From Chloroflexota bacterium (GTDB lineage: Bacteria > Chloroflexota > UBA11872), in contig JAPOWQ010000006.1 in the NCBI GenBank assembly GCA_026707585.1, positions 1-64,000 on the forward strand: 64,000 nucleotides of DNA, given 5' to 3'. Below the pieces are notes generated by a model. It worked only from the letters and a program-made list of their open reading frames with translations. It had not been told where the DNA came from and did no database searches. The translations under genes and the position numbers were made by a program. This document shows, piece by piece, positions 1 through 64,000 of this stretch (position 1 is the first letter of the stretch; every line of letters begins with the position of its first letter).

Positions 1-2348
1 TCGCCTCCTCGTCCGCGGCGGCCTCCAGCCATTGCAGTACGCAATCCAGCCAGGCCCTGATCGACGACTGCGAGACGCTGCTGGGGCTGAAAGACGAGCT
101 GGCGGGCGACTCAGACGACCTGGACGACTGGGTTGGGACGACGGCGGTCAACGATTGGACGGGAATCTTTGCCGACACGACGAGGGGTGCGTACCTAATC
201 TCATTCGGTCAAGGCCAGAATCTCAGCGGGAAGCTCCCGGAGGAATTGGGCAACCTGGACAACCTGGAGACTCTGAATTTCTCGTCGCAGGAACTGACCG
301 GCTCGATCCCCAAGGAACTTGGCGATCTCAGCAACTTGACGACCCTAAACCTGTCGAATAACCGACTGACCGGCAAGATCCCGAAGGAGTTGGGCGATCT
401 CACCGCCTTGGGAGTCTTGTACCTCAATGGGAATCAGTTGACTGGCTCGATTCCGAAGGAGCTGGCCAAACTGGAAAACCTGGGAACGTTAGGCCTGCAC
501 GCAAACAACCTCACCGGCTCGATCCCCAGAGAGTTAGGCCAACTGACCGGCCTCACTGGGCTATACCTCTATGAGAACCGGCTGACCGGCAAGATTCCGG
601 ACGAATTGGGCAAGCTGACCAGCCTCACGGTGCTCAACCTCTATCAAAACCGGCTGACCGGCGAGATCCCGGACGAATTGGGCAAGCTGACCAGCCTCAC
701 GCTCTTGTCGCTGTCCGAAAACAATCTGACGGGCGAGATCCCCGCGGCGCTGGGCGACTTGAGCAGCCTGCAGTTCCTGTGGATGCGCGCCAACAAGCTG
801 AGTGGCGAGATTCCTGAGGAGCTGGGCACCCTGGGCAGCCTTCAACAGCTGTACCTGCACCAGAATAAGCTGACCGGCAAGATCCCGACCGAGCTCGGCG
901 GGTTGAGCAGCCTCCTACGCCTGCGCCTGGAAAACAACCAGCTGAGCGGCGCGATTCCGACCCAGTTGGGCAACTTGAGCAACCTGCAGTGGCTGCTCCT
1001 CAACGACAACAAGCTGACCGGCGGAATCCCGACGCAACTGGGCAGTCTGGCAAACCTTCAGATCCTGTATCTGCACCGAAACCGCGAACTGGGCGGGACC
1101 ATTCCGAGCCAGTTGGGCAGCCTGGCTAACCTGCGGCGGCTCTACCTGTACGACAACAAGCTGGACGGCAATATCCCGACGCAGCTGGGCAACTTGAGCA
1201 ACCTGCAGCGCCTGCAGCTGCACGACAACATGCTGACCGGCGGGATTCCGACCCAGTTGGGCAACTTGAGCAGCCTGCAGCGCCTGTACCTGCACCGAAA
1301 CCGCGAGCTGGGCGGGACCATTCCGAGCCAGTTGGGCAGCCTGTCCAACCTGACGGAGCTGGTGCTGGACCGGACCAAGCTGAGCGGCGCGATTCCGGCT
1401 CAGCTGGGCCAGCTCACCAAGCTGCAGGTGCTGGGGCTGTCGTGCAATGAACTCAGTGGCACGGCGCCGGCCGGGTTGAGCGGCGCCGGCAGCGCGGTGA
1501 CGGGCAACGACCCGGACGGCAATCCCCTGGGGACGCACATCTACCTGCAGGGCAACATGCTGGTGGACGGGGAGGGCGCGGCGCTGGCGCGGACTGCCCA
1601 ATTGCCCGCCAGCCTGCGGTCCCCGGCGGACGGGGGCACCAAGCGCGCCAGCCCCGATTTGGCGATTACGCTGACCGGCCGCTGTTATGGCGACTCCCCG
1701 CCGGCAGCGCCCAAGCCCGCGTCCAGGCCCAAACGCCAGCCAACCCCGGCCGTGGTCGGCGTCACGGACGCGGCCGTGGCCGTTCTGCCGCCGGACGAGG
1801 GCGCGCCGCTGCGCCTGGAGCGCCGCGATGCGACGGGCGGCCTCCTGGAGTTGGACGTGGGCCGCATCTCCGCCGACCGCCAGGAGATTAGCCTGGGCGG
1901 CATCATCCGCGATGCCGCCGATGGGCAAATCTACGCGATTGTGCGTCGCGAGCCGCGGCGCTGGGACGGCGATATCGTGCGGCGCTGGGTGCCGCCGGAG
2001 AGCCCGCTGGCGGCGCAGATCCTTCGGTCCGACGCGCTGGCGCGGTACACGGTGCCGGCGGAGGTGCTGGCCGCGATCCCGCTGGATGGGCTGCCCTCGG
2101 TTCCCCGCCAGGTGCTGCGGAGTGTCGACCCGGCCGACGATCGCCTTTTCAGTTGGGACGTGACGACCAGCCAGTGGCGCCACGTGCCGGACCTGGCCAC
2201 CCTGCACGCGCTGGGGCTGTACTGGTGCGATGTGACGGCGGTGGATGCCAACTTCTACACGCGCCTGCCCCCGGAGCTGCTGGGCCCGCCCTATCCGGCC
2301 AGCACGGAACCCATTCAGGCCGACTATCCCGTCTGTGGCACGGCCTGA
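1..2348 (+). CDS. secreted leucine-rich-repeat protein, 5'-truncated by the window
   Basis: The frame is open from the first bases of the window, so the true start lies upstream. The visible N-terminus (ALIDDCETLLGLKDELAG, then a DDWVG/NDWTGI stretch) resembles the cysteine-bearing LRR N-cap. About 18 repeats of 24 residues follow (LxxLxLxxNxLTGxIPxELGxL), the plant-type LRR class; two units are 25 residues long (RNRELGG). After the repeats come a proline/alanine linker and an unassigned C-terminal domain of about 180 residues ending in CGTA. A surface or secreted binding protein is likely; ligand unknown. Several repeat blocks are almost identical at DNA level, suggesting recent internal duplication. 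Confidence 0.9.
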   Translation, partial: ASSSAAASSHCSTQSSQALIDDCETLLGLKDELAGDSDDLDDWVGTTAVNDWTGIFADTTRGAYLISFGQGQNLSGKLPEELGNLDNLETLNFSSQELTGSIPKELGDLSNLTTLNLSNNRLTGKIPKELGDLTALGVLYLNGNQLTGSIPKELAKLENLGTLGLHANNLTGSIPRELGQLTGLTGLYLYENRLTGKIPDELGKLTSLTVLNLYQNRLTGEIPDELGKLTSLTLLSLSENNLTGEIPAALGDLSSLQFLWMRANKLSGEIPEELGTLGSLQQLYLHQNKLTGKIPTELGGLSSLLRLRLENNQLSGAIPTQLGNLSNLQWLLLNDNKLTGGIPTQLGSLANLQILYLHRNRELGGTIPSQLGSLANLRRLYLYDNKLDGNIPTQLGNLSNLQRLQLHDNMLTGGIPTQLGNLSSLQRLYLHRNRELGGTIPSQLGSLSNLTELVLDRTKLSGAIPAQLGQLTKLQVLGLSCNELSGTAPAGLSGAGSAVTGNDPDGNPLGTHIYLQGNMLVDGEGAALARTAQLPASLRSPADGGTKRASPDLAITLTGRCYGDSPPAAPKPASRPKRQPTPAVVGVTDAAVAVLPPDEGAPLRLERRDATGGLLELDVGRISADRQEISLGGIIRDAADGQIYAIVRREPRRWDGDIVRRWVPPESPLAAQILRSDALARYTVPAEVLAAIPLDGLPSVPRQVLRSVDPADDRLFSWDVTTSQWRHVPDLATLHALGLYWCDVTAVDANFYTRLPPELLGPPYPASTEPIQADYPVCGTA

Positions 2349-2840
2349 CCCGCGGCCTTGGGCCCAGACCCTACGCAACGCCGGCGGGGCGCCCTGAGTC
2401 CGTGCGCGCTAGCCGGCGTGGGACGTTGGACCGGTTGAAGCCTCGCCGATTTTGGCCGGGGACGGCCGAGACCTTCGGCTAGCTGAGGACAGGTTCGGCC
2501 TCTCCCCAGGGACCCGTGCGTAACCCAGGGGTGGGTGCCCGCAGACTGATGGCTGCGCGCAAGACGGGCGGATCAGAGACGCCGCCCCCAGTCGGCAAGC
2601 TCAGGGCAGGCACTGCGACTGACAGCGCCGGGTATGCCGGATGCGGTTCGCCTGGCTCGGGATGCACGGGGGGCATCAAGACCGGAAGACGCGCGGGTCG
2701 GGGACGCCGCCCGCATTCGGCAGGCTCAGGGCAGGCTCTCCGTGAGATGGGGACGCGGACGCCGGGATGACGGAGGGGGGTCTGACCTGGCGGGGTGGTT
2801 GGCATAGACTGTGGATCACAGGAACTGTGGGACTGTGGAA
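2349..2840. repeat. intergenic region with decayed palindromic repeats
   Basis: No convincing gene. It holds two related degenerate elements near 2555-2610 and 2680-2740 built on a GACGGGCGG...CCGCCC inverted repeat followed by a 'GGCAAGCTCAGGGCAGG'-like tail. An 'ACGCCGGGATGACGGAGG' tail near 2757 belongs to another REP-like family seen again near 3740. Similar elements lie at 26.6, 29.2 and 33.4 kb. Confidence 0.55.
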
Positions 2841-3155
2841 ATGCGGAATATTACGGTCTCGGTGGACGACGCGACGTATCGGCGGGCGCGAATTCGGGCG
2901 GCGGAGCTGGATACGTCGGTGTCGGCGCTCGTGCGGGAATACCTGCGGTCGCTGTCGGTCGAACGCGCCAAGGGTCCGCCGACCGAGACGGAGGCCGAGC
3001 GACGCGGCCGACTGCTCCGCGAAGTGATAGCGGACTTTGATGCCCGAGGCGTGGGTCTGCGAATGGCTGACAACCTGTCGCGGGACGAGATGTACGACCG
3101 CGACGCCGCTCGAGCTGAGGCTGAACGTGAACGAAGGCGCAAGCGGTCGGCCTGA
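2841..3155 (+). CDS. ribbon-helix-helix antitoxin (VapB/FitA-like)
   Basis: A 104-residue protein starting MRNITVSVDDATYRRAR, a typical RHH strand-helix-helix DNA-binding N-terminus, followed by a charged C-terminal tail of the kind that binds a toxin. An in-frame start at 2811 would add ten residues without family character, so ATG 2841 is preferred. The stop is 5 bp before the start of a PIN-domain toxin gene, the standard antitoxin-toxin operon order. It would repress its own promoter and neutralise the PIN nuclease. The toxin reading frame carries an internal stop, so this may now be an orphan antitoxin. Confidence 0.8.
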   Translation: MRNITVSVDDATYRRARIRAAELDTSVSALVREYLRSLSVERAKGPPTETEAERRGRLLREVIADFDARGVGLRMADNLSRDEMYDRDAARAEAERERRRKRSA

Positions 3156-3160
3156 CATTG

Positions 3161-3589
3161 ATGCGCCTCGGCGACACCAATGTGCTGCTGTACGCATCAG
3201 GCGAGTTGGCGGACGATGCCGAGAAAAGAGAGCGGGCCCTGAGCCTCCTGGCGGAGCCTGAGCTCGCCGTCTCCGTGCAGGTCCTACAGGAGTTCTAGTA
3301 CCAGGCCAGACGGTCGACTCGTCCGGGACGGCTGACGCATGACCAAGCCATGAGATTCCTGGAGCCTCTCATGACGCTGCCGATACAGGACATGACATTG
3401 ACTGTGTTTGCGACGGCCGTTGCCATCAGTCAACGATTTGGTATTTCCTACTGGGACGGGGCGATCCTGGCGGCGGCGCGGGCGCTGGGGTGCGATGCGG
3501 TGTATTCGGAGGATCTGAGCTCGGAGCAGGATTATGACGGGGTGCGGGTGATCAATCCGTTTCGGGGGAGCGGGGTGAAGAAGGAGTGA
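3161..3589 (+). pseudogene. PIN-domain toxin (VapC-like) interrupted by one in-frame TAG
   Basis: From ATG 3161 the frame reads MRLGDTNVLLYAS...VLQEF, stops at TAG 3296-3298, and continues in the same frame to 3589 (YQARR...ISYWDGAILAAA...VYSEDL...GVRVINPF). Read through, it is a full-length PIN ribonuclease of about 142 residues. The expected acidic residues are all present: D5 in GDTN, E in VLQEF, D in YWDGAI and D in SEDL. The only visible lesion is the nonsense codon, falling where relatives usually have an aromatic or other residue after EF. An inactivated toxin or a base-call error are both possible. Confidence 0.8.
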
Positions 3590-3738
3590 GCGAAGAGGAG
3601 TGAGAGGTGAGATGAGGACCGGATGGGACTGCCTGGGAGGGTTGGGTGGTCAGGGTGTGGTTCGACACGGCCCGCCGAAGACTCTGGGCCGGCTCACCAC
3701 GAACGGGTGGGGGCCTGGGAAAGGTGGGGGCACGGAAG

Positions 3739-3775
3739 ACTGGATCCCGGCTGAAGACGCCGGGATGACGGAGGG
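3739..3775. repeat. REP-like hairpin upstream of rplU
   Basis: TGGATCCCGGC...GCCGGGATGACGG forms a short inverted repeat (ATCCCGGC/GCCGGGAT) of a kind common between bacterial genes. A half element occurs at about 2757-2775. Confidence 0.5.
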
Positions 3776-3881
3776 GATGCGGGGTTTTGGTAGGATGAGC
3801 GGGTTGAGGCGTGGCGTGCCGAATGCGTGGCGCGCGGTTGGGACGCCGGGGTTTTACCAGAGAACCAGCGACGGGATCGTT

Positions 3882-4205
3882 ATGGGTTACGCGGTTTTTT
3901 CGACCGGGGGCAAGCAGTATCGCGTGTCGCCGGGGGACGTGATCGAGGTGGAGCGGCTGGACGCTGAGACGTCGGGGTCCCTGACGTTTGACGATGTGTT
4001 GCTGGTGAGCGATGAGGATGGCGTGCACGTGGGTCAGCCGACCGTCGAAGGCGCCTCGATCGAGGCGAGCGTGCTGGAGCACGTGCGGGGCCGGAAGATC
4101 CGGATCTTCACCTACCGGGCCAGCAAGCGCCGGCGGCGCCGGATGGGGCACCGCCAGGAGTTGACGCGGGTGCGGATCGATTCGATCAGCGCGCAGCCGG
4201 CATAG
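3882..4205 (+). CDS. rplU: 50S ribosomal protein L21
   Basis: A 107-residue protein beginning [15 protein letters not shown], the conserved L21 N-terminus, with a basic RNA-binding centre ([13 protein letters not shown], residues about 80-92) and a C-terminus ending RVRIDSI. L21 binds 23S rRNA in the large subunit. Upstream in-frame starts would add nearly 100 residues of repeat-derived sequence with no homology, so ATG 3882 is the start. rpmA follows 27 bp downstream, the usual rplU-rpmA operon. Confidence 0.97.
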
Positions 4206-4232
4206 TCGATCGAAACGGAAGGACTACGAGCG

Positions 4233-4487
4233 ATGGCACACAAAAAGGGGCTGGGCAGCAGCCGGAACGGTCGCGACAGTAACCCGAAGATGCTGGGGGT
4301 GAAGAAGTTCGCGGGCGAGGAGATCCGGACGGGTCAGATCATCGCCCGGCAGCGGGGTACGAAGCTGCTTCCCGGATCGCACGTTGGCGTGGGCCGGGAT
4401 CACACGTTGTTTGCGCTGGCCGACGGGACGCTGGTGTTTGAGCAGGTTCGGGGGCGGAAGCGCGTGAGGGTTGCGCCTGCGGCTTAG
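4233..4487 (+). CDS. rpmA: 50S ribosomal protein L27
   Basis: An 84-residue protein starting [17 protein letters not shown], the conserved L27 N-terminus that reaches the peptidyl-transferase centre, with the family core VIARQRGTK-like segment ([13 protein letters not shown]) and [10 protein letters not shown]. No cleavable N-terminal extension is visible. AGGA lies just upstream of ATG 4233. Cotranscribed with rplU. Confidence 0.98.
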
Positions 4488-4570
4488 GCTTTTTCGAATC
4501 TGGATTCGGTTGCTGGAGTTGGGACAGTTTGGTTGCTGGGCCTGAACCTGGGTGCAAGGGCTGGCAGCCA

Positions 4571-4834
4571 CCCTCACCCCAACCCTCTCCCTCAAGGGGG
4601 AGAGGGAGTAGAGGCGCCGGGGTATACGGGGTCTGAAGCAGGAGGTTTGGAGAGCGGGAGAGATCACGAGCGGAAGACCCCTCACCGATTTCCGGCGGGT
4701 ACGCCGGAATCTGCCTCTCCCCCAGGAGAGGGGAAGATTGGCGGATCCAGGGTCGTCTTTGGCAGGAGGTTTGTAGAGCAGGAGATATCACGACAGGAAG
4801 ACCCCTCACCCTACCCTCTCCCCAAGGAGAGGGA
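4571..4834. repeat. three REP-like palindromic elements (CCCTCTCC..GGAGAGGG family)
   Basis: Copies at about 4571-4607, 4712-4735 and 4797-4834 contain CCCTCACCCcAACCCTCTCC followed by GGAGAGGG, giving a hairpin with a CCTCTCC/GGAGAGG stem. The 442 bp between rpmA and the tRNA hold nothing else recognisable. The same element recurs at 11.9, 36.0, 36.2, 36.3, 37.8, 39.1 and 45.5 kb. Confidence 0.75.
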
Positions 4835-4929
4835 TTAAGGCGGGCACCAGGCTGGGGAGCCACAGGTTGCGCCGTGTTGATAGCCCGCCGGGAGAGGGAG
4901 TGATTGGCAGCCCCGGAGGGTGCTGCTGA

Positions 4930-5005
4930 GGGCCGATAGCTCAGTCGGAAGAGCGCCGCACTCGCATTGCGGAGGTCGTGGGTTCGAATCCCATTCGGTC
5001 CACCA
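4930..5005 (+). tRNA. tRNA-Ala (CGC), genomic CCA
   Basis: Acceptor GGGCCGA pairs with TCGGTCC, giving the alanine identity pair G3:U70. The anticodon stem CCGCA/TGCGG encloses loop CTCGCAT with anticodon CGC at 34-36. The T arm has loop TTCGAAT. The discriminator A is at 5002 and CCA at 5003-5005 is encoded. Two full-length degenerate copies (8474, 16043) and a fragment (about 24467) lie downstream in the same orientation. Confidence 0.95.
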
Positions 5006-5084
5006 AGTTACCGATTGACAGTGCCGTGCAAGTATCTAAGATACTCAGACATTAGCACGCGTCAGATCACCGGATGCTGAACGA

Positions 5085-5555
5085 ATGACCCATGAGCAGA
5101 TGTCCCTAGACGACCATATTGTTGCGAAAATCGAGTTGCTCATTCGTCGACCTGTGGCGCAAGTGTTTGACGCCTTCGTGAATCCAGATGTGATTACGAA
5201 ATTTTGGTTCAACCGTACTTCCGGGCCTTTGGTAGCTGACGGCTCGGTGAAGTGGTTCTGGGATCTGTACGAAGCATCGACGACGGTTCGCGTGTTGGCA
5301 TTGGAGCAAGATAAGCGGATCTACATTGAATGGGATGTTGACTCGGACAATCCATCGCGGGTTGAGTGGACTTTCGAAGATCGTGGGGCCGACGGGACGT
5401 ATGTCAGTGTCGTCAATAGCGGCTTCGATAGCGACGTCAATGACGTGATCGACCAAGTTGTAGATTCGACGGGCGGCTTCGCTCTCGTTCTCGCGGCAGC
5501 CAAGGCGTACCTTGAGCATGGTGTTTCCCTGAACATCGTCGCCGATCGATTTTGA
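5085..5555 (+). CDS. SRPBCC / AHSA1-type ligand-binding protein
   Basis: A 156-residue protein with the START-like layout: the N-terminal strand leads into RRPVAQVFDAFVNPDVITKFWF, then a run of beta strands, and a C-terminal helix (GGFALVLAAAKAYLEHG). This is the activator-of-Hsp90-ATPase-homology group, usually small hydrophobic-ligand-binding or polyketide-cyclase-like proteins. The ligand cannot be inferred. It is the first gene after tRNA-Ala and thus the first cargo gene of the accessory region. No signal peptide. Confidence 0.85.
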   Translation: MTHEQMSLDDHIVAKIELLIRRPVAQVFDAFVNPDVITKFWFNRTSGPLVADGSVKWFWDLYEASTTVRVLALEQDKRIYIEWDVDSDNPSRVEWTFEDRGADGTYVSVVNSGFDSDVNDVIDQVVDSTGGFALVLAAAKAYLEHGVSLNIVADRF

Positions 5556-6008
5556 CCATACGGTTGACAGGCTACTCGGGGTACCTGCCCTGTCTGTTTC
5601 ACGAGGATGTTCCGAATAGGCAAGGCTGCCTAGACCGGCGCTTCCGGCAGACCTCGGCCTCCAGCTCATGGGTAGGCGGGGTCCGTCCGAACACGGATCA
5701 CCCGACGGCCCTCCTCTATCTGGCCCGGGAATCGGGCCTCGTCTATCTGACGTACCTTCCCGCCCCTAGCTTTGGGACCTTGTTCATCTTCCGGATGAAT
5801 TAGAGGCACGAGAACCTTCTCGCCGAGCTGGGCCGAGAGAGTACGGAGAATTCGAAGTTCACCAGGTGTGCGTCGCTGTTGGAGGCCTCGGTGCTGGGTG
5901 AGACGGGGATCAGCTACAGGCAGTCTGACCACGTATATTCGGAGGAGTCTTCCCAGTGGTAAGGCGAGCTGAGGGCGCAAAAGGCTATCCGTGTCTGAAA
6001 GACCGTTC
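5556..6008. other. intergenic stretch, no supported gene
   Basis: Short overlapping frames exist on both strands (for example 5666-5980 minus) but none has a recognisable motif or ribosome-binding site. It lies between the SRPBCC gene and a recombinase remnant and may be decayed mobile DNA. Confidence 0.4.
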
Positions 6009-6400
6009 TTAGATCAGGACCTCCCAGCGAAAGATTCGCAAATCGGTACGCCTTGCCCCACCAAACTTGACGGTAGACAGTACCGAGCCGTTCAGCGCCA
6101 TCTCCTCAGCGTCCCTCCCAGGTATGGGGCTGTGGTCGGGCATCGGAATCGTGAAGCGCACCACGACGATCTCTTTCACGAAGCTCTCGACGAAGGCTTT
6201 GCGCTCCGTCAGGTCGCTCACGTTCAGGAAAGCACTCATCTCCGTGGCGTAGGCCGTGATGGTCTCCATATCGTCAGGACTCCCTGCGCTGCGAGAGCGA
6301 CGCCCTCGTTTCCTCAGCAGTGGCCTCAATGCGCTCCTGCCGATTCCACGAGTCGCCCAGGATGCCCCGCTTCGCAAGGGTCCTTGCGTTGGTACGCCTT
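6009..6400 (-). pseudogene. serine recombinase C-terminal remnant
   Basis: The minus strand ends ...TDLRIFRWEVLI and includes DLTERKAFVESFVKEI and FTIPMPDHSPIPG, the C-terminal region of large site-specific serine recombinases. Upstream of about 6280 the similarity jumps to another frame (AKRGILGDSWNRQERIEAT). The catalytic N-terminal domain is absent. It is a decayed fragment, not a functional integrase. Two shorter copies of the same terminal peptide occur at 10552 and 11718 on the same strand. Confidence 0.7.
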
Positions 6401-6513
6401 GAGAGCCGAGAGTAATGCCCGACACTTTTGGCGAGGGTCTCTCTTTGGCAATGATTGAGACTTTGGGTTAAGTTAAACGGCTCTACCAGTTCTGCTGGTT
6501 GCGGAATAGTTGA

Positions 6514-7122
6514 ATGGGCAAGCTTCGTCCTTCCATGTCGGTTAAGGAATTTGAAGATGGCTATTTCTATGCTGCAGAGCTTAGAGGCTTTGCGCGCCAA
6601 CTCGGTATCCCTGTAGGTCGACGGCACAAACTCGAGCTTGAGGCTCTCATTCGCGACTTTCTTCGAACCGGGATCGTTCCGTGCGCCAAGTCCGTGCCTC
6701 ACCGACGATCCGGTGAGGAGCGGGACAAGCTTACGCCTGAATCAATCGTCCGGAATTATGTCGACGATATGCGAACGAAGAACTTTCTGCGAGAACTGAT
6801 TCATGGGGGTGCCCCGTCGCTGAAGGATAAGTCAGGCCAGTGGTACTGGCTCAACGACTGGCGCCGCAAGCAGCTTCAGTCGGGCAAGCGCATCACCTAC
6901 GCGGATCTGGCCAATCGACTACTGGAGCTTGTGCGCACCGAGGGTCGCCTGCCGCGGATCCCATCGGCCCGGTTCAATAACTTCATCACGGATTTCACGA
7001 CAGACCCAGTGAACAAGAGCAAGAGCCGCGCCGAGGCTGTCGCGGCTTGGGAGTACATCAAGTCCGTTCCCGGACCCAAGACCTATCAGGCCTACGCGGC
7101 CCTCAAATCCAACAGGACGTGA
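6514..7122 (+). CDS. SAP-domain protein
   Basis: A 202-residue protein. Residues about 10-52 (YFYAAELRGFARQLGIP... LEALIRDFLRTG) match the two-helix SAP DNA-binding motif. The middle contains WYWLNDWRRKQ and the C-terminal half is basic and helical. No catalytic motif is seen. Such proteins are usually short accessory DNA- or RNA-binding proteins of unclear role. The stop overlaps the next ATG by one base (TGATG), implying translational coupling to the following ORF. Confidence 0.7.
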   Translation: MGKLRPSMSVKEFEDGYFYAAELRGFARQLGIPVGRRHKLELEALIRDFLRTGIVPCAKSVPHRRSGEERDKLTPESIVRNYVDDMRTKNFLRELIHGGAPSLKDKSGQWYWLNDWRRKQLQSGKRITYADLANRLLELVRTEGRLPRIPSARFNNFITDFTTDPVNKSKSRAEAVAAWEYIKSVPGPKTYQAYAALKSNRT

Positions 7123-7457
7123 TGCCGAGGGGAGAGACCACTAGTCCGCTCACACGGTTCCAAACCCCGGAAGAACCATTGCTGGATCGCCTTGTAGGCC
7201 GGAACACTGCGAGAAGCACCACGCTCACGAGTGATGATGAGATGAATCAGGGGGTGCGGAGACTAACCAATAGCGCTCCGTCCGGGGAGAAGATTACCTA
7301 CTTGATGCTGTTCGGCATCAAGTACTCTGACCTTCTACATCGAAACAACATCACAGACATCTTGGAGGCAGCAGGCGTCGCCACACTTGGTCCCACGGCG
7401 AATATGGGACGTCGTTTTGCTCACCATGTGAACCCGAAGGACTCGATTGGCCTTTGA
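7122..7457 (+). CDS. small hypothetical protein coupled to the SAP gene
   Basis: A 111-residue ORF whose ATG shares a base with the upstream stop codon. It reads MPRGETTSPLTRFQ..., with ITYLMLFGIKYSDLLHRNNITDILEAAG in the second half. No family is recognised. The overlap with the SAP-domain gene is the main evidence that it is real. Its 3' end overlaps the convergent ORF at 7421-7735 by 37 bp, so one of the two ends may be truncated or decayed. Confidence 0.5.
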   Translation: MPRGETTSPLTRFQTPEEPLLDRLVGRNTARSTTLTSDDEMNQGVRRLTNSAPSGEKITYLMLFGIKYSDLLHRNNITDILEAAGVATLGPTANMGRRFAHHVNPKDSIGL

Positions 7458-7735
7458 TAAAGGGACCAGATGTCGTGGGCAGCCGGGTGCTGGGTCCAGA
7501 GGCTGTCGGTCGCTGATACGACGTTGTCGCCGATGGCCCAGTTGCCGGTTTCGACATCGATGGCCACGACTTCGCCGTGGTGGTCGGGCTCGACCTGGTG
7601 TCGAATGTCCCGCTCGTAGATCTCGTTGCCCAGGCGGGCCGTCTCTTCTTTCGGGCGATCCGGGGGGGCGGAGGGTCTAGCTCGCAGGGTGGAAGGCGAG
7701 GATGGCGAGTCCGTCATAGATCCCCTCAGGAGCAT
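7421..7735 (-). CDS. small protein, copy 1 of the 'ETARLGxEIYERDIR' family
   Basis: Residues about 28-75 (EETARLGNEIYERDIRHQ, then DHHGEVVAIDVETGNWAIG) match the ORF at 14337-14612, where the gene is coupled to a clan-AA aspartic protease. Here no protease follows and the C-terminus (IWSLYQRPIESFGFTW) does not match copy 2, so the 3' end is probably replaced. Start at 7735 or internal ATG 7717. Function unknown. It is a degenerate relic of a two-gene module. Confidence 0.6.
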   Translation of the reverse strand: MLLRGSMTDSPSSPSTLRARPSAPPDRPKEETARLGNEIYERDIRHQVEPDHHGEVVAIDVETGNWAIGDNVVSATDSLWTQHPAAHDIWSLYQRPIESFGFTW

Positions 7736-7812
7736 CCCTCTGCCGGATTGACTCTAGCAGCCTGCGGAGGTTGCCCGGGGAAGGTGAGAGCACTTGTGTT
7801 AGGCGTCAAGAG

Positions 7813-8169
7813 TTAGGGCGGTGTCGACTCTGCGGGGAGGTTTTGGGGTTTGGATGGTTGGCCGGATTTGGGTGGGGTCTGGGCGGGTTCGAGGCGGAGC
7901 TTTAGGCCGAGGGCGCGGGTGATTTTGAGGAGTGTTGCCAGGGTGGGGTTGCCGTCGCTGGAGAGCGCCTGGTAGAGGTTGCCCCGGTTCAGGCCGGTTT
8001 CGCGAGCGAGAGCGCTCAGGTTGTGTGTCCGTGCGACGTGCTTCAGGACAGCGCGAATCAAGACACCGTCGCCAAGGTCCTCGTCCAGCGCCGCGCTGAG
8101 AAGGCCTTGAAGGTCCTCGTCGGTCCGCATGTAGTCCGATGCATCGAACTTTCGATACTCCTCAGCCAT
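7813..8169 (-). CDS. addiction-module antidote, Xre/HigA-like helix-turn-helix protein
   Basis: A 118-residue protein. The N-terminal part (FDASDYMRTDEDLQGLL) and the central helix-turn-helix (LSALARETGLNRGNLYQALS...PTLATLLKITRALGL) are typical of the COG3636 'putative addiction module antidote' group, normally paired with a RelE/HigB-like killer. The tail is proline-rich. No killer gene is adjacent on the minus strand: upstream DNA is a decayed hicB on the opposite strand, so this looks like an orphan antidote. It probably binds the palindrome at 8214-8229. Confidence 0.8.
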   Translation of the reverse strand: MAEEYRKFDASDYMRTDEDLQGLLSAALDEDLGDGVLIRAVLKHVARTHNLSALARETGLNRGNLYQALSSDGNPTLATLLKITRALGLKLRLEPAQTPPKSGQPSKPQNLPAESTPP

Positions 8170-8213
8170 CAGTCGAACGTCGTGCTCCGCAGGATTACGT
8201 ATATTGTTGAAGT

Positions 8214-8229
8214 GTACGATATACCGTAC
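8214..8229. promoter_or_regulatory. candidate operator of the antidote gene
   Basis: GTACGATATACCGTAC, arms GTACG/CGTAC around ATATAC, lies 45 bp upstream of the antidote ATG in a locally AT-rich patch. The position suits autoregulation. Assignment is inference. Confidence 0.4.
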
Positions 8230-8420
8230 ATCCAGTGGGAGAGTTCGAGCGGGTTTGGGGCGCGTGTGCCGGATATTCGGGGGTGTATAGCGGCTTTGGG
8301 GGGACGAAGGCGGAGGTTGCGGTGGTGATCCGGGAGGCCATTGAGCTTTAGCTGGAGGCGATGGAGGAGGACGGGGAAGCGATTCCGGCTCCGCAGGCGT
8401 ATGAACTGACTGAGGTCTAG
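8215..8420 (+). pseudogene. decayed HicB-family antitoxin, copy 1
   Basis: Fragments read SGFGARVPDIRGCIA, then after a frameshift TKAEVAVVIREAIEL, then an in-frame TAG, then LEAMEEDGEAIPAP and ELTEV. This is the HicB partial RNase H-like fold order (VPDLPGC... IREAIELHLE... G..IPEP). At least one frameshift and one nonsense codon are present and no hicA is adjacent. The next element downstream is a pseudo-tRNA-Ala, the same order as at 15.85-16.12 kb. Confidence 0.75.
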
Positions 8421-8473
8421 TCGTCCGGAACGCAGGGGGGCGGTTTCCGGGAACTCCGGATTGGACGGACCCG

Positions 8474-8549
8474 GGGCCGATGGCTCAGCCGGAGGAGGGC
8501 CGCGCTTGGATTGGGGAGGTCGTGGGTTGGGATTCGATTCGGTCGACCA
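8474..8549 (+). pseudogene. pseudo-tRNA-Ala, copy 1
   Basis: Exactly 76 bp, like tRNA-Ala at 4930-5005, and matching it at about 63 of 76 positions by eye. It keeps GGGCCGAT and the ACCA end but has lost the anticodon stem (GCCGCGCTTGGATTGGGG) and the TTCGAAT loop (now TTGGGAT), so it cannot be a functional tRNA. Probably an old attachment-site duplicate. Confidence 0.8.
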
Positions 8550-8623
8550 CCACCCTCCAGGGCGGTCGCAGGGTCGGCGCGGTAGGGTGAGCGGGAACTG
8601 GCACTACGGAGCGGCGCAGAGGC

Positions 8624-9445
8624 ATGAACGTCATCCTCCTGGGGGCCGGACGGGGCGAACGCCTTATGCCTTTCACCGCGTCGCAACCAAAGTGCTTTAC
8701 GGAAGTCGCGGGCGCCAGGATTCTCGATTGGACGCTACGTGCGTTTCGACAGAATGGTCTGGACCGGTTTGTCTTCGTCGGCGGGTACCTGATGGACGTG
8801 GTTCGGGACGCCTACCCGAATCTCTCCTATGTGGAGAATCCCGCCTGGTCCACGACCAACATCCTGGCTTCCCTGGTCTGTGCTCGTGAACACATGGCCC
8901 GCGGCTTCTATGCGACTTACACCGATACGCTGTACCGCGGCGGCGCCGTGAAGGCGCTTCAGGATTCGCCGCACGACATCACGCTCGTCATGGACACTCG
9001 TTGGCGTGAACGGTATGTGTTTCGGAGTCTGCACCCGGAGTCGGACGCCGAGAAGATTCTGGTGGACGGCGACCGCGTGGTGGAGGTTTCACGGACGATC
9101 AAGCCGCAGGAGGCATCCGGCGAGTATTCGGGCGTTATCAAGATGACGGCCGAGGGCGCTTCTCAGTTCCTGCAGTTTTACGACGAACTCCACGCCGAAC
9201 TTGGCGAGGAGCAAGTCATCGCCGACGGCAGGCCCTTCCGCATGGCGTATGTGATTCATCTCCTCGATCGGATGATCAGAGATGGAATCCCGGTCCACTG
9301 CGTCGCCGTACCGGGTGACTACCATGAGGTCGACAACATCCAGGACTACCACCTGGCCACGGCAGACTGGATGCGGTTCGCGATCAAACCTGATCGTGAG
9401 CCACGTGTGACCACAAGCAGAGAAAACGCACGACATCTTGCCTGA
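8624..9445 (+). CDS. sugar/phosphonate-type nucleotidyltransferase
   Basis: A 273-residue protein starting MNVILLGAGRGERLMPFT, the G-x-G-x-R nucleotide-binding loop of the NTP-transferase fold, followed by PKCFTEVAGARILDW. The ENPAWSTTNILASL segment and a later YTDTLY stretch resemble LicC/PntC-like CTP transferases acting on phosphocholine or phosphonates, but the acceptor cannot be told from sequence. The C-terminal VDNIQDY is a typical metal-binding end of this family. AGAGG precedes the ATG. The next gene begins 7 bp downstream, suggesting an operon. Confidence 0.8.
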   Translation: MNVILLGAGRGERLMPFTASQPKCFTEVAGARILDWTLRAFRQNGLDRFVFVGGYLMDVVRDAYPNLSYVENPAWSTTNILASLVCAREHMARGFYATYTDTLYRGGAVKALQDSPHDITLVMDTRWRERYVFRSLHPESDAEKILVDGDRVVEVSRTIKPQEASGEYSGVIKMTAEGASQFLQFYDELHAELGEEQVIADGRPFRMAYVIHLLDRMIRDGIPVHCVAVPGDYHEVDNIQDYHLATADWMRFAIKPDREPRVTTSRENARHLA

Positions 9446-9452
9446 GAGTCAA

Positions 9453-10523
9453 ATGAAACGAGGCCTGTTCCCAACCACCGTCGTGGGCTCCATGCCGCGA
9501 CCTCAATACGTGCGAGACCTGATCGAATCACAGGTCGACGGGGGCGGCACTTCGGGCGGTTTTCGGCGGATGATGGACTCCGCCATACCATACGTCGCGC
9601 AGATGCAGGAGCTTGCCGGCATCGACATTATTTCCGACGGGGAATGGCGTCGAAAGTCATACATCGGGGTGATTGCGGATATCTGCCGCGGGTTCGATTT
9701 GTCCATCAAGGAAGTCCAGGAACAGCGCCAGACGTGGCACGTCGTCACGTCGAAAATCGACGTCGTAAACCCCGGCCTGCTGGCGAGGGAGGCACGGTTC
9801 CTCAAACTGCATACGGGACGGGATGTCAAGGTCGCCATACCATCGCCATACCTGTTAGGTGAGCGGATGTGGGACCCCGAGCTGTCACGAGCCGCTTATC
9901 CCACGCGACGTGACTTCACCGAGGCGCTCGTGCCCGTGCTTCGGCACGAGCTGGAAGCCTTACGCGACGAAGGGGTAGCGATAGCGCAATTTGACGACCC
10001 TCACCTGTGCCTGTTCGTGGACCCGAAGGTGCGGGCGGACTACGACGATTGGCAGGCCGAGTTGGCGTACTGCGTCGACTTACTGAACCGCGTCGTCACG
10101 GGAGTAGAGGGCGTCCGGCTGGCGGTCCATCTGTGTCGGCGAAATAAGGGTCGCGCAGGATGGGTTGGCGAGGGTGGATACGAGCCGATTCTGCCAGCCC
10201 TGGCCGGTCTCAAGGTCGATATTCTCATGTTGGAGTTTGCGATACCGGCGGCGGGCGATTTCGCCGTATTGCGCGACTTACCAGAACGCTTCGATATCGG
10301 TCTGGGATGCGTCGACTGCCGCAGCAGCCACATCGACACGCCAGACGAGATTGCCGCCCGCGTCAGGCAGGCGGTCCAATACGTCGCGCCTGAGCGGGTC
10401 CTGCTGCACCCCGACTGCGGTTTCGCGCCGGGAAGCGCTGCCGATATCCCGCTGGACGAGGCGTACTTGAAGCTCAGGAATGAGTCCCTGGCAGCTGAGA
10501 TGCTCAGGGAGGAATTTGGGTAG
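9453..10523 (+). CDS. MetE-like cobalamin-independent methyltransferase domain protein
   Basis: A 356-residue single-domain member of the methionine synthase II (COG0620) family. FPTTVVGSMPRP at the N-terminus, SDGEWRR, and the zinc-site elements VHLCRRN (H-x-C), LEFA (Glu) and LHPDCGF (Cys) correspond to the MetE C-terminal barrel. It lacks the N-terminal MetE domain, so it is probably not classical methionine synthase. Relatives use various thiol or alkyl substrates. ATG 9453 with GAGAG upstream is preferred; a TTG at 9438 would overlap the nucleotidyltransferase. Confidence 0.82.
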   Translation: MKRGLFPTTVVGSMPRPQYVRDLIESQVDGGGTSGGFRRMMDSAIPYVAQMQELAGIDIISDGEWRRKSYIGVIADICRGFDLSIKEVQEQRQTWHVVTSKIDVVNPGLLAREARFLKLHTGRDVKVAIPSPYLLGERMWDPELSRAAYPTRRDFTEALVPVLRHELEALRDEGVAIAQFDDPHLCLFVDPKVRADYDDWQAELAYCVDLLNRVVTGVEGVRLAVHLCRRNKGRAGWVGEGGYEPILPALAGLKVDILMLEFAIPAAGDFAVLRDLPERFDIGLGCVDCRSSHIDTPDEIAARVRQAVQYVAPERVLLHPDCGFAPGSAADIPLDEAYLKLRNESLAAEMLREEFG

Positions 10524-10551
10524 CTCTGCAGACTGCCGGAACGCGCAGTCC

Positions 10552-10604
10552 TCACATAGAGACCTCCCACCGGGAAGTTCGCAATTCAGTCTTGCACGGC
10601 CCAC
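10552..10604 (-). pseudogene. serine recombinase 3'-terminal remnant, copy 2
   Basis: On the minus strand the segment reads GPCKTELRTSRWEVSM and stops, matching the tail of the recombinase remnant at 6009 (RTDLRIFRWEVLI) and the one at 11718. Only the last 15-20 codons are present, so it is a scar rather than a gene. Confidence 0.6.
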
Positions 10605-10891
10605 ATGTTCATAGCTAAGACCTGCCGAGGCTCGAACTTCCTCAGCAATGGTGTGCGACTGCCCCCGCCCTTTCAGAAAAGGCTGACGCGTTTGCGCTCC
10701 CTCAGATGTTGCCTCCCCCTGTTGGCGCCTATTGCGCTAGTTGTGGTGTGTTCTGATAGGACGCTGGCTCACAATGTGCTCTATCATTGATCACCACCAA
10801 CCGGGGAGGCCCAATAGTGACCAATTCAAACAGACGCTAGGTCGAAGGTATGCCGGAGAAGACTGCGCTGATCACGGGGAGTGACCCATCC

Positions 10892-11650
10892 ATGACCAAG
10901 CACACTGAACACGCGCGCGCCCTCGATGTCGAGGGCGCATACAACGTCCGCGACCTCGGAGGATACGCGACCCGCGACGGCAGGATGACCCGCTGGGGTA
11001 AGTACCTACGGGCGGACACCCTGGCGAATCTCAGCCCCGCCGGCGTAAACACTCTCCTCGAATACGGCATCCAAAACATCATCGACCTGCGCCGCAGCAG
11101 CGACCTGCAATTCAGGCCGAGCCCCTTCATTGGTAATGAGGCCGTCACCTACTACCATCAGAACATGGCAGGCGACGTGGACCTGGAGGGTAGGGAGGTG
11201 ATCGACGGAGTCGAGGACTCTGCCGAGCGGCGGGGCAGGGCGTACTGCTACATACTCGAACAGAGAAAGCACATCCTCCACCAGATATTCTCGATTCTTG
11301 CCAGCCCGGGCGGTCTCCCCGTCCTCGTCCACTGTAACGCGGGCAAGGACAGGGCCGGAATCTCTGCCGCATTCGTGCTGGATATCTGTGGCGTTCCTCG
11401 CAAGACCATCATCGAGGACTATGGGCTCACCGCGCGGTATCTGGTGCGGCGCTACTACGATGACAGTCCTGACGTGAATCCTGACGAATACACTTGGCGG
11501 GATTATCAGAACGATGCCTGCCATCCTCACAGCATGCAAATAACCCTCGACCACGTCGACAGGATGTACGGAGGCGTCGAGGGCTACCTGCGAGACACCG
11601 GCATCACCGACGACCAGCTCGCCGCCATCAAGGAGGCCATGACTGAATGA
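10892..11650 (+). CDS. protein tyrosine/serine phosphatase (Y_phosphatase3-like)
   Basis: About 252 residues. The N-terminal GAYNVRDLGGYATRDGR and IIDLRRSSDL motifs are typical of this family, and the P-loop VHCNAGKDRAG supplies the C-x5-R catalytic signature (C near residue 160). Start chosen at ATG 10892, preceded by GGGGAG; an upstream ATG at 10850 adds 14 residues. It may act on phosphoproteins, phosphosugars or phosphoinositides; substrate unknown. It lies between two recombinase tails (10552, 11718), suggesting arrival as separate cargo. Confidence 0.85.
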   Translation: MTKHTEHARALDVEGAYNVRDLGGYATRDGRMTRWGKYLRADTLANLSPAGVNTLLEYGIQNIIDLRRSSDLQFRPSPFIGNEAVTYYHQNMAGDVDLEGREVIDGVEDSAERRGRAYCYILEQRKHILHQIFSILASPGGLPVLVHCNAGKDRAGISAAFVLDICGVPRKTIIEDYGLTARYLVRRYYDDSPDVNPDEYTWRDYQNDACHPHSMQITLDHVDRMYGGVEGYLRDTGITDDQLAAIKEAMTE

Positions 11651-11717
11651 GCGCCCAGAATCCCCCGAAGTCGACCCCAGACGCGGCATAGGCTCGTCTT
11701 GTCGCCTGATCGACTCT

Positions 11718-11772
11718 TCAGATAGGAACTTTCCATCGGAAAGTTCGCAATTCAGTTTTACACGGCCCACCA
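11718..11772 (-). pseudogene. serine recombinase 3'-terminal remnant, copy 3
   Basis: Minus strand reads GGPCKTELRTFRWKVPI then stop. It matches the end of serine recombinases and the copies at 6009 and 10552. Similarity ends abruptly upstream (HHLH). Footprint of an integrated and lost element. Confidence 0.65.
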
Positions 11773-12153
11773 TGCAGGTGGTGAACCGTTTCCTGGCCGC
11801 TTGTGCGGCCGATCACCGGACCCAGGATCACCCGGCCCAACCAGGTGTGGGCAGCGCACCTATCTGCCCATGGCCCGGGGGTTTCTGCCCCTGGTGGAGA
11901 CCTTTGCGTAACCCCAGGTTGGTTGCCCGGAAGACCCTCACCCCAACCCTCTCCCAGAGGGAGAGGGAGAAAGATCGGCCCCGCATTCGATGTCGAGGCG
12001 GGGTTTGCAAGGGTCTCCTGGTGGCGATCATGGACTGGCACCGCCGGTACGTGGTAGCTGTCCAAATGACCGGGTCTACCCTCACTATGAGTGCCAGCTG
12101 GAAACACCTATGCTCTATCTACAAAGCCTTACGGGATGAACGGAGGCGTTGAC
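11773..12153. repeat. intergenic region with a REP-like element at about 11908-11970
   Basis: Contains a long version of the repeat: a GCGTAACCCCAGGTTGGTTG-type lead-in, GCCCGGAAGACCCTCACCCC, and the CCTCTCCC..GGGAGAGG hairpin. No gene is supported otherwise. The alcohol dehydrogenase promoter presumably lies in the last 100 bp. Confidence 0.6.
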
Positions 12154-13260
12154 GTGGCGCTGCCGATGGGCAAAGTCGTGCTTTTCATGGGTGTTGGAGA
12201 AGCACTAGAAGAACGCAGTTTCCCGTTGCCGCAAGCACTGGAGCCTGGAGCGATTCTGGTCAAGACGACGATGGCAACGGTATGCGGCTCTGATGTGCAT
12301 AGCTGGCGAGGCCGTCGGCCCTTCCCTGCGCCAACCGTATTGGGGCACGAAGGGCTGGGAACAATCGTGCAACTCGGGCCGAGTGTCAGGACGGATACTG
12401 CCGGTCATAGCCTGTCCGAGGGTGACCGAATTACCTGGAGCATCATGGCCAACTGCGGCGGTTGCTGCTATTGCCGGATATATGATCTACCACAGAAGTG
12501 TCTTAGCCTTTTCAAGTACGGACATGCACATAGCGACGTACCGCCGCATTTTGCGGGCACGTTCGGCGAATATGTTTACGTTAGACCCGGCACAAGCGTG
12601 TTCAAGATTCCAGATGATATGTCCGACGAGGAGGCGTCACCTTTGATGTGCGCTGCGGCCACCGTGACCGCGGGTCTTGCCGGTATCGGTTTGCAGCCGG
12701 GCGAGAACGTCGTGATCCAGGGTGCGGGTATGTTGGGGATTTATGCCGCAGCCATCGCCAAGGAGCAAGGCGCGGGGCAAGTTATCACGGTCGACGTGCT
12801 CGACAAGCGATTAGAGATCGCCAGAGAATTCGGATCCGACCACGTCATTAACGCCAGTCAGCACGATGATGAAGAGCTTGTCCTCAAGGTCAATGACCTG
12901 ACCGGCGGGCGCGGCGCGGACGTGGTCGTTGAAGTGACTGGTTTCGCCAGGGTAATACCGTTGGGAGTCAAGATGCTGCGCATCGGCGGGCGCTATCTCA
13001 TGCAGGGAGCCTTGTACCCCGACGACAACTTCATGCTTGCCTCACACGATGTGATCACCAAATGCCTCACAATCGCGGGCCTCCACAACTACGACTCCCG
13101 GTATCTGGGCCGAGCTCTGGACCTCGTCTACCGAAGCCGCCACCGATATCCGTACAAGAGACTTGCCGGCCCCGCATTCCCACTCACCGCAGCAGGCGTG
13201 ACCGCCGCGCTCGAATCGCTGGAGACGCACGAGGGTATGCGACCGATAGTGAAACCGTGA
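12154..13260 (+). CDS. zinc-binding alcohol dehydrogenase (MDR), phosphonate-associated type
   Basis: About 368 residues of the medium-chain dehydrogenase family. The catalytic zinc region is TVCGSDVHSWRG and GHEGLG; a cysteine-rich segment (NCGGCCYCRIYDLPQKC) replaces the structural zinc loop. The Rossmann motif is VIQGAGMLGIYAAA. GTG 12154 has GGAGG 7 nt upstream and is the best start; ATGs at 12136 and 12166 are alternatives. It resembles the subfamily described as phosphonate-catabolism-associated alcohol dehydrogenase, and it is followed by a phosphonatase-like HAD gene, which supports that reading. Substrate is inferred. Confidence 0.8.
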   Translation: MALPMGKVVLFMGVGEALEERSFPLPQALEPGAILVKTTMATVCGSDVHSWRGRRPFPAPTVLGHEGLGTIVQLGPSVRTDTAGHSLSEGDRITWSIMANCGGCCYCRIYDLPQKCLSLFKYGHAHSDVPPHFAGTFGEYVYVRPGTSVFKIPDDMSDEEASPLMCAAATVTAGLAGIGLQPGENVVIQGAGMLGIYAAAIAKEQGAGQVITVDVLDKRLEIAREFGSDHVINASQHDDEELVLKVNDLTGGRGADVVVEVTGFARVIPLGVKMLRIGGRYLMQGALYPDDNFMLASHDVITKCLTIAGLHNYDSRYLGRALDLVYRSRHRYPYKRLAGPAFPLTAAGVTAALESLETHEGMRPIVKP

Positions 13261-13291
13261 GCAACTCATACATGTAGGAGGGTGTGAGCCA

Positions 13292-14020
13292 ATGAGCAAG
13301 ATCAGCATGGTCATGTTCGACCTTTCCGGGACGACGGTGCATGATGACACCGGGGTGCGAGACTGCCTGTACGAGGCTGCGCAGGAACATAATCTAGACA
13401 CGACACCAGATGAGATCCTGCTGCACATGGGAACGAACAAGATTCATCTTTACCAGTTTCTCATTGCGCGGTCGAGAGGAGAGAGAATCGATCTTGAAGA
13501 TTTTGAGAAAACAAGAACTCTTGATACTTACGAAGAGGCGAAGAGGGTCTTTGACCGTTACGAGGAGCTCATGATCGAGCACTATCGCAGGGAGGTCAGA
13601 GAAGTGCCCGGTGCCACCGACACATTTCGCTGGTGCCAGGAACATGCGATCAGGGTCGCCACTAATACCGGCTTTCATCGTGCCATAACCGAGGCAATCA
13701 TGGACAGCCTCGGCTGGGTGAGGGACGGGCTGGTGGACATCGCCGTGGACGTGGAGCATATCCCCGGACAGATCGGACGCCCTGCGCCATTCATGATTTT
13801 CCACGCTATGACGCAGTTGAATATTCAGAGCGTGCACGAGGTTGTCAAAATCGGCGACACGCCAGCAGATATGCTGGAAGGCTACAATGCGGGATGTCGC
13901 GGTGTTGTTGGCGTACTGAGCGGGCCCAGACCAGTCGATTCCTGGGGCAAGTATCGACACACCCACGTCATACCCAGCGTCAAAGAATTGCCTGAATTGA
14001 TAACGCGCGAGTTTTCATGA
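13292..14020 (+). CDS. phosphonatase-like HAD hydrolase
   Basis: A 242-residue HAD protein. Motif I is MFDLSGTTVHDD: the residue two after the nucleophile is Ser, not the Asp of ordinary HAD phosphatases, as in PhnX (D-x-A-G-T). The cap contains MGTNKIHLYQF, matching the MG--K segment that carries the Schiff-base lysine of phosphonoacetaldehyde hydrolase. C-terminal motifs are IGRPAPFMIF and KIGDTPADMLEGYNAGC. AGGAGGG precedes ATG 13292. With the upstream dehydrogenase it probably forms a two-step phosphonate or related organophosphorus pathway, for example oxidation to an aldehyde and then C-P cleavage. Confidence 0.82.
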   Translation: MSKISMVMFDLSGTTVHDDTGVRDCLYEAAQEHNLDTTPDEILLHMGTNKIHLYQFLIARSRGERIDLEDFEKTRTLDTYEEAKRVFDRYEELMIEHYRREVREVPGATDTFRWCQEHAIRVATNTGFHRAITEAIMDSLGWVRDGLVDIAVDVEHIPGQIGRPAPFMIFHAMTQLNIQSVHEVVKIGDTPADMLEGYNAGCRGVVGVLSGPRPVDSWGKYRHTHVIPSVKELPELITREFS

Positions 14021-14094
14021 TCGGAGCTCGTTTACCATAAGGACTATTCGATCCGCGGCCATGCATCCCGGGCGCTCCGCAGTAGCTCAGAAGC

Positions 14095-14290
14095 GTGCCG
14101 CCGGTTCGAGAGGCCGTTCGGGTCCTGGAGCACGACGGGTGGCGACAGGCGTCGACACGAGGAGGCCACCGAGTCTTCAGGCACCCGGACAAGCCAGGGA
14201 TTGTGGTGGTGGCCGGGACACCGAGCTTCTTTTTGCCGAAGGGAGCCTGGAACAGCAGGGAATCGGAAGTAGAATCAGGTCTAGCGAGAA
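14095..14290 (+). pseudogene. decayed HicA-family toxin
   Basis: Reads PPVREAVRVLEHDGWRQAST then RGGHRVFRHPDKPGIVVVAG and LPKGAWNS, the HicA double-stranded-RNA-binding-like mRNA interferase order with the active-site His in GGHR. A proper start codon is missing and the C-terminal helix after WNS is replaced by unrelated sequence. No hicB follows directly. A decayed hicB lies at 15.85 kb. Confidence 0.7.
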
Positions 14291-14336
14291 ACCGATGCAA
14301 GATAGAGAGACGCCCGAACATACGCAGGGAGAAGGA

Positions 14337-14612
14337 ATGGTGGTGAGGATGCGCCGCCCACGGGAAGAGACCGCCCGCCTCGGCAGGGAGTTGTACGAGC
14401 GGGACATCCGTCGTCAGATTGAAGCCGACCACCACGGCCAGATCGTCGCCATCGACGTGGACAGCGGGAACTGGGCAGTCGCCGAAGGCGAGATAGCGGC
14501 GGTGGACCACCTGCGGGAGATCCGACCGGGCGCGGTCAACGTCCTGTGTGAGCGGGTGGGTTACCGGGCGCTTCGCAGCTTTGGAGCACGGTCTCTGCCG
14601 AGGGCCGGGTGA
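14337..14612 (+). CDS. small partner protein, copy 2 of the 'ETARLGxEIYERDIR' family
   Basis: A 91-residue protein reading MVVRMRRPREETARLGRELY, then ERDIRRQIEADHHGQIVAID, then DSGNWAV. ATG 14337 follows GGGAGAAGGA. The stop overlaps the GTG start of the aspartic protease (GTGA), so the two are translationally coupled. Related copies occur at 7421-7735 (minus) and as a fragment at about 15707. Function unknown. The repeated occurrence beside toxin-antitoxin remnants suggests a mobile, possibly addiction-like, two-gene unit. Confidence 0.75.
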   Translation: MVVRMRRPREETARLGRELYERDIRRQIEADHHGQIVAIDVDSGNWAVAEGEIAAVDHLREIRPGAVNVLCERVGYRALRSFGARSLPRAG

Positions 14613-14980
14613 TCGAAGGTGTGGTGAACGACGCCCTTGAGGCGGTCGCGACCCTCTCCCTGCAAGGTCCCGCGGGACAAGCCCAGGACATAGAAGCCGT
14701 GTTGGACACCGGGTACAGCGGCTTCCTTACCTTGCCGAATACGGTCGTGACGGCGCTGGGACTGCCGTTCGCCTACATCGGCCGGGCGCTCCTGGCCAAC
14801 GACGCTGAGGTGACCTTTGACGTACACGACGTTACGGTTCTGTGGGACGGCCGCCCGAGACAGATCAAGGCCGACGCTACGGGCAGCACCCCGCTCGTGG
14901 GCATGCTGATGCTCGCCAACCATCGCCTGGACATGGACGTCGCTCGTGGTGGCCGGGTTACGATCCGGCCTCACCAGTAG
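14609..14980 (+). CDS. clan AA (retropepsin-like) aspartic protease
   Basis: A 123-residue protein with the single-lobe catalytic motif VLDTGYSGFLTLP (D-T-G, residues about 34-36) and the second hydrophobic-hydrophobic-Gly element (TPLVGMLML). Such proteins work as homodimers like retropepsins. GTG start within the upstream stop. No signal peptide. Substrate unknown; the coupled upstream protein is the obvious candidate partner or substrate. Confidence 0.82.
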   Translation: MIEGVVNDALEAVATLSLQGPAGQAQDIEAVLDTGYSGFLTLPNTVVTALGLPFAYIGRALLANDAEVTFDVHDVTVLWDGRPRQIKADATGSTPLVGMLMLANHRLDMDVARGGRVTIRPHQ

Positions 14981-15148
14981 ACGTTCCCGCGGGATTGATA
15001 AGGAACTGGGTGGCACGACGGTCGATGTTTCGGGTGGCGCCTGGACCAGTTCCTTTGAATCACCTGGCCATTGACTGAGCGGCGCGATGAAGGGCGCCGG
15101 CGGCATTGAGCGGGGACCGACAAGCCTTGGGGCGCCGGCGCCCGGCGC

Positions 15149-15607
15149 CTAGCCCGCGGCGCGCAGCGTGCGCAGGGCCCAGCGCCAGTGGCTGAACGCG
15201 GACAATTCGTTGTGGTGGAAGTCGCTGACCAACCCCGCTTCGTCAATAACGTAGGTCACCCGCAGGTTTTGCTCCCCGGAATCGGGCCTGAGATCGTAGA
15301 GGCCGCCCACATGGCCATCAGCATCACAGGCCAGGGGCAGGTCAATCCTCAAGAACCTGAAGTACGTGGCCAGACGCCGTAGCTTTTTCTCCTGAGCCGA
15401 GCTGATGCCGACCACCACGGCGTTATGGTCCGCCATCCGCCGCTGGGATTTTCCAAATCCCACGTTCTCGGCCATTCAGCCGGGGGTTAAGGCTCCCGGG
15501 AAGAAAAAGAGGACAACCCTGGTTCCCCGGAGGTCGGAAAGCGTGAACTCTCCGCCGGCGAGCAGGGTGATGGTGAAGTCCGGCGCCGCGCTTCCTGTCG
15601 CTAGCAT
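15149..15607 (-). CDS. peroxiredoxin, probable selenoprotein (in-frame TGA at the peroxidatic position)
   Basis: From ATG 15607 the minus strand reads MLATGSAAPDFTITLLAGG, then RVVLFFFPGALTPG, then TGA (15478-15476), and continues in the same frame as MAENVGFGKSQRRM... to 15149. Read through it is a 152-residue AhpC/TSA-type peroxiredoxin. The canonical active site is P-x-x-x-T-P-G-C; here the Cys codon is exactly the TGA (codon 44), and no other defect is seen in the frame. A hairpin with a GGA loop starts 14 nt downstream, as expected for a bacterial SECIS. No cysteine lies close after residue 44, so a 1-Sec mechanism is implied. The alternative is a TGC-to-TGA pseudogene; sel genes are not in this window. 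Confidence 0.8.
15444..15462 (-). promoter_or_regulatory. candidate bacterial SECIS element
   Basis: In the minus-strand transcript TGGGATTT-GGA-AAATCCCA gives a perfect 8-bp stem with a 3-nt loop beginning GG. The first loop G is 22 nt after the UGA. Bacterial SECIS elements sit just 3' of UGA inside the coding region, with a G in the first loop positions about 16-37 nt from the UGA, so both spacing and loop fit. Confidence 0.7.
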
Positions 15608-15706
15608 GACTCCAAATCCAAGAAGTGTGAGCATTCCGCCCACACAGGATGACCGGCGGCCGCCCAGTAGACAATCGGGGGTACGCCTTCAATCAAGCGA
15701 ATCGGG

Positions 15707-15768
15707 CGCCGCCACGATACGGCCCGTCTGGGCAGCGAGATCTACGAGCGGGATGTCCGTTGGAGGCA
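15707..15768 (+). pseudogene. fragment of the 'ETARLGxEIYERDIR' family, copy 3
   Basis: Reads RHDTARLGSEIYERDVRW in one frame and then loses similarity. Third trace of the small partner gene in 8.3 kb. Confidence 0.6.
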
Positions 15769-15849
15769 ACTCCCTGCGGAGCTCCGGGTGATCCAAGGCA
15801 GCCTGAACGCTGCGCACGAAGCTGTCGTGCGCCCGGCCGTGCGTAGATC

Positions 15850-15995
15850 AGCAAGTCAAACCTGTCAATGCGCCGTCGTCATTGAGGGAGGGTCGACGAG
15901 CTTTGGGGCGCAGGTGCCAGATCCGCCGGGGTGCGTGGCGGTTGTGGAGACGGAGGCCGAGGTGTTGGAGGTGATCCGGGAGGCGATTGAGCTTT
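15850..15995 (+). pseudogene. decayed HicB-family antitoxin, copy 2
   Basis: Reads CAVVIEGGSTSFGAQVPDPP, then GCVAVVETEAEVLEVIREA and IELC, after which HicB similarity ends at a junction. Downstream DNA (AACGCAGGG, GGTTTCCGGGAACTCC) is shared with the region after hicB copy 1, so a deletion joined the truncated hicB to the common flank. No start codon or intact C-terminus. Confidence 0.7.
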
Positions 15996-16042
15996 GCAAC
16001 GCAGGGTCGTGGTTTCCGGGAACTCCGTATTGGATGCCCACT

Positions 16043-16118
16043 GGGCCGATAGCTCAGTCAGAAGAACGCCGCGCTCGGATTGGGGAGGTGGTGGGATTGG
16101 ATTCCATTCGGTCCACCA
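16043..16118 (+). pseudogene. pseudo-tRNA-Ala, copy 2
   Basis: 76 bp, about 66 of 76 positions identical by eye to tRNA-Ala 4930-5005. It keeps GGGCCGATAGCTCAGTC and ATTCGGTCCACCA, but the anticodon arm (GCCGCGCTCGGATTGGGG) and T loop (ATTGGAT) are broken. Same orientation as the intact gene. Confidence 0.82.
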
Positions 16119-16317
16119 GCTTATACCTGCGACGTGGGGACTTGCACTCTTGCGCTGCGGCGTACAAGACGGTCTCTAAAATCAAGACTAATAACACCGT
16201 CAATTTCTATTCGACACCAGAGTATCGGCAGTCCCGGTCGGCAACTGTCGCGATAGATTGGTGACGCGTTTCAGCCTACTTGGTCTTGGTATAATCGCGC
16301 TGATCCACAGGAACAGA

Positions 16318-17061
16318 GTGAAGGAGTCCGCCTACCTGTTAACTGCGATATTCCGTCGCCTTTTCGGCTCGGTGCGGGACCTTGCTCCCATCGTACTGGT
16401 CATCGCCTTCTTCCAGGTAGTGGTGATCCAGCAACCGTTTCCCAACCTCTGGAACGTGATCGCGGGGCTGGGCTGCGTGGTTGTCGGGTTGGCTCTCTTC
16501 ATTCAGGGGCTGGAGAGCGGCCTCTTTCCCATTGGCGAGGCGTTGGCCCAGGGATTCGCCCGCAAGGGGAGTGTGATCGCCCTGCTGGCTTTTGCCTTTT
16601 GCCTGGGGTTCAGCACTACCATCGCCGAGCCGGCGCTTATCGCCGTCGCGGGAAAGGCCGCAGCAGTCGCCTCCGAAGCCGGCGAAATCCAGGACAACGA
16701 CACGGCACGGGACGCCTATGCGCTGAGCTTGCGCATGGTCGTGGCCTTCTCCGTAGGGGCCGCCATCGTGTTGGGCGTGTTCCGCATCTTGAAGGGATGG
16801 CCCATCCATTACCTCATCATTGGGGGCTACGTGATGGTGACGGTCATGACCGTTTTTGCCCCCCCTGAAATCGTGGGCATCGCCTACGATTCGGGAGGGG
16901 TGACAACCAGCACCATCACGGTGCCGCTGGTGACCGCGCTGGGCGTCGGCCTGGCATCGTCAATCCGCGGACGAAGCCCAATGGTTGACGGCTTTGGGCT
17001 TATCGCCTTCTCCAGCCTGACACCGATGATCTGCGTGATGGGCTTTGGGATGGTGGTCTGA
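16318..17061 (+). CDS. DUF1538 membrane protein, first subunit (UmpA/UmpB-like)
   Basis: About 247 residues, strongly hydrophobic with 6-7 predicted membrane spans. Family signatures are [12 protein letters not shown] near the N-terminus, [14 protein letters not shown] and [20 protein letters not shown] 16318 gives the usual DUF1538 N-terminus; an upstream TTG at 16258 adds 20 residues starting next to the pseudo-tRNA. DUF1538 pairs have been reported as two-component cation/proton antiporters (UmpAB). The second DUF1538 gene starts 2 bp after this stop, so the two probably form one complex. Confidence 0.82.
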
Positions 17062-17063
17062 CT

Positions 17064-17867
17064 GTGGAGTTGCTGCTCCACGCGTTCATTGCTTCGCTAA
17101 GTTCAACGGTGTTGGACGTGGCGCCTATTGCCGGGATTCTGGTCCTCTTCCAGGTCGCCGTGCTGCGCCGACGGCCCGCCAATATGCGGAGGCTGATCGT
17201 CGGGTTTATCTACGTCCTCGCCGGCCTGGCGCTGTTCCTGGTCGGACTGGAACAAGCGTTGTTTCCCATCGGAGAGACCATGGCCAGCCAGTTGACCTCG
17301 CCCGATACCATGGGAGGCGCCGCGGTCGACGGCGCCCCGGACTGGCGCGACTACCGGCTGGTGTATGCGTTCGCCGCGGCCATCGGCTTTGCCACCACCG
17401 TGGCCGAACCCTCCCTGATAGCGGTGGCACTCAAAGCCGAAACAGTCTCCGGGGGCGCCGTTCGCGCGTGGGGATTGAGAATCGCTGTGGCCGTGGGCGT
17501 GGCGGTTGGCGTGGCCCTGGGTTGCTTTCGCATCGTTACCGGCACGCCGTTGCCCTGGTACATCATGGCCGCCTACTTGATAGTCATCGCACTCACCTTT
17601 CGCTCAGTGCGGGCAATCGTGCCGCTGGCCTATGACTCAGGTGGGGTCACCACCTCAACGGTTACCGTCCCGGTAGTCGCGGCGCTCGGACTGGGACTCG
17701 CGGCCGGCATCCCGGGTCGGAGTCCACTGGTTGACGGGTTTGGACTGATTGCTTTTGCCAGCGTTTTTCCTATAATGACAGTTCTGGGATATGCAATTGT
17801 CGCGTCCTGGTGGAAGCGCTGGCGCGTTACGCGCCCGCGTGAAGGCGGAGGTAAAGTCCAAGCGTGA
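17064..17867 (+). CDS. DUF1538 membrane protein, second subunit
   Basis: A 267-residue paralogue of the preceding gene with the same signatures ([47 protein letters not shown]). GTG start. The stop overlaps the GTG start of the PII gene (GTGA), implying coupling. The C-terminus is a basic cytoplasmic tail (WKRWRVTRPREGGG). Together with the first subunit it is likely a cation-linked transporter controlled by the PII/CBS proteins encoded next. Confidence 0.83.
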   Translation: MELLLHAFIASLSSTVLDVAPIAGILVLFQVAVLRRRPANMRRLIVGFIYVLAGLALFLVGLEQALFPIGETMASQLTSPDTMGGAAVDGAPDWRDYRLVYAFAAAIGFATTVAEPSLIAVALKAETVSGGAVRAWGLRIAVAVGVAVGVALGCFRIVTGTPLPWYIMAAYLIVIALTFRSVRAIVPLAYDSGGVTTSTVTVPVVAALGLGLAAGIPGRSPLVDGFGLIAFASVFPIMTVLGYAIVASWWKRWRVTRPREGGGKVQA

Positions 17868-18214
17868 GACTCAAGCTGATAGTTGCACTCGTGAGCGACG
17901 ATAAGACCGATGTTGTGGTCGACGCTGCGCGGGACGCTGGCGCTACCGGAGCAACCATCGTAACCAGCGCGCGAGGTGAGGGTCTGATACCTGAGAGGAC
18001 ATTCCTAGGACTAGAACTGGAAACTATCCGAGACATCGTCATGTTCCTAGTCGTTGAGCCGCGCGCGCGGGAGATACTGGAGCGAATCAGCGACGCGGCG
18101 CACTTCGACTCGGAGCACGGGACAGGCATCGCCTTCCAGATTGACGTCGAAGACGCGGTTGGCATGATCACCCAGTTACCCGCGATTTACGAAGAATTGA
18201 CCCCAGAAATATGA
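17864..18214 (+). CDS. PII-like signalling protein
   Basis: A 116-residue protein with the GlnB fold order: LKLIVALVSDDKTDVVVDAA, DAGATGATIVTSARGEG, a T-loop region, and FLVVEPRAREILERI. The T-loop (GEGLIPERTFLGLELETIR) lacks the uridylylated tyrosine of GlnB/GlnK, so covalent control is unlikely; it may bind a nucleotide. Coupled at both ends: it starts in the DUF1538 stop and overlaps the CBS gene by 4 bp. A regulator of the adjacent transporter is the simplest role. Confidence 0.85.
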   Translation: MRLKLIVALVSDDKTDVVVDAARDAGATGATIVTSARGEGLIPERTFLGLELETIRDIVMFLVVEPRAREILERISDAAHFDSEHGTGIAFQIDVEDAVGMITQLPAIYEELTPEI

Positions 18215-18603
18215 GCGCGAAACCAGAACTGCGGGTCAGAGATGTGATGGTCACCAAGATTGTCAGTATTAACGGACTTGCCGTGGTATCCGACGCCATC
18301 GCTCTAATGCGCCGGCACAACGTCAAATCGCTGGTCGTCAACAGGCGTGACGAGAATGACGAGATCGGACTGGTCCTGGTTTCCGACATAGCCCGCCTGG
18401 TGATCGCGCCCAATCGGTCGCCTGACCGGGTGAATGTCTACGAAATCATGTCCAAGCCCGTGTGGACGGTGCCGCCGGATATGCAGGTGCGATACGCCGT
18501 GCGCCTGCTGGTGCGCTTTGAGGTCTCCAGGGCGGTCGTCGTGGACCATGACCGCAACCCCATCGGAATGGTCACCCTGCGCGACCTAACGCTGCGAGAA
18601 TAG
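18211..18603 (+). CDS. tandem CBS-domain protein
   Basis: A 130-residue protein consisting of two CBS motifs: VRDVMVTKIVSINGLAVVSD... LVLVSDIARLV, and VYEIMSKPVWTVPPDM... IGMVTLRDLTL. CBS pairs bind adenosyl nucleotides and sense energy charge. ATG overlaps the PII stop (ATGA). Last gene of the DUF1538-DUF1538-PII-CBS operon. Confidence 0.92.
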   Translation: MSAKPELRVRDVMVTKIVSINGLAVVSDAIALMRRHNVKSLVVNRRDENDEIGLVLVSDIARLVIAPNRSPDRVNVYEIMSKPVWTVPPDMQVRYAVRLLVRFEVSRAVVVDHDRNPIGMVTLRDLTLRE

Positions 18604-18946
18604 CGCCCGGTATTTTCGAAGAACGACGGCGACGTATCACATCCCACCTGAGCAGCCTGGAGAACCGCCTGACATGCTCACATTCCGTGTCTCGGACGAA
18701 GGGACCTCGAGCTACGGATGGCTGCACTCTGTCTGGGACTTGGAGCTTTTCATCGATGTAAATCGGCCGCTCGTCCGCCCCAGAGTGTCATACGCATCGA
18801 AACTGCCCTTACCCTGGGCAATTACCCTCCCTCGGGCCGCCTCGATGAATTTCTCGTGGTCCAGTAGATGCTCCTGACCCTGCTGGATTTGGGGTCGGAT
18901 ACGTACCCCGCAGCTTGAGGGTACTGGCGAGTCCCTAGGGGGACAT
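18604..18946. other. intergenic, no supported gene
   Basis: Short frames on both strands (18674-18877 plus, 18712-18954 minus) have no recognisable motif. The minus frame contains a helical-looking LLDHEKFIEAARGRVIAQGK segment that could be a decayed gene end. The promoter of the following hydrolase is presumably near 18900. Confidence 0.4.
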
Positions 18947-19804
18947 ATGCCCATTTATGAACAACACGTATGTGCGAATGGGGTTTCCATGTGGACGGCG
19001 ACGCAGGGGTGCGGGCCGCCGGTTGTGCTCTGTCACGGAGGGCCGGGGATTTATGACTACCTGGGGCCGGTTGCGGCGATGATCGACGATGTCGCAACGG
19101 TGCATCGGTACGACCAGCGGGGATGCGGGCGGTCGGACGAGGTTGGGCCGTACGACGTCAGGACGTTTGTGGACGATCTCGATGCACTTCGGGCGTATTG
19201 GGGCTACGAGGCCTGGACGGTTATCGGTCACTCGTGGGGCGCCTGCCTGGCGCTGTTATACGCCTGCCAGTACCCCGAACGGACCGAGCGCCTGGTGTAT
19301 ATGTCGGGGACGGGTATCGATCCCGCCTGGCACCAGGAGTATCGACGCAACCGCGAAGCGAAGCTGCTTCCCGCCGACCGCGAGCGCTTGCGGCTCCTCA
19401 ACGAGCAGCGATTGACGGCGGCCGGCGAGGAGCTTGGGAGGATCGAGGACGAGGCGTCTGGCTTGCTCGGAAGGACGGAGCTTTATGACGTGACGCGGCT
19501 GGACGCTGTTTCCCGGTATGACCGCTTTCCGATCAATTATTCGCTGAACTCCGCGCTATGCGCGGAGATGAACCGGATGGAGGACGCGGGCGGGCTGGGC
19601 GCCAGGGTCAGCCGGGTCAGGGCGCCCACGCTGGTTTTGGACGGTGAGGGGGATCCCCGGCCACGTTGGGCACGAGCCCAGGTCGCTCGGCTGATTCCAA
19701 CCAGTCGCCACACGACCATCGCGGGGGCTGGGCATGAGCCGTGGATCGAGCAGCCGGAGGCAACCGCCCGCGTTCTGCGAGACTTCCTGGTGGACCCTCT
19801 CTAG
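18947..19804 (+). CDS. alpha/beta hydrolase, proline iminopeptidase-like
   Basis: A 285-residue alpha/beta hydrolase. The oxyanion motif LCHGGPG, the DQRGCGRSD motif and the nucleophile elbow VIGHSWGA (Ser near residue 102) are those of proline iminopeptidases (family S33). The histidine is in GAGHEPWIEQPE at the C-terminus and the acid is probably D in VLDGEGDP. Cytoplasmic, no signal peptide. Substrate specificity could differ, since this subfamily also contains esterases. Confidence 0.88.
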   Translation: MPIYEQHVCANGVSMWTATQGCGPPVVLCHGGPGIYDYLGPVAAMIDDVATVHRYDQRGCGRSDEVGPYDVRTFVDDLDALRAYWGYEAWTVIGHSWGACLALLYACQYPERTERLVYMSGTGIDPAWHQEYRRNREAKLLPADRERLRLLNEQRLTAAGEELGRIEDEASGLLGRTELYDVTRLDAVSRYDRFPINYSLNSALCAEMNRMEDAGGLGARVSRVRAPTLVLDGEGDPRPRWARAQVARLIPTSRHTTIAGAGHEPWIEQPEATARVLRDFLVDPL

Positions 19805-19883
19805 TGCCGAACGGCACTTGGTCCGCCACGCGGGGCGTGGCTGGGCCGGCGAGTTCCGAAGACCTGCAAGGAGGGTGACAGGG

Positions 19884-20393
19884 GTGGCTGAGTTGCCCGG
19901 ATTCACGATTCGGCCGGCGACCGAGGCGGACGTGCCGGAGCTGCTGGGGCTGATATGGGACCTGGCGGCTTATGAGCGGTTGACGCATGAGGTGGTGGCG
20001 ACGGAGGAGTCGTTGCGGGAGGCGTTGTTTGGGGAGTCGCCGGCGGCGGAGGCTTTGCTGGCGTTAGCGGATGGGGACCCGGCGGGGTTTGCGGTGTATT
20101 TCCACACCTACTCGACGTTCCTGGCGCGGCGGGGGATGTATCTGCATGACCTTTATGTGTCGCCGGCGTATCGACGCCGCGGGCTGGGCACGCAGTTGCT
20201 GCGACAGGTGGCGGCGATTGCGGTGGAACGGGGGTGCGGTCGTTTCGAGTGGGTGGCGCTGGACTGGAATACGGACGCGCACCGCTTCTACGAGGAGCTG
20301 GGGGCAGAGATGCTGCCGGAGTGGCGGACGTTCCGGGTGGTTGGGGATTCACTGCGGCGGCTTGCAGAGGACGCCGCAGGATCGAGGGGCTAG
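19884..20393 (+). CDS. GNAT-family N-acetyltransferase
   Basis: A 169-residue GNAT protein. FTIRPATEADVPELLGLIWD at the N-terminus, then the acetyl-CoA loop LYVSPAYRRRGLGTQLLRQV (R/Q-x-x-G-x-G/A type) and FEWVALDWNTDAHRFYEELG match diamine/amino-acid acetyltransferases. GTG 19884 lies about 9 nt after AAGGAGG; longer upstream frames overlap the hydrolase and lack family sequence. Acceptor unknown. Confidence 0.88.
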   Translation: MAELPGFTIRPATEADVPELLGLIWDLAAYERLTHEVVATEESLREALFGESPAAEALLALADGDPAGFAVYFHTYSTFLARRGMYLHDLYVSPAYRRRGLGTQLLRQVAAIAVERGCGRFEWVALDWNTDAHRFYEELGAEMLPEWRTFRVVGDSLRRLAEDAAGSRG

Positions 20394-20736
20394 TTGGAGC
20401 GGCCGGTTCGGCTGCGCGCGGTGAACGGCCGGCTGTTGCAGGCGGCATGGAGAAAGTCTCTCGTCAGTTGACGGTTCGTTAAGCAAATTCACAGGAAACC
20501 GTAGCGAAGATTACGCTCCGGCACCCCAAGTGGCCGTACAGTAGATCGTGAGTCGGCCCAACTGCGGGTCGACGTGGGTGTCATTCGAGCGGACGTAACC
20601 TAGTCGGGCGGCTTTGAGGTCGCTGCCGAGGGCATCCACTATCGCCTAGTTTGAGGTATCCCGCGCTGCGGCGCTTGCGTACGCAGCACGCCGACTCACC
20701 CCTCCGTATGCCCGACGTTACACGGGAGGTGACGGC
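20394..20736. other. intergenic; possible short gene remnant on the minus strand
   Basis: Mostly noncoding. On the minus strand about 20516-20645 a 44-codon frame (AIVDALGSDLKAARLGYVRS, then a second part ending TIYCTATWGAGA, stop) looks protein-like but has no start or known family, so it may be the 3' end of a lost gene. The last 30 bp carry the GGGAGGTG ribosome site of the next gene. Confidence 0.35.
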
Positions 20737-23541
20737 ATGAGGCCCTTTGCATTCACACTGTTTCCGAGCCGGCGTTCGCTATGGGGTCTGCTGGTTGCGC
20801 TTGCGGCGGTCCTCTGCCTGACACTGGCGGCCGGGTTGGCAGAGGCGCAGGAGTCGGAGCAGGACCCCGCGACGGTGGAGGCGGTGAAGATTGTCTCGGA
20901 CGCGGGAGACGACGACACGTACGTACTGGATGACGTGATCCGCATCCGCGTGACGTTTAGCGCGGCGGTGGACGTGACGGGTACGCCGCGCCTGAAGATC
21001 GACATGGACCAGGCGGCCTGGGGCGAGAAGTGGGCGAATTACACGAGCGGGAGCGGCTCGGCGAGCCTGATCTTTTCGCACACGGTGGAGCAGCCGAACC
21101 TCTCCACCCAGGGGATCGCGGTGCTGGCGAACTCGCTGGAGCTGAACGGCGGGACTATTGGGTGGGGATCCGTGGCCGCGGACCTGTCGCACGACAGGCT
21201 GCGCCATAGCCCCAAGCACAAGGTTGACTGGCGGCGGTCGCCGGGAGCGCCGACGGTGACGGACGTGGCGATCTCGTCCGACGCGGGCGGGGACGGCACC
21301 TACGCGCTGGGCGAAACGATCCGCATCACGCTGAGTTTCAGCGAGGCGGTGGAGGTGACAGGGACGCCGCAGGTGGCGATTGACATGGACCGGGGGGCCT
21401 GGGGCCGGAAGCAGGCGAGCTATGCGAGCGGCACGGGCACGGCCAGCCTGACGTTCGCCCACACGGTGGTGGAACCGAATCTCTCCACGCAGGGCATCGC
21501 GGTGCTGGCCAACACGCTGGCGCTGAACGGCGGCACGATCCGCTCGGCGTCTTCGCAGACCAACGCGGGTCTGGCGCATCGCAGGCTGAACCACGACGGC
21601 GACCACAAGGTGGACTGGCGGCTGGCGCCGCAGACGGACGCGGCGTGCGAGCTGATTGCGCCGTCTTCGGTGACCGGATTGGGGATCGCCAGGGGAGCGG
21701 TGATCAGTTGGACGGTGCCCGAGAGCCAGGCGGAGGCGTGCAAGGCGATCGGAGTTACCGTGGGCGCCACGAACTCGGAGGGCCTGAGCCTGGAGGTGCG
21801 GCTCGACGACCCGCAGGCACGGCGACACGTCTTGCGCGGGCTGGAACCCGGCGAGTACCGGTTCCATGCGCGCATGGAGTACGCCGAGGGGCCTTCGAAA
21901 CGGATCGTACCGAGGCAGGGAAACACCGTGCCGGCGATCTGCAATGTCAGCCTCACGGTGAAGCCACATGACCGCAACGCGATCAGCGGGCGCTGGACTC
22001 ACGCTGTGGACACACCCACGGGCTGCGTGGCAGGCCCGCACATCGAGTACCAATACAAGCGGTCGAGCGACGACTACTTCATGGAGTACGGGCAGTATCC
22101 GAGCCAGCAGCAGATGGATCCGGGCCTGCCGAGTTTCATCGCCTACGGTTTGAGGCCGTATGTGGGCTATGACTTCAGGGTGGTCGCCGTTGACGCGGCG
22201 GGGCAGCAGCACACGAGCAACGTGGCCAGCGCCACCATCGTGTCCGACGACCCCTCGGCGACGGCGGACCCGAATAGTCCTGGCAACGTGCGCGTCCATG
22301 CCGACAGCAGCAGCGGGGCGTTCGTGCAATGGGGACTGCCTGAGATCGGAACGGGACGGACGCTGAGCGCGTACGTGGTGGAATGGAGATCAGGTACGGC
22401 CCCCGCGATGACGACGGTGGTGGACGATACCGGTGACGGGGAAGGCTTTTTCCAGGGGCGCCGCTACCGGATCACCGGGCTGACGAACGGTGAGCCTTAT
22501 ACGGTGCGCGTGGCGGCGCGCACCTACCTGACCGGCGACACTGGGATGACGACCAGCGACGCCTGGTCGTTGCCCGCGCCACGCATTGTGGCGTGGTCGG
22601 AGCCGACGCAGGTCTGGTTCGTCCCTGGCTCGCCCGTCCACAGTTCCAGCGGGCGCGTGTTCATGACCGCCGACAGCAACAAGCGCCTCACCACTTCCAT
22701 TATTTGTTCCGTGAGCAGTGACGGCGGGGCGATCGATCGGATCAACTGCCCGGCCGGAACTTTCGTAAGCCTGGAAGCCGATGGAGAGATTCGTGTCTTC
22801 GCCGAAGCAACACACGATGGCGTGGTGACGACGTCGCCGACATCGATCGGAAGCTCCGGTGGTCCGGCCGGAGGGTTTGGCGTGTACGCGTCGGGGGGCG
22901 ACGGCGAGCTGCTCGTCGAGTGGGGTACCGCCACGACCGGTCTGGCCCTAGGAACGCTGGACGCGTACATCGTCCAGCACCGGCTGCAGAACACGGACGG
23001 CACGTGGCCGGACTGGCCAAGCGGCGAAGTGAAGGCCGCGAGCGACCACACGCACACGTTCACGGGGCTGACGAACGGGACGTGGCAGGTCCGCGTCCGG
23101 GGCCGCACCGATGGCGACGACGGGGACCCCGGCACCACCGACACGGCGCGCCTGGGGTTCACGTCGAATGTCGTGACGGTCACCCTGGCCTCGGACAATG
23201 ACGAGGCACCGGGCGAGTTCGCGAATGTGCGAGTCACCCCGGGCGACAGCCAATCGCTGGTGGTGGAATGGCAGCCGCCGAGCGGCGGGGCGCTGGTGCA
23301 CGCCTACCAGGTGCGATACCGGCCCAAGAGTGCGGGGGCGTCGTACACGGAGAGCGAGATGCTCTATCCGCCCCAGACGCGAAGCCTGTGCGGGAGCTAT
23401 GACGGCTGCGAGAACCCGAGGCGCTACGAGATCACCGGCCTGACCGGCGGCCAGGATTACGACGTGGCCATCCGCGCGTTCAACGCCAACGGCGCCGGCG
23501 AGTGGGTGTATACGCTCACACAGAACATCCCCAATGACTAG
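20737..23541 (+). CDS. large secreted protein with SwmB-like and fibronectin type III repeats
   Basis: A 934-residue exoprotein. The Sec signal peptide covers residues 1-38 (WGLLVALAAVLCLTLAAG, cleavage near AEAQE). Two homologous modules of about 125 residues follow (VSDAGDDDTYVLDDVIRI and ISSDAGGDGTYALGETIRI, each with VTGTP...IDMD and STQGIAVLAN), of the SwmB/cadherin-like bacterial surface type. Then come several fibronectin type III-like domains (YVVEWRSGT..., YRITGLTNGEPYTVRVAA, FTGLTNGTWQVRVRG, YEITGLTGGQDYDVAI). No C-terminal anchor or catalytic motif. Likely adhesive or matrix-binding. GGGAGGTG precedes the ATG. Confidence 0.87.
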   Translation: MRPFAFTLFPSRRSLWGLLVALAAVLCLTLAAGLAEAQESEQDPATVEAVKIVSDAGDDDTYVLDDVIRIRVTFSAAVDVTGTPRLKIDMDQAAWGEKWANYTSGSGSASLIFSHTVEQPNLSTQGIAVLANSLELNGGTIGWGSVAADLSHDRLRHSPKHKVDWRRSPGAPTVTDVAISSDAGGDGTYALGETIRITLSFSEAVEVTGTPQVAIDMDRGAWGRKQASYASGTGTASLTFAHTVVEPNLSTQGIAVLANTLALNGGTIRSASSQTNAGLAHRRLNHDGDHKVDWRLAPQTDAACELIAPSSVTGLGIARGAVISWTVPESQAEACKAIGVTVGATNSEGLSLEVRLDDPQARRHVLRGLEPGEYRFHARMEYAEGPSKRIVPRQGNTVPAICNVSLTVKPHDRNAISGRWTHAVDTPTGCVAGPHIEYQYKRSSDDYFMEYGQYPSQQQMDPGLPSFIAYGLRPYVGYDFRVVAVDAAGQQHTSNVASATIVSDDPSATADPNSPGNVRVHADSSSGAFVQWGLPEIGTGRTLSAYVVEWRSGTAPAMTTVVDDTGDGEGFFQGRRYRITGLTNGEPYTVRVAARTYLTGDTGMTTSDAWSLPAPRIVAWSEPTQVWFVPGSPVHSSSGRVFMTADSNKRLTTSIICSVSSDGGAIDRINCPAGTFVSLEADGEIRVFAEATHDGVVTTSPTSIGSSGGPAGGFGVYASGGDGELLVEWGTATTGLALGTLDAYIVQHRLQNTDGTWPDWPSGEVKAASDHTHTFTGLTNGTWQVRVRGRTDGDDGDPGTTDTARLGFTSNVVTVTLASDNDEAPGEFANVRVTPGDSQSLVVEWQPPSGGALVHAYQVRYRPKSAGASYTESEMLYPPQTRSLCGSYDGCENPRRYEITGLTGGQDYDVAIRAFNANGAGEWVYTLTQNIPND

Positions 23542-23724
23542 GGCGACCGGGCGGCGGCTGTGAAGACGGGTGCGGATCTGCCAACCAACCGACCGGCGAT
23601 CATCCTGCCTGCTTTCGGAAACCCTTGCGTTGCCCGAAGGCGGTTGCCCGGAAGACGCTCGCCCCAGAGGAGGGAGTGAGTGAAGAGACGTTAGGGTGGG
23701 ACCGGGCATTCTTGTGGGGCATTT

Positions 23725-24465
23725 TTGGAGGATCCAACGCATCGCCCGATCCGATGGAGGGACGAGATTCTCGACTTCGAGCGTTTCGAGTGGGTCAGCT
23801 TTGATTGCTATGGGACTCTGGTGGATTGGGAGTCGGGGATTCGTGGAGCGGTGGACGCGGTGCTCGGGTCTCATGGGGTGCGCAGGTCGAGGGGCGAGAT
23901 CCTCGACCTGTTCGCGGAGATCGAGCCCAGGGTGCAGAGCTCGGATGCCCATCTGACATATCGTTGCGTGCTGCGGCGGGTGATGGCCGAGATGGGGGAT
24001 GCGCTGGCGATCCGGTGCAGCGAGCCGGAGTTGGACTGCCTGGCGGACAGCCTGGCCGATTGGCCGGTCTTTCCTGAGGTCAGGGAGGTCCTGACAGCGT
24101 TGCAGACGCGTTACAAGCTGGCAGTGATATCAAACGTGGACGACGCGCTGTTTGCAGGGACGGCGGAGGCCCTGGGCGTTGAGTTTGATGCGGTGGTGAC
24201 CGCCGAGCAGGCGCAAAGCTACAAGCCCAACCGGCGCAACTTCGATCTGGCCGCGGCGCGGATGAGGGTAGAGACGGACGCGTGGCTGCACGTGGCCGAG
24301 AGCCTGTTCCACGACATTGGGCCGGCCAACCGGCTGGGGATCGCGAGTGTGTGGGTGAATCGCGCAGGTCGCGGAGGGGGCACGCGGCGGACGGATGCAG
24401 TTCCGGACCTGGTGGTTTCCGACTTGGGCGAACTGGTGGGATTGGCGGGGCTAGAGCAAGGGTAG
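23725..24465 (+). CDS. HAD-family hydrolase, haloacid dehalogenase type II-like
   Basis: A 246-residue HAD protein. Motif I is FDCYGTLVDWESG (nucleophile Asp), motif II LAVISNVDD, the lysine is in KPNRRNFDLAA, and the final acidic motif is HVAESLFHDIGPANRLG. The D-x-Y-G-T-L-x-D order is that of L-2-haloacid dehalogenases, but many relatives are phosphatases. No ATG is available near the N-terminus; TTG 23725 is the first start that keeps motif I. A pseudo-tRNA fragment begins immediately after the stop. Confidence 0.83.
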   Translation: MEDPTHRPIRWRDEILDFERFEWVSFDCYGTLVDWESGIRGAVDAVLGSHGVRRSRGEILDLFAEIEPRVQSSDAHLTYRCVLRRVMAEMGDALAIRCSEPELDCLADSLADWPVFPEVREVLTALQTRYKLAVISNVDDALFAGTAEALGVEFDAVVTAEQAQSYKPNRRNFDLAAARMRVETDAWLHVAESLFHDIGPANRLGIASVWVNRAGRGGGTRRTDAVPDLVVSDLGELVGLAGLEQG

Positions 24466-24863
24466 GCGGCGCACTCGCATTGTTGGAGGCGTGGGTCTGA
24501 AGACCGTGCGGCGCGCTCAACCGGACGGCGCCGGAAGTCCTGGTGTTGCGGTTCGCGCTGGACCTGAAGCCGAGCGGTTGGAGCGGACAAGCTCCAGGCA
24601 GAACCCGTGAGTATCGCTGGGAGTAGCTCGGGGGCTCCGTTGTCATCCCAGGAACCTTCCGACGTATTCGCAACGCCTGGCTCCCTCAACAGCGAAACGC
24701 TACCGGCAAACATCTATCCCAGTATTGACAATTGGCTGGTGATAGGATTCCGCCACAGTGAGGCCCGACTGCGCGGCGCGAGGTAGAGCCTTGTCAGGCC
24801 GCAAGCTGCGACTTCGGAGTCACGAGCTCAAGAGGGGCATTCCGCTGCAAAGGAGACGTACGT
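24466..24863. other. intergenic with tRNA-Ala-like fragment at about 24467-24498
   Basis: GGCGCACTCGCATTG (exact to the tRNA-Ala anticodon arm for GCACTCGCATTG) is followed by GGAGGCGTGGGT, close to GGAGGTCGTGGGT of tRNA-Ala. Only the anticodon and variable region survive. A TTGACA at about 24725 is a possible -35 element without a clear -10. The rest shows nothing. Confidence 0.5.
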
Positions 24864-25151
24864 ATGCCGGCATATGTAATCACGGATGTTGAGATAACGG
24901 ATGCGAGTCTCTACGTGCAGTTTATTGCTGACGTGACAGGCACTGTGGAGGCTTACGGCGGCAAGTTCGTGGTGCGGGGTGGTCAGATTGAGGTGAGGCT
25001 GGGCGACTGGAAACCAAAGCGTCTGGCGATTCTAGAATTCGATAGTCTTCAGCAGATTCACGCCTGGCTGGAGTCTCCTGAATACACCGCGCTCGACGAC
25101 ATTCGTTCAAGGTCCGCCAACATCAACATGGTGATAGTCGACGGCGCTTAG
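24864..25151 (+). CDS. DUF1330 family protein
   Basis: A 95-residue protein starting MPAYVITDVEITDASLYVQF, with GTVEAYGGKFVVRGG and LAILEFDSLQQIHAWLESPEY, the dimeric ferredoxin-like DUF1330 fold. AAAGGAG lies 9 nt before the ATG. Biochemical role of the family is unestablished. Confidence 0.92.
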   Translation: MPAYVITDVEITDASLYVQFIADVTGTVEAYGGKFVVRGGQIEVRLGDWKPKRLAILEFDSLQQIHAWLESPEYTALDDIRSRSANINMVIVDGA

Positions 25152-25414
25152 TACCAGCTAGCCAATGGTATTATCTTCTTGTTGATTTGCCATGGGTAAC
25201 CCTGACGTTAATTGGCCAGTCGCTCTACAAGTACGTGGCGAGATATGGGGCGAACGGATCTCGCATTCATCTTCGACGCGAAGCTCTTTGGCTGCCGGAT
25301 GGAGCGGCATGAGAACCCGACCACGAGAAGTGAGTGCGAAACTGACTGGCGTGGTCAGCAGGATGACGATCCTGAGTCACCTTCACTGTGGCAGCCGATG
25401 AAGGACAGACAAGT

Positions 25415-26404
25415 ATGAGTGATGGTGGGTGGACGGCTGTGTTGCGGCGGCGGTGGGACGAGGGGATTGTTCGGTATCCGGACGTGGCTGTGGAGGTGCT
25501 GGACCCGCGGTTTGGGGCGTACCGGCTGGGGAATGCGGCGGTGGAGCGGCTGTATACGGGGGCTCGCTGGGCGGAGGGGCCGGTGTGGTTTGGGGATTCC
25601 AGGTCGCTGGTGTTCAGCGATATCCCGAATAACCGGATGCTGCGGTACTGCGAGTTGGCGGATGCGGTGACACTGTTCCGTCAGCCCTCCAACTACAGCA
25701 ACGGCAACACGCGGGACCTGCAGGGACGGCTGATTACCTGCGAGCACCTGACGCGCCGGGTGACGCGCACGGAACACGACGGGCGCCTGACGGTTTTGCT
25801 GGACCGGTTCGAGGGCAAACGGCTGAATGGGCCGAATGACGTGGTGGTCGATTCCGGCGGGGCCGTGTGGTTTACCGACCCGGGCTATGGAATCGTAATG
25901 GCGTATGAGGGGGAGAAAGCCGAGGCGGAACTGCCGACGAGGGTGTACCGGCTGGATCCCGAGACCGGCAGGGCGACGGTGGTGGCCGAGGACCTGGTGA
26001 AGCCGAACGGGCTGTGCTTTTCGCCGGACGAGGCGCGGCTGTACATCACAGATACGGGGAATTCGCACGATCCGGATGGGCCGGGGCATATCCGGGTGTT
26101 CGACGTCGTGGACGGGCGGACGCTGAGGGGCGGCGAGGTGTTCGCCGATATGTCGCCCGGGTTTCCCGACGGGATACGGACGGACCGCGACGGGAATGTG
26201 TGGTCGAGCGTGGGCTGGGCCGGATCGGGAACCGACGGCGTGCACTGCCTGACGCCCGAGGGTGACTTGATCGGCCGGATTGTGCTGCCGGAACCGTGCG
26301 CAAACCTGTGTTTTGGCGGGGCCAAACGGAACCGGCTCTTTATGACCAGTAGCCAGTCGCTGTATTCGTTGTATGTGGAGGCGCTTGGGAGCCAGCGGCC
26401 GTAG
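25415..26404 (+). CDS. SMP-30/gluconolactonase-like beta-propeller lactonase
   Basis: About 329 residues. GARWAEGPVWFGDSRSLVFS contains the first metal-ligand Glu, and NGPNDVVVDSGGAVWFTDP the Asn and the NDVxxDxxGxxWFTDP signature. KPNGLCFSPDEARLYITDTG and FPDGIRTDRDGNVW complete the calcium/zinc site. Likely hydrolyses a sugar lactone such as gluconolactone. ATG 25415 follows GAAGGA; an upstream in-frame start at 25388 adds nine residues. No signal peptide, so cytoplasmic. Confidence 0.9.
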   Translation: MSDGGWTAVLRRRWDEGIVRYPDVAVEVLDPRFGAYRLGNAAVERLYTGARWAEGPVWFGDSRSLVFSDIPNNRMLRYCELADAVTLFRQPSNYSNGNTRDLQGRLITCEHLTRRVTRTEHDGRLTVLLDRFEGKRLNGPNDVVVDSGGAVWFTDPGYGIVMAYEGEKAEAELPTRVYRLDPETGRATVVAEDLVKPNGLCFSPDEARLYITDTGNSHDPDGPGHIRVFDVVDGRTLRGGEVFADMSPGFPDGIRTDRDGNVWSSVGWAGSGTDGVHCLTPEGDLIGRIVLPEPCANLCFGGAKRNRLFMTSSQSLYSLYVEALGSQRP

Positions 26405-26499
26405 GGGTTGATTCGGCCTCGAGCGGGGATCGAGAAGTTTGGATGCGCGTTGGGCTGTGCCGCAGGGTTGAGACTCGGCGATGGCCACCAAGTGCGCGC

Positions 26500-26640
26500 G
26501 AGCGGAAGAGGCCGGTTTGAAACCGGCCCTTAGAGCAAGACGGCACGACTCGCAGTAGAGATCGGCCGTACGTTTGGACCGTTACGTTGGCGAGTTGCCC
26601 GGAAGACGGGCGGGTCAGAGACCCGCCCCTACGAAGAATC
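26500..26640. repeat. two palindromic REP-like elements
   Basis: At about 26508-26545 GGCCGGTTTGAAACCGGCCC is a near-perfect palindrome. At 26599-26633 a TTGCCCGGAAGACGGGCGGG lead-in is followed by TCAGAGACCCGCCCC, with stem GGGCGGGTC/GACCCGCCC. The first ten bases of the lead-in are also found in front of the CCTCTCC-type elements, so families share a 5' module. Confidence 0.65.
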
Positions 26641-26668
26641 GGGATGCCGGACGGGGAGCGATGCGGTG

Positions 26669-27112
26669 ATGGAAGAGGGGATGGAGATTTATCCGATGGC
26701 GATGTTTCCGACGCTGGCGGTTGGGGACGTGGGGGTCTCGGCGGGGTGGTATGCAGACGTGTTGGGGTTTGGGACGGTGTTTGTGTTGCCGGGGGCGGAT
26801 GGAGCGCCGGTGCTGGCTCATCTGCGGTGGCGGAAGTGTGCGGATGTGTTGCTGGTGCCGGATGGGGCGGATTCGCCGGGCCGGAAGGGGTTAGGGGTCT
26901 CGCTGTCGTTCCTGGTGGGAGATACGAGCGTTGATGCGATGGCGGAAGGACTGGTGGGGCTGGGAGTTGAGCTGGATGAAGGCCCAGTGACGCGGGCGTG
27001 GAATACGCGGGAAATCGTGGTGGTGGATCCGAATGGATACCGGCTGGTGTTTTTCGAGCCGGTGGACGTGACGAGGTCGTTTGAGGAGGTGATGGGGACA
27101 GTTGAGGAGTGA
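26669..27112 (+). CDS. VOC-superfamily (glyoxalase/bleomycin-resistance-like) protein
   Basis: About 147 residues. AMFPTLAVGDVGVSAGWYAD followed by VLGFGTVFVLPG is the typical first beta-alpha-beta module, and VVVDPNGYRLVFFEPV is the C-terminal motif with its metal-ligand Glu. A single-domain VOC protein, probably dimeric. Substrate unknown. The start among GTG 26666, ATG 26669 and ATG 26681 is not certain. Confidence 0.82.
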   Translation: MEEGMEIYPMAMFPTLAVGDVGVSAGWYADVLGFGTVFVLPGADGAPVLAHLRWRKCADVLLVPDGADSPGRKGLGVSLSFLVGDTSVDAMAEGLVGLGVELDEGPVTRAWNTREIVVVDPNGYRLVFFEPVDVTRSFEEVMGTVEE

Positions 27113-27355
27113 GATTGGAGCGGACGGAGGTTTCGTGGGTGGCGGCTGGGTGGTGTGCAGCGGCGCCCCGAGCACTTGGGGCCGGCTGATAACGGGCGGA
27201 ACAGGGCCTGGGATGGACGTTTGCGGAAGAGGGTGATCCCTCGGCGCATCCGGGGATGACGCGGGGTGGGCTGGGTGCGTGGGAGGACCAGCCGAGTTGG
27301 CCGAATGGTCTGTGGGGGTGACGGGTATCGAAGCACCCGACAGGTTGCGGCAGGG

Positions 27356-28354
27356 CTACCAGGTGCCGCAGAGGGTCGTCAGCGCCGGCCAAAGAATCCT
27401 TCGCAACTCAGCGACCGACTCTACTGGAGTCGGGACGTTCGATTCCCTGAGACGTTCGGCAACGGCGTCGGCACCGAAGTCGTGGAGCAGCGTCCAGGCC
27501 ATGAGCCGGCGTGGAAGCTCGTTATCGGCGAGTAGCCGGGGATCATAGGCTTCGAGAAACGCTCGCATTGCCCCGATGTCCCGATCGAAGAGGCCGAGCC
27601 ACAGCGGCATCCATTCGTAATCGCTTACACCGATCTTGGCGTCACCGAAGTCGATAAGACACGTGACGGTCCAATCGCCGTTGATCTTATTCAGGAGGAT
27701 ATGGTCGGACCCCAGATCGCCGTGAACAAGGGTGCGCTGCCTACCCCTGTCGTCGGCAAGCACGTGATCCAGGGTGTCGGCGAGCGATTGCGCCACCCTG
27801 GGCCCGATCAACTGCCATTGGGCCAGCTCGGCCAGTGCGTCTCGTCTCCTGCGGTGTACCAGAGCGTCCCAGGACTCCCCGGTGTCCAGGCCATCAAGCG
27901 ACTGGACATCGGTCTCGTGGAGATCCCTGACGAGGATGCCCACCTGGCGGCTGATAGCCAGGAGATCGTCACGCGCGACTATAGATTTGACCGCGTCGAG
28001 CGTCTGTCCGGCAGCGAATTCCATTAGCACGTAGTTCCAGGTGATTCTGTCCTGAAAGCTGCCAGCAGCGACGACCTTGGGTACAGGGATGGCCTGGTTC
28101 GTTTTCAATAGTTCTATTAGCTTGCCTTCGACATTGAAATCCGACCAGAATGGGCTGTATATCTTGAGAATAAGTCGGCGGTCCAGGAGAAACACGGCAT
28201 TGGTGTTGGATCGAGGGATTGCGATGCGTCGATAGCGAATGCCCCGGGAGGTGCAGATCGCGTCGATCACGGGTTTCCAACGTTGCTCGTCATTGAACAG
28301 GGCCGACCAGTCCGACCAAGAATCGATTGGCGGCAGAAAGTAAGACAAGCTCAT
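27356..28354 (-). CDS. aminoglycoside phosphotransferase-like kinase
   Basis: A 332-residue APH/choline-kinase-fold protein. The Brenner catalytic motif is LVHGDLGSDHILL (Asp base), the metal motif is LIDFGDAKIG, and the ATP-binding lobe contains RRLILKIYSPF with the lysine. IPVPKVVAAG and YVLMEFAAGQTL are typical of the family. Many such chromosomal genes phosphorylate small metabolites rather than antibiotics; specificity unknown. Separate from the convergent gene at 26.7-27.1 kb by 243 bp containing a weak REP-like element. Confidence 0.87.
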   Translation of the reverse strand: MSLSYFLPPIDSWSDWSALFNDEQRWKPVIDAICTSRGIRYRRIAIPRSNTNAVFLLDRRLILKIYSPFWSDFNVEGKLIELLKTNQAIPVPKVVAAGSFQDRITWNYVLMEFAAGQTLDAVKSIVARDDLLAISRQVGILVRDLHETDVQSLDGLDTGESWDALVHRRRRDALAELAQWQLIGPRVAQSLADTLDHVLADDRGRQRTLVHGDLGSDHILLNKINGDWTVTCLIDFGDAKIGVSDYEWMPLWLGLFDRDIGAMRAFLEAYDPRLLADNELPRRLMAWTLLHDFGADAVAERLRESNVPTPVESVAELRRILWPALTTLCGTW

Positions 28355-28530
28355 CCGCTCGGTACGTTCTTACGATAGTCTACCCCCTTGGCAGGTATGA
28401 CACCGTGACTGTCCACTCCGAGGTCATGTGTTCACGCGGCGTTGATGCAGCGGAACAGACGGTGACGCAGATTCAGCCTGCAGGGAATATTCGACGGCGC
28501 CCGCTTGTCCCAGCGTGACGGTCTTGCAGC

Positions 28531-29175
28531 ATGAGAAAGAAGAAGAACAAGAATTGTAGAGAGTTGCCTGGTTGGTATGGAAATGTGAGATATGGGAAGT
28601 ATGGGACGCCCGCGGATCCAGCGTATAGCCGCGTGACCAGCGCCGAGCGATTTCAACCGTTGCATGTAGCCATGCTGGAGATTATCGACGGGCTGGAGAA
28701 CGATTTCGATGTCGAGCGTATCGAGGGGTATGGACAGGACGCGGAACGCAAGCGTGGACCGAACCTAGCGCGTCCAAATGTGAGATTAGTCGCAAGGAAC
28801 CGCGAAGCCGCCCCTATCGCCGTGGCGTTCTCGAGGTTTCCGGGACTCAACGTGCGACTTGGGCAGTGGTTCAGGAAGCCCTGACCAAGCTGTGGCTGCG
28901 ACGCGTGCGAGGAGTCAGCCGAGGGCGAGATCGAACGGCTCAACGAGATGGTGGATGAGGTCGTCGCCGGGAGGTCTAGCCAGGCGATCCGACGTTCCCT
29001 GATTTCATTCGGAGGAACCGGATGGCGGGGCATGAAGTTCCGGTCGTCTGTGGGGAGGCGCACCAACAGATCCCGCATTGACGGTGTGCACGCGCGTGCG
29101 ATGTCGGGCGGTCGCGGACACCTGGACCTGGAGTGGATGCCGTGGCGACGTAGGCGGACGACCAGGAAAGACTGA
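28531..29175 (+). pseudogene. DUF6226-like gene with one in-frame TGA
   Basis: The frame reads MRKKKNKNCRELPGWYGNVR... YSRVTSAERFQPLHVAML... LNVRLGQWFRKP, stops at TGA 28882-28884, and continues in the same frame as PSCGCDACEESAEGEIERLN... to 29175. The combined protein matches the two halves of a small conserved family recalled as DUF6226. The stop replaces a residue that is not cysteine in the relatives I recall, and no GG-loop hairpin follows, so nonsense decay is more likely than selenocysteine. Function of the family unknown. Confidence 0.6.
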
Positions 29176-29215
29176 AGGGTCTGAGGCAGGCCCCTCCGAA
29201 GGGCGGGGAGGCGGG

Positions 29216-29252
29216 ACCGGCAGACGGGCGGCTCGGGGACCCGCCCCCACTC
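29216..29252. repeat. REP-like element (GACGGGCGG family)
   Basis: CAGACGGGCGG..CCCGCCCCCAC followed by the GGCAAGCTCAGGGC tail, the same family as at 2558, 2683, 26605 and 33409. Confidence 0.55.
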
Positions 29253-29336
29253 GGCAAGCTCAGGGCCGACGGTTGTGGGGCGCACCGCCCGGCGTTCGCG
29301 GGCCGCGAATCTCAGGCGCCGGAGGCGGCGCGGCGG

Positions 29337-29795
29337 TCAGGCGGCGTCGTCGTGGCGGTCGCGGTCGTGGCGGGTGGCGGCGAGGCCCTGGACGGCGCCT
29401 TCGAGACGGGCCGTGCGCTCGGTGAGGGACTGGACGTCCGTGCGCAGGTTCGAGAGGTCAGTGCGCACGCTCGACATCTCGGCATGGATGTCCTCGCGCA
29501 GGCGCTGGTCGCCGGCCTGGACTTCTTTGCGCAGGTCCTGAATCCGAGCGAGGACTTCGGCGCGCAGGGCGCGGTTTTCGGCCTTGACCTCGGTTCGAAG
29601 GGCGTGGTTATCGGCCTTGACCTCGGCGCGGAGGGCCTGGTTGTCGGCGCGAGATTCCGCGCGCAGGTTTTGGATTCCCGCACTTAGTTCGGCGCGGAGG
29701 GCCTGGTTGTCAGCACGGGCGTCACGTCGAAAGGTGAGCAGCAGGCCGATGAGGGGCACGCCCAAGGCAAGGATGGCGATGAGTTCGGGGGTCAC
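29337..29795 (-). CDS. membrane-anchored hendecad-repeat coiled-coil protein, copy A
   Basis: A 152-residue protein. Residues 1-22 (MTPELIAILALGVPLIGLLL) are an N-terminal membrane anchor. Eight consecutive 11-residue repeats of type RADNQALRAEV/KADNHALRTEV follow, then heptads (SNLRTDV, QSLTERT) and a charged tail RHDRDRHDDAA. Hendecads predict a right-handed or straight coiled coil, probably oligomeric. A paralogue with six hendecads is at 32771-33142. Both sit in the same orientation around the LRR lipoprotein gene. Function unknown. Confidence 0.75.
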   Translation of the reverse strand: MTPELIAILALGVPLIGLLLTFRRDARADNQALRAELSAGIQNLRAESRADNQALRAEVKADNHALRTEVKAENRALRAEVLARIQDLRKEVQAGDQRLREDIHAEMSSVRTDLSNLRTDVQSLTERTARLEGAVQGLAATRHDRDRHDDAA

Positions 29796-30019
29796 GGACG
29801 GCTCCTTGGGGGTGAATTGAGAACTGGCCGCCCGTGTGGGTTAGACGGTAGCACGGAAAGGGGGAACTGGGGACTGGCTGGGCTGGCCGCGGTTAGTTGG
29901 GCGGTGCGCTAGCTCTGGCCGCGGTCTTTTCGGCAGGTGGCGTCGTCGTGCCGGTCGTGGGCTTGTCTAAGGAGGAGGATTCAGAGCGAGCGCCGGGGGA
30001 GTGACAAAGAGACCAGTCA

Positions 30020-32332
30020 CTATGCTGCCGGCTCGCAGAACGGCAGGCCCAGGTCGTCCACGTCGGTGTCATTGGGCTCTAACCGAGTGAGCGCCGCCGG
30101 GATGCAGCCGGTCAGCTGGTTGCCACTGAGGTTGAGGCTGCCGAGGGACTCGATCTGCCCAAGTTCGGCAGGTATGGGGCCCGTCAATTGGTTGTCGTTC
30201 AGGCTGAGGCTGCTGAGATTCCGCAGTTGCCCCAGCTCCTGCGGAATGGATCCTGACAGTTGGTTCGAACTGAGCCAGAGGTTTACCAGGCCGCTCAACC
30301 GTCCCAGTTCAGGCGGAATCTGCCCCGAGAGGTGGTTTGAATCCAGGTTGAGTTCCTGCAGGTTGGACAGTTCTCTGAGCTCCGCCGGAATCGGCCCCGT
30401 AAGCTGATTGGCGGTCAAGTTGAGCACCCGCAACTGCGACAGCCGCCCCAGCGCCGAGGGCAGCGGCCGGTGCAGGCCGCTGAGCGTCGGTAGTGGAACC
30501 CTGTTTGGCGCATGACGCGGTCTTTCGAGCCACACCACATTCACGCGCAAGGGCGTTCCGCCGAGACTGATGCCCACCCACTGGCTGATCGGACGGTAGA
30601 TGTCCCCGTTCAGCGCCGCGCCATCCGCCAGGGCCTGCTGCACTTCCAGGAGCGTGGCGCAATCCGTCACCAGGCCGGGGTTCGCGTCAGGATCCGGTAC
30701 CGCCGTGCCAAATGTGCAGCCGGTGACGTCCGCAGGCGCCAGCTCCTGGCTAACATTGAGAGGCTGCCAAGACTCAGCGGATTCGTGCCACTGGGCGACG
30801 CCGCGAAGCGGTCCGCCGTTCGCGGCAACGGTGACCACGTGAGTCGGACCAACCAGTACGAGCCGTGCACCGTCCGGTGACCAGTCCGCGGCCCGGATTC
30901 CGTGAAACGGCCCTTCGCCAGGGGTCCCAAGACCGGCATCCCACCGCACGAGGCCCACGTCCGTTCGTCCCGGAACGTCGACGCCGGCCACCATCGCGGA
31001 ATGCTCATCATCGGGACGGACGAGGATGTGCGTTCCGGCCGGCGACCAGGCCACCGACTCAATCCAGGCGTAGAGCGGTCCGCGGCTATACCAGTCCGGC
31101 TTCCAGCGCTCAATGGTGGTCACCCGCCGCACGTCCGTGCCATTGGGCGCAATCGTGACCAGCGCCACCGTTGTTGCTTCCGGCTGGGCGAAGGCCAACC
31201 GCTGCCCGTCCGGTGACCAGGAAGGTTCGCTGATCGCCGGCCCCAGCCGCCGGAGGTCAGTCCCGTCGGCCCGAACGGTGTACAGGTTCTGCGCGAAGAT
31301 TGCGCCCGTCCTTCCGACGGCGACGAACGCGAGCCGCTCGCCGTCCGGCGACCACTGCGGCGAGTGATTGATGACGAACTCCAAACCGTCCGAGAGGCGG
31401 CGAACCTCCGAGCCGTTGGCTGACATGGTGTAGAGATGCGGCCGGGCGAATGCCTCGGCTTCCAGCTCGCGGTGGCGGGCCGAGAGGAACGCGATGCGCG
31501 TACCATCCGGCGACCACACCGGGAAATTGTCGTAGGCGTCGTGCACGGTCACGCGTTACGGCTCGCCGCCGGTGGTCGAAATCAGCGCAATGTCGTACTG
31601 ATAGTCTTGTTGGGTCAGCGGCAGCGCGCCTGTCACTGAGTCCGGATAGTTTTTCGGGAACGCGCAGGTGGAGTAGAGAAGCGTCGCGCCGTCCGGGGAA
31701 ACGCTGACGGCGGACATCTCGCCAATTTGAGACGACGTACCCGAATTCTGGCTCTCGCCGTAACCAACGGGTACCGGATTGACGAGCTGGCGAACGTTCG
31801 TGCCATCCACGGCTGCCGCGAATACGTTGCGCCCATGGGTGAAGAACACCGTCAAGCCATCCGGGCTCCACTGGACTGAATCCTGCACAAAGCGGCCAGG
31901 GACATAGCCCCGAAGGGCACGGGCTGGCTCAGAACACTGGCTGGCACTTCGGGGATGTATCTCGGCCTCTGTAGCTACCGGCGTTCTGTACCCGGGACGC
32001 ACCGACGGCGGCTCCGGTGTCGGCGCAGGTGAACTCCGGGCCTCCACCGTGGGTGTTGGCGGCGCTGTCGCCAGCCGCGTCGGTTCGCGGGGCACCTGAG
32101 TCACGGTTCGTTCGTTAGGCGGTTGAGCGGAGCCCGGAGTTGAGGCCTGGCCGTTGCAACCGGCGAGGCAGAGGAGGAGGACGAGGATGGCCAGGCTTGC
32201 CGGACGGAGGTGTTGCGCGAGCGCTTGAGGCCAGCGGGAAGTATTGGGGGCAGCGCGGTGGGCGGAGGGCGCTGGACCCGACCGGCGTCGCTCTTGGGGG
32301 CGTCGCCAAGAAGTAGGGCGTGATGGCGTCAT
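30020..32332 (-). pseudogene. WD40-like (PD40) and leucine-rich-repeat lipoprotein, interrupted by one TAA
   Basis: The frame starts at 32332, reads to STTGGEP, stops at TAA (31558-31556), and continues in frame as RVTVHDAYDNFPVWSPDG to 30020. Read through it is about 770 residues: a long n-region, lipobox LLLCLAGC, a Pro/Thr linker, TolB-like PD40 propeller repeats (VWSPDGTRIAFLS, QWSPDGERLAFV, SWSPDGQRLAFA), then about five LTGxIP leucine-rich repeats and a cysteine end-cap. The stop lies inside the propeller; CAA/CAG to TAA would explain it. Probably an inactivated surface lipoprotein. Confidence 0.8.
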
Positions 32333-32401
32333 GCGCCGAGCGTTGCCGTGCGTGACCAGTCAAGAAATATATAGGCGACGTGGAGCGGAATCGTTCCGTC
32401 A

Positions 32402-32770
32402 CTAGTTGGCGCAGCGGCGGACAGGGCTGGAGCGGCGAGGTTTGGGCGATGCCCAGCCGGGTGCGGGCCGGTGAAGGTCAGATGCTTCCAGGTGGATTGA
32501 AAGGTGGGTCGTAGGGCCAGGGGGTGGCGTGTTGGGTGTCGCGGTGGTGGGTTTCGTGGCGCCAGAGGATGTGGCGCCAGTCGGGTCGGCGGGGGTAGAC
32601 GTTGTGTTCGTGGATGAGGTGCCAGACGACTTGTTCGAGGGTGATGTGGCGAGTGGGGGGTGCAGAGAGGCGAGACGCGGGAAAGGGGTGCGAACAGGCG
32701 CGATCAAGCGCGGGTCCCAGGCTGGGTGCAGCCGGGGTCACAAGCCCGCGGGTGCGAACGGGCGCGGTGG
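32402..32770. other. intergenic; possible gene fragment on the minus strand
   Basis: On the minus strand about 32478-32670 the frame reads RHITLEQVVWHLIHEHNVYP and PRRPDWRHILWRHETHHRD, which looks protein-like (faintly DinB-like) but has no start and a low-complexity N-terminus. Probably a decayed fragment. Confidence 0.35.
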
Positions 32771-33142
32771 TCAGGCGGCGTCGCCGTGGCGGTCGCGGTC
32801 GTGGTGGGTGGCGGCGAGGCCCTGGATGACGCCTTCGAGACGGGCCGTGCGCTCGGTGAGGGCCTGGACATCCGTGCGCAGGTTCGACATCTGGGCATGG
32901 AGGTCTTCGCGCAGGCGCTGGTCGCCAGCATGAACCTCTCTGCGGAGATCCTGGATCTGAGCGTGAACCTCGGCGCGCAGGGCCTGGTTGTCGGCCTTGA
33001 CCTCGGCGCGAAGAGCCTGGTTGTCGGCGCGGAATTCGGCTCGCAAGGAGCGGTTATCGGCGCGTGCGTCACGCCGCTGCGCTATGAGCAGGCCGATTAC
33101 GGTTGCGCCTATGGTGAGGATGGCGATGAGATCGGGGGTCAC
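32771..33142 (-). CDS. membrane-anchored hendecad-repeat coiled-coil protein, copy B
   Basis: A 123-residue paralogue of the protein at 29337. Membrane anchor MTPDLIAILTIGATVIGLLI, then six hendecads (RADNRSLRAEF, RADNQALRAEV, KADNQALRAEV and others) and a similar tail (THHDRDRHGDAA). It is 29 residues shorter than copy A, equal to two hendecads plus one heptad. Flanking upstream DNA is also duplicated. Confidence 0.75.
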   Translation of the reverse strand: MTPDLIAILTIGATVIGLLIAQRRDARADNRSLRAEFRADNQALRAEVKADNQALRAEVHAQIQDLRREVHAGDQRLREDLHAQMSNLRTDVQALTERTARLEGVIQGLAATHHDRDRHGDAA

Positions 33143-33273
33143 GGACGGCTCCTATTGGGGTGAATTGAGAACTGGCCGCCCGTGTCGGTTGGACAGTAGC
33201 ACGGAAGGGTGAACAGGGGCCTGGCTGGGCTTGCCGCGGGCAGTTGGGCGGTGCGCTAGCTCTGGCCGCGGTC
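32771..33273. repeat. second copy of a 0.5-0.6 kb direct duplication (first copy about 29337-29930)
   Basis: The coiled-coil gene plus about 130 bp upstream (GGTGAATTGAGAACTGGCCG, then GGGCGGTGCGCTAGCTCTGG) occur at both places in the same orientation, bracketing the PD40-LRR gene. The difference in length lies inside the coding repeats. Confidence 0.75.
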
Positions 33274-33635
33274 CTCTAGTCGGGTGACCTCGTCGCGGCG
33301 GTCGCGGGGGTGTCGGCTCAGCACGACGGGAGGGGCGCCTAGAAGCGAGAGCGGGATTCCTCACTTCGCTGCCTGGGTTTGGAATGACAAGGGGACGGGG
33401 ATTGCGCGGACGACGGGCGGGTCGCAGACGCCGCCCGCTCCGAACTTGGACCGGAGACGTGGGGCCGCGGGGGCGAACGGGCGCGATCGAGCGCGGGTCC
33501 CAGGCTGCGCGCAGCCTGGGCCACAAGACGCCTGGGCCACATGTCAGGAACTCAACGGTGGTGGGGACTAGAATTGGGGTGGGATAGGTGCGCCGGCGTA
33601 GGGCCACGCCGGGTATGCGGGGAGCGTCAGCCGTT
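33274..33635. other. intergenic with a REP-like element near 33409-33440
   Basis: Carries GACGGGCGGGTCGCAGACGC followed by CGCCCGC, a degenerate member of the GACGGGCGG repeat family, and low-complexity GC-rich sequence. It must contain the aconitase promoter, but no clear -35/-10 pair is seen. Confidence 0.45.
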
Positions 33636-35936
33636 ATGCCGGAGATTGAGTCGACGCCGGAGTTGATCGAGGGCATTTACGCCGCCATGCGGGAGCGGCT
33701 GGCAGTGGTGCGGGAGCGCCTGGGGCGGCCGCTGACGCTGACGGAGAAGGTGCTGTACGGGCACCTGGACGATCCGGCGGGGCAGGAGCTGGTGGCGGGC
33801 GAGAGCTACCTGCAACTGCGGCCGGACCGGGTGGCGATGCAGGACGCGACGGCGCAGATGGCGCTGTTGCAGTTCATGCTGGCGGAGCGGGAGAGCGCGG
33901 CGGTGCCCTCGACGGTGCATTGCGACCACCTGATCCGGGCCTACAGCGGGGCGGACCCGGACCTGCAAGAGGCGCTGCTGGAGAACAACGAGGTGTACGC
34001 GTTCCTGAAGAGCGTGTCGGCCAAGTACGGGATCGGGTTCTGGGCGCCGGGGTCGGGAATCATCCACCAGGTGGTGCTGGAGAACTACGCGTTTCCGGGC
34101 GGTCTGATGATCGGCACGGACTCGCACACGCCGAACGCGGGCGGCCTGGGGATGTTGGCCTGCGGCGTGGGCGGGGCGGACGCGGTGGACGTGATGGTGG
34201 ATTTCCCCTGGGAGGTGCTGCACCCCCAGGGCATCGGCGTGCACCTGACCGGGGAACTCTCGGGCTGGACGGCGCCGAAGGACGTGATCCTGAAAGTGGC
34301 GGGCCTGCTGACGACGAGCGGCGGGACGAACCGGATCGTGGAGTACTTCGGCGAGGGCGCGAGGTCGCTGGCCTGCACGGGGAAGGCGACGATTACGAAC
34401 ATGGGCGCGGAACTGGGCGCCACGACATCGGTGTTCGCCTATGACGAGCGGATGGCGGCGTACCTGCGAGCGACGGAGCGCGAAGAGCTGGCCGAACTGG
34501 CGGAAGCGAACCGGGATCTGCTGACGGCGGACGCGGAGGTGCTGGCGGAGCCGGAGCGGTACTTCGAGCAGGTGATCGAGATCGACCTGTCGGAGCTGGA
34601 GCCGCACGTGGTGGGGCCGCACCGGCCGGACCTGGCACGCCCGATATCCGAGCTGGCCGGGGCGGCGGCCGACGAAGGCTATCCGGATCAGATATCGGCG
34701 GCGCTGGTGGGGAGTTGCACGAACTCCTCGTACGAGGACATTTCACGGGCGGCGGACCTGGCGCGGCAGGCGGCGGCGCGGGGCGCGAAGGCGCGGGTGC
34801 CGTTCCTGGTGACGCCGGGGTCGGAGATGGTGCGGGCGACGATCGAGCGGGACGGGCAGTTGGCAGACCTGGAGTCGATCGGGGCGGTGGTGCTGGCGAA
34901 CGCGTGCGGTCCGTGCATCGGGCAGTGGCGGCGGGACGACATCACGCCGGCGCGCGAGGGCGACCCGCCGAAGCGCAATTCGATTGTTTCGTCGTTCAAC
35001 CGGAACTTCCCGCGGCGGAATGACGGGAGTCCCAATACGTTCTCGTTCCTGACGAGTCCCGAGGTGGCGGTGGCGTTTGCGCTGGGCGGGCGGCTCTCGG
35101 CCGACCCGACGGCCTCACCGGTCGGCGGGGAGAACGGCGATGGGTTCGTGCTGGAGCCGCCGGGGCCGGCGGCAGACATTCCGCCGGAAGGGTTTATCGG
35201 CCAGCGGTACGGATATGAGCCGCCGGCCGAGAATCCGGACGCGGTAACGGTGGCTATCGACCCGGAGAGCGAGCGGCTGGAGGCGCTGGCGCCGTTTCCG
35301 GAGCGCGCAGTGGAGCAGTTCCAGGGCATGCCGGTGTTGCTGAAGGCGAGAGGGCAATGCACGACGGACGCAATTTCGCCGGCGGGACGGTGGCTTCGGT
35401 ACCGGGGACACCTGACAAACATCAGCGACAACATGTTCATCGGGGCCAACAACGCCTTCGGCGACGAGGCAGGCACGGGCTTCAACACGGAAACCGGCGA
35501 GGACGACGAGCCGCTGGCGGAGATCGCCACCTACTACCAGCAGCAGGGCATCACCTGGGTGGCGGTGGGCGATCAGAACTACGGCGAAGGCAGCAGCCGG
35601 GAGCACGCGGCGATGTCGCCGCGGCACACGGGCGGCGGCGCGATCATCGTGCGCAGCTTCGCGCGCATCCACGAGGCGAACCTGAAGAAGCAGGGGTTGC
35701 TGCCGCTGACGTTCGAGGATCCCGACGATTTCGAGCGGATCGAGATCGACGACCGGGTCACGCTGAACGACGTGGCCGAGCTGGCGCCGGGGCGTCCGGT
35801 GACGGCGACGCTGGAGCACTCGGACGGGTCGACGGCGACGATCCGGCTGAACCACACGTTGAACGAGGAGCAGATTCGGTGGTTTTGGGCGGGGTCGGCG
35901 CTTAATCTGATTCGCGCGGGAGACCCTACCAAGTGA
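33636..35936 (+). CDS. acnA: aconitate hydratase
   Basis: About 766 residues, similar in length and order to mitochondrial-type aconitases. Cluster-ligand cysteines appear in VGSCTNSSYED and ANACGPCIGQW (three Cys for the 4Fe-4S cluster). Other signatures are STVHCDHLI, IGTDSHTPNAGGLG, SFNRNFPRRNDGSPNTFSFL and, in the swivelling C-terminal domain, YGEGSSREHAAMSPRH. Interconverts citrate and isocitrate in the TCA cycle; cytoplasmic. ATG 33636 gives a normal N-terminus (MPEIESTPELIEG); earlier in-frame starts at 33588 and 33615 add an Arg-rich stretch. Confidence 0.95.
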   Translation: MPEIESTPELIEGIYAAMRERLAVVRERLGRPLTLTEKVLYGHLDDPAGQELVAGESYLQLRPDRVAMQDATAQMALLQFMLAERESAAVPSTVHCDHLIRAYSGADPDLQEALLENNEVYAFLKSVSAKYGIGFWAPGSGIIHQVVLENYAFPGGLMIGTDSHTPNAGGLGMLACGVGGADAVDVMVDFPWEVLHPQGIGVHLTGELSGWTAPKDVILKVAGLLTTSGGTNRIVEYFGEGARSLACTGKATITNMGAELGATTSVFAYDERMAAYLRATEREELAELAEANRDLLTADAEVLAEPERYFEQVIEIDLSELEPHVVGPHRPDLARPISELAGAAADEGYPDQISAALVGSCTNSSYEDISRAADLARQAAARGAKARVPFLVTPGSEMVRATIERDGQLADLESIGAVVLANACGPCIGQWRRDDITPAREGDPPKRNSIVSSFNRNFPRRNDGSPNTFSFLTSPEVAVAFALGGRLSADPTASPVGGENGDGFVLEPPGPAADIPPEGFIGQRYGYEPPAENPDAVTVAIDPESERLEALAPFPERAVEQFQGMPVLLKARGQCTTDAISPAGRWLRYRGHLTNISDNMFIGANNAFGDEAGTGFNTETGEDDEPLAEIATYYQQQGITWVAVGDQNYGEGSSREHAAMSPRHTGGGAIIVRSFARIHEANLKKQGLLPLTFEDPDDFERIEIDDRVTLNDVAELAPGRPVTATLEHSDGSTATIRLNHTLNEEQIRWFWAGSALNLIRAGDPTK

Positions 35937-36015
35937 CTTTGATGTGTGAGCGGGGAATACAATCACCCCGACTTTCGATCCCAGAGCGACATAGCGTTGC
36001 GTTGGCACCTCGATC

Positions 36016-36335
36016 GGAAGACCCTCACCCCAACCCTCTCTCACAGGGAGAGGGAGAAAGAGCGGCTGCCCATTAGCAGCCGAGAGACGTTAGGCAAAGG
36101 TCTCCCTGGGGGGAGGGAGCAAGACCGCGTTCCGGGGAGTTTCCGGCGAAGTGATCGCCCGCTCCTCGTGAAGGGTTACGACCGGAAGACCCTCACCCCG
36201 ACCCTCTCCCACGGGGAGAGGGAGAAAGACCGCGTAGCGCAGGGGTTGCGGCCGCTTGACCGGCGGGGACTCGGGAAGCGTTACGACCGGAAGACCCTCA
36301 TCCCAGCCCTCTCCCATGGGGAGAGGGGGAAAGAC
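36016..36335. repeat. three tandemly spaced REP-like elements between aconitase and sthA
   Basis: Copies at about 36016-36060, 36184-36230 and 36289-36335, all in the same orientation, with GGAAGACCCTCACCCC, CCTCTC[CT]CA and GGGGAGAGGGAGAAAG. Spacing is about 168 and 105 bp. The 413-bp gap 35937-36349 holds nothing else. Confidence 0.8.
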
Positions 36336-36349
36336 TCGCCTGCGATTAG

Positions 36350-37747
36350 ATGAGAGAGCCCGAGCGGTACGACATCGTCATCATCGGCACGGGTCCGGCC
36401 GGGCGGCGGGCGGCGATCCAGGCCGCCAAGGTGGGCAAGCGGGTCGTGACCATCGACCGCCAGCGGTACGTGGGAGGGCAGGCCGTGCACCGGGGGACGA
36501 TTCCCTCGAAGACGCTGCGCGAGGCCGTGATCCACGTGACCGGGGTCGGGCAACGGGCGTTCTACGGGGCGGCCTACCGGGTTATGACGAACGTGACGAT
36601 GGACGACCTGCTGCGGCGGACGGCGCAGGTGGTGCAGTCCGAGGTGGACGTGGTTCGCGACGGGTTCCTGCGCAATGACATCGACATGCTCAACGGCATC
36701 GCGCACTTCGAGGACCCGCACACGATTGCGGTGCATACGGAGAACTCGATCCTGGAGCTCCGGGCCGACAAGGTGATCCTGGCGACCGGGTCCCGGCCGG
36801 CGCGGCCGGCGCACATCCCATTCGACAAGGCGCGGGTGGTGGACAGCGACGGGATCCTGGACCTGCACTCGATTCCGAAGTCGATGACGGTGGTTGGGGC
36901 CGGGGTGATCGGGACGGAGTACGCGAGCATCTTCGCGACGCTGGGCGTGTCGGTGACGCTGATCGACGGCCGCCGAGATCTGCTGGAGATGGTGGACGAG
37001 GAGATCGGCGAAGCGCTGAAGTACCGGATGCGCGAGGACGGGATCACGCTGCGGCTGGGTCACAACGTGTCCTCGGTCGAGTTCGACGCGCGGGGACGAC
37101 CGGTGACCGTGCTGGAGACCGGCGCCAAGGTCGTGAGCGACCTGGTGATGTACTCGATCGGGCGTCACGGCGCCACGGGCCTGCTGAACCTGGACGCGGC
37201 GGGACTGAACGCGGACTCCCGTGGGCGACTGAAGGTGAACCAGCACTTTCAGACGGACGTGGAGCACATCTACGCGGTTGGCGACGTGATCGGTCAGCCG
37301 GCGCTGGCTTCGACCTCGGCCGAGCAAGGACGGCTGGCGGCTCTGCACGCGCTGGGGATGGCCTGTCCGGAGATCGACGACGATCAATTACCCATCGGCA
37401 TCTACACGATTCCCGAAATCGCGCTGATCGGGAAGACCGAAGAGCAGCTGACGCTGGCCGGCATCGCCTACGAGAGCGGAGTGGCCCGGTACAAGGAGAT
37501 CGCGCGCGGGGCAATCATCGGCGACGACTTCGGGATTCTGAAGCTGTTGTTCGACCCGGATTCGCGCAAGGTGCTGGGGGTGCACATCTTTGGCAGCCAG
37601 GCGAGCGAACTGCTGCACATCGGGCAGGCGGTGATGGAGTTGGGCGGCACGATCGATTATTTCGTCGAGACGATTTTCAACTATCCGACGTTTGCCGAGG
37701 CGTACAAGGTGGCGGGGCTGAACGGGGTGAACAAGCTGCTGCGGTAG
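36350..37747 (+). CDS. sthA: soluble pyridine nucleotide transhydrogenase
   Basis: A 465-residue flavoprotein disulfide reductase family member. The FAD motif is IVIIGTGPAGRRAA, the NAD motif VVGAGVIGTEYASIFATLG, and the FAD-ribityl motif YAVGDVIGQPALAS. The active-site region reads GGQAVHRGTIPSKTLREA: the redox-active Cys pair of lipoamide dehydrogenase is absent, as in the energy-independent transhydrogenase SthA, which equilibrates NADPH and NAD. C-terminal dimerisation domain present (VHIFGSQASELLHIGQAVM). Cytoplasmic. Confidence 0.9.
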   Translation: MREPERYDIVIIGTGPAGRRAAIQAAKVGKRVVTIDRQRYVGGQAVHRGTIPSKTLREAVIHVTGVGQRAFYGAAYRVMTNVTMDDLLRRTAQVVQSEVDVVRDGFLRNDIDMLNGIAHFEDPHTIAVHTENSILELRADKVILATGSRPARPAHIPFDKARVVDSDGILDLHSIPKSMTVVGAGVIGTEYASIFATLGVSVTLIDGRRDLLEMVDEEIGEALKYRMREDGITLRLGHNVSSVEFDARGRPVTVLETGAKVVSDLVMYSIGRHGATGLLNLDAAGLNADSRGRLKVNQHFQTDVEHIYAVGDVIGQPALASTSAEQGRLAALHALGMACPEIDDDQLPIGIYTIPEIALIGKTEEQLTLAGIAYESGVARYKEIARGAIIGDDFGILKLLFDPDSRKVLGVHIFGSQASELLHIGQAVMELGGTIDYFVETIFNYPTFAEAYKVAGLNGVNKLLR

Positions 37748-37789
37748 GGTCCGGCGCTTCTTGTGCAGCTGCTCCTAGCGAACTCTGCG

Positions 37790-37856
37790 TAAGTCGGGCC
37801 TGGTAGCCCGGAAGACCCTCACCCCAACCCTCTCCCACGGGGAGAGGGAGCAAGAA
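37790..37856. repeat. REP-like element with lead-in
   Basis: GCGTAAGTCGGGCCTGGTAG, then GCCCGGAAGACCCTCACCCC and CCTCTCCCACGGGGAGAGG. It lies between sthA and trpS. Confidence 0.75.
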
Positions 37857-37943
37857 CGGGCGCATCTTCTCGTAGGACGGGGTGATGCAAGGGTCTCTGG
37901 TGGCAGTATGGGCGGGTTGCAAATCGAGCCGAGGTCATTGGGT

Positions 37944-39005
37944 ATGTCGGAGATGGTTGACGCGCCGGATGGTGAGCGGCGCCGCATCCTGACGGGGTTG
38001 CGGCCTTCCGGGCCCTCGCACGTGGGGCATTACGCGGGCGCGTTTTCGCAGTGGCTGGAGCTGCAGGAGGAGTATGAGTCGTTCTTCCTGCTGGCCGATT
38101 ACCAGGTTTCCGACTACGCCGACAACCTGCCGTGGATCCGCTGGGGCCTGTGGGAAGTGACGCTGGACTGGCTGGGGGTGGGGCTGGACCCGGACATTTC
38201 GCATTTCGTGATCGAGAGCGGGGTACCGGAGTTCGCGGAACTGACGCTGCACCTGAGCTGGTTCCTGGGACTGGGGCACCTGCAGCGCAATCCGACGCTT
38301 AAGGCGGAGCTGGCCGACCTGGAGACGACGAACAAGACGGTGCCGGTGGCGTTTTTCAACTATCCGGTGATGCAGATCTCGAACATCCTGCTGCCGCTGG
38401 CGCACCTGGTGCCGGTGGGCGAAGACCAGTTGCCGCACATCGAGATGACGCGGGACGTGGCGATCCGGTTCAACCGGCGGTTCGGCGAGACGTTTGTGCT
38501 TCCGGAGGGCCGGGTTGGCGAGGTGCCGCGGCTGGTGGGGATCGACGGCAAGGGGAAGATGGGGACCTCGGCGGGGAACGCGATTTTCCTCAAGGACTCG
38601 GAAGACACGCTGCGGGCCAAGGTGCGGAGCATGTTCACGGACCCGAACCGGCTGCGGGCGACGGACCCGGGGACCGTGGAAGGCAACCCGGTGTTCATGT
38701 ACCACGACGCATTCAACCCGGATACGGAGGAAGTGGACGACCTGAAGGCCCGGTATCGGGTCGGCAAGGTCGGCGACGTGGAGGTGAAGGACCGGTTGTT
38801 CAGGGCGATGAACGCGTTCCTGGGGCCGATCCGGGAGCGGCGGGCGGACTGGGAGTCGCGGCCGGACGACGTGCGCGACGTGCTGGCAGCGGGGACGGCG
38901 GAAACGAAGCGCCGGGCGGAGCCACTGCTGGAACAGGTTCGCAGCGCGCTGAGCCTGGACTATCTGAATGACGGTCCGCCGCCGGCGCCGGAGGGGGCGC
39001 CGTAG
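37944..39005 (+). CDS. trpS: tryptophanyl-tRNA synthetase
   Basis: About 353 residues, class Ic synthetase. The HIGH-type motif is GLRPSGPSHVGHYAGA and the KMSKS-type motif GKGKMGTSAGN. QISNILLPLAHLVPVGEDQ and RDVAIRFNRRFGETF are typical TrpRS segments for tRNA and tryptophan binding. Charges tRNA-Trp. The start is ambiguous between 37908, ATG 37944 and ATG 37953; the catalytic core begins at GERRRILTG, so a short N-terminus is favoured. Confidence 0.93.
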   Translation: MSEMVDAPDGERRRILTGLRPSGPSHVGHYAGAFSQWLELQEEYESFFLLADYQVSDYADNLPWIRWGLWEVTLDWLGVGLDPDISHFVIESGVPEFAELTLHLSWFLGLGHLQRNPTLKAELADLETTNKTVPVAFFNYPVMQISNILLPLAHLVPVGEDQLPHIEMTRDVAIRFNRRFGETFVLPEGRVGEVPRLVGIDGKGKMGTSAGNAIFLKDSEDTLRAKVRSMFTDPNRLRATDPGTVEGNPVFMYHDAFNPDTEEVDDLKARYRVGKVGDVEVKDRLFRAMNAFLGPIRERRADWESRPDDVRDVLAAGTAETKRRAEPLLEQVRSALSLDYLNDGPPPAPEGAP

Positions 39006-39043
39006 CACGGATTGCGTCTGGCTCGGCTCGCCACGGGAAGGCT

Positions 39044-39116
39044 CTTGCGTAACCCGAGGTTGGGTGCTCGGAAGACCCTCAACCCAACCCTCTCCCACGG
39101 GGAGAGGGGGCAAGAG
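39044..39116. repeat. REP-like element with lead-in
   Basis: GCGTAACCCGAGGTTGGGTG, then CTCGGAAGACCCTCAACCC and CCTCTCCCACGGGGAGAGG. Between trpS and the NUDIX cluster. Confidence 0.75.
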
Positions 39117-39217
39117 CAGCCGTTCATAAGCAGACGAGAGACGTTTTGCGGAGCTTTTCACGGAGGATCAGGCTGAGCGCTGATAGACAGCCGGACTGGG
39201 CGCGGCGTGGCGGTCCG

Positions 39218-39709
39218 GTGACGCGGGCCGCCAGGCAGGTGCCGGATGGGGCGTTGCCGTCGTGGGCCTGGATTCGGCCGCAGGCATTGGTCGCGGTTCG
39301 CAGCGGATCGCGCGTGCTGGTGCAGGACTACGCGGCGACCGGCGGCGTGCCCAGCTATCGGCCACTGGGCGGCGCGATCGACCATGGGGAGCTCGCGGAA
39401 GTGGCGGCGCAGCGCGAAATCCAGGAGGAAGTGGGCGCGGAGATCACGGACGTCCGGCTGCTCGGGGTGCTGGAGAACATCTATTCGAAAGACGACAGGG
39501 ACTGGCACGAGATCGTGTTCATGTTCGAGGCGCGATTCGTGGATGGGTCGCTGGAAGAAGCCGAGCGGCTGGCGGGGGTGGAGGGTGACGGGGATCGGAT
39601 CGAGGCGGTGTGGCTGGATGTCTCGGAGCCGTTGGACGCGCCGCTGTATCCGCCCGGGCTGTTGGAGTTGCTGCGGGCGCGGCTGGCCGCGGTGGCCGCT
39701 GACGACTGA
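39218..39709 (+). CDS. NUDIX hydrolase 1 of 4
   Basis: About 163 residues. The complete Nudix box GX5EX7REUXEEXGU reads GAIDHGELAEVAAQREIQEE then VGA. The N-terminal SWAWIRPQALVAVRSGSRVL and the C-terminal WLDVSEPLDAPLYPPGLLEL are shared with the next three genes. Hydrolyses a nucleoside-diphosphate-linked substrate, unspecified. GTG 39218 is the most plausible start; 39146 would add 24 residues. Confidence 0.82.
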   Translation: MTRAARQVPDGALPSWAWIRPQALVAVRSGSRVLVQDYAATGGVPSYRPLGGAIDHGELAEVAAQREIQEEVGAEITDVRLLGVLENIYSKDDRDWHEIVFMFEARFVDGSLEEAERLAGVEGDGDRIEAVWLDVSEPLDAPLYPPGLLELLRARLAAVAADD

Positions 39710-39721
39710 GCAACGTTCCGA

Positions 39722-40204
39722 GTGGACGACCTGGTGAGGTCTGACCTGATGCCGTCGTGGGCGGGGATCCGGCCACTGGCGCTGGCGGTGTTTCGGGACG
39801 GGCCACGCATCCTGGTTGAGGACGCTGAGGCCTGGGACCGACGCGACCGGTTCTACCGCCCGCCGGGCGGCGGGGTTGAGTTCGGCGAGCTAGCCATCGA
39901 CGCCATGCGGCGCGAGATGTGTGAGGAGTTTTGCGCGGAGATCAGGGACGTACGGCTGATGGGGACGCTGGAGAACGTCTTCGAATATCACGGGCGACCC
40001 GGGCATGAAATCGTGTTTGTGTTTGAGGCGCGATTCGTGGATGCATCGTTTTACGAAGCTGAGCGGATTGTCGGCAGGGAGGGTGCCGGCATTCGGATCG
40101 AGGCTATCTGGCTGGATGTGTCGCAGCCGCTGGATCGGCCGCTGTATCCGAACGGGCTGCTGGAAGTGCTGCAAGAGCGGACGGCTTCGAAGGCTCATCG
40201 GTGA
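39722..40204 (+). CDS. NUDIX hydrolase 2 of 4, altered Nudix box
   Basis: A 160-residue paralogue. The box reads GGVEFGELAIDAMRREMCEE then FCA: the REUXEE core metal ligands are present but the conserved Gly after EEx is Cys. PSWAGIRPLALAVFRDGPRI and WLDVSQPLDRPLYPNGLLEV frame it. GTG start 12 bp after the previous stop, so cotranscribed. Activity may be changed. Confidence 0.82.
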   Translation: MDDLVRSDLMPSWAGIRPLALAVFRDGPRILVEDAEAWDRRDRFYRPPGGGVEFGELAIDAMRREMCEEFCAEIRDVRLMGTLENVFEYHGRPGHEIVFVFEARFVDASFYEAERIVGREGAGIRIEAIWLDVSQPLDRPLYPNGLLEVLQERTASKAHR

Positions 40205-40222
40205 AAGAAATCGGACCACCTA

Positions 40223-40672
40223 GTGGCACCTGAGCAGTTGCCGTCGTATGCCGGGATTCGGCCGGTGGCGCTGGCGGTGATTTGGAACGGCCCGCGCATC
40301 CTGGTGGAGGACAAGTGGGACCGGCCGGATCCTTTCTACCGTCCACCCGGCGGCGGGGTGGAGTTTGGAGAACGTGCCATTGAGGGCGTACGGCGCGAGA
40401 TGCGCGAGGAGTTTGGCACCGAGGTCAAGAATGTGCGGCGCTTGGGCACGCTGGAGAACATTTTCGACTATCACGGTGAGCTAGGGCACGAAATCGTGAT
40501 GGTGTTCGAGGCGCGCTTTGTCGATAGCTCGTTCTACGCGGCCGAGCGGATTGTGGGCATGGAGAGTGGTGGTTCCCGGCTTGAGACCGTTTGGATCGAT
40601 GTGTCACAGCCGCTGGATCGGCCGTTGTATCCGAATGGACTGTTGGAACTGCTCAGCGACCGTTCAGGCTAG
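40223..40672 (+). CDS. NUDIX hydrolase 3 of 4
   Basis: A 149-residue paralogue closest to copy 2 (DGPRILVED versus NGPRILVEDK; FYRPPGGGVEFGE identical in both). Full box GGVEFGERAIEGVRREMREE then FGT. GTG start, 18 bp after copy 2. Confidence 0.85.
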   Translation: MAPEQLPSYAGIRPVALAVIWNGPRILVEDKWDRPDPFYRPPGGGVEFGERAIEGVRREMREEFGTEVKNVRRLGTLENIFDYHGELGHEIVMVFEARFVDSSFYAAERIVGMESGGSRLETVWIDVSQPLDRPLYPNGLLELLSDRSG

Positions 40673-40731
40673 ACGGCTGCCATGGGCCCGGCCGCAAGGC
40701 ATGCCAGCAGATCAAGCCGGATGGCCTTGTA

Positions 40732-41175
40732 ATGGCTGAGCGCTCGCCCGCATACGCCGGCATCCGTCCCGTGGCGTTGGCCGTGATTCGGGATGGGTCG
40801 CGTCTGCTGGTTCGGGAGTACCGGACGGGCAGAGGTGGGCGGTATTACCGGCCGCTGGGCGGGGCCATTCACTTTGGGGAACGTGGGGCGGATGCGGTGC
40901 GGCGGGAGATTCGAGAGGAGCTTGGCGAGGCGATCGGGATCGTTCGGCACCTCGGGACGCTGGAGAACATCTTCGAGCGGGACGGGCAGCCGGCACATTG
41001 GATCGTGCTGCTGTTCGAGGCGGAGTTTGTGGAGCGTGCGCGGTACGCCAGCGAGCGGATCCAAGGAGTGGAGGGCGACGGCGAGCGGATTGAGGCCCGG
41101 TGGATTGACGTTTGCCAGCCGCTTGAGGGTCCGTTGTATCCGGAGGGGCTGTTGGAACTGCTAGGGACTAACTGA
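40732..41175 (+). CDS. NUDIX hydrolase 4 of 4
   Basis: A 147-residue paralogue with box GAIHFGERGADAVRREIREE then LGE. The start is ATG 40732 (MAERSPAYAGIRPVALAV), aligned with copy 3; an upstream frame from 40591 overlaps copy 3. The four genes share about the same length and framing motifs and arose by tandem duplication. Confidence 0.87.
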   Translation: MAERSPAYAGIRPVALAVIRDGSRLLVREYRTGRGGRYYRPLGGAIHFGERGADAVRREIREELGEAIGIVRHLGTLENIFERDGQPAHWIVLLFEAEFVERARYASERIQGVEGDGERIEARWIDVCQPLEGPLYPEGLLELLGTN

Positions 41176-41386
41176 ACCTCTCCAGGCAAGTCGCAGGCGA
41201 GAGCAGGAGTTCAGGATCGGCGGCTGATTCGGTAGGCTTATCGGGCGGTCGGGCGGCGCTGCGTAAAAGGGCGCCCCGGCCTCCAGGTGGATATACGAAG
41301 CGGCGGCCGCGCGGGTGCGGCGACAGGGACGGCACAGGGACCGATAGAGACGCCGCGACCCAGGCCAGACGAGGAGCAACCCAGGG

Positions 41387-43945
41387 ATGACAAGCCAAAA
41401 CGGTAGCGCCGTGGCGACGCTGCGACGGGCCGCGGCCCAGCAGGTGGCCACCGAGCACAGCGTCGAGATTCCCGACTACGACCGGGACCGACTGGAAGAC
41501 GTTGGGTTCATGACCGCGATGACCCTGGTGCTGCTGGGCAACTACGCCCAGACGGGGCACTTTGGGGGGCCGCTGGCCTACACGCCGTACAACGTGGCGC
41601 TGCACCTGGGCGGTCCGGAGAACGGGGCGCTGCGATACGACTACCGACGGCCGAAGCACCCGTACTGCGACCGCTTCATGCTGGCGGGCGGGCACAACAT
41701 CCCGACGGCGTACGCGCTGTGGATGATCATGGGCGAGGCGATGGCCCGGAAGCACGCGGCCACAGGCGACGCGCAGTACGCGGTGGACCCGAACATCGGG
41801 ATGCTGGCGATCGACGCGCTGGGTTTCCGGCGCGGTCGCGAGGCGCTGGACACGCTGCTGGCGGACAACGGGCTGGCCGACCACCCGCTGTTCGCGCAGG
41901 CGAAGATTCGCGGCATCCGCTCGCTGGCGGGGCACGCGGAGACGACCGACCTGACGAACGACGTGAACGGCGGTCCGTCGGGCATCGGCGTCGCGACGGC
42001 GGCCGGTAAGGCGGCGTTCTGGGACTTCGTGGGGGCGGACGACTCGCTGAAGGTGATCGCGCTGGAAGGCGAGTTCGCGATGACCGAGGGTCACGCGCAG
42101 GAACTCAAGACCCAGGCGCTGGCGCAGAAGGTCGGCAAGCGGCTGCGGATCCTGCTGTCGTACAACAACGCCGGGATCGACGACTCGCTGGTGGGCGGCG
42201 TGATCGGCGAGGACGTGTCCGAGGGCTACGTGATGGAAGACCAGTGGACCTCCTACGGCTGGAATGTGCTGTCGCTGGACGACGGGAACGACTACGACCA
42301 GGTGATGGCCGCGCTGAAGATGATGGAGGACTGGGACCCGGAGGACCGGCGGCCACTCATAGTGGTTGGGAACACGACCAAGGGCTGGTGGCCGAGCGCG
42401 CAGGACGGCCAGATTGCCGGGTTCGGCGAGCAGCTGGTGGGGTACCACAGCCATCCGTACGAGATGAAGATGAACGAGCCGTATTTCGTGGCGCTGGCGG
42501 AGAGCTTCGAGCAGCGCTATGGCGTGCAGTTCGAGGGGATCCGGGAAGGCCCGGTCAGCGATGAGCGCGAACGGCTAATCCAGTTCAAGACGAACATCGA
42601 CGTGGCGATGTCGGTGCTGAACCAGAACGGCCTGGGCGACTGGCTGGCGGACCGGCTGGTGGAGATCGGGGACTCGCTGAACGACGAGTTGCCGCTGCGG
42701 ATCGACACGTCGTCGGATCCGTTCCAGGACGAGCGGCTGCGGCCGCAGAACATTCCGCAAGAGCCGCAGTCGCTGGAGGTGACCAACGAGTTCTCGGGCG
42801 AGACCTCGACGTTGGACATCGAGCTGTTCAAGAAGCCGGGCGATGTGGCGGGCACGCGACGGGCGATCTCCGAGATCATCAAGTGGACCAACTACGTGAC
42901 GGACAACCGGTTCATCACGCTGGCGGCCGACCTGTCGAGCTCGATCAACGTGGAGAACGGGGCGCTGTGGGGGCACTACGACCCCGTGGGCAACCCGCTG
43001 GGCACGCGTGTCAAGGCGCCGATCGAGGAAGCCGGGAATGCGTCGTCGGCGATCGGGTTCGTGAGCCAGTCAGCCTCGATGGATCCGGACGTGCACGCGG
43101 GCGTGTGGGCGCTGAGCGGTACGTACGGCGCGTTCACGCCGCTGATGTACCTGCCGGCGCGGGTGTGGAGCCAGCAGAACCAGGACAGCCCGTTCCGCGT
43201 GGGCGTGCTGCACATCCTGGCGGGTCACTCCGGACCGGAGACCGCGGCGGACGCGCGGACGCACTTCGGAATTTTTGCGCCGCAAGTCTGGAAGCTGTTC
43301 CCGCGAGGGCAGGCGATCAACCTGAGCTTCTGGGACTACAACGACGTGGCGCCGGGGTATTTCGCGGCGGCTTCGCTGGCCGCGAAGGACCCGAAGGTGG
43401 GCGTGATCATCATTGAGGTGGCGCGGCCGGACTTCCCGGTGGCGGACCGGAACACGTTTGCCGACTCGGACCCGCTGGCGGCGGCCAAGGGCATGTACCT
43501 GATCCGCGACTGGGATGCGGACAAGCCCGCGCAGGGCACGGTATTCGTGCAAGGCTCCAACTCGACGGTGAACCTGGTAAACGTGCTGCCGCGGCTGGAC
43601 GAGGCCGGGGTGAACGTGCGGGTGGTGGCCGTGGTGAGCGAGGAGCTGTTCGCTCGCCAGCCGGCGTCCTACCGCGACTCGATTGTGTCGGATGCCAGCC
43701 GGTATGACGCGATGGTGGTTTCGACCGGCACGCGGCGATTCCCGCCGGTGAGCGGACTTGGACCGCTGACGGACGAGTATTCGCTGTGGTCGGACTGGGG
43801 CGACCAGTGGCTGACCGGCGGGACCGAGCCGGACGTGATCGCGGAGGCGCACCTGGACGCGGACTCGATCTACGCCAGCATCGTGCGGTTTGCCGAGGAG
43901 CGCGACTCGCGGCTGGCGCGGCAGCAGGCGGCGGTTGGGTTGTAG
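41387..43945 (+). CDS. transketolase-like thiamine diphosphate enzyme
   Basis: An 852-residue protein of the transketolase/pyruvate dehydrogenase E1 type. The N-terminal ThDP domain contains GHFGGPLAYTPYNVALHL and a cofactor region LEGEFAMTEGHAQELK ... ILLSYNNAGID, where the usual G-D-G is G-E-F while the second metal ligand Asn is kept. The Pyr domain (VTDNRFITLAADLSSSINVE) and the C-terminal domain (VVSTGTRRFPPVSGLGPL) follow. It is longer than classical transketolase (about 660), closer to E1-type length. The exact substrate is uncertain. ATG 41387 preceded by GAGGAGC. Confidence 0.8.
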   Translation: MTSQNGSAVATLRRAAAQQVATEHSVEIPDYDRDRLEDVGFMTAMTLVLLGNYAQTGHFGGPLAYTPYNVALHLGGPENGALRYDYRRPKHPYCDRFMLAGGHNIPTAYALWMIMGEAMARKHAATGDAQYAVDPNIGMLAIDALGFRRGREALDTLLADNGLADHPLFAQAKIRGIRSLAGHAETTDLTNDVNGGPSGIGVATAAGKAAFWDFVGADDSLKVIALEGEFAMTEGHAQELKTQALAQKVGKRLRILLSYNNAGIDDSLVGGVIGEDVSEGYVMEDQWTSYGWNVLSLDDGNDYDQVMAALKMMEDWDPEDRRPLIVVGNTTKGWWPSAQDGQIAGFGEQLVGYHSHPYEMKMNEPYFVALAESFEQRYGVQFEGIREGPVSDERERLIQFKTNIDVAMSVLNQNGLGDWLADRLVEIGDSLNDELPLRIDTSSDPFQDERLRPQNIPQEPQSLEVTNEFSGETSTLDIELFKKPGDVAGTRRAISEIIKWTNYVTDNRFITLAADLSSSINVENGALWGHYDPVGNPLGTRVKAPIEEAGNASSAIGFVSQSASMDPDVHAGVWALSGTYGAFTPLMYLPARVWSQQNQDSPFRVGVLHILAGHSGPETAADARTHFGIFAPQVWKLFPRGQAINLSFWDYNDVAPGYFAAASLAAKDPKVGVIIIEVARPDFPVADRNTFADSDPLAAAKGMYLIRDWDADKPAQGTVFVQGSNSTVNLVNVLPRLDEAGVNVRVVAVVSEELFARQPASYRDSIVSDASRYDAMVVSTGTRRFPPVSGLGPLTDEYSLWSDWGDQWLTGGTEPDVIAEAHLDADSIYASIVRFAEERDSRLARQQAAVGL

Positions 43946-44258
43946 TTCACGCTGGGTTGGGGCGCGAAGTCCTCTCGACCCAATCCTCGTCTGTTCCAGG
44001 GATCCCGAGGTGGCCAACGTCACATGGGGCAGGGTCCCTGGGCAGGCTGTCTAGCCGTCCTTGTTCCATGGGTGTGCCAGGCGGCTGACCGCCCGGTGAC
44101 CTTGCGGCGGCGAGAGTCACTTCACCTTGGCCAAGCGTCGAGGGCAGGCATACGGTGAGGGCCGAGGGGACTGGCAAAGGCGCAGTCCGACTCGAAGTCA
44201 GGTCGCGAACGAAGGGTTCCGCTTTCCTTTCGTGCGCCGCGCTCGACGCGTCAACAGG
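43946..44258. other. intergenic, no feature seen
   Basis: Between two convergent genes. No REP element, tRNA or protein-like frame is recognisable. Confidence 0.5.
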
Positions 44259-45383
44259 TCACTTGTGATCGGGGAGGGCGTCGACGTGGGTGAGGGTGGT
44301 GGATTTGATGGTCATGGCCTCGAGCCGGTCGGGGACGGGTTCGGGGAGGGTGGTGAGGGGGGTGAAGGTGAGGTTGTCGGTGAGTTCGAGGGCGGGTTCG
44401 GCGAGGTCCTGGACGTAGAACTTGGATGACGGAAACAGGTCGCCGGGGTAGGTGAAGTTGGGGAGGGTGGCGAGCTCGATGGCGAGGGCGGCGCCAACCG
44501 AACTCTCAAGCATGCCGCCGATCCAGACGGGGACGCCGGCATCACGGCACATGTCGTGGATCTTGATTGAGCGGGTGAAGCCGCCGGAGCGGCCGGGCTT
44601 GATGTTGACGTACTGGCAGGCGTTGATTTCGAGGGCCTGCTGGATCATGCGGAGCTCGCGGGCGGACTCGTCGAGACAGACGGGGGTCTCAATGTGGCGG
44701 GAGAGCTCGGCGTGGTCCATGACGTCGTCCCACTGGAGGGGCTGCTCAATAAAAGCCAGACGAAACTGGTCGATGGTCTTGAAGGTGTCGAGGTCGTCGA
44801 GGGTGTAGCCGGCGTTGCAGTCGATGTGAAAGATGGCATCCGGGAATGATCCGCGGACGGCGTGGAGCATTTCGACGTCCCAGCCGGGGCGGGCCTTGAG
44901 TTTGATGCGAGGGAAGCCGGCGTCGACGGCCTTCTGGATGTCGGCGAGGAGGTCGTCGAAGGAGTCGAGGATGCCGAAGTCGGCGCCGGCGATGACGTCG
45001 GCATCGGATCCGCCAACCAGGGTGTGCAGGGGGGTGCCGGTGCGCTTGGTTTCGAGGGTCCACCAGAGGAGTTCGACGGCGGCCTTGGCGAATCCGTTGC
45101 CCTTGAAGGGGGCGAGGCGGGCGTCGAGGTCGGCGGCGGTGTCGAATTCGCGGCCGACGACGAGGGGGCCGAAGATTTCGCTGACGAGGTGGTAGACGGA
45201 GCCGGCGGATTCGGGGACGTAGTGGGGGGCGCGGAATGGGGTGGCCTCGGACCAGGCGGTGACGTCGCCGGAGGTGGCCTTAACGAGGACGGAGTCGATG
45301 GCGTGGTCTTCGCCGTAGGCGGTTCGCCAGGGGTAGATGAGGGGCATGCTGACGTAGTAGATGTCGAGGCGGTCGATGCGCAT
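44259..45383 (-). CDS. enolase-superfamily enzyme (muconate lactonizing / N-acylamino-acid racemase / OSB synthase group)
   Basis: A 374-residue protein starting MRIDRLDIYYVSMPLIYPWR. Catalytic K-x-K appears in RIKLKARPGW, metal ligands in IFHIDCNAGY (Asp), AFIEQPL (Glu) and VCLDESAR (Asp), and the opposite-face lysine in VNIKPGRSGGF. This fits the MLE subgroup that includes OSBS and N-succinylamino acid racemases. It abstracts an alpha-proton next to a carboxylate. Specific substrate unknown. No menaquinone genes nearby, so a racemase role is as likely as OSBS. Confidence 0.87.
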   Translation of the reverse strand: MRIDRLDIYYVSMPLIYPWRTAYGEDHAIDSVLVKATSGDVTAWSEATPFRAPHYVPESAGSVYHLVSEIFGPLVVGREFDTAADLDARLAPFKGNGFAKAAVELLWWTLETKRTGTPLHTLVGGSDADVIAGADFGILDSFDDLLADIQKAVDAGFPRIKLKARPGWDVEMLHAVRGSFPDAIFHIDCNAGYTLDDLDTFKTIDQFRLAFIEQPLQWDDVMDHAELSRHIETPVCLDESARELRMIQQALEINACQYVNIKPGRSGGFTRSIKIHDMCRDAGVPVWIGGMLESSVGAALAIELATLPNFTYPGDLFPSSKFYVQDLAEPALELTDNLTFTPLTTLPEPVPDRLEAMTIKSTTLTHVDALPDHK

Positions 45384-45540
45384 TGGGGTCTCCGTGAGGG
45401 CTGAGGGCGCGCTGACTGGTTCAGGGGCATGGTGGCGGGCGGGCGGGGTGGATGCAACTTGAGGGAGAGCACAGGAGGGAAATGACCCTGACGACGCTGA
45501 GGTAAAGACGGCTGCGTTGTGTGGGCGGGAGTTTCGACCG

Positions 45541-45582
45541 GAAGACCCTCACCCTAGCCCTCTCCCACGGGGAGAGGGGACA
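45541..45582. repeat. REP-like element
   Basis: GAAGACCCTCACCCTAGCCC then TCTCCCACGGGGAGAG, same family as at 36-39 kb, 40 bp upstream of the lipoprotein gene. Confidence 0.7.
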
Positions 45583-45622
45583 GAGGGATTCATCTGGGAA
45601 CGGCTGGGCGTAGGATGGCGGT

Positions 45623-47548
45623 ATGTCCCTGAGGTGCCGGTTGGCGACGCGTGCCTTTCGCGTGGTGGCGCGGGTTGCGCAAGGGTGCGCGTTGGCGGCG
45701 GTGGTGGGGCTGGCCGGATGCGAGGCGGAGGCTCCGGAGCCCCTGATTGCGACGCCGTCGGCGATTGAGGTGGCGGTGATGGAGGCGGCGCAGGAGGCGT
45801 CGACGAGTCCGACGGCGGAGGCGGCGGAGCCTGAACGAGGTGGCACGGCCACGCCGACGGCTCGGGCACGTGTCCAACCTGAGCGCCGGCCGGTGGTCGC
45901 CGTGCCGGTTGCGACGGCGGCCGCGACGCCGAGGGCCACGCCCGCATTGCCTGTGGAGCCATTGGACGACGAGGCGATTCGTGAGCAACTGGGGGAGACC
46001 GCGGGCCTGATCGAGGGCGTGGCGGGGTCGCCGGCGGCGCTGCGGGCAGGCGCCGACCTGCGCGTGTCGCTGGAGATGGCGGCGCTGGCGTTCCTGGAAC
46101 ACTATGGCGCGAACCGCGAGGCGGCGGTGCGACTGGATTACACGATCGGGCAGCTGCCGCCGCTGGTGTATGACCTGGAACCTAACGGCGCCCGGATTGC
46201 CGTGGCGGACGTGGACGGGGACGGGGCGAATGAGTTGATCGCGGCCTGGCACATCATTGGGGTGCCGCCGGTTTGGTTCGATGAGGTTGAGGGCGGATTT
46301 GCCACGAAGGCGTTTCCGGTTGGCGGGTCGGTGGAGACTGCGCCCGGCATGGCGGTGGTGCATTCGACGGCCGACCTGACGGGCGACGAGATCGCTGACG
46401 TGGTGCTGGTTACGACGACACCGGGGGCGAGTACGCAGACCGAGACGGTGCAGGTGTTCGCATGGAACGGCGAGGTGCCGCGACGGGTTTTTGACGTTCC
46501 GGTGGTGCTTGGAGCCGGACCGGCGGGCTGGGAGGTGCGAGAGGGAGCTTCACCAGCTGAGATCGAAACGGTGTGTCCGGCGCTGGGACATTTCGACGCG
46601 CCGCTGTTGCCGCATCCGGGGCTGCGGCGGACGTTTGCCTGGGATGGGCAGCATTTCGAGGAGGTGGGACGCCGACTGGATGGGCCGGTGTCGCCGCACG
46701 ACCAGATTAACCGGGCGGAGGCGGCATTTTGGGCGGGTCGATACGAGGACGCGGCGGCAGGATACCGAGCCGCGATCGAGGGTCCAGTCGACGGAGGGAG
46801 TGCGACGGGGTCGCAGCCGGATTGGGAGGGCCTGGCCCTTTTGCGGTTGGCGCAGATTGGGCTGGTGGGCGGGGAAGCCTTCAACCCGGCGCGGCTGCAG
46901 GCGGCCATCGAGCGTGGCGGTGAGATTGGGCTGATTGCTCGTGCAATGCAGGAGGCGGTGGCGACGCCGGACCCGCTGCGGACGTTTGCGGCGTTACAGC
47001 AGGTGGATCTGACTGGTGAGCCGCCGCCGGGCGCCCATGGGTCGATTGACTTTCCGATGGATGCCGGGCTGGTGCTGGCGCTGGGGAAGGCGCTGGAGAT
47101 TGGGCTGCGCGGCGTAGGGGGCGGGGAACTATCGGAGGCCGCGATCACCAGCCGGCTGTCATCCCGTGGGGTGGACGTGCGACGCGCGACGGTGGGCGAT
47201 CTGAATAGCGACGGCGCGCTGGAAGGTGTGGTGTCGCTGGTGCGGCATAGCACCCGGGTGGTTGGGCCGCCGGTGAACGAGTTTTGGTTTGTGTATCGCC
47301 AGGGCACGCGCTGGGTGGCGCAACCGGTTGGGCCGGTGAGCGATAGCGCATACCCGAATGGCGTTCGAACAGTGAGCCAGGGGCGAGGGGTGTTTGTTTT
47401 AACCGATTCGTCAGCAGGGATCGACGGCTATCTGAGCTTTGACGGGCGGCGGCTGGAGCAGTGGGACGAGCTGCCGACGCTGGAGGATTTGTATCCGGTG
47501 AATCCGTTTGACGGGCGGGGGGTTCGGAGCTGCGAGGTCGGTCCTTAG
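45623..47548 (+). CDS. lipoprotein with FG-GAP/VCBS-like repeats
   Basis: A 641-residue protein. The signal peptide ends in a lipobox (CALAAVVGLAGC, Cys near residue 33), followed by an Ala/Thr/Pro-rich linker. Calcium-binding-type loops occur at VADVDGDGANELI, STADLTGDEIADVVLV and VGDLNSDGALEGVVSL, as in VCBS/FG-GAP repeat proteins. A TPR-like middle (AEAAFWAGRYEDAAAGYRAA) is visible. Probably outer-surface exposed; function unknown. Confidence 0.78.
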   Translation: MSLRCRLATRAFRVVARVAQGCALAAVVGLAGCEAEAPEPLIATPSAIEVAVMEAAQEASTSPTAEAAEPERGGTATPTARARVQPERRPVVAVPVATAAATPRATPALPVEPLDDEAIREQLGETAGLIEGVAGSPAALRAGADLRVSLEMAALAFLEHYGANREAAVRLDYTIGQLPPLVYDLEPNGARIAVADVDGDGANELIAAWHIIGVPPVWFDEVEGGFATKAFPVGGSVETAPGMAVVHSTADLTGDEIADVVLVTTTPGASTQTETVQVFAWNGEVPRRVFDVPVVLGAGPAGWEVREGASPAEIETVCPALGHFDAPLLPHPGLRRTFAWDGQHFEEVGRRLDGPVSPHDQINRAEAAFWAGRYEDAAAGYRAAIEGPVDGGSATGSQPDWEGLALLRLAQIGLVGGEAFNPARLQAAIERGGEIGLIARAMQEAVATPDPLRTFAALQQVDLTGEPPPGAHGSIDFPMDAGLVLALGKALEIGLRGVGGGELSEAAITSRLSSRGVDVRRATVGDLNSDGALEGVVSLVRHSTRVVGPPVNEFWFVYRQGTRWVAQPVGPVSDSAYPNGVRTVSQGRGVFVLTDSSAGIDGYLSFDGRRLEQWDELPTLEDLYPVNPFDGRGVRSCEVGP

Positions 47549-47568
47549 TTCGCTGCTCTGTGGGTGGG

Positions 47569-47886
47569 TTAGAGGTTGGCCAGGATGATTGCGGTGGCGA
47601 TGCCGATGACGGCCGTGAGGAAAATCGAGGCACCCGTGACCATGGCGCCGACGCGCACGTACACGCGTTGCTCAAGTTCACGCATCTCGGCGCGCAGACG
47701 CGCTTCAGTGTTCTCAATGCGGGCACTGAGCCCAGAAACCTGATTTGCCAGGTCGTCCTTCGTGGCCAGGTTTTCGGTGACACCTTCGGCGAAGGTTGAC
47801 ACGAGGACGGACGCCTGCTTCTCGTCGAAGCCAGCTTCGTCCTGGAGGCGCCTGGCCGCCTTAAGGGTGTCGAAGGTCACTGCCAT
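47569..47886 (-). CDS. coiled-coil protein with C-terminal membrane anchor (DUF1640/CCDC90-like)
   Basis: A 105-residue protein: MAVTFDTLKAARRLQDEAGF then ENLATKDDLANQV, a coiled coil (LSARIENTEARLRAEMRELE), and a C-terminal transmembrane helix (MVTGASIFLTAVIGIATAII). This is the arrangement of the DUF1640 family. A tail-anchored scaffold is likely. It lies 55 bp downstream of the formate dehydrogenase gene on the same strand. Confidence 0.85.
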   Translation of the reverse strand: MAVTFDTLKAARRLQDEAGFDEKQASVLVSTFAEGVTENLATKDDLANQVSGLSARIENTEARLRAEMRELEQRVYVRVGAMVTGASIFLTAVIGIATAIILANL

Positions 47887-47941
47887 GTGGTCACTCTAGC
47901 GCCCCGGCGCTGGCCCACCGACCTTGGAGGGAACTCGCGGA

Positions 47942-50737
47942 CTAGGCGTTGGCGCTGGTGAGGGAGGGGGATTGGCGGCTGGCGCGGGTTTCGAGGGGAT
48001 CGATGCGGCAGGCGCAGATTTTGTATTCGGGGATCTTGGATATGGGGTCGAGGACATTGATGGTGAGGAGGTTGGCGGCGGCCTCGGCGAAGTGCCAGCT
48101 CATGTAGACGGTGCCGGGGGCGACGCGGCGGGTGATCCAGGCGCGGGCTTCGACGGCACCGCGACGGGTGCTGACGCGGACGAGGCCGCTCTTGGGGATA
48201 TCCAGGCGATCGGCATCTTCAGGGGAAACCTCGACCAGCGCTTCGGGGTAGGCCTCATCCAGGCGTGAGCGTCGGGTCATGGCGCCGGTGTGCCAGTGGT
48301 AGAGGACACGGCCGGTGTTGAAGATGAAGGGGTAGTCGCGGTCGGGGATTTCGACGTTCTCGCGCCAGTGCACGGCGTGCATGCTGGCTTTGCCGTCGGC
48401 GGTGGGGAAGCTGTCGCCGAAGAGCCAAAGGGCGCCGGGGTCGTCGGGGGTGAGGCAGGGCCAACGGAGGCCGCCTTCGCGGTCCAGGCGTTCATGGCTG
48501 AGGCCGGCGTGGCTGGGGGTGACGCGGGCGATTTCGTCGAAGATCTCTGAGGGGCTGTCGAGGCCGAGGTGGCGGCCCATGCGGCGGGCGAGGTCGGCGA
48601 TGATTTCCCAGTCCTGGCGGGCCTCACCAGGCGGCGGAAGGACCGGACGGACGCGCTGGACGCGGCGGTCGGTGTTGGTGTACGTGCCGTCCTTTTCGGC
48701 CCAGCTGGAGGCGGGGAGGACGACGTCGGCGATTTCGGCGGTCTCGGTCATGAAGATGTCCTGGACGACCAGGAAGTCGAGATGGCGGAAGTGGCGGCGG
48801 GAGGCGTGGAGGTCGGGGTCGGCCATGAGGGGGTTTTCGCCCATGATGAACATGCCGCGGACGTCGCCGGCGCCGGCGGCCTGGCCGATTTCGATGGTGG
48901 TGAGGCCCTGCCTGGTTGGGAGCTTCGTATCCCATTGCTCTTCGAAGTAGGCGCGGAAGGTCTCGTCTTCGACGGAGCGGTAGTCGGTGAAGTACATGGG
49001 GATGGCGCCGACGTCGCTGGTGCCCTGGACGTTGTTCTGGCCGCGCAGGGGGTTGAGGCCGGTGCCGCGGCGGCCGACGTTGCCGGTGGCGAGGGCGAGG
49101 TTGATGAGGGTGAGGCAGGCCTCGGTGCCGTGAGTGTGTTCGGAAATGCCGAGGCCCCAGTAAAAGGCGGTCTTGTCGGCCTTGCCGATGATGTGGGCAG
49201 CGCGTTCGAGGGTGGCGGGCGGGATGCCGGTGAGGGCTTCCTGGCGTTCGGGGGTCCAGTCGCGGACGGCGGCGGCGACGGCGTTGAAGTTCTTGACGCG
49301 GTTGGCGACGAATTCCTCGTTGACGAGGCCGTCGCGAATGATGACGTGGAGCAGAGCGTTGTACATGGGGACGTCGGCGCCGGTGCGGCATTGGAGGTGG
49401 ACGTCGGCCCAGCGGGTGAGCTCAATCGCGCGGGGGTCGGCGACGATGAGCTTGGCGCCGTTGCGAATGGCAGCCTTCATCTTTAGGGCGGTGATGGGGT
49501 GGGTTTCGGTGGTGTTGGAGCCGGTGACGTAGATGACGTCGTTTTCGGCGATTTCGTCGAGCGAGTTGGTGAAGGCGCCGGTGCCGATGCTGAGGCCGAG
49601 GGCGGCGACGGAGGAGGCGTGGCAGAGGCGGGTGCAGTTGTCGATGTTGTTGGTGCCCAGGACGACGCGGGTGAATTTCTGGAGGAGGTAGTTGTCCTCG
49701 TTGAGGCACTTGGAGGAGCCGTAGACGGCGAGGGCGTCGGAGCCGTGGGTGTCGCGGATCTCGGTCAGGCGGCGGGCGACGTGGTTGAGGGCCTCGTCCC
49801 AGGTGGCGCGGCGCCAGCGGCCGGCGCCGCGTTCGCCGGTGCGGATGAGGGGATGGGTGAGGCGGTCGTCGCTTTGGGCGTAGTCCCAGCCAAATCGGCC
49901 CTTGACGCAGAGCCAGCCCTGGTTGACGGGGTGGTCCTCGGGGGACATGGCGTGGGTGATCTGGCCGCCGCGGACGTGGACTTCGAGCCCGCAGCCGACG
50001 CCGCAGAAGGAGCAGGTGGTCTCGACGACGCGGTCGTCCTCGACGATGCCCTGCTTTTCGAGCTCCCACTGGGTGCGGCTCTTGAGGGCGCCGGAGGGGC
50101 AGACCTGCACGCAGTTGCCGCAGTAGACGCAGGTGGTGTCCATGATCCCGTCGTACTCGCGGGTTGAGATGCGGACGTGGAAGCCGCGTTCGCCCGGCTC
50201 GATGGCGTAGGTGAGTTGGACCTCGTCGCCGCAGACGTCCACGCAACGCCAGCACATGACGCACTTGGCGTAGTCACGGATGTAGTAGGGGTTGTCGTCG
50301 ATGACGGGCAGGTCGGCGCGGGAGGCCTGGCCGTTGGGCTGGATGTCGTATTCGGTGAGGAGGGACGCGAGGTCGGGGGCTTCGCTGAGGTCGACGCCGG
50401 AGAGGAGGGCCTTGAGCGAGCCCTTGCGGGAGCGGCGGACGCCTTCGCTGTCGGTGAAGAGGGTCTGGCCAGGTTCGACGAGGGCGCGGCAGGCGGAGAG
50501 GAGCTTGGTTTCGCCGGTGAGTGAGGCGTCGGCGGAGGGCGGGCCGGAGTCGGCGTCGGCCGCCTGTTCGACGAGGCAAAGGCGGCAGTTGGCGGAGGCG
50601 GCAATGTTGGGGTGGTAGCAGAGGGTGGGGATGTCAATCCCCAGTTCGGCGGCGGCGTTGAGGATTGACGTGCCCGGTGGCACGGATGTTGGGCGGCCGT
50701 CAATGGTTATCGCTACAGCGTCGTGCGCCGCCGCCAT
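47942..50737 (-). CDS. fdhA: formate dehydrogenase alpha subunit (molybdopterin, multi Fe-S)
   Basis: A 931-residue protein. N-terminal NuoG-like 2Fe-2S domain (IPTLCYHPN...CRLCLVE), two 4Fe-4S ferredoxin motifs (CVMCWRCVDVC, CVYCGNCVQVCPSG), then the molybdopterin oxidoreductase domain with its own cluster (CSFCGVGCGLEVHVRGG). The metal-ligand residue is Cys in NCTRLCHASSVA, where E. coli FdhF has selenocysteine, so this enzyme is not a selenoprotein. C-terminal molydopterin-dinucleotide-binding domain (FIFNTGRVLYHWHTGAMTRR). Likely NAD-linked formate oxidation, but the beta/gamma subunits are not in the window. A cytoplasmic enzyme without a Tat signal. Confidence 0.9.
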   Translation of the reverse strand: MAAAHDAVAITIDGRPTSVPPGTSILNAAAELGIDIPTLCYHPNIAASANCRLCLVEQAADADSGPPSADASLTGETKLLSACRALVEPGQTLFTDSEGVRRSRKGSLKALLSGVDLSEAPDLASLLTEYDIQPNGQASRADLPVIDDNPYYIRDYAKCVMCWRCVDVCGDEVQLTYAIEPGERGFHVRISTREYDGIMDTTCVYCGNCVQVCPSGALKSRTQWELEKQGIVEDDRVVETTCSFCGVGCGLEVHVRGGQITHAMSPEDHPVNQGWLCVKGRFGWDYAQSDDRLTHPLIRTGERGAGRWRRATWDEALNHVARRLTEIRDTHGSDALAVYGSSKCLNEDNYLLQKFTRVVLGTNNIDNCTRLCHASSVAALGLSIGTGAFTNSLDEIAENDVIYVTGSNTTETHPITALKMKAAIRNGAKLIVADPRAIELTRWADVHLQCRTGADVPMYNALLHVIIRDGLVNEEFVANRVKNFNAVAAAVRDWTPERQEALTGIPPATLERAAHIIGKADKTAFYWGLGISEHTHGTEACLTLINLALATGNVGRRGTGLNPLRGQNNVQGTSDVGAIPMYFTDYRSVEDETFRAYFEEQWDTKLPTRQGLTTIEIGQAAGAGDVRGMFIMGENPLMADPDLHASRRHFRHLDFLVVQDIFMTETAEIADVVLPASSWAEKDGTYTNTDRRVQRVRPVLPPPGEARQDWEIIADLARRMGRHLGLDSPSEIFDEIARVTPSHAGLSHERLDREGGLRWPCLTPDDPGALWLFGDSFPTADGKASMHAVHWRENVEIPDRDYPFIFNTGRVLYHWHTGAMTRRSRLDEAYPEALVEVSPEDADRLDIPKSGLVRVSTRRGAVEARAWITRRVAPGTVYMSWHFAEAAANLLTINVLDPISKIPEYKICACRIDPLETRASRQSPSLTSANA

Positions 50738-50768
50738 GCAGAACCGCCCGCTGCTGAGAGGGAGCCGA

Positions 50769-51107
50769 CTAGCCTACGTTACCGGGATGATCGGGCGGCT
50801 CCGGACTTCCGTTAGACGGCCGTCGGGCGCGGTCTCCGGGAGGCAGCGGGGCGCCGGAGCCGACGTTTTCGCCCTCGTGGAAGATGAGCCAGAATATGTA
50901 GCCCATCCAGATGAGGGCGACAAGAACAACGGGGATTACGACGACGACGAGGATGAGGCCCGGGTCGGTTTGCGTTCCAGTGGGCGTTGGGCTGGCAGGC
51001 GGGCCGAGGGCCGCAGCCGGCGATGCTCCACCTGCCAAGAGCGCCACGGCCAGCACCAAGCCATACATTTGGCGCGGCATACCAGAGGGACAATTTGGAT
51101 GGTTCAC
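50769..51107 (-). CDS. small membrane protein, unknown
   Basis: About 112 residues: an N-terminal hydrophobic segment (YGLVLAVALLAGGASPAAAL, signal peptide or anchor), a Pro/Thr linker, then a second membrane span (GLILVVVVIPVVLVALIWMG). The cytoplasmic tail is charged. GTG 51107 is 1 bp after the stop of the large membrane protein, so it is cotranscribed; an internal ATG at 51080 is an alternative start. Confidence 0.6.
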   Translation of the reverse strand: MNHPNCPSGMPRQMYGLVLAVALLAGGASPAAALGPPASPTPTGTQTDPGLILVVVVIPVVLVALIWMGYIFWLIFHEGENVGSGAPLPPGDRARRPSNGSPEPPDHPGNVG

Positions 51108-51108
51108 G

Positions 51109-54100
51109 TCAGGGGGTGCGATCTATACCCCAGCCGACCCCCGCGCTGTACAAGAGCCATCTGTTGACGGCGCCGGACGTTGTGGGCCTGATAGTAACGA
51201 TGCCCGAGAACACTTCGGCCGACGCGCCGGCACGCTCCACTGCAATCTGCGCCATGGGGATTTGGCGGCGAATCTCAGCATACCCGGAGCGATCGTCCGC
51301 AGCTGCGAGGTTGAGGGTCAACAGGTAGTTGCGTCCCGGGACGAGGTACACGTCCTTGGCAGTGCCCGGGTCTCCGTCGATTGCCACGCGCGGCAGGACA
51401 AACTCGATGCGAGCCATCTGACGATCAGGCGCCAGTACCAGCGGCCCCGGCCACCACCGGATTGACGCGCGGGGATCGGGATCGACCGGCGTGAAGGCCA
51501 TCTCGCCGAGCTCATACAGCCGAAACTCCGTGCCGGCCGTCATGGGAAGGTTGCGGGGATTGCGGTACCAGAGGTTGATGACCAGGCTTTCACCGTCGAC
51601 GCTGCCGTCGAACGCCAGGCCGGCGCTGGCCGGTGGCGGCCGTGCGCCGATGTCATTGCGCGGCAGTTGCAGTTGGGCGAAGGGCGCAATGGACCCCTGC
51701 GCGGCGAAGGCCAAGCTCTGGCAGTCGGGGACTTCGACGTCGATACGCTGGGGCGAACCACTCAACGTCGTGCTGGCAGGCCCAGCCACCAGCAAGTCGC
51801 CCGGCTCACCCAGAAGCTTGAAGGTCAGCAGTCGCGATGGCGCCGACTCGCAGAGGGCACGCAGGTGTGTCGGCAAGGGTGCGAGGTCCGGACCGACGCG
51901 CCAGACCGACGACCACGCCGCTTCAAGGTCGTATACGCGAATCCCATAGCCGTTCCAGATTGCGTCATCGCGTGAAAGGCCGAGCATCAACGGCTCCAGG
52001 TAGTCCGGCACGGCGAGTACGCCTTGGCTCGGGATCTCTTCGGCGGACTGAGAGCGTGGAAACCGCGTCATCCGATTGATGAAGGTCGGCGGGCCTCGGA
52101 GCTGGTCTTGATCAATCAGTGTGAAGAGGACCATCCGGCGCTGATACTCGGTAAGCCCGCCCACCAGGAAGACGGGCGCCTCAGGATGAATCCGTTCGCG
52201 AAGCGCCCGGTAGCTCGATGGATCGGCTCGAGGCAGGCCCGCGCCGGGCATCACTTCAAAGACCCGATGCCGCCGACCCGACACCGAGCGAAGATCAACG
52301 AGAAGCTTGAAGTGCCGGGGATCGTCGAGCAGGCGCCGGGCCTGGGGCGCAAGAGCCGCCTGCAGGGCATCGGTTACGTGCAGGTGGGTGATTGCCATGT
52401 CGGCCAGGTCGTCGCGTTGCAGGAAGCGAAGGGCGTCTTCGTAGACCGGGGTCACATCCCCCGCGAGGACTTGCAAGTGACGTCCGGATGTCGGAACAGC
52501 GATTCCCGTGGTCGAGGCGATTGGGGCCGGATGCGTGGTGAGAAGCCGCGCGTCGACGGAGAGGGCGTTGGCGACCCAGGTGTAGAAATCCCAGTTCGCC
52601 TCCAGTTCAGCGCGAATCCGAGACTGACCGACGAACGGATAGCCCGAGCCGTCCACCGCCGGCGCAGCGACCTGAACCCCGGCCAACGCGTGCTTTCCGG
52701 TCGTTACGGCGCGCGGCAGCGCCGTGGGCAGTACGACCAGAAGGATGGTTGCCAGCGCCGCCGACGCGCGCTGCCAGCCGGATAGGCGCGACGTCAGCCA
52801 GCCAACACCCGACAAGGCGGCCAGCAGCGCAACTGCCATGGCCGAATTAAGAATGCGCTCGTCATTGCGCGGAATCGGCGACTGGAGAAACATGGATTCC
52901 ACCAGCCCGGCGGCGGCAGCCACCGCCAAGTAGGCCATCCCGAGATTGCGCCGCACAGCGGCGACGCAGGCACTGATCACGACTAGCGGAATGGTCCCGA
53001 CCTGGACAAGGGCAGGCGGAGCCAGATCAAATAGCCGCACGTCGGCAGGGGTGGGCTCAAAGGCGATGTGAACCATGCCCGCCGTCCCGCCACGCCTGAA
53101 CAGCGCATCGGACAGTGGGCCGCCGGCGACGACGACCAGCAGCCCCGCCAGTACGAGCGCCATCGTCCAAGCAAGCCGCTCGCGCCCCTGGAGCCTGACG
53201 AGCCGAGTCGTCCCCACGACGCCCAGGGCAACGCTTGAGAAGATCATGACCGCGACTTCCGCCAGGGCGGACACGCCGGCGGCGCACGCCAGGGCGGCGG
53301 CGTGGCGCCGCGCGACGCCAGCCTGAAGCGTGGCAGCAATCAGAACGACGATTGCAACGGCCAACGTGCGCTGGGGCACCTGGAGCCAGGGGACTATCTC
53401 CGTGGACTGGACATTGGCCCAGGCGTCCGGGAGCCCTAGGAGGCCGACCGCGGACGACGTCGCCTGGGCGTCCAGTGGAAGACCGACCGCTACAACCCCG
53501 AAGAAGAGCCCGACTGCCGCGGCGATTCCCAGCGATAGCGGCAAGGGCGCGCCGAAGTCCCACGCGTACCCAATTGCAGCCAAGATCAGCGCAACGAACA
53601 GGAATGACATGAGTGCGGCCAATGCGGTCCAGGCAGGGACCGCGGCCAGGTTCACAATGCTGGACGCGAGGAGGTTGTGCCCGTAGTGGTAGCCGATTCC
53701 GGCGTCTGGACCGTACGGCGTTACGGGTGGAAAGACGCCGCGAGCCATTCGCAGCGCGAGCGCGAAGTGCCAGGCCTCGTCGCCGTGCCGCACGTGCGTC
53801 CGGTTGGCGAAGGCGACGAGGTAGACCGCGGCGGACGATAGCACCAGCACGATTAGTGTCAGCGCGGCGCGGCGCGAGGGTCGATGAATCGCACCACGGC
53901 GCCAGGCGACGACCAAACCGAGCGCCGATGGGGCCAGGAAACCGAACCAGGCACTGGGCGCGCCGGGCACGACATATGCGGACAGGTTGGTGGCGAGCAA
54001 GACCGAGACGATGCCAAGGACGGGCGCATAGAAGGGCCATACGGGGCGCGGCCGGTCGCCGAACACGGCCTTCGCCAAGGGCGCGCCAATTGCGGCCATC

Positions 54101-54165
54101 CAGAGGCAGACGCCGGTGGACGCGAAGACTCCGATCCAGGGTGAGACGGTCGGATCGAGGTTCAC
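51109..54165 (-). CDS. large polytopic membrane protein, possibly GT-C-type glycosyltransferase
   Basis: A 1018-residue protein. About 12 membrane helices fill residues 10-500, followed by a 500-residue soluble domain. After the fourth helix an acidic motif RHGDEAWHFALALRMARG and YGPDAGIGYHYGHNLLAS recall the first-loop active site of GT-C enzymes, but no family is firmly recognised. Its place upstream of fdhA is probably incidental. Likely acts on lipid-linked sugars or another envelope substrate; inference only. Confidence 0.6.
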   Translation of the reverse strand: MNLDPTVSPWIGVFASTGVCLWMAAIGAPLAKAVFGDRPRPVWPFYAPVLGIVSVLLATNLSAYVVPGAPSAWFGFLAPSALGLVVAWRRGAIHRPSRRAALTLIVLVLSSAAVYLVAFANRTHVRHGDEAWHFALALRMARGVFPPVTPYGPDAGIGYHYGHNLLASSIVNLAAVPAWTALAALMSFLFVALILAAIGYAWDFGAPLPLSLGIAAAVGLFFGVVAVGLPLDAQATSSAVGLLGLPDAWANVQSTEIVPWLQVPQRTLAVAIVVLIAATLQAGVARRHAAALACAAGVSALAEVAVMIFSSVALGVVGTTRLVRLQGRERLAWTMALVLAGLLVVVAGGPLSDALFRRGGTAGMVHIAFEPTPADVRLFDLAPPALVQVGTIPLVVISACVAAVRRNLGMAYLAVAAAAGLVESMFLQSPIPRNDERILNSAMAVALLAALSGVGWLTSRLSGWQRASAALATILLVVLPTALPRAVTTGKHALAGVQVAAPAVDGSGYPFVGQSRIRAELEANWDFYTWVANALSVDARLLTTHPAPIASTTGIAVPTSGRHLQVLAGDVTPVYEDALRFLQRDDLADMAITHLHVTDALQAALAPQARRLLDDPRHFKLLVDLRSVSGRRHRVFEVMPGAGLPRADPSSYRALRERIHPEAPVFLVGGLTEYQRRMVLFTLIDQDQLRGPPTFINRMTRFPRSQSAEEIPSQGVLAVPDYLEPLMLGLSRDDAIWNGYGIRVYDLEAAWSSVWRVGPDLAPLPTHLRALCESAPSRLLTFKLLGEPGDLLVAGPASTTLSGSPQRIDVEVPDCQSLAFAAQGSIAPFAQLQLPRNDIGARPPPASAGLAFDGSVDGESLVINLWYRNPRNLPMTAGTEFRLYELGEMAFTPVDPDPRASIRWWPGPLVLAPDRQMARIEFVLPRVAIDGDPGTAKDVYLVPGRNYLLTLNLAAADDRSGYAEIRRQIPMAQIAVERAGASAEVFSGIVTIRPTTSGAVNRWLLYSAGVGWGIDRTP

Positions 54166-54311
54166 GAACGCCGCCCCGGCCTAGTCGCGAAGGCCGACGC
54201 TGGTGGGTCGGTCAATCTTCATCTATGAGGGACGATTCCGGACGGATTGCCGCCCCGCCGTGCCTGGCTCGCAGGATGATCTACAAGCTGGCACGCCACG
54301 AAGTTGCCGGA

Positions 54312-54737
54312 TCACTCCTGGATTTCCGACGGTGGCAAGGCCCGATCCAGGAGGCGGCGAATGGGGGCGGCGTCGGCGAAGCCGTCCATGAGGAGGTTGA
54401 GGGTGGCGAGGCCGACGAGGGTCCAGCCCAGCGGCGGGACGCCGGCGACGACGAAGACGGCACCGGCGAAGGCGATGACGCTGAGGAGCCCATCCGCGCG
54501 CAGGAACGAGGTTGGGTCTTCGGTCGGTCCATCGGGATAGAGCGGTGCGACAAAATAACGATGGAACCTTCGAGTGAGGCTCCAGGCGGGGCTTATCGAG
54601 CCGGCCGCGAGCACCAGCACGATGAGCGTGACCACCCAGGGGGCGGCCAGCGCCCAGGCGATCATGAGCGCGAGGCAGAAGCCACCGGCGATGACGAGCT
54701 GGTGGAAACGGCGCTCGCCACGGTCGGTCATGGGCAA
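54312..54737 (-). CDS. DUF4395-like membrane protein
   Basis: About 141 residues with four membrane segments (LVIAGGFCLALMIAWALA, WVVTLIVLVLAAGSI, LLSVIAFAGAVFVVAG and a C-terminal one). The FHRYFVAPLYPDGPTEDP loop resembles DUF4395. ATG 54731 (MTDRGERRFHQL) is an alternative start. Function unknown. Confidence 0.6.
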   Translation of the reverse strand: MPMTDRGERRFHQLVIAGGFCLALMIAWALAAPWVVTLIVLVLAAGSISPAWSLTRRFHRYFVAPLYPDGPTEDPTSFLRADGLLSVIAFAGAVFVVAGVPPLGWTLVGLATLNLLMDGFADAAPIRRLLDRALPPSEIQE

Positions 54738-54910
54738 ATGCCCGCTTCAGCCAGTGGGGAAGTCGGGATCGTGGCAGGCGGCCGGCGCAGGCCGCGACTC
54801 CGTGACTTGCGTCTCGCGATTGCTGGGTGGGCATTGAGCGCGATACACGCGCGTTGCCAAACTCTCGGCATGGCCGATCAAGCCGCAGGCATCAAGGAAG
54901 TGCAGGACGC

Positions 54911-56461
54911 ATGGTAGCCAGCGCGGGACGAGGGAGCCTGGGCGCGCGGTCGCTGGGGGCCGTACTGACGGCGCTGGTGCTGTTCGCGGCGTTTCCGCCG
55001 CTGCAGTGGACCGGCCTGGTCTTTGTCGCCTGGGTTCCGCTGTGGCTGGCGCAGTCGGGGGCAACGCCCCGCGTGCGTCGCGGTCTGGGCGGGCTGACGC
55101 TGGGCGTGCTGTTCGGGCTCGTTGCCACGACGGTGAATCCGCCCGAGGTGGTGACCGGCGCGGCATGGTTTGGGATTGCGGTCGGCGTCGGCGTGGTTGC
55201 GGGCCTGGCGGCGGCGTTGCTGGACGTGCCGGCGGGTCCGGAACGTGTGATCAAGGCGTTGGGCCCGTGGGCGCTGATCTGGGTTCCGGCGCTGGCCTGG
55301 AGCGGGATCGAGTTCCTGCGGCTGGTGACGACGGCCGGCCACCAGTGGGGAATGCTGGCGACGACGCAGGTAGACGTGGCGCCGCTGCGGGCGTGGCTGC
55401 CGGTGGCGGGGATGTGGCCGGTGGCGCTGCTGACGGTGGCCACCGGCCAGGCCATTGGCGCGATTGCGCTGGTGGCTCTCGGTCGACTGCCGCTTTCACG
55501 GAGCCTGGCTGTTGGCATCGGGATCGCGGGACTGGGCTGGCTGGCGGGGCTGGCGCTGGCAGCCAGCGGCGACGCGCCGGCGAGCCAGTCGATACGCGTG
55601 GGCATAGTTCAGACCGGCGATCATGTGCCGTCGCATCCGCGGACGCGGCCGCTGATCACGACGGTGCGATATCGGGAGCTGACGGACACGATCACGGATA
55701 TGCACACGCCGGGAACGCTAGAGGCCGTTCGGCGGGGCGCCGAGCTGGTGGTGTGGCCGGAAGCCTCGGGCTGGGTTGCGCCGGATGATCCCAACGCGAC
55801 GGCACAGCTGGAGGGCGTGCGATCGGTGGCTCGGCGCGCGGGTGTGCCGATCGTGTGGTCCTATTTCATCAGGATCGATCCCAACCGCACGCGCAACGAA
55901 CTGGTGCTGGTGACACCGGACGGCCGGATGTCGCGCCCGACGACGAAGGATCACCCGGTGTACGCGATCGGGGAGCGCAGCGTGACGGCCGGGCTGTACG
56001 ACACGTACGAAGTGGCAGGGATCCGGCTGGGACTGGCGGCGGGGCCCGACGGGACGTATACGGACACGCTGGCGAGGCTGGCGCGCATGGGCGCGGCGCT
56101 AGCGGCGATTCCGACGCACGACTGGGCGGCGTATACGGCGCCGCACATCGGGCACCTGCGGTTGCGAGCGGCCGAGCACGGGTTGGCGATTGCCAAGGCG
56201 GACTGGCGTTATGGGTCGGTGACGATCGCACCGGGCGGCGACGTGGTGGCGGGCACGTCGCCTGACCAGGCGCGGGAAGAGCTGCTGGTGGCCGACGTGC
56301 CGCTTGGCGAGCCGGGAACGCTCTATTCGGCGACCGGCGACTGGATGGGCGTGGCGTCGTTGGGGGCGCTGGCGGCGATGCTAATGGGAGGCGCGGTTTT
56401 GGTCGTGCGGGACCGTTGGGTCAGCGGCGGCCGGCGGGAATCAGCGACGCGCCCCAACTGA
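54911..56461 (+). CDS. apolipoprotein N-acyltransferase-like protein lacking an evident catalytic cysteine
   Basis: About 516 residues: six N-terminal membrane spans, then a nitrilase (CN_hydrolase) domain from about residue 215. The Glu is in VVWPEASGWV and the Lys in TTKDHPVYAIGE, as in Lnt. The position of the third triad residue reads RLGLAAGPDGTYTDTLARL, with no Cys where Lnt has ICYE. The last residues form another membrane helix. Either a catalytically altered relative or a binding protein. Start ATG 54911; the 3' end overlaps a convergent gene by 41 bp. Confidence 0.75.
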   Translation: MVASAGRGSLGARSLGAVLTALVLFAAFPPLQWTGLVFVAWVPLWLAQSGATPRVRRGLGGLTLGVLFGLVATTVNPPEVVTGAAWFGIAVGVGVVAGLAAALLDVPAGPERVIKALGPWALIWVPALAWSGIEFLRLVTTAGHQWGMLATTQVDVAPLRAWLPVAGMWPVALLTVATGQAIGAIALVALGRLPLSRSLAVGIGIAGLGWLAGLALAASGDAPASQSIRVGIVQTGDHVPSHPRTRPLITTVRYRELTDTITDMHTPGTLEAVRRGAELVVWPEASGWVAPDDPNATAQLEGVRSVARRAGVPIVWSYFIRIDPNRTRNELVLVTPDGRMSRPTTKDHPVYAIGERSVTAGLYDTYEVAGIRLGLAAGPDGTYTDTLARLARMGAALAAIPTHDWAAYTAPHIGHLRLRAAEHGLAIAKADWRYGSVTIAPGGDVVAGTSPDQAREELLVADVPLGEPGTLYSATGDWMGVASLGALAAMLMGGAVLVVRDRWVSGGRRESATRPN

Positions 56462-57023
56462 ACGCCAGCAGACCCACGACGGCGAGCCCCAGCGTGACTA
56501 CGGCGGCATGCCAGCCAATGTCGTCAAGGGTGGCGGTGTAGGCGGCGGCCGTGTGGAGGACTCCAGCCAGCAGGACGTAGGCGGCCAAGCGACCGGCCAG
56601 CCAGCCGCGGGCCAGCATGTACGCCGTACCAAACTGCAGGGCGATCCAGGCCCACTCGCGAGCGAAGAGCGTGACCAGGTCACTTGCCTGGAGGTCGGTC
56701 TGGAGGGCCTGGGTGAGCGTGAGTTGGGCGCCGAAGAGTGCGTAGCCAGCGGTGGGCGCTATCGCGGCGGCGGTGACGGCGCGAGGACTGGACGGCCGCG
56801 CCATGACGAACCCCACGATCAGCAGCATGACCAGCTTGGCGAACTCGTCCGCGTAGCCGGCGACGATGGCGGCAACCAAGCCAACCAACGCGACCTGATC
56901 GTGCATAGCGGAGGCGCCAATGTTTTCCGCGACGATGTCCAGCACGGCGCGGGAGAGTTCATCGTGCAGCCAGATCTGGGCGAACGGGTAGGCGACCACG
57001 CCGAGCAGCAGGCCGAACCACAC
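56421..57023 (-). CDS. PrsW/YhfC-like intramembrane protein, start uncertain
   Basis: A 200-residue hydrophobic protein with 6 or so helices. GYADEFAKLVMLLIVGF carries the E-F-x-K arrangement seen in PrsW/YhfC/CAAX-type membrane proteases, and a second GYALFGAQLTL segment fits. The coding frame extends upstream of GTG 57023 through protein-like sequence (LLRDYLVAPHPVAIAAALAF) to about 57150 without an ATG, so the true start may use a rare codon. Function unknown. Confidence 0.5.
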   Translation of the reverse strand: MWFGLLLGVVAYPFAQIWLHDELSRAVLDIVAENIGASAMHDQVALVGLVAAIVAGYADEFAKLVMLLIVGFVMARPSSPRAVTAAAIAPTAGYALFGAQLTLTQALQTDLQASDLVTLFAREWAWIALQFGTAYMLARGWLAGRLAAYVLLAGVLHTAAAYTATLDDIGWHAAVVTLGLAVVGLLAFSWGASLIPAGRR

Positions 57024-57326
57024 GCCAGGGCGCGCGAGGAGCAGCGGCGCACCCGCACGGCCCCAGAACAGGCCGAAAGCCAGGGCTGCCGCGATAGCGA
57101 CCGGATGGGGGGCAACCAGGTAGTCGCGCAGCAGATCGGTGAGCGGGGTTAGCGTGTTAATTGGTCGCAGGAGGGGCGACTGGCGTGGCGTGGCCAGAGA
57201 AGCGTTGGGCGGCGCTCAGGCCGCGGGACTGACTGGTAGGATTGCCGCAGCCTGCGGGCGCTGGCGCGACGCGTTCAGGGTCCGCCTGATCATTTACAAG
57301 TGCAGAGTCGGGGCGCGCCATCATGC

Positions 57327-57410
57327 GGGTCGGTGGGTGAGTGGCTAATACCACCAGACTGTAAATCTGGCGCCTTCAAGGCTACGTAGGTTCGAATCCT
57401 ACCCGGCCCA
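57327..57410 (+). tRNA. tRNA-Tyr (GTA)
   Basis: Acceptor GGGTCGG/CCGGCCC, anticodon stem CCAGA/TCTGG around CTGTAAA (anticodon GTA), a long variable arm and T loop TTCGAAT. Discriminator A at 57410; CCA not encoded. Confidence 0.95.
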
Positions 57411-57471
57411 CCGGACGCCGCGCGACGGGGCATACGCTACCATCAGGCGTCCGGCGCCCCCGCCTCAACGC

Positions 57472-57545
57472 GGTCCCGTGGTGCAGCGGCCTAGCATACC
57501 TCCCTGTCAAGGAGGAGATCGCCGGTTCGAATCCGGTCGGGACCG
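57472..57545 (+). tRNA. tRNA-Asp (GTC)
   Basis: Acceptor GGTCCCG/CGGGACC, discriminator G73 as required for Asp, anticodon loop CTGTCAA with GTC, T loop TTCGAAT. Confidence 0.95.
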
Positions 57546-57572
57546 CCCGGCGCACTCGCCGCGCAGCGCCGT

Positions 57573-57645
57573 GGGCCCATAGCTCAGCGGTCAGAGCAGC
57601 CGGCTCATAACCGGTAGGTCCCTGGTTCGAATCCAGGTGGGCCCA
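57573..57645 (+). tRNA. tRNA with CAT anticodon (Met or Ile2)
   Basis: Acceptor GGGCCCA/TGGGCCC, anticodon loop CTCATAA. It lacks the initiator features (three G:C pairs in the anticodon stem, mismatched 1:72). A GGCCC-type acceptor and CTGGTTC arm resemble tRNA-Ile2 that is modified to lysidine, but this cannot be proven here. Confidence 0.9.
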
Positions 57646-57664
57646 CCGGACGGACGGCGGGAAT

Positions 57665-57736
57665 GGCGGAGTAGCTCAGAGGTAGAGCAGGGGACTCATA
57701 AGCCCTTGGCCGCAGGTTCGAATCCTGCCTCCGCTA
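57665..57736 (+). tRNA. tRNA with CAT anticodon (probably elongator Met)
   Basis: Acceptor GGCGGAG/CTCCGCT with a G1:U72 wobble, anticodon loop CTCATAA, T loop TTCGAAT, discriminator A. Second CAT tRNA in this cluster. Confidence 0.88.
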
Positions 57737-57744
57737 CCGGCCGG

Positions 57745-57831
57745 GCCGAGGTGGTGAAATTGGTAGACACGCAGTCCTCAGGAGGCTGTGAGCTTCTGCT
57801 CGTGCGGGTTCGAATCCCGCCCTCGGCACCA
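57745..57831 (+). tRNA. tRNA-Leu (CAG), genomic CCA
   Basis: Acceptor GCCGAGG/CCTCGGC, anticodon stem CAGTC/GGCTG around CTCAGGA (CAG), a class II variable arm and CCA encoded at 57829-57831. Confidence 0.93.
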
Positions 57832-58050
57832 ACCAGCACAGGTGCGACAGCCGAGTTCCGCGGCGGCATGCCGAAAGATCGCGCGGCGTCTCGAACGTTC
57901 GCCTACCCCACGCTGCAATATCGACGGCGTCCGTGCGGAAAGCTATGACCGAGAAGCGAAACAATGTCCTGCGCCGAGTTATGACCTTGAAAGACGCGAT
58001 CCAACATCGATAGCCCAACTTTGCGCGTGCACCCGCCGCCCCGTAAGGTC
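57832..58050. other. intergenic after the tRNA cluster
   Basis: No gene or repeat is seen. An antisense frame running across tRNA-Leu is a shadow (see rejected items). Confidence 0.5.
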
Positions 58051-58344
58051 CTAACGGCAGAGCCGCTGCGCGCAGCGGGACTGGCATAAATCCAAGTCCA
58101 GAAAATCCCTGAAGTATCGTTCGCGCACACAAGGTGCTACTAGGCGCTTCCTCAGCGTGCCCACAATATCGTTGCCGAATGTCCACGCTTTGTCGACCGG
58201 AGCTTCGCTCCCCGGATCACCAGTCGAGAAGCTGGATGGACGCAGTGCTGGAGCAAAGGCCTCATGAGCCGCTAGCCGTAGAAAGGACTTCGCGTCCGCT
58301 ACCAGTCTGATTGTGATCGCACAAATCAGAGTGTTTTCGACCAA
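58051..58344 (-). CDS. hypothetical small protein downstream of the sulfatase-fold gene
   Basis: A 97-codon frame beginning TTG directly after the stop of the sulfatase-fold gene. The middle (KSFLRLAAHEAFAPALRPSS, VDKAWTFGNDIVGTLRKRLV) looks protein-like, but there is no family and no ribosome site apart from possible reinitiation. Could be a gene fragment. Confidence 0.3.
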   Translation of the reverse strand: MVENTLICAITIRLVADAKSFLRLAAHEAFAPALRPSSFSTGDPGSEAPVDKAWTFGNDIVGTLRKRLVAPCVRERYFRDFLDLDLCQSRCAQRLCR

Positions 58345-60579
58345 TCAATTATGAATGATGACGTCCTCGGTTAACCCAATCCCGAAGTCAAAATAATAGT
58401 CAAGAATATATCTGAAGTGATTGACTGAACTAATCGACGGATATAGGCCATCATTACGACCGTACGGCAAGTGAAATGCAGCCATGATGGGATGCCTGCG
58501 ATTCTGATCACGCGCGTGGTCTCCGGAAATTACGATAATAGGTTCTTCGATGCTGTTCTCCAAGATTCCGTCAATCATCTCCAAGATCAATGAATTGATA
58601 TAGATAATCTGGCCGACAAATGCATCAGGCACACTAGGATCGTGATCATCACGAAATGTATCCCACACCGAGACGCCCGGAACGGTGTTTCCATATCTAT
58701 CGAACGTGTACGGATCGTGCGGCTTGAGTATATGCGCAAACACGAATTTTGGACTGTCTGCATCAATGGCGTTTGTTAGGAACTCGAACGTCTGAAGAGC
58801 TCGTTGGGGATGCCACCAGTCGTAGGGTTGATACCTATGTGCCGGCAAATGCTGGCCAATGATTGGACGCAAAGCCGTCGTTCCTATAAGTTCACGAAGA
58901 AACTCCCCGGTCTTCGGGCCATTGAGGCTTGCAGACAAATGCCGATTTTCCTTACTGCCACTGGCAACGGCCCCGGCCGGAGTAAAGGAGACAAATACAT
59001 CGGCCAGTGGTGCTATATCGGTAAGAATATTCCCTGATTCAAGATGGACATATGTGTAGCCAATGGACTTCAGGATATGGCCCAGTGCATGGTTATGCGT
59101 AACGTCCAGTGTATCTTGATCCGTGACTGGACTTCGCTGTCCCAGATTGTCGACATACGCCAGATTCAGGCTGGATGCGATTGACTGCATCGAGCTCTTG
59201 TAGTTGCTCGTCGCTTCTCGGGCAACATAGAATCCGCGACTCTCAAGCTCACCTAGAAATTCAGCGTTGTCGAAGTCTCCAAGTACATCATGCCTGGCGT
59301 ACATATCCAGAATGATGTAGTAAATGTCAGGCCGGTGGCTACCTGCCGCCGGCAAGCCGTCCGGAAAGAGGTGGGCGGTGAGATCATCCGTAACGGTAGC
59401 GTGGGAAACCGAGGGACGTGCAATCGACGCGGCTGTTTCGACTATGGGTCCCCACAGTTGGAACGCCAGCAGAAGGGTGATCGCAAGATTGAGAGGCTGG
59501 CTTAGCCGTGCAGCCAAGCCGCCGGATCGAACGGCCACGGCAACAGCCGAAGCTGCCAGTACGACCGCACCTGCGAAGAGGATGTGCTCTTCGATCCGGT
59601 GATCCAGGACCCGCTCAACGTGGCCGTACGCAAAAAAGACCACGGCGACAGCCGCCGTCACGGCGGCCGACCTGTACCAGTCCCTCAGGATGAGCCAGAG
59701 GCCGATCATGCTGACCGTAACGGCGACCAACGTCACCCCGAGTGGGACGACCGCGTCGCGCGGTGAGAAGTGCAATGGGTTGCTCGCCAGAAAATGCAGA
59801 ATCGGCACCGACGCGATCGGCCACGGATACCAGGGGATCGCGAAGACGCGGCCAATCACGGTCGGCGAAGTATCGCCGGCTATTGCGGCGCGAGGTCCAG
59901 CAAGGCGACGGCTCCAGGCAAGCAGCCGACCAGTCGAACGTCGCACGACCGTTCCGATGCGTCGCAACCCCGCCGCTATGCGAGGATGCGCGAGAACTAC
60001 GAGCCCACTGAATATGACGGCGAGCGCAAGCCGGAGGCGGCTTGCCGGTTCGCCCAGGAGAGCCGCGCGCAGTCCACTGCCGGTATCCAGATGAGAAAAG
60101 GCCAGCGGCCCGCTGCCCGCGTCCGGCACGCCATTCAGCATCAGGTTTGAGAGCCCGGGACTTGAATCGGTCAGTCGATAGATGACATAGTCGTGTTGGA
60201 GGTCCGTAACCTGAAGCTGCAAGTGCAGCCGCTGGCCTTCCGGCACCACATATGCTGGAAAGTCGAACGTGCGCGGTGCGGGAACATACGCTGGCTCGAC
60301 TCTGATAGAAGTCTGTCGCAATACTTCGCCGGAGGAGGCGTCCACCAACGAGGCGTGGACCGTCATACGGTCTCCACCGGGGTCGGCCGAAATCCAGATT
60401 TGAAAGCGCCCTACGGTTCCGTCGAGGGCCCCAAGGTCCTGTTGAACTGCCCAGCCGGGCCAGGCGATCAGGACGTCGCCCGCCGGCTCGCCGCTCGACG
60501 CCGACGGATACGCGACCTGAGGGACGAGACTCGCCCACAGCGCCAGCGCCACGAGGGCCAGGAGAACCGACTTAAGCAC
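58345..60579 (-). CDS. membrane-bound sulfatase/phosphoglycerol transferase-fold protein
   Basis: A 744-residue protein. N-terminal membrane helix (LLALVALALWASLVPQVAY), an exterior beta domain (residues about 40-200), several membrane spans (250-400), and a C-terminal alkaline-phosphatase-superfamily domain. HRPDIYYIILDMYARHDVLG holds the first metal Asp, SNYKSSMQSIASSLN the presumed Ser/Thr nucleophile, HILKPHDPYTFD and VISGDHARDQ the remaining metal ligands. This resembles LtaS/opgB-like enzymes that transfer or hydrolyse phospho- or sulfo-esters in envelope glycans. Substrate unknown. Base composition of the 3' part is more AT-rich than the surroundings. Confidence 0.8.
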   Translation of the reverse strand: MLKSVLLALVALALWASLVPQVAYPSASSGEPAGDVLIAWPGWAVQQDLGALDGTVGRFQIWISADPGGDRMTVHASLVDASSGEVLRQTSIRVEPAYVPAPRTFDFPAYVVPEGQRLHLQLQVTDLQHDYVIYRLTDSSPGLSNLMLNGVPDAGSGPLAFSHLDTGSGLRAALLGEPASRLRLALAVIFSGLVVLAHPRIAAGLRRIGTVVRRSTGRLLAWSRRLAGPRAAIAGDTSPTVIGRVFAIPWYPWPIASVPILHFLASNPLHFSPRDAVVPLGVTLVAVTVSMIGLWLILRDWYRSAAVTAAVAVVFFAYGHVERVLDHRIEEHILFAGAVVLAASAVAVAVRSGGLAARLSQPLNLAITLLLAFQLWGPIVETAASIARPSVSHATVTDDLTAHLFPDGLPAAGSHRPDIYYIILDMYARHDVLGDFDNAEFLGELESRGFYVAREATSNYKSSMQSIASSLNLAYVDNLGQRSPVTDQDTLDVTHNHALGHILKSIGYTYVHLESGNILTDIAPLADVFVSFTPAGAVASGSKENRHLSASLNGPKTGEFLRELIGTTALRPIIGQHLPAHRYQPYDWWHPQRALQTFEFLTNAIDADSPKFVFAHILKPHDPYTFDRYGNTVPGVSVWDTFRDDHDPSVPDAFVGQIIYINSLILEMIDGILENSIEEPIIVISGDHARDQNRRHPIMAAFHLPYGRNDGLYPSISSVNHFRYILDYYFDFGIGLTEDVIIHN

Positions 60580-60975
60580 CGGCGATAGACCGCTCAGGCG
60601 GCATTAGCCACGTGCCAGGACGTCTCCGCCGCGCGAGAGTTGTGTGCAGTGCATTTCGTGCTCATCAGCCGCCCGAAGACCTGACACGCAGCAATGACAC
60701 CGGCACTCCGCTGGCAGTGGCAACCCAAACGAGAACTCGATGCCATCTAAGCAACCTTAGACGGCACCCAAGGCGGCCTCGGGCACTGCAACGGTTGGAA
60801 GCGCGACCGCCCATCGCTCGGGAGCGTATTGTACAGTATGCGCATGGCTGGCAATCCCCGCGCAGCCAGGCCAGGTTGGCGACAAACGGCAGGCCGGGGG
60901 CCTGCCGTTAGGAAGCCGCCGGAAGTGGCGGGCGGAAGGCCCGTTTTCCTGCCTGGACTCTGTAGCGCGCTGCTT
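60580..60975. other. intergenic region between divergent genes
   Basis: No convincing gene. It should hold promoters in both directions. A GTATTGTACAGTATGCGC segment at about 60827 is a weak inverted repeat. In-frame starts further upstream of the next gene (60829, 60841) give sequence without family character. Confidence 0.4.
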
Positions 60976-61173
60976 ATGACTGTCCTGCTTGCGGGTCGCC
61001 GTTACATTGATCCGGGCAGCGGCAGTTTTGCGATTCAGATCATTATCGCGGCGGTGCTGGGTGGGTTGCTGACGGCGCGGTTGTGGTTGCGGCATATATT
61101 CTGGCGGGCTCTTGGGCTCGTACGGCGAAGGAAGACCGAGGAGCGGCCCGCGGGTGACGAGGCCGACCGATAG
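60976..61173 (+). CDS. small membrane protein with YIDPGSGS motif
   Basis: A 65-residue protein: MTVLLAGRRYIDPGSGSFAI, then a membrane helix (IQIIIAAVLGGLLTARLWL) and a basic tail. The YIDPGSGS box followed by a transmembrane helix is a recurrent signature of small proteins next to envelope polysaccharide genes. Function unknown. Confidence 0.7.
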   Translation: MTVLLAGRRYIDPGSGSFAIQIIIAAVLGGLLTARLWLRHIFWRALGLVRRRKTEERPAGDEADR

Positions 61174-61329
61174 GGTTGAATGAACCGGTAGAGTTTGGTG
61201 AGCCACTAGGGTTGAATGAACCAGTAGGGTCAAATGAGCCGGTAGGGTTGGATGAGCCAATAGGATATAATCAACCGGTATGGCCGGCTGCGTCGGTAGG
61301 GCTGGATCAGCCGGTAGGGTTGGATGAGC
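61174..61329. repeat. 18-bp minisatellite reaching the next start codon
   Basis: Eight full 18-bp units plus a partial ninth, consensus GGTTGAATGAACCGGTAG (for example GGTTGAATGAACCAGTAG, GGTCAAATGAGCCGGTAG). The partial unit GGTTGGATGAGC contains the ATG (61324) of the methyltransferase gene. One plus frame encodes hexapeptides G-L-N-E-P-V, but no start or stop context supports a peptide. Confidence 0.85.
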
Positions 61330-62712
61330 AGCGGGACTGACGGGCGCCTGCCGGGTTCGTTCCGGGATCCGGCAGGTTTCGTGTTTCAGCGGGACGGCAC
61401 GTTCTATCGGCAGGTGAACCGGTCGTACCAGGCGACGTTCGCGACGCTGATGGGCTCGGGTCTTTACGCCAAGCTCGTGGAGCAGGGGCTGCTGATTCCG
61501 CATCAGACCGCAGCTCTCGGCCTGGCGCCGGAGCCGGACGCAGTGGCTGTGATCAAGCCGGAACAGCTCGGCTTTGTTTCCTACCCCTTCGAGTGGTCGT
61601 TCTCGCAGTTGAAGGCGTCAGCCCTGGCGACACTGCGGATTCAAAGGGTGGCGGTGGGGCACGGCCTGTCGCTCAAGGACGCGAGCGCCTACAACATGCA
61701 GTTGCACGGCGGCCGGCCCACCCTGATCGACACGTTGTCGTTCGAGCCGTACGAGGCAGGGTTGCCGTGGGTCGGGTATCGGCAGTTTTGCCAGCACTTC
61801 CTGGCGCCGCTGGCTCTGATGGCGTACCGGGACGTGCGGCTGGGAACGTTGCTGCAGAGCCACCTGGACGGGCTGTCGATGGATCTGGCTGCCAGGTTGC
61901 TGCCCTGGCGGACACGGCTGCGTCCCGGCCTGCTGATGCACCTGCACCTGCACAGCCGGGCCCAGGCGCGGCACGCGGACTCTTCGCGGAACCGGGACAG
62001 CCTGAAGGAACGGATGAGCCAACGCCGGCTCGAGGCGCTGCTGGAGAGCCTGGAGTCGACGGTGCGCCGACTGTCCTGGAACCCGGACGAGACGCCCTGG
62101 GCCAGCTACGGGGACCAGTCGAGCTACAGCGACGCCGGGCAAGCGGACAAGGAACGGCTGGTAGCCGACTACCTGGCGCAGGCGGACGCCAAGTCGGTAT
62201 GGGATTTGGGCGGAAATGTTGGGATCTTCAGCCGGATCGCGGCGGCCAAAGACGTTCCGGTGGTGTCGATCGACAGCGATCCGGGCGCAATCGATCTCAA
62301 CTACCGTCGGATGGCTGAGAGCGGTGAGCGAACCATATATCCGATCGTGGCAGATCTCACGAGCCCGAGCCCGGCGCTGGGTTGGGCGAATCGTGAGGTC
62401 AACTCGCTGACCGAGCGGGGACCGGCAGGCCTGGTAATGGCGCTGGCGCTGGTTCACCACCTGGCCATCGGCAACAACACACACTTCGAGCGGCTGGCCC
62501 GGTTCTTTGGCGGGCTGGGGCGCCGGCTGCTGATCGAATTCGTGCCGCCGGACGATGCAATGGTGCTGCGCCTGCTGGCGATGCGGAATCACACGTTTCC
62601 GTGGTACACGCAGGGGGAATTCGAAGCGGCATTTGGTCGGCGCTTCTGGATTGAGCGTTCGGATGGCATTGCCGACTCGAAGCGTCGGCTGTATCTGATG
62701 GAGTCGATGTAG
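61324..62712 (+). CDS. class I SAM-dependent methyltransferase with N-terminal extension
   Basis: A 462-residue protein. Residues about 1-220 form an unassigned N-terminal domain (FVFQRDGTFYRQVNRSYQAT...). The Rossmann methyltransferase domain begins near 290: SVWDLGGNVGIFSRIAA (motif I), VVSIDSDPGAID (motif II acidic residue) and LVMALALVHHLAIG. The target is unknown; neighbours suggest a polysaccharide or glycolipid. The ATG lies in the last minisatellite unit. Confidence 0.85.
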   Translation: MSSGTDGRLPGSFRDPAGFVFQRDGTFYRQVNRSYQATFATLMGSGLYAKLVEQGLLIPHQTAALGLAPEPDAVAVIKPEQLGFVSYPFEWSFSQLKASALATLRIQRVAVGHGLSLKDASAYNMQLHGGRPTLIDTLSFEPYEAGLPWVGYRQFCQHFLAPLALMAYRDVRLGTLLQSHLDGLSMDLAARLLPWRTRLRPGLLMHLHLHSRAQARHADSSRNRDSLKERMSQRRLEALLESLESTVRRLSWNPDETPWASYGDQSSYSDAGQADKERLVADYLAQADAKSVWDLGGNVGIFSRIAAAKDVPVVSIDSDPGAIDLNYRRMAESGERTIYPIVADLTSPSPALGWANREVNSLTERGPAGLVMALALVHHLAIGNNTHFERLARFFGGLGRRLLIEFVPPDDAMVLRLLAMRNHTFPWYTQGEFEAAFGRRFWIERSDGIADSKRRLYLMESM

Positions 62713-62825
62713 CGGTCGACTGGTTCGGACGCGGAAGGGGCACCGGCGACCGCTGCATCCTTGCCGTCCGACGCCGGCTTCGCCCGCCTATGCTGCTTGG
62801 AACAACGATTTCGTGGCATTGACGG

Positions 62826-64000
62826 ATGCGGGTGTCCAGGGCCGATTCCCTAGTCGACCGTCGTCGCTTTCTTTGGGCCAGTGCCTTGGCCGCAGGTGGG
62901 CTGGCGCTCACCGTGGACGGTCGAACAGTGCTGGGTGCGCAGCAGACGCTGCCACCAAACGCGATCGAGACGGACCACGGGGCATTCTTTCCGAGCAGCA
63001 GCGGGACGACGGGATTCCATGTCCGGGATATCTCGGGTGGGCCGAGTTTCTGGTCGTTTTATGACGCCGCCGGCGGTCATTCGTGGTACGGCCCGCCGAT
63101 CAGCCGGGTGTGGGAGGCCGCAGGTAGCTGGTACCAGCTTTTTGCATGCGCGTTGTTCGTGCAGTCGAGGGAGGGCGGGGGACCGGGGCTGGCGCCGATG
63201 GTTGAGTTGATCGTCGGCGGGCCGCCGGTGTCCAGCAGCTTTTCGAATGTGACCAAGCTGGAGTTCGACGGCTGGCCCAGATACGGCAGCGGCCCGCGCG
63301 TGCATGGACCCATTCAGACGTTCATCGCCAACCGCTCTGCGTTGCAGACGGGCGCGGCTCGCTCCGAGCCACGCCGTGCCTTTGGCCATGTCCGCAACCT
63401 GTTCGCGAATGTGGGGCTAGAGCAGGCTGGGGGAAGCGTCCGACTTGGCGTATTGGGCCAGCGCTACCGGGCGTACTTCGAAGGCACGCCCAGCTGGCTG
63501 CCGGCCGCGGCCACCATGCCAGAGCGATTCGCTGTGGGCGCCCAGACGGAGAGCGTCGCGGCCGGCACCCCGGTTGGTACTCCAGTCGGCGCCCTGGGCA
63601 GGGTGTCGGGCGACCTGGCCGGGCTGGCGGAAGGCCTTGACCGCGGCTTTGGCTGCACGCTGGGCAGCGAGCCCGGACGGGCCGGCGGCGTGGCGCACAT
63701 GAACGGGCTGGGCCTGTCGTGGAGCCGCGAGCAGTTTCTGTGGAACACCCTGCGGGGCTATGACCCTCAGGCCCTGCCCACCATCGCCACCGACCGCAAC
63801 TTTCGGGTGGCCAAGGAGATCGTGGGGCTGCTCCAGTTCACGCCCGCGTACGCCGGCGGAGGGCTTGGCGCCCCAGCCAAATACAACCCCGCGCACGGGC
63901 TGCACCTGCCGGCCGGACATTCGCAGAACCACTTTGGGCAGTTCGTGCGCGGCCTTGTGGCGAGCCGCAAGCCTCTGCCGGGAGGCGCTACGGCGTCAGG
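62826..64000 (+). CDS. Tat-exported protein, 3'-truncated by the window
   Basis: The frame is open from ATG 62826 to the end of the window (391 codons seen). The N-terminus MRVSRADSLVDRRRFLWASA then LAAGGLALTV has the twin-arginine motif (RRRFLW) and a hydrophobic core ending near LGAQQ. The mature part (FPSSSGTTGFHVRDISGGPS, WPRYGSGPRVHGP) matches no family known to me. Exported folded protein, perhaps cofactor-containing. The stop codon is beyond the window. Confidence 0.7.
   Translation, partial: MRVSRADSLVDRRRFLWASALAAGGLALTVDGRTVLGAQQTLPPNAIETDHGAFFPSSSGTTGFHVRDISGGPSFWSFYDAAGGHSWYGPPISRVWEAAGSWYQLFACALFVQSREGGGPGLAPMVELIVGGPPVSSSFSNVTKLEFDGWPRYGSGPRVHGPIQTFIANRSALQTGAARSEPRRAFGHVRNLFANVGLEQAGGSVRLGVLGQRYRAYFEGTPSWLPAAATMPERFAVGAQTESVAAGTPVGTPVGALGRVSGDLAGLAEGLDRGFGCTLGSEPGRAGGVAHMNGLGLSWSREQFLWNTLRGYDPQALPTIATDRNFRVAKEIVGLLQFTPAYAGGGLGAPAKYNPAHGLHLPAGHSQNHFGQFVRGLVASRKPLPGGATAS

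Follow-up and report, generated by a model that had tools for sequence, protein, structure and literature searches.

Results

The window analyzed here, a stretch of DNA with a full length of 64,000 nucleotides (nt), carries on its minus strand a selenoprotein peroxiredoxin (Prx) gene at positions 15149 to 15607. The frame runs from the ATG at 15607 to a TAG at 15149 to 15151 and comprises 152 codons when the UGA within it is read as selenocysteine (Sec); GGAG just before the ATG (15610 to 15613, minus strand) is a possible ribosome-binding site, a weak one that lacks conservation in relatives. The single internal stop of the frame is the TGA at 15478 to 15476, codon 44, in the context FFFPGALTPG[TGA]MAENVGF. 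As the first-pass annotation had proposed, this stop occupies the place of the peroxidatic Cys in a frame that is otherwise intact over its 152 codons: the catalytic Cys of two homologues of known structure, M. tuberculosis BcpB (5epf) and one from Burkholderia (5enu), aligns to position 44, which is Cys in all 15 Cys homologues aligned. With Cys substituted at position 44, the translated product matched the AhpC-TSA domain (PF00578; E value of 1e-23) and Redoxin (2.7e-15). The PGALT segment (15485 to 15499, minus strand) supplies Pro37 and Thr41 of the active-site motif PxxxTxxC/U, each shared by 90% or more of 27 sequences, and Arg116, encoded at 15260 to 15262 (minus strand), is invariant in these 27 sequences; from general knowledge of peroxiredoxins, it is presumably the active-site Arg expected in this family. 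The gene therefore combines an AhpC-TSA domain with PxxxTxxU, the combination by which Sec-peroxiredoxins of the TxxU kind are recognized. On the opposite strand, an open reading frame of 128 amino acids (window positions 15405 to 15791, plus strand) lies antisense to the Prx gene and appears conserved in relatives; this conservation probably mirrors that of the Prx gene, and the frame is probably not a gene.

The host genome (3.92 Mb, 95.6% complete) is a draft of 75 contigs whose nearest named relatives are metagenome-assembled genomes (MAGs) of Chloroflexi/Chloroflexota, so that it is probably a MAG too, and a single base change would suffice to turn a Cys codon into TGA. A sequencing or assembly error at a true TGC or TGT, or a dead gene, could thus have produced the internal stop. 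However, all 10 orthologues that cover the site, the gene itself and its copies in nine further genomes, have TGA there, and the copies range down to 72% in protein identity. Eight of the nine relatives carry full genes that are 72 to 91% identical to the one in the window, and one carries a gene split over two contigs (91 to 93%); an eleventh copy (genome G016) begins past the TGA site at a contig edge and is outside this count. Homologues carry either Cys or Sec at position 44, while the orthologues all have Sec: although one base change would turn TGA into a Cys codon, no orthologue has such a codon there. Furthermore, the remaining frame is intact, and dN lies below dS both before the UGA (0.01 to 0.12 versus 0.19 to 0.40) and after it (0.05 to 0.19 versus 0.21 to 0.51), which indicates purifying selection on both halves of the gene. 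The identical TGA in nine other genomes excludes the misread TGC that the first-pass annotation had named among the observations that would overturn its reading, and its conservation across genomes leaves an error or a pseudogene with a vanishingly small probability.

The same comparison bears on an arrangement of two genes, in which a 55-amino-acid upstream peptide ends at the TGA and a 108-amino-acid protein starts from the ATG at 15475 directly after it. The TGA-ATG sequence is conserved, and re-initiation is formally possible; however, Met has only one codon, so that the conserved ATG at Met45 is no evidence for a start. Moreover, the two halves jointly make up one peroxiredoxin domain, splitting them would deprive most orthologues of their sole chalcogen active-site residue, and Sec machinery is present in the genome, as described below. 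We therefore regard two genes as highly improbable and treat the locus as one continuous Prx gene.

Copies of this gene are not found throughout the genus: in genomes G002, G003, G005, and G007, which have the Sec machinery, no copy of the Sec-Prx was detected. No close relatives were found on plasmids, where the best identity was about 35%. In most of the genus relatives that show that side of the gene, the neighbors are two genes, one alcohol-dehydrogenase-like and one HAD-like, as named from their sequences. The isolate names RHO and COS among the relatives suggest an origin from reef sponges.

The first-pass annotation had also called for a search of the genome for selA, selB, selC, and selD, and all four are there. 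The host genome encodes a tRNA-Sec with anticodon UCA, SelA (508 bits), SelB (332 bits; a GTPase domain, a SelB beta-barrel, and a SelB-wing_3 domain as the winged-helix tail), and SelD (370 bits), whose gene has one in-frame TGA of its own (HGAG[TGA]ACKL). Within the genus, tRNA-Sec was found in 12 of 13 genomes and selA scored above the cut-off in all 13, and therefore the Sec machinery is not an artefact of binning. These findings also weigh on the reading of the UGA as Trp or Cys through a recoded genetic code or a suppressor tRNA. Such recoding is generally known from other bacteria, but the tRNA-Sec is the only tRNA with a UCA anticodon among the scanned loci, the tRNA-Trp that was seen has CCA, and selA, selB, and selD are all present. 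In addition, the read-through TGAs examined sit at known selenoprotein sites (SelD, UGC type, UxxC type, and TxxU). Recoding is thus very unlikely, and Sec is the residue that we assign to codon 44.

Downstream of the UGA lies a hairpin (15462 to 15444, minus strand; TGGGATTT-GGA-AAATCCCA) with an 8-bp stem and the loop GGA at 15454 to 15452. The UGA and the loop are 21 nt apart, which places the first loop G at nucleotide 22 after the UGA, as described in the first-pass annotation; the coordinates given there all proved correct. Bacterial SECIS elements are expected to have a loop of 3 to 9 nt, a stem of 4 to 16 bp, a G in the first two loop positions, a distance of 16 to 37 nt from the UGA, and an MFE of −7.5 or lower (PMC13188914). 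The hairpin agrees with each of these published rules (loop of 3 nt, stem of 8 bp, GG, 21 nt), and its energy is −7.6 kcal/mol for the bare hairpin, barely past the limit of −7.5, and −10.5 for the UGA plus 36 nt. Together with the sel genes and the residues found at position 44, each computational check suggested in the first-pass annotation thus favored its reading. Nevertheless, the same general rules are satisfied by 160 of the 1,657 TGAs in the window, a background of about 10% per TGA at which they do not serve as a discriminating test. The first-pass annotation had rested its case on the agreement of two features, the UGA and the hairpin; both are real, but their coincidence is weaker evidence than was implied, and the decisive evidence for a selenoprotein is comparative.

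The folding z-score of the hairpin, −1.2 to −1.4, is only moderately unusual, and the hairpin had no match among the Rfam SECIS families. Conservation of synonymous sites was rejected as evidence for the hairpin, with 4 of 6 sites in the hairpin versus 41 of 79 in the rest of the gene (P = 0.40). The stem is preserved in every orthologue, save for the outermost pair in G020. In G020, the change of AAA to AAG retains a U-G pair, and in G010 the change of GTG to TTG is paired with that of CAG to CAA, by which the stem is extended.

We then defined a strict signature from the Prx hairpin itself, consisting of a 3-nt loop G[GU]N located exactly 21 nt after the UGA and a stem of at least 6 bp. In the DNA of the host genome examined, 2 of 3,110 TGA sites carry it, the Prx gene and an apparent chance site in locus L015, and it was found at no other TGA of the window. 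Outside this 3,110-site background, the signature occurs at two more selenoprotein candidates of the host genome, L070 and L071, as well as at the counterparts of these two in relatives (L084 and L081); a separate Sec-Prx in L032/L033 has it too. The spacing and the loop were read off the Prx gene and were then encountered in genes with a different protein sequence around the UGA, which constitutes out-of-sample support. The sequence comparison is thus good evidence that the hairpin would be the target site of SelB. It is possible that the hairpin is shared through distant common descent, as all these genes belong to the AhpC-TSA family.

Both further candidates lie on the minus strand of their loci. 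L070 (G000:C30:98500-100700, TGA at locus position 1066) is a UGC-type Prx-like or TlpA-like gene with the context FMWASW[TGA]GCRAQL and a GGT loop 21 nt after the TGA, and it resembles the known class of UGC-containing Prx-like selenoproteins. L071 (G000:C72:105500-107700, TGA at locus position 1143) is a UxxC Prx-like gene (FYRAFW[TGA]GTCRTQL) with a GTG loop at 21 nt, and L081 is its counterpart in G002. The SelD locus (L018, G000:C49:10463-14389), itself a selenoprotein candidate, is an exception to the 21-nt spacing, as the GTG loop of its hairpin lies at 33 nt. In other Chloroflexota, a TGA stands at the peroxidatic Cys of the Prx-like genes L074, L075, L076, L077, L078, L079, L080, L082, and L083; in several of them a loop of the CGUG type follows at 21 nt, and in L079, L080, and L082 the hairpin is near 37 nt. 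These nine genes suggest that Cys and Sec were exchanged several times and that the SECIS has more than a single layout.

An AlphaFold2 model of the Prx (pLDDT of 89.9, pTM of 0.88) has the Prx fold and places residue 44 within the first turn of a helix that spans residues 42 to 53; its best match in the PDB is M. tuberculosis BcpB (TM of 0.85). The resolving position of PrxQ (+5) is V, L, or W in the orthologues, which departs from the two-Cys pattern of BCP/PrxQ, and seven of the nine full orthologues lack Cys altogether.

Discussion

Collectively, the gene in the window is a real Sec-peroxiredoxin, and its BCP-like Chloroflexota clade is new within the known TxxU kind. Very probably the gene is expressed as a selenoprotein, a 1-Sec peroxiredoxin with a BCP/PrxQ-like fold into which Sec is inserted at the UGA by means of SelB and the hairpin; expression, Sec insertion in vivo, and peroxidase activity are what we infer for it. 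In the proposed mechanism, SelB:GTP:Sec-tRNA(Sec) would bind the hairpin at 15462 to 15444, and the UGA at 15478 to 15476 would be decoded as selenocysteine to yield the 152-residue protein. The conserved P37, T41, U44, and R116 suggest that this protein would reduce hydroperoxides: Sec44, near the N terminus of the active-site helix and placed by Pro37, Thr41, and Arg116, would attack H2O2 or an organic hydroperoxide and become a selenenic acid. As a resolving Cys is missing at +5 and most orthologues contain no Cys whatsoever, the selenenic acid would need an external reductant, which may be a low-molecular-weight thiol or a redoxin. An operon partner was rejected for this role, since the adjoining genes include no recognized redoxin gene. 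More tentatively, the protein could represent a Chloroflexota-specific, essentially Cys-free 1-Sec Prx with a reductant unlike the known partners of Prx; the SelB of its clade might read one minimal SECIS (loop G[GU]N of 3 nt at a distance of exactly 21 nt) that different selenoprotein genes share.

A standard annotation pipeline would cut this gene short or divide it in two, and therefore the antioxidant repertoire of these Chloroflexota would be under-called. The fixed 21-nt/G[GU]N hairpin offers a specific search pattern for more selenoproteins in the clade. With Sec as its sole chalcogen active-site residue, the Prx also provides a clean natural case for comparing Sec with Cys in rate and resistance to overoxidation, and a case for asking what reduces a 1-Sec Prx. 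The literature searches made found no reports on this Chloroflexota clade of Sec-Prx and none on selenoproteins of sponge Chloroflexota.

In a tree of 34 Prx sequences, the clade lies closest to L069 (G020:C1:209500-213000, 1583-2026 minus), a Cys paralogue of 45 to 47% identity encoded in G020. As G020 also has the Sec orthologue, it offers a Sec/Cys pair that occurs naturally within a single genome. The tree calls for at least three Sec/Cys changes and most simply for five, although its long branches make exact counts unsafe. A single origin of the Sec forms was rejected, since several changes are required, and the tree is consistent with repeated Sec/Cys interconversion among these peroxiredoxins.

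Sec-peroxiredoxin is said to have been first studied in Eubacterium acidaminophilum, by Soehling in 2001. Those with TxxU (PF00578/COG1225) form an established family of selenoproteins (PMC13188914, PMC9312934); the Sargasso Sea set contains 43 of its genes (PMC1088965) and a 2006 survey 12 (PMC1794560). Like this family, the Prx of the window has PxxxTxxU with Sec at the peroxidatic position and a bacterial SECIS just downstream (PMC13188914, PMC9312934, PMC1088965, PMC1794560); unlike it, the protein is shorter and has no conserved resolving Cys. Assignment to PrxU as the specific family (NCBIfam peroxi_PrxU, NF040737) was rejected, as the score was 38.4 bits versus a cut-off of 270 bits. 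The fold is close to that of BCP/PrxQ proteins (TM of 0.85 to 0.86 and 27 to 34% identity to M. tuberculosis BcpB, 5epf, and S. solfataricus Bcp1, 3drn), whereas Sec stands in place of Cys, the PrxQ resolving Cys at +5 is missing, and the score against NCBIfam PRK09437 (BCP/PrxQ) is 55.6 bits versus a cut-off of 140 bits. Finally, host-genome candidates of both the UGC-containing and the UxxC Prx-like selenoproteins (PF00578) share the 21-nt/G[GU]N hairpin with the Prx of the window; in those two classes, however, Sec lies in a thioredoxin-like UGC or UxxC motif, whereas here it lies in TxxU.
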